Source of the DNA: an uncultured Sphingobium sp.
GTDB taxonomy: Bacteria > Pseudomonadota > Alphaproteobacteria > Sphingomonadales > Sphingomonadaceae
NCBI GenBank assembly: GCA_946479185.1
Contig: CAMLFF010000067.1
Coordinates: 1-11,725 of the forward strand
Direction of reading: 5' to 3'
DNA length: 11,725 bases
The notes beneath the pieces were generated by a model. The model saw only the letters and a list, made by a program, of their open reading frames with translations, searched no databases and was not told where the DNA came from. Both the position numbers and the translations under genes were made by a program. The first letter of the stretch is position 1. Each line of letters starts with the position of its first letter. Shown piece by piece: positions 1 to 11,725 of this stretch.

Positions 1-63
1 TGCCTTCGCCAGAATCCGGGCTGGGAAGCGACGCGCGGCGGTTTGAGGCAGGACAAGTTATGA
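1..63 (+). other. Possible 3' end of an upstream gene (undecided frame)
   Basis: The 59 bases before the permease hold no start of their own. Two open frames enter from the left edge. One ends at the TGA of 61-63, giving an ATGA overlap with the permease start and a tail ending GGLRQDKL. The other ends at the TGA of 44-46 with a basic tail (RIRAGKRRAAV), followed by the permease ribosome binding site. Either could be the end of an upstream gene. The fragment is too short to name a product, and it may also be non-coding. Confidence 0.25.
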
Positions 64-1262
64 CAGAGCAGGAAGTGGGCGCGCCTAAAACCGCTCGCGC
101 CGAGTTTGCGCGCGGTTGGTCGATCGTGCTGACGGCGGCATTCGGTGTGGGCCTCGGTGTGTCTGGCCTGCTTACCTATAATTCGGGCCTGTTCGCGCCC
201 GCGCTGGCGCAGGAAATCGGGCTCACTCGCACCACCTTTGGCGCGGTTTTCTTCGGCTCGACGATTTGCATGGCGCTGGCGATGCCCATCGTGGGCCTGC
301 TCGTCGACAGGTTCGGCCCCAAATATATGGCAGCGCTTGGCTCGCTGATGCTGTCCTTGGGCTTTCTTGCGCTCTCGCAGGTGCAGTCCGTGCTCGCCTA
401 CGCCGCTGTGATGCTGCTCATCGGCTTGCTGACCGGTTCCTCAACGCCGGTGCCCTATACCCGCGCTGTTTCTGCGGCCTTCAATCGCGCCCGTGGACTG
501 GGGCTGGGCTTCACCCAGGTTGGCATTGGTCTGGCAGCCGCGCTGGTGCCGCCATTGATCGCGCTGCTTATTGCACAGCAGGGCTGGCGTGCGGGCTTCC
601 TCGCGCTGGCGGCGTTGGCGGCGGTCGGCATGCTGCCAGCCTTGCTCGGCCTGCCCGGCAAATCCACAGCAACCGGCGCTGCGGCGAGCGATGGCTACCC
701 AGCGGTGCGCCGCTCGCGCCTCTATCGCCTGCAATTCGCTGCTTTTTGCGCGATGGCCTTCGCCTTTGCAGGTTTGCTGCCGCACTTCGTTCCTATGCTA
801 GTGGAATCGGGCATCTCGATCCAGCGGGCAGGGGCGCTGGCCGGGTTGATCGGCGCGTCCGTCATCGTCACGCGCATCATCGTGGGTTGGCTATCGGATC
901 ATATGGAGCCAGCATGGCTTGGCGCTGCAAGCTGCATGATTTGCGCCGCCGGGTGCATCACGCTCGCGCTCGGCGGGCCTGCGATGGCGCCGGTCGCTGC
1001 CATTGCGCTGGGCGCGGCAATGGGCGCTGAGGCCGACCTGATCGGTATTCTCACGGCACGCAATTTCTCGATCACCGCCTATAGCAGGGCCTATGCCGCG
1101 CAATATGGCGGGTTCAGCGTGGCGGCAGGGACAAGCCCATTATGGATGGGCAAGCTGGCGGATTTGACCGGTGGATATCAGGCAGCATTGATTTGCGCCG
1201 CTGTGCTGCTGGTTGTCCCGGCAACGCTCTTCTTGTTGATGCCGCGTTTCAGAACGGCCTGA
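60..1262 (+). CDS. MFS permease (OFA / monocarboxylate-transporter-like)
   Basis: This is a 400-residue inner-membrane transporter with about twelve hydrophobic segments, the usual length for the major facilitator superfamily. The loop between helices 2 and 3 carries a classical motif A, GLLVDRFGPK, at residues 79-88. A hydrophilic break around residues 200-220 separates the two six-helix halves. The general look (YTRAVSAAFNRARGLGLG in helix 4-5, short termini) resembles the oxalate/formate antiporter and monocarboxylate branch, but the substrate cannot be read. The start is supported by AGGA six bases upstream. The gene converges on the TonB-dependent receptor gene and may belong to an operon entering from the left. 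I infer that it imports the substrate, or a product made in the periplasm by the neighbouring exported enzymes. The superfamily is secure; the substrate is unknown. Confidence 0.9.
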   Translation: MTEQEVGAPKTARAEFARGWSIVLTAAFGVGLGVSGLLTYNSGLFAPALAQEIGLTRTTFGAVFFGSTICMALAMPIVGLLVDRFGPKYMAALGSLMLSLGFLALSQVQSVLAYAAVMLLIGLLTGSSTPVPYTRAVSAAFNRARGLGLGFTQVGIGLAAALVPPLIALLIAQQGWRAGFLALAALAAVGMLPALLGLPGKSTATGAAASDGYPAVRRSRLYRLQFAAFCAMAFAFAGLLPHFVPMLVESGISIQRAGALAGLIGASVIVTRIIVGWLSDHMEPAWLGAASCMICAAGCITLALGGPAMAPVAAIALGAAMGAEADLIGILTARNFSITAYSRAYAAQYGGFSVAAGTSPLWMGKLADLTGGYQAALICAAVLLVVPATLFLLMPRFRTA

Positions 1263-1264
1263 CC

Positions 1265-1309
1265 GGGACGGCATGCGCCGCCCCGATCGGTTGCCGGACT
1301 CGGCCTTTT
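1265..1309. terminator. Possible bidirectional terminator between convergent genes
   Basis: The 45-base gap between the permease and the receptor holds two dyads. The first is an 8-position stem at 1265-1272 / 1277-1284 with an ATGC loop and one A-C mismatch. The second is a short GCCG/CGGC stem at 1293-1296 / 1301-1304 followed by CTTTTA, which would serve the + strand. A perfect CCGATCGG palindrome lies between them at 1283-1290. Position and pairing fit a terminator for convergent transcripts. The stem by the T run is only four base pairs, so the call is weak. Confidence 0.3.
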
Positions 1310-3503
1310 AGAAGTTCACACCCACGCGAACGCCATATTCACGCGGCGTTCCGTAGAATTCGTTGATGCCGAACTGACCCGAGACATATTCCTTGTCGGT
1401 CAGGTTCCGGCCATAGGCCTCGACGCGCCACTCACCGGCTCGCAAGGTGATCAAGGCTGAGAGGAGACCCCGGCTCGGCAGGCGATCGCTGATTGGCGAG
1501 AAGCCGAGATAAGTGAATTGCGCGCCCGTATAGGAGAAGTTCACACGCGGCGTGAGCGTCATGTCGCCACCAAGATCAAACCGGTAATCCGCGCCAATAT
1601 TGTAGGTCCATTTGGGCGCAAACAGATTGGGCCTGGTTCCGGTCGTCTGGATGAAGGGATTATAATCGAAGCAGAAGGGCGGTGCTGAGTCGGTGCCGAC
1701 TGGGCATTGCGGCCCCAACGTGCCCGTTGGCAGGCCGTTCCGCGCATTGACGAAGGTCACGCTGGCCAGTTCTGAATCGATATAAGCCGCGCTCGCATCA
1801 AAGCCGAAGTTGCCAAGCTTTGCCTGAATCTGCGCTTCAATGCCCTTGATCTTGGCGGATGAGATATTGTCCACGCCGGAAAAGCCCGTGCTGGGTTCCG
1901 TAATATTGGCGTGGAAGCCCTTATAATCATTATAAAAAGCGTTGAGCTGGGTGCGGATGCGATTGTTCAGGAAGCTTGATTTCCACCCCAGCTCATAGCT
2001 CATCACCGTCTCTGGATCGAACTCGGACGTTGTGGAGTTGAAGCCGCCTGGCTTGTAGCCGCGCGCAACCAGCGCATAGACGAGATTATCCTCATTCGGC
2101 TTCCAGTTGATCGCTGCTTTACCGGTGAAGCGAGCATCTTTGTGGGAGCCAGCTAAAGGCGCGACAATGGCGCCCTCCGGTGGAAAGCCAGGAATGCCCC
2201 GCCCAATGGTGACGCTACCGGTTCCAGTGGCCTTGTAGGTCGAGTAGCGGCCGCCGAGCTGAACTTCCAACTGCTCGGAAAGCTGATAATTGCCCTGCGC
2301 GAAGAAGCCCGTGGTGGTGCGCTCATTGTCCGGGGTTATGTCCGTCGGGAAACCACCCTGATCCTCATAGATGCGGACCTTGATGTTATTGCGCTGGAAA
2401 TAGGCGCCCAAAATCCAGTCGAACGCGCCATCCGTGGGCGAGATGATGTTGATTTCCTGGCTATATTGCCGCTCGCCCGCAAAATAATCCTGGCTGATGT
2501 CACCGCCCGCAGTCAGCGGGGCTTGCGACGCATCAACGTCATAGAGATTTTTGATGCGCTTATTCTGGTAGCCGGAGAGCGAGCGGATCGTGATCCCGTT
2601 TGCCAGTTCCTGCCGCAGTTCCAGGCTGGCCATGAAGGCGAGATCGCGATTGCCGGTTTCCTCGTCAAAGCTAAGCGTCCGGATGTCGCCGACGCGGAAG
2701 GGCGCAAAGGTTGTGCCGGGGATTGGCCGATAGGCATAGCCGCCGGTGTCCCGATCGTTAAACTGCACCTTTGCGATCGCCTGGAAGCTGCCGGGCTGCC
2801 AAAGCGCTGTGATGCGACCGCCAAATTCCTCAAGCTTGCCCGCATCATTATCGAACGGGCCAACATCATTATAATAGCTGTCGTTGCGGCGATAAAAGCC
2901 CGCGGCGCGCAAGCCAAAGTCGGCAGAAACCGGCAGGTTCAACGCCGCTTCCGTAGCGACCGTGTTGAAGTTGCCATAGGAGAGGTCGGCATAGCCACCC
3001 AGGCCAGCATTCAGATCCGGGTTGCGCGAATTGATGAAGATCGCGCCGCCGGTCGAGTTGCTGCCGACGAGCGTGCCTTGCGGACCGCGCAGCACTTCCA
3101 CGCTGGCAAGATCGTAAAAGCTGTTGGCCTGCACGATGGGCGGCTGGAACAGACCATCGACATAGGTCGCGACGCCCGCAGTCACATTGGGCGAGTCACT
3201 GGCAAGGCCGATGCCGCGAATGTTGACCGTCTGCACGATGCCGCCATTGCTGATCGTGAGGGCAGGGGCGGCGGTCTGCAAATCAGCCAGGTTGGTCACA
3301 GAATTCTTCGCGAGCGCCGCACTATCGAGCGCGGTGGCGGATATCGCGACATTCTGCAGGCGCTCGGTGCGCCGCTGGGCGGTGACGACGATGTCGGCCA
3401 GCCCTTCCTCGGCTTGCGCTCCGGCCACATCCTGCGCGGCAGCAGGTGTGGCAAGGCCGTAAACAAGCGCGCCCAAAGACACCGCTTTCAGAAATCCCCT
3501 CAT
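1308..3503 (-). CDS. TonB-dependent outer-membrane receptor
   Basis: The 731-residue protein is an outer-membrane gated channel that imports a substrate using TonB energy. It has a Sec signal peptide with likely cleavage after AAA (residue 23), a TonB-box/plug beginning ADIVVTAQRR at residues 36-45, a plug domain containing NIRGIGL, then a long beta-barrel rich in aromatic strands and ending in phenylalanine (GVRVGVNF), as expected for BAM-inserted proteins. Length is typical. The open frame extends to 3566, but that would overlap the hydrolase gene and bury the signal peptide. ATG 3503 has AGGGAG seven bases upstream; ATG 3509 is only one base from it. It lies 41 bases after the hydrolase gene and is probably co-transcribed with it. 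Sphingomonad receptors of this type mostly serve carbon-source uptake rather than iron, which fits the cluster; the ligand is unknown. Confidence 0.93.
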   Translation of the reverse strand: MRGFLKAVSLGALVYGLATPAAAQDVAGAQAEEGLADIVVTAQRRTERLQNVAISATALDSAALAKNSVTNLADLQTAAPALTISNGGIVQTVNIRGIGLASDSPNVTAGVATYVDGLFQPPIVQANSFYDLASVEVLRGPQGTLVGSNSTGGAIFINSRNPDLNAGLGGYADLSYGNFNTVATEAALNLPVSADFGLRAAGFYRRNDSYYNDVGPFDNDAGKLEEFGGRITALWQPGSFQAIAKVQFNDRDTGGYAYRPIPGTTFAPFRVGDIRTLSFDEETGNRDLAFMASLELRQELANGITIRSLSGYQNKRIKNLYDVDASQAPLTAGGDISQDYFAGERQYSQEINIISPTDGAFDWILGAYFQRNNIKVRIYEDQGGFPTDITPDNERTTTGFFAQGNYQLSEQLEVQLGGRYSTYKATGTGSVTIGRGIPGFPPEGAIVAPLAGSHKDARFTGKAAINWKPNEDNLVYALVARGYKPGGFNSTTSEFDPETVMSYELGWKSSFLNNRIRTQLNAFYNDYKGFHANITEPSTGFSGVDNISSAKIKGIEAQIQAKLGNFGFDASAAYIDSELASVTFVNARNGLPTGTLGPQCPVGTDSAPPFCFDYNPFIQTTGTRPNLFAPKWTYNIGADYRFDLGGDMTLTPRVNFSYTGAQFTYLGFSPISDRLPSRGLLSALITLRAGEWRVEAYGRNLTDKEYVSGQFGINEFYGTPREYGVRVGVNF

Positions 3504-3510
3504 TCTCATT

Positions 3511-3516
3511 CTCCCT
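3511..3516 (-). promoter_or_regulatory. Ribosome binding site deciding the receptor start
   Basis: On the minus strand AGGGAG stands seven bases before ATG 3503 and one base before ATG 3509. This favours 3503 and leaves the N-terminus as MRGFLKAV, directly a signal peptide. Confidence 0.65.
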
Positions 3517-3544
3517 GATATTTTATGGTTGTCGTTTATGATTT

Positions 3545-4774
3545 TCAGCGTGGCTTCCAGGCGCATGCGGCCGCCAGAAAAGCCGATGTCTCAGCGGATT
3601 CGCGATCACCGGGGCCGGGCGGGAAGTAGCTGAGCTTAACCACCACGGTGCGCGTCAGCGGATCGACGAAGACATATTGCCCCTGCAGTCCGATGGCCGA
3701 ATAAGCAGGCGCATTGGGCATCGTCCACCACTGGAAACCATAGCCGCCGGATGCGTCTTCCGTCGCTGCAGGCGCCGTGGACGTCTCGACCCAATCGCGC
3801 GAAACGATCTGATGGCCATTGGCGGTGCCCTTGTTCATCATCATCAGGCCAAAGCGCGCCCAATCGCGCAGTGTTGCGTTGAACCCGGCGCCGCTAAACT
3901 CGCGGCCTACGCCCGGCGCACCATCCATGATGTAGAAGGCATCGGACTCAGTCCCGAGCGGCTCCCAGAGCGTTTGCGCCGTGTAAGCGGCGACGCTGGT
4001 GCCAGTGACCCGCTCGATGAGCCAGCCCAGCACGGCGGTATCCAGCGTCTTATACTGGAAGACCTTGCCCGGCTCATGAAGGCGTTTGATCGTGCGCGCG
4101 GCATCGGCAAAGCGCGCGACATTCTTCACCAGCGCATTGATATGGTTCGTTGCTGCTGTGCCGGGATTGGCGAAGTCGTAGCGCTCCTCATAGTCCACGC
4201 CCGAGCGCATCTGGAGGATGTGGCGAACCGAGGTGCCATCATAGCCGCCGCCCTTGAGCTCCGGCAGATAATTGGTGATCGGGTCGTCCAGCGATTTGAT
4301 CCGCCCCTCTTCCAGCGCGCGACCGACAAGCACGGAGGTGACTGACTTGGTCATCGACCAGCCCATGAAGCGGGTACGATCATTGCTGTTGTTGCGATAA
4401 ATTTCGCTGACGATCTTGCCGTCCTTCATCACCAGCAGGGCATTGGTGTAGGTGCGCTCAAGGAACTGCTGCGCCGAATAGCTCTTTCCCTCGAAGTCAT
4501 AATTGAAATCGAGCGCATGATCGGCGCGGGGCAGCACCGCAACGCTGCCTGCGCGCGCCACTGTGCGCGTGGTGAACAGCGTATCCATGCTGCGAAACGC
4601 GAGCGAACTGACATTGTTATCGAGCATATGCCAGCGCAGGGTTTGGATCGCGACGGGCACCTCCGATGGCGCACCGCTGACCAATTGCGGGGGCAAAACC
4701 TGCTGCGCGGATGCCGGGGCAGCGCTCATGGCAAGGCCAAAGGCCAGCGCGCATAGTCTAAATTGAACTGCCAT
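3545..4774 (-). CDS. Exported SxxK serine hydrolase (beta-lactamase / NylB-like superfamily)
   Basis: The 409-residue protein belongs to the penicillin-recognising serine hydrolases that include class C beta-lactamases, EstB-type esterases and 6-aminohexanoate-dimer hydrolase. Visible features are a signal peptide cut after ASA (residue 23), the nucleophile motif S140-M-T-K143 in GWSMTKS, and a Y241-K-T triad in the place of the usual Y-x-N/Y-S-x, followed by DTAVLGWLIERVTG. A C-terminal GLQGQYVFVDP (about 362-372) replaces the KTG strand, as in the esterase/amidase branch. The start at 4774 has GAGGTGAGG nine bases upstream; the longer frame to 4864 adds 30 basic residues before the signal peptide and begins inside a palindrome. 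It probably hydrolyses an ester or amide in the periplasm. It lies between regulator and receptor genes, which suggests its substrate comes through that receptor. It is unlikely to be a true beta-lactamase; the substrate is unknown. Confidence 0.85.
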   Translation of the reverse strand: MAVQFRLCALAFGLAMSAAPASAQQVLPPQLVSGAPSEVPVAIQTLRWHMLDNNVSSLAFRSMDTLFTTRTVARAGSVAVLPRADHALDFNYDFEGKSYSAQQFLERTYTNALLVMKDGKIVSEIYRNNSNDRTRFMGWSMTKSVTSVLVGRALEEGRIKSLDDPITNYLPELKGGGYDGTSVRHILQMRSGVDYEERYDFANPGTAATNHINALVKNVARFADAARTIKRLHEPGKVFQYKTLDTAVLGWLIERVTGTSVAAYTAQTLWEPLGTESDAFYIMDGAPGVGREFSGAGFNATLRDWARFGLMMMNKGTANGHQIVSRDWVETSTAPAATEDASGGYGFQWWTMPNAPAYSAIGLQGQYVFVDPLTRTVVVKLSYFPPGPGDRESAETSAFLAAACAWKPR

Positions 4775-4840
4775 TCTTCCAATCCTCACCTCGAATGAGC
4801 GAACTTTGAACGTCACTCTACAGCGGTGATGGTGGGGCAG

Positions 4841-4881
4841 GAGGCGCGCGGGCGCATCTCCCATATGGGATAGGGCGCCTC
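4841..4881. repeat. Nested inverted repeat between regulator and hydrolase genes
   Basis: A perfect 12-base palindrome TCCCATATGGGA (4859-4870) is enclosed by GAGGCGC (4841-4847) and GCGCCTC (4875-4881); an alternative outer arm is GGCGC at 4851-4855. It sits directly after the regulator stop codon and about 70 bases before the hydrolase start. It could be an operator or a processing/terminator hairpin. No U run follows on the minus strand, so a classical intrinsic terminator is unlikely. Confidence 0.5.
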
Positions 4882-6008
4882 TAGGCCTGCGTGAGCGAGG
4901 CTACAGCGGAACTGCAAAGCTTGCGCACAAGTTCCGCTTGCCGGCCCGATGCAGTTTTGGCCAGCACCTGCTTGAGCTGAATGCGCGCGGTGCCAAGCGA
5001 AATACCGCGCCGCTCGGCAAAATCGGCCAGCGTCTCGCCCGTTGCTATGGCCCCGGCAAGGCGCGCCTCGGCGGGGGTGAGGGAGAAGAGCGAGGCGACA
5101 TCGGCAGCATCGAAGTGCGGCACGTCGGCTGAGTGGGACAGGAAAAGCGCGATCTGGGCATCAGCGCGCCAGGCGCGATCAGTTTGAGCCGGATCGATAC
5201 GCGTAATGCGGATGTGAACGAGATCATCGGCATTGTCACCGAGCGCGAGCGTTGCGCTTGGCTGATCCCCACGCGCCACCGCGGCTGCGAGGGTCCGCAA
5301 TCGGCCGCTTGCCGCCGGGCTGCCGCACCATAATTGGCCATGGGCAAGGCTCAGCGTAGTGGATGTCTCGATCATCTTGCCTGCCGCGCGGTTATACCAG
5401 TCCACGTCGAGATCGGCACCGCATAGGATGAGGCCGGTGCGCACCTTGTCGAGCACCGCCTCAAAATTGTTGCTGCGCCTTTCCAGCTCAGAAAATCCGC
5501 GATTGAGTTGAACACTCTGCTTGAGGTGCGGCAGCAGTATGTTGAGGAACTGCTCTTCGCTCTGCTCAAGGTCTCGCCTATCATCCGTGTGGCGATGAAG
5601 CACCAGCGTGAAATGGCGCCTGTTGTTGATCGGAAACGTTGCCCAGATTGCATCGCCAAGATCGACCTGTCGCAAGCGTTGGCGCAGCACGCCGAGCATG
5701 GGGTTGGACGCACCAAACAGGCGCTGATCGCTGCTAATCTCGGTATCAACCCATGTGGTTGTGTGAAAGATCAGGCGAGGATTGTCTGGCTTGTTTACGC
5801 AGCTGTCATGAATCGCCGCCAGCGCGAGAGAGGAGGTGTCGCGGACGGTCCATTGAGCATGGCCGGTCTCAAGCTCGTCATCGAATATTTGCGCGACGGC
5901 GCTGCGCATCCCCATCACATTGCAGAGCTGGTCCAGCATCGGCGTCCAGCGCGCCTCACATTCCACCGACCCGTAAAGATCGAGCAGAAGGTGATGCGAT
6001 AGGTCCAT
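4881..6008 (-). CDS. LuxR-family transcriptional regulator with PAS-like sensor region
   Basis: The 375-residue protein ends in a LuxR-type helix-turn-helix at about residues 310-367: LTPAEARLA, then GETLADFAERRGIS, then the recognition segment GTARIQLKQVLAKT and RQAELVRKL. The long N-terminal part has no receiver domain. It shows an effector/PAS-like pattern in which a helical linker around residues 165-185 leads to a FEAVLDKVRTGLILCGADLDVDWYNRAA segment at about 182-208. This layout is common in sphingomonad one-component regulators that sense a small molecule. The start at 6008 is set by GAGAGGAGAGAG just upstream; the frame to 6056 adds sixteen charged residues without support. It is transcribed away from the flavoenzyme operon, so it is the natural candidate to control both arms through the palindromes in 6009-6250. 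Whether it activates or represses, and its ligand, cannot be told. Confidence 0.88.
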   Translation of the reverse strand: MDLSHHLLLDLYGSVECEARWTPMLDQLCNVMGMRSAVAQIFDDELETGHAQWTVRDTSSLALAAIHDSCVNKPDNPRLIFHTTTWVDTEISSDQRLFGASNPMLGVLRQRLRQVDLGDAIWATFPINNRRHFTLVLHRHTDDRRDLEQSEEQFLNILLPHLKQSVQLNRGFSELERRSNNFEAVLDKVRTGLILCGADLDVDWYNRAAGKMIETSTTLSLAHGQLWCGSPAASGRLRTLAAAVARGDQPSATLALGDNADDLVHIRITRIDPAQTDRAWRADAQIALFLSHSADVPHFDAADVASLFSLTPAEARLAGAIATGETLADFAERRGISLGTARIQLKQVLAKTASGRQAELVRKLCSSAVASLTQA

Positions 6009-6073
6009 CTCTCTCTCCTCTCGCGGCGATGCAGTTTCATCGTGCCGCAATTCCACCGTTGTAGCGCCTGATG

Positions 6074-6101
6074 ATTAAAGGTTTTGCCCGCGATTGGCCA
6101 A
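6074..6101 (-). promoter_or_regulatory. Candidate promoter of the regulator operon
   Basis: On the minus strand, TTGGCC (6096-6101) and TTTAAT (6074-6079) are separated by 16 bases. They match the sigma-70 boxes at 4 and 5 of 6 positions. Transcription would start near 6067, leaving a leader of about 60 bases before ATG 6008. The -35 box lies inside the ATTGGCCAAT palindrome. Confidence 0.4.
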
Positions 6102-6102
6102 T
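6093..6102. promoter_or_regulatory. Perfect palindrome over the regulator -35 box
   Basis: ATTGGCCAAT is a perfect 10-base palindrome coinciding with the candidate -35 element of the regulator. This is a natural place for autoregulation. No protein assignment can be made from sequence alone. Confidence 0.4.
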
Positions 6103-6108
6103 GTTTGT

Positions 6109-6122
6109 TTCACGTACGCGAA
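6109..6122. promoter_or_regulatory. Imperfect dyad centred on CGTACG
   Basis: TTCACGTACGCGAA reads as TTC-N-CGTACG-N-GAA, a 14-base dyad with one mismatched pair. It lies midway in the divergent region, a possible regulator-binding site. Confidence 0.3.
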
Positions 6123-6156
6123 CGGCGAATATATCGGTGGGCGGCGCGTTCACAGA

Positions 6157-6175
6157 TGTTGCCGCATACGCAACA
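6157..6175. promoter_or_regulatory. Inverted repeat TGTTGC-N7-GCAACA
   Basis: Two perfect 6-base arms (6157-6162 and 6170-6175) are separated by seven bases, so the arm centres lie about 13 bases apart. It stands about 20 bases upstream of the candidate -35 box of the + strand operon. This position suits an activator. Confidence 0.4.
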
Positions 6176-6194
6176 ACTGGAGGGGGCGTGGCCG

Positions 6195-6224
6195 TTGTAT
6201 TGAGGCGAGGGCTGTTTCTATAGG
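6195..6224 (+). promoter_or_regulatory. Candidate promoter of the flavoenzyme operon
   Basis: TTGTAT (6195-6200) and TATAGG (6219-6224), separated by 18 bases, match the sigma-70 boxes weakly (3 and 4 of 6). A start near 6231 would leave a leader of about 20 bases. The poor boxes would fit a promoter that needs an activator. Confidence 0.3.
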
Positions 6225-6237
6225 TTCTGGACAGAAC
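6224..6237. promoter_or_regulatory. Inverted repeat GTTCTG-GA-CAGAAC between -10 and start codon
   Basis: Two perfect 6-base arms separated by GA overlap the expected transcription start and end 13 bases before ATG 6251. The site could be a repressor operator or a small 5' hairpin next to the ribosome binding site CCGGAG. Confidence 0.45.
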
Positions 6238-6250
6238 ATCCGGAGCAATC

Positions 6251-7738
6251 ATGTCCCACTTAGCGCTTTGGTCGAGACGTCGTTTCCTGAAGGCGAGCAC
6301 ATTGGCGGTTCCGGTGGTGGCAGGGCTTGCCGGTGCGGCAGGGTTCGCTGCTCCTCTGACAGGAACCGCAGCCGCCGATTTGCAGGCGCGGATCGCTGGG
6401 ACGGTTATCGTCAAGGATGATGAAAATTACGAGGTGTGGCGCCAGGCGATGATCTGGCAGCGCGCCAAGGCAGACCGTCGCCCGGATATGATCGTGCAGG
6501 TCGAGAGCATCGAGGATGTGCAGGAAGCCGTGCGTTTCGCTGCGGCTGCGGGGATGAAGGTCGCGACGCGCTGCGGTGGCCATAGCATGGCGGCCTGCTT
6601 CTTGCGCGATCAGGGGATGCTCATCGATATCAGCCGCCTTGATGGCATTGCGGTGGATAAGGCGGCAAAGCTCGCGGTCGTCGGCCCTGGCGTGTTTTCG
6701 CGTGGCTTGGCGGAGCGACTGGCGACGGATGATCTCGCCTTTCCGGGCGCGCATTGCGGCACGGTCCCGATCAGCGGCTTTCTGCTGGGCGGCGGCGTTG
6801 GCATGAACACCAATGCCTGGTCGCAGGGCATGAGCGTATTCGCGGTCAAGGCCGTGGATGTCGTCATGGCAGACGGTCGCCTGCTGCGCGCGAGCGAGAG
6901 TGAGAATGCCGACCTCTTCTGGGCGGTGCGCGGGGGTGGGCCTGGCCTGTTCGGCGTGGTCGTGCGCTTCCACCTCCAATGCTTCGATGCGCCCAAGGTC
7001 ATTTGGGGTGCGACCTATACCTTCGCCTTCACGGAGCTGGATGCCGTCACGCGGTTGATGGATGAGATTGTCCCGCAACTCGATAAGGACGTCGAGGTGC
7101 TCTATTCGGTCGCTGCCTTGCCAGGCGTCGCTCATGATGCGCCGGTCGAGGAGCGCCAGCGCATCTATCTGGACGTCAACGCCTTTGCTGTCAGCGAAGC
7201 GGAAGGGCGGCGCAAGCTGGCACTGCTCCAGCGCGATCCGCTGATCGCCCGCGCGCTCGACAAGCTCGAGGACCGCGCGGGCAGTTTCGATCGCTATTAT
7301 AGCGATAATGAGGCTGGCTTCCCGCAGGGCTATTGGATGGGTGACAGCATCTGGACCGATCGCCCTATGGACGCGATTGCGATCCTCAAGCGGCATATTC
7401 CAGATTGCCCCGCGCCGCGTGGCACGCCGGTGGTGCTTTATATGGGCACCAACACGATGCCCGACGCAGCCTGTTCGCGGATTGGTCGCTTCTACGTGGC
7501 TTATTATCTGGAGTGGGACGAACCCGCGCAGGAAGCGGCAAGCCGCGCCTATTGCCTGAAGGTTTTCAAGCAACTCAAGGCCGTCTCAAAAGGCAGCTAC
7601 ATCAACGAGATGGATCAGGAAGGGCGGCCTGAGGACATTCATGATTGCTATTCCCCCAAGGCCTGGGCGCAACTGGCGAAGCTGCGCAAGCAATGGGATC
7701 CCAAGAGTCTGTTCCACGGATTCTACGGCCAGTCATGA
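6251..7738 (+). CDS. Tat-exported FAD-linked oxidoreductase, berberine-bridge-enzyme type
   Basis: The 495-residue protein opens with a twin-arginine signal, SRRRFLKA at residues 8-15, followed by a hydrophobic stretch to about residue 43, so it is exported folded with its cofactor. A PCMH-type FAD-binding domain follows: IVQVESIEDVQEAV, then GGHS with H111 as the probable 8-alpha-histidyl flavin site. Next is GAHCGTVPISG with C169 at the position of the 6-S-cysteinyl link, then LGGGVGMN and ADLFWAVRGGG. The C-terminus has a BBE-domain end, WAQLAKLRKQWDPKSLFHGF. Family members oxidise sugars, alkaloids and other alcohols or amines. It heads the + strand operon; GGAG lies five bases before the start. 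The next gene encodes a secreted cytochrome c, so I infer a dehydrogenase passing electrons to haem rather than an O2-using oxidase. The family is secure; the substrate is unknown. Confidence 0.9.
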   Translation: MSHLALWSRRRFLKASTLAVPVVAGLAGAAGFAAPLTGTAAADLQARIAGTVIVKDDENYEVWRQAMIWQRAKADRRPDMIVQVESIEDVQEAVRFAAAAGMKVATRCGGHSMAACFLRDQGMLIDISRLDGIAVDKAAKLAVVGPGVFSRGLAERLATDDLAFPGAHCGTVPISGFLLGGGVGMNTNAWSQGMSVFAVKAVDVVMADGRLLRASESENADLFWAVRGGGPGLFGVVVRFHLQCFDAPKVIWGATYTFAFTELDAVTRLMDEIVPQLDKDVEVLYSVAALPGVAHDAPVEERQRIYLDVNAFAVSEAEGRRKLALLQRDPLIARALDKLEDRAGSFDRYYSDNEAGFPQGYWMGDSIWTDRPMDAIAILKRHIPDCPAPRGTPVVLYMGTNTMPDAACSRIGRFYVAYYLEWDEPAQEAASRAYCLKVFKQLKAVSKGSYINEMDQEGRPEDIHDCYSPKAWAQLAKLRKQWDPKSLFHGFYGQS

Positions 7739-7788
7739 TGAAGGCCCTGATCCTCCGCACCCCTATTTTGCACCGGGAACCCGTATGA
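7738..7788 (+). other. 16-codon bridging mini-ORF
   Basis: An open frame encoding MKALILRTPILHREPV begins at the A of the flavoenzyme stop codon (TGATG) and ends in an ATGA overlap with the start of the cytochrome gene. It would let ribosomes run on from one gene to the next in the 46-base gap. It may be chance; no separate ribosome binding site is evident apart from those within the upstream coding end. Confidence 0.3.
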
Positions 7789-8894
7789 AGATGCCATCGA
7801 CCAAAGCCGGTCTGCTTGCGGCCCTGTTGCTCTTTTCAGGTGTTGCCGGTGGGAAAGCGCTGACTGCGGAAAAGACCGCCACTGATCCTGCGAGCGTCGT
7901 TCATCAATTGTACGAAGCGTTCGAGCATGGGGACATGGCGGCGCTGGAGCGGCTGATCGCAAAGGATGCGACCTGGACCTATTATGGCCCGGCCAGCCAG
8001 TTGCCCTTTGGCGGCACGCGGCATGGGCCTGCGGGCGTTGCCGATTTCTTCGCGAAGGTGGGCGAGACCCTCGACAATCCGGTGGCGACCCAGTTCGGCT
8101 ATATCGTGACGGGCGACACCGTGGCCGTGCCCGGCACGGAAGAGAGCACCGTTCGCGCCACTGGCATCCGCTACAAGGCGGATCTGGTCCATGTCTTCAA
8201 GGTTCGGGACGGCAAGATCGTCAGCTTTGAGGAATTTATCGATAGCGGCAAGGTTCTGCTGGCCTTTCAGGGCGATAAGAGCGTCGATGTTTCGGCGGGC
8301 AAAGCGGCGGCGAGCGCTGCTCCTGGCTTGAAGCAACTGGTCGATAAGAGCGCGGGCAAGGCCATCTTCACCACTTGCGCAGGGTGTCATGGCAATGACG
8401 GCCAGGGGCTCGACTATATGTATGCGCCGAACCTGACCGGGCAGGATTCCGATTATCTGGTCCGCCAGCTCACCAACTTCCGCGAGGGCAAGCGCGGCAG
8501 GATGGATGATGCGCACGGCTTCCCGATGGTTGGCCGCGCGACAGCTATTCCCGGTGCCGATGGCGTGAAGGCGGTCGTCACCTACATCGCTGGATTGCCC
8601 AAGCTTGCCGCTACCCCTGTGGCCAGCCGCACAGTGCCCACTGCGATTGCCGACATCCTCCCGACCTGCGCGACCTGCCACGGAGCCAATGGCGAGGGAA
8701 ATGCCGATATGCAGGCGCCAGCGCTCAACCGGCTCGATCGCACCTACATCGCTCAGCAGCTGGTCAACTTCCGGACAGGCAAGCGCGGTTACCATGCGGA
8801 CGACGCTCCGGGCGCTTTGATGGCGGCATCAATGCCTGAAACCCTGGGTCCGGATGCGATTGCGGCGCTCGCAAAACATTATGGCCGTGACTGA
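7785..8894 (+). CDS. Secreted SnoaL/NTF2-like domain fused to two cytochrome c domains
   Basis: The 369-residue protein has an N-terminal signal peptide (MKMPSTKAGLLAALLLFSG, likely cut before about residue 28). A SnoaL/NTF2-like domain follows at about residues 34-162: VVHQLYEAFEHGD, HGPAGVADFFAKV, then VHVFKVRDGKIVSFEEF. Two c-type haem domains come next, with CAGCH at 198-202 and CATCH at 295-299. Each haem motif is followed by an NLTGQ/ALNRL segment and an xQLxNFRxGKRG segment, so they are tandem copies like cytochrome c4. Probable axial methionines are M248 and M346 or M350. Export is needed for haem attachment, so it works in the periplasm. It follows the Tat flavoenzyme and is likely its electron acceptor; the SnoaL part could dock the enzyme or act on its product. 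The frame opens at 7641, inside the flavoenzyme gene, but ATG 7785 alone begins a signal peptide. The fusion is unusual. Confidence 0.88.
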   Translation: MKMPSTKAGLLAALLLFSGVAGGKALTAEKTATDPASVVHQLYEAFEHGDMAALERLIAKDATWTYYGPASQLPFGGTRHGPAGVADFFAKVGETLDNPVATQFGYIVTGDTVAVPGTEESTVRATGIRYKADLVHVFKVRDGKIVSFEEFIDSGKVLLAFQGDKSVDVSAGKAAASAAPGLKQLVDKSAGKAIFTTCAGCHGNDGQGLDYMYAPNLTGQDSDYLVRQLTNFREGKRGRMDDAHGFPMVGRATAIPGADGVKAVVTYIAGLPKLAATPVASRTVPTAIADILPTCATCHGANGEGNADMQAPALNRLDRTYIAQQLVNFRTGKRGYHADDAPGALMAASMPETLGPDAIAALAKHYGRD

Positions 8895-8902
8895 ACGGAT
8901 TT

Positions 8903-8924
8903 GAGGAGGGCGCAGAGCGCTCCC
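8903..8924 (+). promoter_or_regulatory. Strong Shine-Dalgarno-like GAGGAGGG folded into a hairpin, without a nearby start
   Basis: GAGGAGGG at 8903-8910 has no start codon within 5-12 bases. Its 3' half pairs with GCGCTC (8908-8913 with 8917-8922, one G-T pair, AGA loop). It may be a small intercistronic hairpin or a relic of a lost start. Confidence 0.3.
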
Positions 8925-8933
8925 AACCAGACA

Positions 8934-8993
8934 ATGAACAACGACAAAAACCGGCCGCACAAGCGCGGCACTGACGCTGGAATGAAAAGATGA
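8934..8993 (+). other. 19-codon mini-ORF overlapping the next start by ATGA
   Basis: A basic, polar frame (MNNDKNRPHKRG..., 19 residues) ends in an ATGA overlap with ATG 8990. It could couple translation to the next gene, since the gap after the cytochrome gene is 95 bases. GAGGAGGG lies too far upstream (about 23 bases) to be a normal ribosome binding site unless the hairpin between shortens the distance. It could be chance. Confidence 0.25.
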
Positions 8994-10141
8994 CGGGGAC
9001 TATGACGACTTCAACGCGGATCGACTTCCTTTACTTGTCCGAGGAAGACATGATCCGGGCCGGTGTGACCGACATGGCCGCCTGCGTGGACACGATGGAG
9101 GAGATGTTCGCACTCCTTTATCATGGCGATTACCGGATGGCCGGGCCGAGCAATAATTCGCATGGCTCGGTCGTGGTGTTTCCTGAGGATTCGCCGTTTC
9201 CAGATATGCCCAAGCCCACCCCAGATCGCCGGTTCATGGCGATGCCTGCCTATCTTGGCGGGCGCTTCAAGACGGCTGGCATGAAATGGTATGGCTCGAA
9301 CATCGCCAATCGGGAGAAGGGCCTGCCGCGCTCGATCCTGACGTTTGTGCTCAACGATGCCGATACGGGCGCGCCGCTGGCCTTCATGTCGGCCAATCTC
9401 CTCTCGGCCTATCGCACGGGCGCGGTTCCGGGCGTGGGCGCGCGGCACCTTGCCCGCAAGGATTCCAAAGTGGTCGGCATTCTCGGCCCGGGCGTCATGG
9501 CGCGGACATCGCTCGCCGCATTCATGGCGGTGTGCCCGCTGATCGGCACGGTGAAGGTAAAGGGGCGTGGGGCTGATAGTCTCGCCGCCTTCCAGACATG
9601 GATCGCGGAGACTTATCCACAGATCACCACCATCCAGATCGTCGATACGCTCGAAGAAGTCGTGCGCAACGCCGATATCGTCACCTTCTGCCAGTCGGGC
9701 GCGATTGGCGACCCATCGATCTATCCGGTGGTGAAGCGCGAATGGGTGAGCCCCGGCACTTTCCTCTCCATGCCATCGCTCACCAATATCGATGAGGGCA
9801 TGGAAGCGCCCGAGATCCGCAAGGTGCTCGATAATCCGGGTCTCTACGAGGCTTGGTATGAGGAAAATCCCAAGCCGGTGCATCGCAATGTGCCTGTCGT
9901 CGGGATCCGTTTCCTCGACCTGATCGATGAGGGCCGCATCACGCATGACCAGATCGAGGATCTGGGCAAGATCGTCGCAGGCGAAGCGCCCGGGCGCCGC
10001 GATGAGGACGAGATCATCATCATGTCCGTGGGCGGCATGCCGGTCGAGGACGTTGCCTGGGGCACGGTGGTTTACCGCAATGCCGTCGAGAAGGGCATCG
10101 GGGTAAGCCTGAATCTTTGGGACCAGCCCGCGCTGCGATAA
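8990..10141 (+). CDS. Ornithine cyclodeaminase / mu-crystallin family NAD-binding protein
   Basis: The 383-residue protein has the family layout: an N-terminal dimerisation/substrate part with GMKWYGS (K99 at the conserved lysine) and SAYRTGAVPG (R142 at the substrate-carboxylate arginine), and a Rossmann fold with GPGVMA at 166-171. Family members act as ornithine cyclodeaminases, alanine dehydrogenases, ketimine reductases or opine-forming enzymes. The aspartate needed for ornithine cyclodeamination (D228 in the Pseudomonas enzyme) falls on T265 in an ungapped local comparison from memory, so true ornithine cyclodeaminase activity is unlikely. Proteins like this, beside RidA and DAO-type oxidoreductases, are, as I recall, labelled 'tyramine oxidase subunit B' in public annotation; I cannot check this. 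No signal peptide is seen, so it is cytoplasmic. ATG 9002 is an alternative start. I infer handling of an amine or imine. Confidence 0.85.
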   Translation: MTGTMTTSTRIDFLYLSEEDMIRAGVTDMAACVDTMEEMFALLYHGDYRMAGPSNNSHGSVVVFPEDSPFPDMPKPTPDRRFMAMPAYLGGRFKTAGMKWYGSNIANREKGLPRSILTFVLNDADTGAPLAFMSANLLSAYRTGAVPGVGARHLARKDSKVVGILGPGVMARTSLAAFMAVCPLIGTVKVKGRGADSLAAFQTWIAETYPQITTIQIVDTLEEVVRNADIVTFCQSGAIGDPSIYPVVKREWVSPGTFLSMPSLTNIDEGMEAPEIRKVLDNPGLYEAWYEENPKPVHRNVPVVGIRFLDLIDEGRITHDQIEDLGKIVAGEAPGRRDEDEIIIMSVGGMPVEDVAWGTVVYRNAVEKGIGVSLNLWDQPALR

Positions 10142-10169
10142 TTCGCCGCCATTCCCTGCACGCTTTTTT

Positions 10170-10175
10170 AGGAGG
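10170..10175 (+). promoter_or_regulatory. Very strong ribosome binding site of the RidA gene
   Basis: AGGAGG, six bases before ATG 10182, is the best Shine-Dalgarno match in the operon. High relative expression of the small RidA-like protein would fit. The T run just before it (10164-10169) lacks a hairpin and is not a terminator. Confidence 0.75.
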
Positions 10176-10181
10176 TCAACC

Positions 10182-10604
10182 ATGACCGATATCGTCAAAG
10201 TCAAAACCGGCTCTCCTGCAGAGGAGCGCGGCGCTTATTCACGGTTGATCGCCGTCGATAATCTCATCTTCGTGTCCAACACGGCTGGCCGCAATCCGCG
10301 CACCAAGCTGATCCCGGAAGATCCCGCCGAGCAGACGTTGCAAGTCCTCGCCAACATCGATGCCGCTCTGGCTGCGGTTGGATCGTCGATCGACGATGTC
10401 ATTGCGGCGCGTGTGTTCGTCCAGTTCCCGCAGGATATCGATGCGGTGATGGGCGCCTATGCTGACAAGATGCGCGGCATCAATCCGACCCTGACACTGA
10501 CGAGCCCACCACTTGGCATGCCCGAGTTCAAGGTGGAGATTGAAGTGACCGCCTATCGCGGCGCTGCCAAGGCGAATGTCCAAGAAATCACGATCACCCT
10601 CTGA
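10182..10604 (+). CDS. RidA-family (YjgF/YER057c/UK114) protein lacking the catalytic arginine
   Basis: The 140-residue cytoplasmic protein has the fold signature of the Rid family: GAYSRLIAVDNLIFVSNTAG, EDPAEQTLQVLANIDAAL, DDVIAARVFV, and KVEIEVTAYRG near the end. Archetypal RidA trimers hydrolyse reactive enamines and imines made by PLP enzymes or FAD oxidases. They need an arginine (R105 of the E. coli protein) in a P-x-R motif. Here the matching segment is N-P-T-L at 101-104; an ungapped comparison back from KVEIE places L104 at the arginine. It thus belongs to the Rid groups without this residue, whose roles are less clear. The gene lies 40 bases after the OCD-like gene and 30 before a DAO-type oxidoreductase gene. 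This suggests work on an unstable imine or a structural role in an oxidase complex. Confidence 0.9.
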   Translation: MTDIVKVKTGSPAEERGAYSRLIAVDNLIFVSNTAGRNPRTKLIPEDPAEQTLQVLANIDAALAAVGSSIDDVIAARVFVQFPQDIDAVMGAYADKMRGINPTLTLTSPPLGMPEFKVEIEVTAYRGAAKANVQEITITL

Positions 10605-10634
10605 CGGCAAAGAGGACCAACAAAGGTAGATATA

Positions 10635-11725
10635 GTGGCTCCAACGATCACTCCGGTAGAGACTTCCGACCGCCATCCCGATGCGACGACGGTGGTGGTG
10701 ATCGGCGGGGGCATCGTTGGCCTGATGGCTGCGCTGACCCTCGCCGAGCGCGGCGTTCCCGTGGTGCTGCTGGAGAAGGGCCGGATTGCGGGCGAGCAAT
10801 CATCGCGCAATCTCGGCTGGATCCGCAAGATGGGCCGCGAGGCGCATGATCTGCCCCTCGCTATGGCATCCGAGCGCTTATGGTCCGCGATGCCGGAGCG
10901 GGTTGGAGCCGATGTGGGCTACCGGCAGGCTGGCATCATGTACCTATGCCGTTCTGATGCCGAGATGGCGGGACATCGCGCCTGGCTGGATGCGATCAGC
11001 GACGCGGGGCTCGACTCCCGGCTGCTCGCGCCTGCGGACATCGACCGGCTGGTGCCCGGTGGAACCGGCGGCTGGGCAGGGGGCATCTACACGCCATCCG
11101 ATGGACGCGCAGAGCCTCTGCTGGCATCAAGCGCGATCGCCACTGCTGCGATGGCGAAGGGTGCGGTCATCCTCGAGCAATGCGCGGTGCGTGGCCTCTC
11201 GATGACGGCAGGTCGGGTGAGTGGCGTGATGACCGAGCTTGGCGAAATTCGCTGTGAGCATGTCATTTTGGCAGGCGGCATGTGGTCGCGACGCTTCCTC
11301 GCCAATCTCGATGTGATGTTGCCGACGCTGCCGCTGGTGGCATCGGTCGTGCGCACCGCGCCCATGGATGGCCCAAGCGACATTGCCGTGGGCGCGCCGG
11401 ACTTCTCCTTCCGCAAGCGGATCGATGGTGGCTATACGATCACGCAACGGGGCGCCTTCGCCGCGCCATTGGTGCTCGATAGCCTGCTGCTTGGCCGCCG
11501 CTATTTGCCCATGTTGCGCGCGCAGTGGAAGAATGTGCGGCTGTCGCTGGGCCGTGACCTTGTCGACGATCTTGCTATGCCGCGCCGCTGGGCGGCCGAT
11601 GGGGCATCGCCATTTGAGCATGTGCGCACGATCGATCCGCAGGTGAATGAAGGGCTCAATGCCGAGGCGATGCGCAATCTTGCCGCGGCCTGGCTGGTGT
11701 TCCGCGATGCCGTGGTCGCCGAGAC
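10635..11725 (+). CDS. DAO-type FAD-dependent oxidoreductase (partial, runs off the right edge)
   Basis: An open frame begins at GTG 10635, preceded by AAAGG eight bases upstream, and is still open after 363 codons at the window end. The N-terminus carries a dinucleotide-binding fold, VVVIGGGIVGLMAALTLAERG, with GxGxxG at residues 24-29 and the ribose-binding glutamate E47. SSRNLGWIRKMGR at about 56-68 follows, as in glycine/D-amino-acid oxidase-like (DadA/SoxB) proteins that take amines or amino acids. A second FAD-contact segment, HVILAGGMWSR, lies near residues 209-219. No signal peptide is seen, so it acts in the cytoplasm. Perhaps 60-100 residues are missing. With the OCD-like and RidA-like proteins it probably forms an amine or amino-acid oxidising unit. 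No in-frame ATG lies upstream of the nucleotide-binding motif, which supports the GTG start. The family is secure; the substrate is unknown. Confidence 0.87.
   Translation, partial: MAPTITPVETSDRHPDATTVVVIGGGIVGLMAALTLAERGVPVVLLEKGRIAGEQSSRNLGWIRKMGREAHDLPLAMASERLWSAMPERVGADVGYRQAGIMYLCRSDAEMAGHRAWLDAISDAGLDSRLLAPADIDRLVPGGTGGWAGGIYTPSDGRAEPLLASSAIATAAMAKGAVILEQCAVRGLSMTAGRVSGVMTELGEIRCEHVILAGGMWSRRFLANLDVMLPTLPLVASVVRTAPMDGPSDIAVGAPDFSFRKRIDGGYTITQRGAFAAPLVLDSLLLGRRYLPMLRAQWKNVRLSLGRDLVDDLAMPRRWAADGASPFEHVRTIDPQVNEGLNAEAMRNLAAAWLVFRDAVVAE

Follow-up and report, generated by a model that had tools for sequence, protein, structure and literature searches.

A rare SnoaL-dihaem cytochrome c4 fusion protein encoded beside a flavoenzyme with a twin-arginine start

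Results

The locus lies in the right-hand part of the window, by which we mean the whole stretch of 11,725 nucleotides analyzed here, from an uncultured Sphingobium sp. A flavoenzyme gene (FADox) is followed there by the gene of a SnoaL-cytochrome c fusion protein and by genes for OCD, Rid, and DAO proteins, with the following features:

6251..7738, + strand: FADox, an FAD enzyme of the VAO/BBE superfamily, 495 aa (FAD_binding_4, PF01565, E 2.2e-24)
6275..6289, + strand: RRRFL at FADox residues 9-13, the twin-arginine motif of a Tat-type signal (from the sequence)
6575..6586, + strand: GGHS, with His111 expected by homology to bind FAD
6749..6766, + strand: AHCGTV, with Ala167, Cys169, and Val172 of FADox (sequence and gate rule)
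7785..8894, + strand: SnoaL-dihaem c4 fusion protein, 369 aa
7785..7883, + strand: N-terminal region (residues 1-33), apparently an export signal, with the hydrophobic stretch GLLAALLLFSGVAG (by eye)
7884..8279, + strand: SnoaL/NTF2-like domain, residues about 34-165
8280..8336, + strand: linker region, residues 166-184
8337..8891, + strand: dihaem cytochrome c4 domain, residues about 185-369
8376..8390, + strand: haem 1 motif CAGCH, residues 198-202 (C, C, and H invariant in 50/50 aligned fusions)
8526..8528, + strand: Met248, expected by homology to be the axial ligand of haem 1 (invariant in 50/50)
8667..8681, + strand: haem 2 motif CATCH, residues 295-299 (C, C, and H invariant in 50/50)
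8820..8822, + strand: Met346, expected by homology to be the axial ligand of haem 2 (invariant in 50/50)
8990..10141, + strand: OCD, ornithine cyclodeaminase/mu-crystallin family protein (NCBIfam NF004848), after the fusion in 5/5 primary loci
10182..10604, + strand: Rid-family protein (Ribonuc_L-PSP, E 1.9e-19), in 5/5 primary loci
10635..11725, + strand: DAO, a flavoprotein resembling amino-acid oxidases, an open-ended ORF running off the window (named by eye)

The left part of the window (60-6056) carries genes for an MFS transporter, a TonB receptor, and a beta-lactamase-fold hydrolase, as well as a LuxR-like gene. At 4881-6056 on the reverse strand, a 391-aa ORF has a C terminus that looks LuxR-like by eye and matches nothing in Pfam or NCBIfam at E 1e-3. 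No close match to these left-part genes was found within 17 kb beside the operon in the loci L001-L005, the exception being remote TonB receptors (26-27%) at four of these loci.

The fusion of SnoaL and c4 in one polypeptide is real. An earlier note on this DNA had read a SnoaL-type domain and two haem c domains (CAGCH, CATCH) in a single protein, and profiles and motifs agree with it. The N-terminal part matches the NTF2-like type both by profile (SnoaL_2, 63.7 bits against a cut-off of 27) and by fold in a structure comparison, and the haem part has the two CxxCH plus Met haem sites and the two-domain fold of a cytochrome c4. The model of the whole window protein reaches a pTM of only 0.64, with residues 1-31 and 173-187 below pLDDT 50.

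Fusions of this architecture form 51 protein clusters, 36 from a sequence search of ~5.8 billion proteins and 15 from a profile search, each of which scored the 7996 candidates sharing most words. Their sources are sphingomonads, metagenomes, Bradyrhizobium, and a gammaproteobacterial bin, and the names given include Flavisphingomonas, Sphingomonas, and Bradyrhizobium liaoningense. A scan of a genome collection returned 37 loci, of which five (L001-L005) hold the full-length fusion, in Sphingobium sp. CECT 9361, Sphingomonas formosensis, S. flavalba, Rhizorhabdus histidinilytica, and Sphingomonas sp. Y57; in the remaining 32, the match is confined to the cytochrome part. The fusion is conserved but rare: the architecture is not a common one, the full-length protein occurring in 2 of 396 Sphingomonadales genomes (G003 and G004, the latter being the search's own centre), and the sole match at E 1e-40 in a class-level scan of 385 genomes is G004 itself, tallies that may miss some cases since the best few candidates per genome were scored. 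Plasmid carriage is not supported by the plasmid collection searched, where 91 records match the fusion protein and none does so across >80% of its length. Among viral contigs, 13 pattern matches included no relative of the fusion. The searches also brought up proteins of other layouts, namely P0017 (533 aa), with two tandem SnoaL domains before one c4 unit, and as by-catch P0030 and P0047 (623 and 633 aa), each with six consecutive c4-type CxxCH units, the source of P0047 being named SAR324 cluster.

The attached SnoaL domain is the more conserved of the two. Across 50 of the 51 fusions (P0017 left out), mean pairwise identity is 64% for SnoaL and 51% for c4, and SnoaL identity is the higher in 1164 of 1225 pairs, which are not independent of one another. 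The SnoaL residues W64, G68, P69, P74, E119, and Y130 are kept in 50/50 and H136 in 48/50. With Leu in place of Tyr66 in two split copies (see below), the various forms do not share one fixed catalytic set. For Tyr43, Tyr66, and His136, we assert no correspondence to the catalytic residues of ketosteroid isomerase.

The spacing between the SnoaL end motif and haem 1 was measured in 47 of the 51 clusters, the motif not being matched in P0125-P0128. It is 21 residues in each of the 21 clusters measured outside the window's clade, as against 30-50 residues in the 26 measured inside it. The model of a short-linker Bradyrhizobium fusion (mean pLDDT 92.1, pTM 0.84) suggests that the two domains of that protein are arranged in a defined way; for the window's own clade, the linker has lengthened and loosened.

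The gene order FADox, SnoaL-c4, OCD, Rid, DAO is found in 5/5 primary loci. Each of the five genomes also has a second copy of SnoaL plus c4, fused in one case (L058) and split in the four others (L059, L060, L061, and L062) into neighboring genes, with SnoaL first and c4 second. Directly upstream of these second copies, too, there is a FADox homologue with 43-46% identity (5/5), and no OCD, Rid, or DAO match lies within the surrounding 20 kb, which argues that FADox, SnoaL, and c4 are a retained set. At L062, for which profiles were run, an aldehyde dehydrogenase gene precedes and a GMC oxidoreductase gene follows. In all, the gene directly upstream encodes a VAO/BBE-superfamily FAD enzyme with a twin-arginine start in 10/10 copies inspected in five genomes, so that a c-type cytochrome is encoded beside a FADox-type enzyme in every one. 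The flavoenzyme neighbor pointed out by the earlier note thus recurs in all ten inspected copies, and in at least 19 of the 51 fusion clusters a FADox hit matches in exact longest-contig size and source, a lower bound on a shared contig, which does not equal adjacent genes. For this linkage, 55 of 120 listed FADox rows were entered (338 hits in all), P0205, P0212, and P0216 being among them because a match had already been seen; 20/51 matched by size, and P0002 was dropped for having no source in common, sources being compared by eye.

In 5/5 genomes, a SnoaL gene of its own is also present ~6-10 kb away from the fusion (L071:16602-17066; G003:C30:29586; G004:C28:213069; G005:C106:45784; G002:C34:128802). 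Its product shares 38-39% identity with the fused domain at the three loci with a called ORF (L068, L069, and L071), no signal is seen in the two sequences read, and at L071 a second, different NTF2-like-looking protein adjoins it. In Sphingobium sp. CECT 9361, a second OCD-Rid-DAO set stands ~5 kb upstream of the fusion operon (L086:8632-11604), and neither FADox nor SnoaL-c4 is matched next to it, which points to OCD-Rid-DAO as a separable module.

In a tree of the SnoaL domain, a single group takes in 51 of the 52 fused rows and also the SnoaL-only proteins P0130 and P0131; these have a hydrophobic N terminus of their own, and their contigs measure 1.3 kb and may truncate the gene. Outside that group lie the split copies L059-L062, two solitary SnoaL proteins, and, on a long branch, the one other fused row, P0128. 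The c4-domain tree disagrees, placing the split copies among the fused rows, which requires the fused label to change at least three times. Both trees are rooted by midpoint only, and the L058 protein is represented by P0120, whose first 45 residues are identical, rather than by a row of its own. As judged from these trees, fused and split states have interchanged; because the two trees disagree on the place of the split copies, we claim no direction of fusion.

A hydrophobic N-terminal stretch scores above a simple threshold in 48 of the 51 fused proteins, and two of the three low-scoring ones have no such stretch or are short at the start. The fused SnoaL domain should hence be periplasmic. 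In the split forms, the c4 proteins begin with a lipoprotein-like signal by eye, and the SnoaL domain of L059-L062 seems to begin at once, apparently with no signal peptide, a call made by reading, with the likely start within ~10 residues of the first domain helix. For L059 and L061, longer SnoaL frames overlap the end of FADox, and the inner start was chosen. A hydrophobicity score was tried as a signal test for the split SnoaL proteins and gave no separation, the first domain helix being itself hydrophobic. The earlier note had not foreseen such split versions, where SnoaL seems to have no signal and both of its partners carry one. Partners of Tat substrates that have no signal of their own are known to leave by a "hitchhiker" route (PMC10924467); the split SnoaL may thus either work inside the cell or leave bound to FADox, and the latter would imply FADox-SnoaL binding.

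The closest solved structures to FADox are EncM (E 2.8e-39) and 6-hydroxy-D-nicotine oxidase (E 9.2e-30). The C-terminal BBE domain PF08031 is not among its Pfam matches at E 1e-3, and the EncM alignment reaches residue 489. The twin Arg is present in 10/10 locus copies and, by a simple pattern, in 80 of 87 full-length relatives. In the best 100 of 120 listed relatives, the His expected by homology to bind FAD is kept in 98 (two gaps) and the Cys, in FADox Cys169, expected to form the second FAD bond, in 97. As aligned by eye, EncM, unlike FADox, has Gly at the first O2 gate and lacks a Cys where the second FAD bond would form.

In this family, Gly at gate one (Cys-2) is reported to admit O2 and Ala to deny it, and at gate two Val is reported to admit O2 and Leu to block it (PMC4898691, PMC4513132). 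The gates of FADox disagree, Ala167 (Cys-2) being of the closed type and Val172 (Cys+3) of the open type. The first gate is Ala in 96, Thr in 3, Ser in 1, and Gly in none of the best 100 of 120 listed hits, and Gly in 13, Ala in 5, Glu in 1, and a gap in 1 of the other 20; the second is Val in all of the best 100. In AtBBE-like 15, a single substitution to Val at the second gate increased O2 reactivity ~400-fold, and re-oxidation by O2 in AtBBE-like 13 and 15 was reported at 3 to 30 per M per s (PMC4513132). A first reading of FADox as an oxidase, from Val at Cys+3, was revised given Ala at Cys-2, and the gate pattern is probably that of a dehydrogenase. Of the "BBE-type FAD oxidase" named in the earlier note, the VAO/BBE-superfamily FAD enzyme stands and "oxidase" has become doubtful, the first gate being dehydrogenase-type and the second oxidase-type. 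Separately, P0253 (313 aa) joins an FAD-binding piece to PF01244 on a 989-base contig, possibly an assembly artefact.

Sixteen FADox homologues were compared, from all 10 places of one FADox search, 3 new loci, and 3 plasmid loci (three of four fetched, from 12 listed rows covering 333 records; L098 was dropped, its gene being broken). The genome searches behind the first two sets scored the best few candidates per genome and may have missed some. In this small sample of related cases, grouped after inspection and partly by eye, each of the eight homologues that begin with a twin-arginine motif is accompanied by a c-type cytochrome gene within the stretch fetched, and none was recognized in the stretch fetched for the eight with no such start, a comparison in which the single CxxCH motifs of L097 and L100 were judged not to be cytochromes, filters differed between batches, and L096 had almost nothing upstream of its gene. 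Four of the eight apparently exported cases have SnoaL plus c4 (two fused, two split). L084 has a monohaem cytochrome directly downstream (Cytochrom_C, E 3.7e-11), L083 an adjoining, divergent monohaem cytochrome identified by eye, and L064 and L065 a dihaem cytochrome gene ~6 kb away. Ala at Cys-2 as sole predictor of a cytochrome neighbor was ruled out by L095 and L096, which have Ala at the first gate (in L095 just before an alignment gap) and neither an export signal nor a cytochrome c in the stretch searched.

OCD matches NF004848, "tyramine oxidase subunit B," at 700.4 bits (cut-off 362); at the level of titles, our literature search found no paper testing that name. DAO, whose homologue is present in 5/5 primary loci, has no NCBIfam match at E 1e-30. 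Together, OCD, Rid, and the amino-acid-oxidase-like flavoprotein indicate amine or imine chemistry. The aldehyde dehydrogenase preceding FADox at L062 resembles the phenylacetaldehyde dehydrogenase StyD (624.6 bits, below the cut-off of 850), and a similar one, covered for part of the gene, lies ~12 kb from the fused copy at L071 (518.1 bits). Given the aldehyde dehydrogenase and the imine-chemistry neighbors, the substrate may be guessed, no more firmly than that, to be an arylalkyl amine or alcohol.

Discussion

We propose that FADox and SnoaL-c4 together form one periplasmic flavin-dehydrogenase system, each supplying one half, which we regard as the probable reading of what sequence and model show: the domains, the fold, the conserved gene order, the fused and split forms, and the signal-like N termini. 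FADox would be exported folded by Tat with its FAD covalently bound and would oxidize a small organic substrate. With the O2 pocket probably closed by Ala, the reduced flavin would then pass its electrons singly to the dihaem c4 domain, which would hand them on to the respiratory chain; the dehydrogenase-type residue at the first gate would fit such an uptake of electrons by a cytochrome. The SnoaL domain would keep the cytochrome close to the flavoenzyme and, most likely, bind and convert the oxidized product as well, by isomerization, hydration, or dehydration, as its fold relatives do. The earlier note had suggested a protein that docks on the flavoenzyme or finishes its reaction and takes its electrons, and our results support that suggestion in part. 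Against the dehydrogenase model stand the oxidase-type Val at the second gate in all of the best 100 of 120 listed relatives, the first-gate Ala of L095 and L096 with neither export signal nor cytochrome c in the stretch searched, the distance of ~6 kb to the cytochrome gene in L064 and L065, the split SnoaL of L059-L062, which would be cytoplasmic unless co-exported, Leu for Tyr66 in two split copies, and the low pTM of 0.64 for the fusion model.

What the SnoaL domain does within such a system is open to more than one account. Tentatively, we advance the possibility that the carrier holds the next active site, c4 draining the flavin and the SnoaL pocket, fixed at the flavoenzyme, converting an unstable product, with the split SnoaL crossing the membrane bound to the Tat-exported flavoenzyme. 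SnoaL may instead be a docking or dimerizing scaffold with no chemistry of its own, which brings two dicytochromes together and anchors them to FADox. The fixed spacing of 21 residues (21/21 measured outside the window's clade), the two-domain model with its pTM of 0.84, and the two SnoaL domains before one c4 in P0017, like a built-in pair, fit such a scaffold, as does the apparently signal-less split SnoaL beside a Tat-type partner, which fits co-export by binding (PMC10924467). We nevertheless consider it rather unlikely, because a domain more conserved than the c4 attached to it, with six residues kept in 50/50 and H136 in 48/50, shows more conservation than a scaffold would seem to need, and this conservation argues for specific work by SnoaL. 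A further account would make FADox an ordinary O2-using oxidase and SnoaL-c4 an unrelated respiratory carrier sharing the operon by chance. The invariant Val of the second gate would agree with this, as would the named oxidases and oxygenases among the solved superfamily relatives, but Ala occupies the first gate in 96 of the best 100 of 120 listed hits, and chance would hardly retain the trio in two operon settings, both fused and split; we judge this account improbable.

If the proposed dehydrogenase system is correct, proteins named only "FAD-binding oxidoreductase" would move to the cytochrome-linked dehydrogenases. Should the carrier also hold the next active site, oxidation and product conversion would be coupled within one complex. 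The natural split copies make SnoaL binding, membrane crossing, and action on the product directly testable.

We found no named family with the SnoaL-cytochrome c order, as the earlier note had also stated, and no description of a SnoaL-cytochrome c-flavoenzyme architecture in the literature searched, a weak absence given that its coverage leaves out most subscription journals and all preprints. Listed solved cytochrome c4 chains have 172-190 residues and no SnoaL, which here is N-terminal, and among 50 listed chains of the SnoaL_2, TerC, and ketosteroid-isomerase-like kind, none spans SnoaL plus a haem part in a way suggesting the same fusion. Flavocytochrome c sulfide dehydrogenase differs from FADox in flavoprotein fold and substrate, and we know of no SnoaL domain in it or in the cytochrome of the p-cresol methylhydroxylase type. 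The latter type, with eugenol hydroxylase, joins a VAO/PCMH-superfamily enzyme to a cytochrome c in place of O2 (PMC7617285); the present system differs in its c4-type dihaem carrier, fused to or encoded beside SnoaL. The catabolic flavoenzymes NicA2 and Pnao of Pseudomonas putida S16, supposed oxidases that are really dehydrogenases, pass electrons to the operon-encoded cytochrome c CycN, but they belong to the amine-oxidase family and not to VAO/BBE like FADox, and the available part of that report mentions no SnoaL part (PMC9396064). The best reading is that of a new variant, undescribed in the literature searched, on the known flavoprotein/cytochrome c pair, in which, if true, a third part, an isomerase-type pocket, joins the known pairing of flavin dehydrogenase and cytochrome c.
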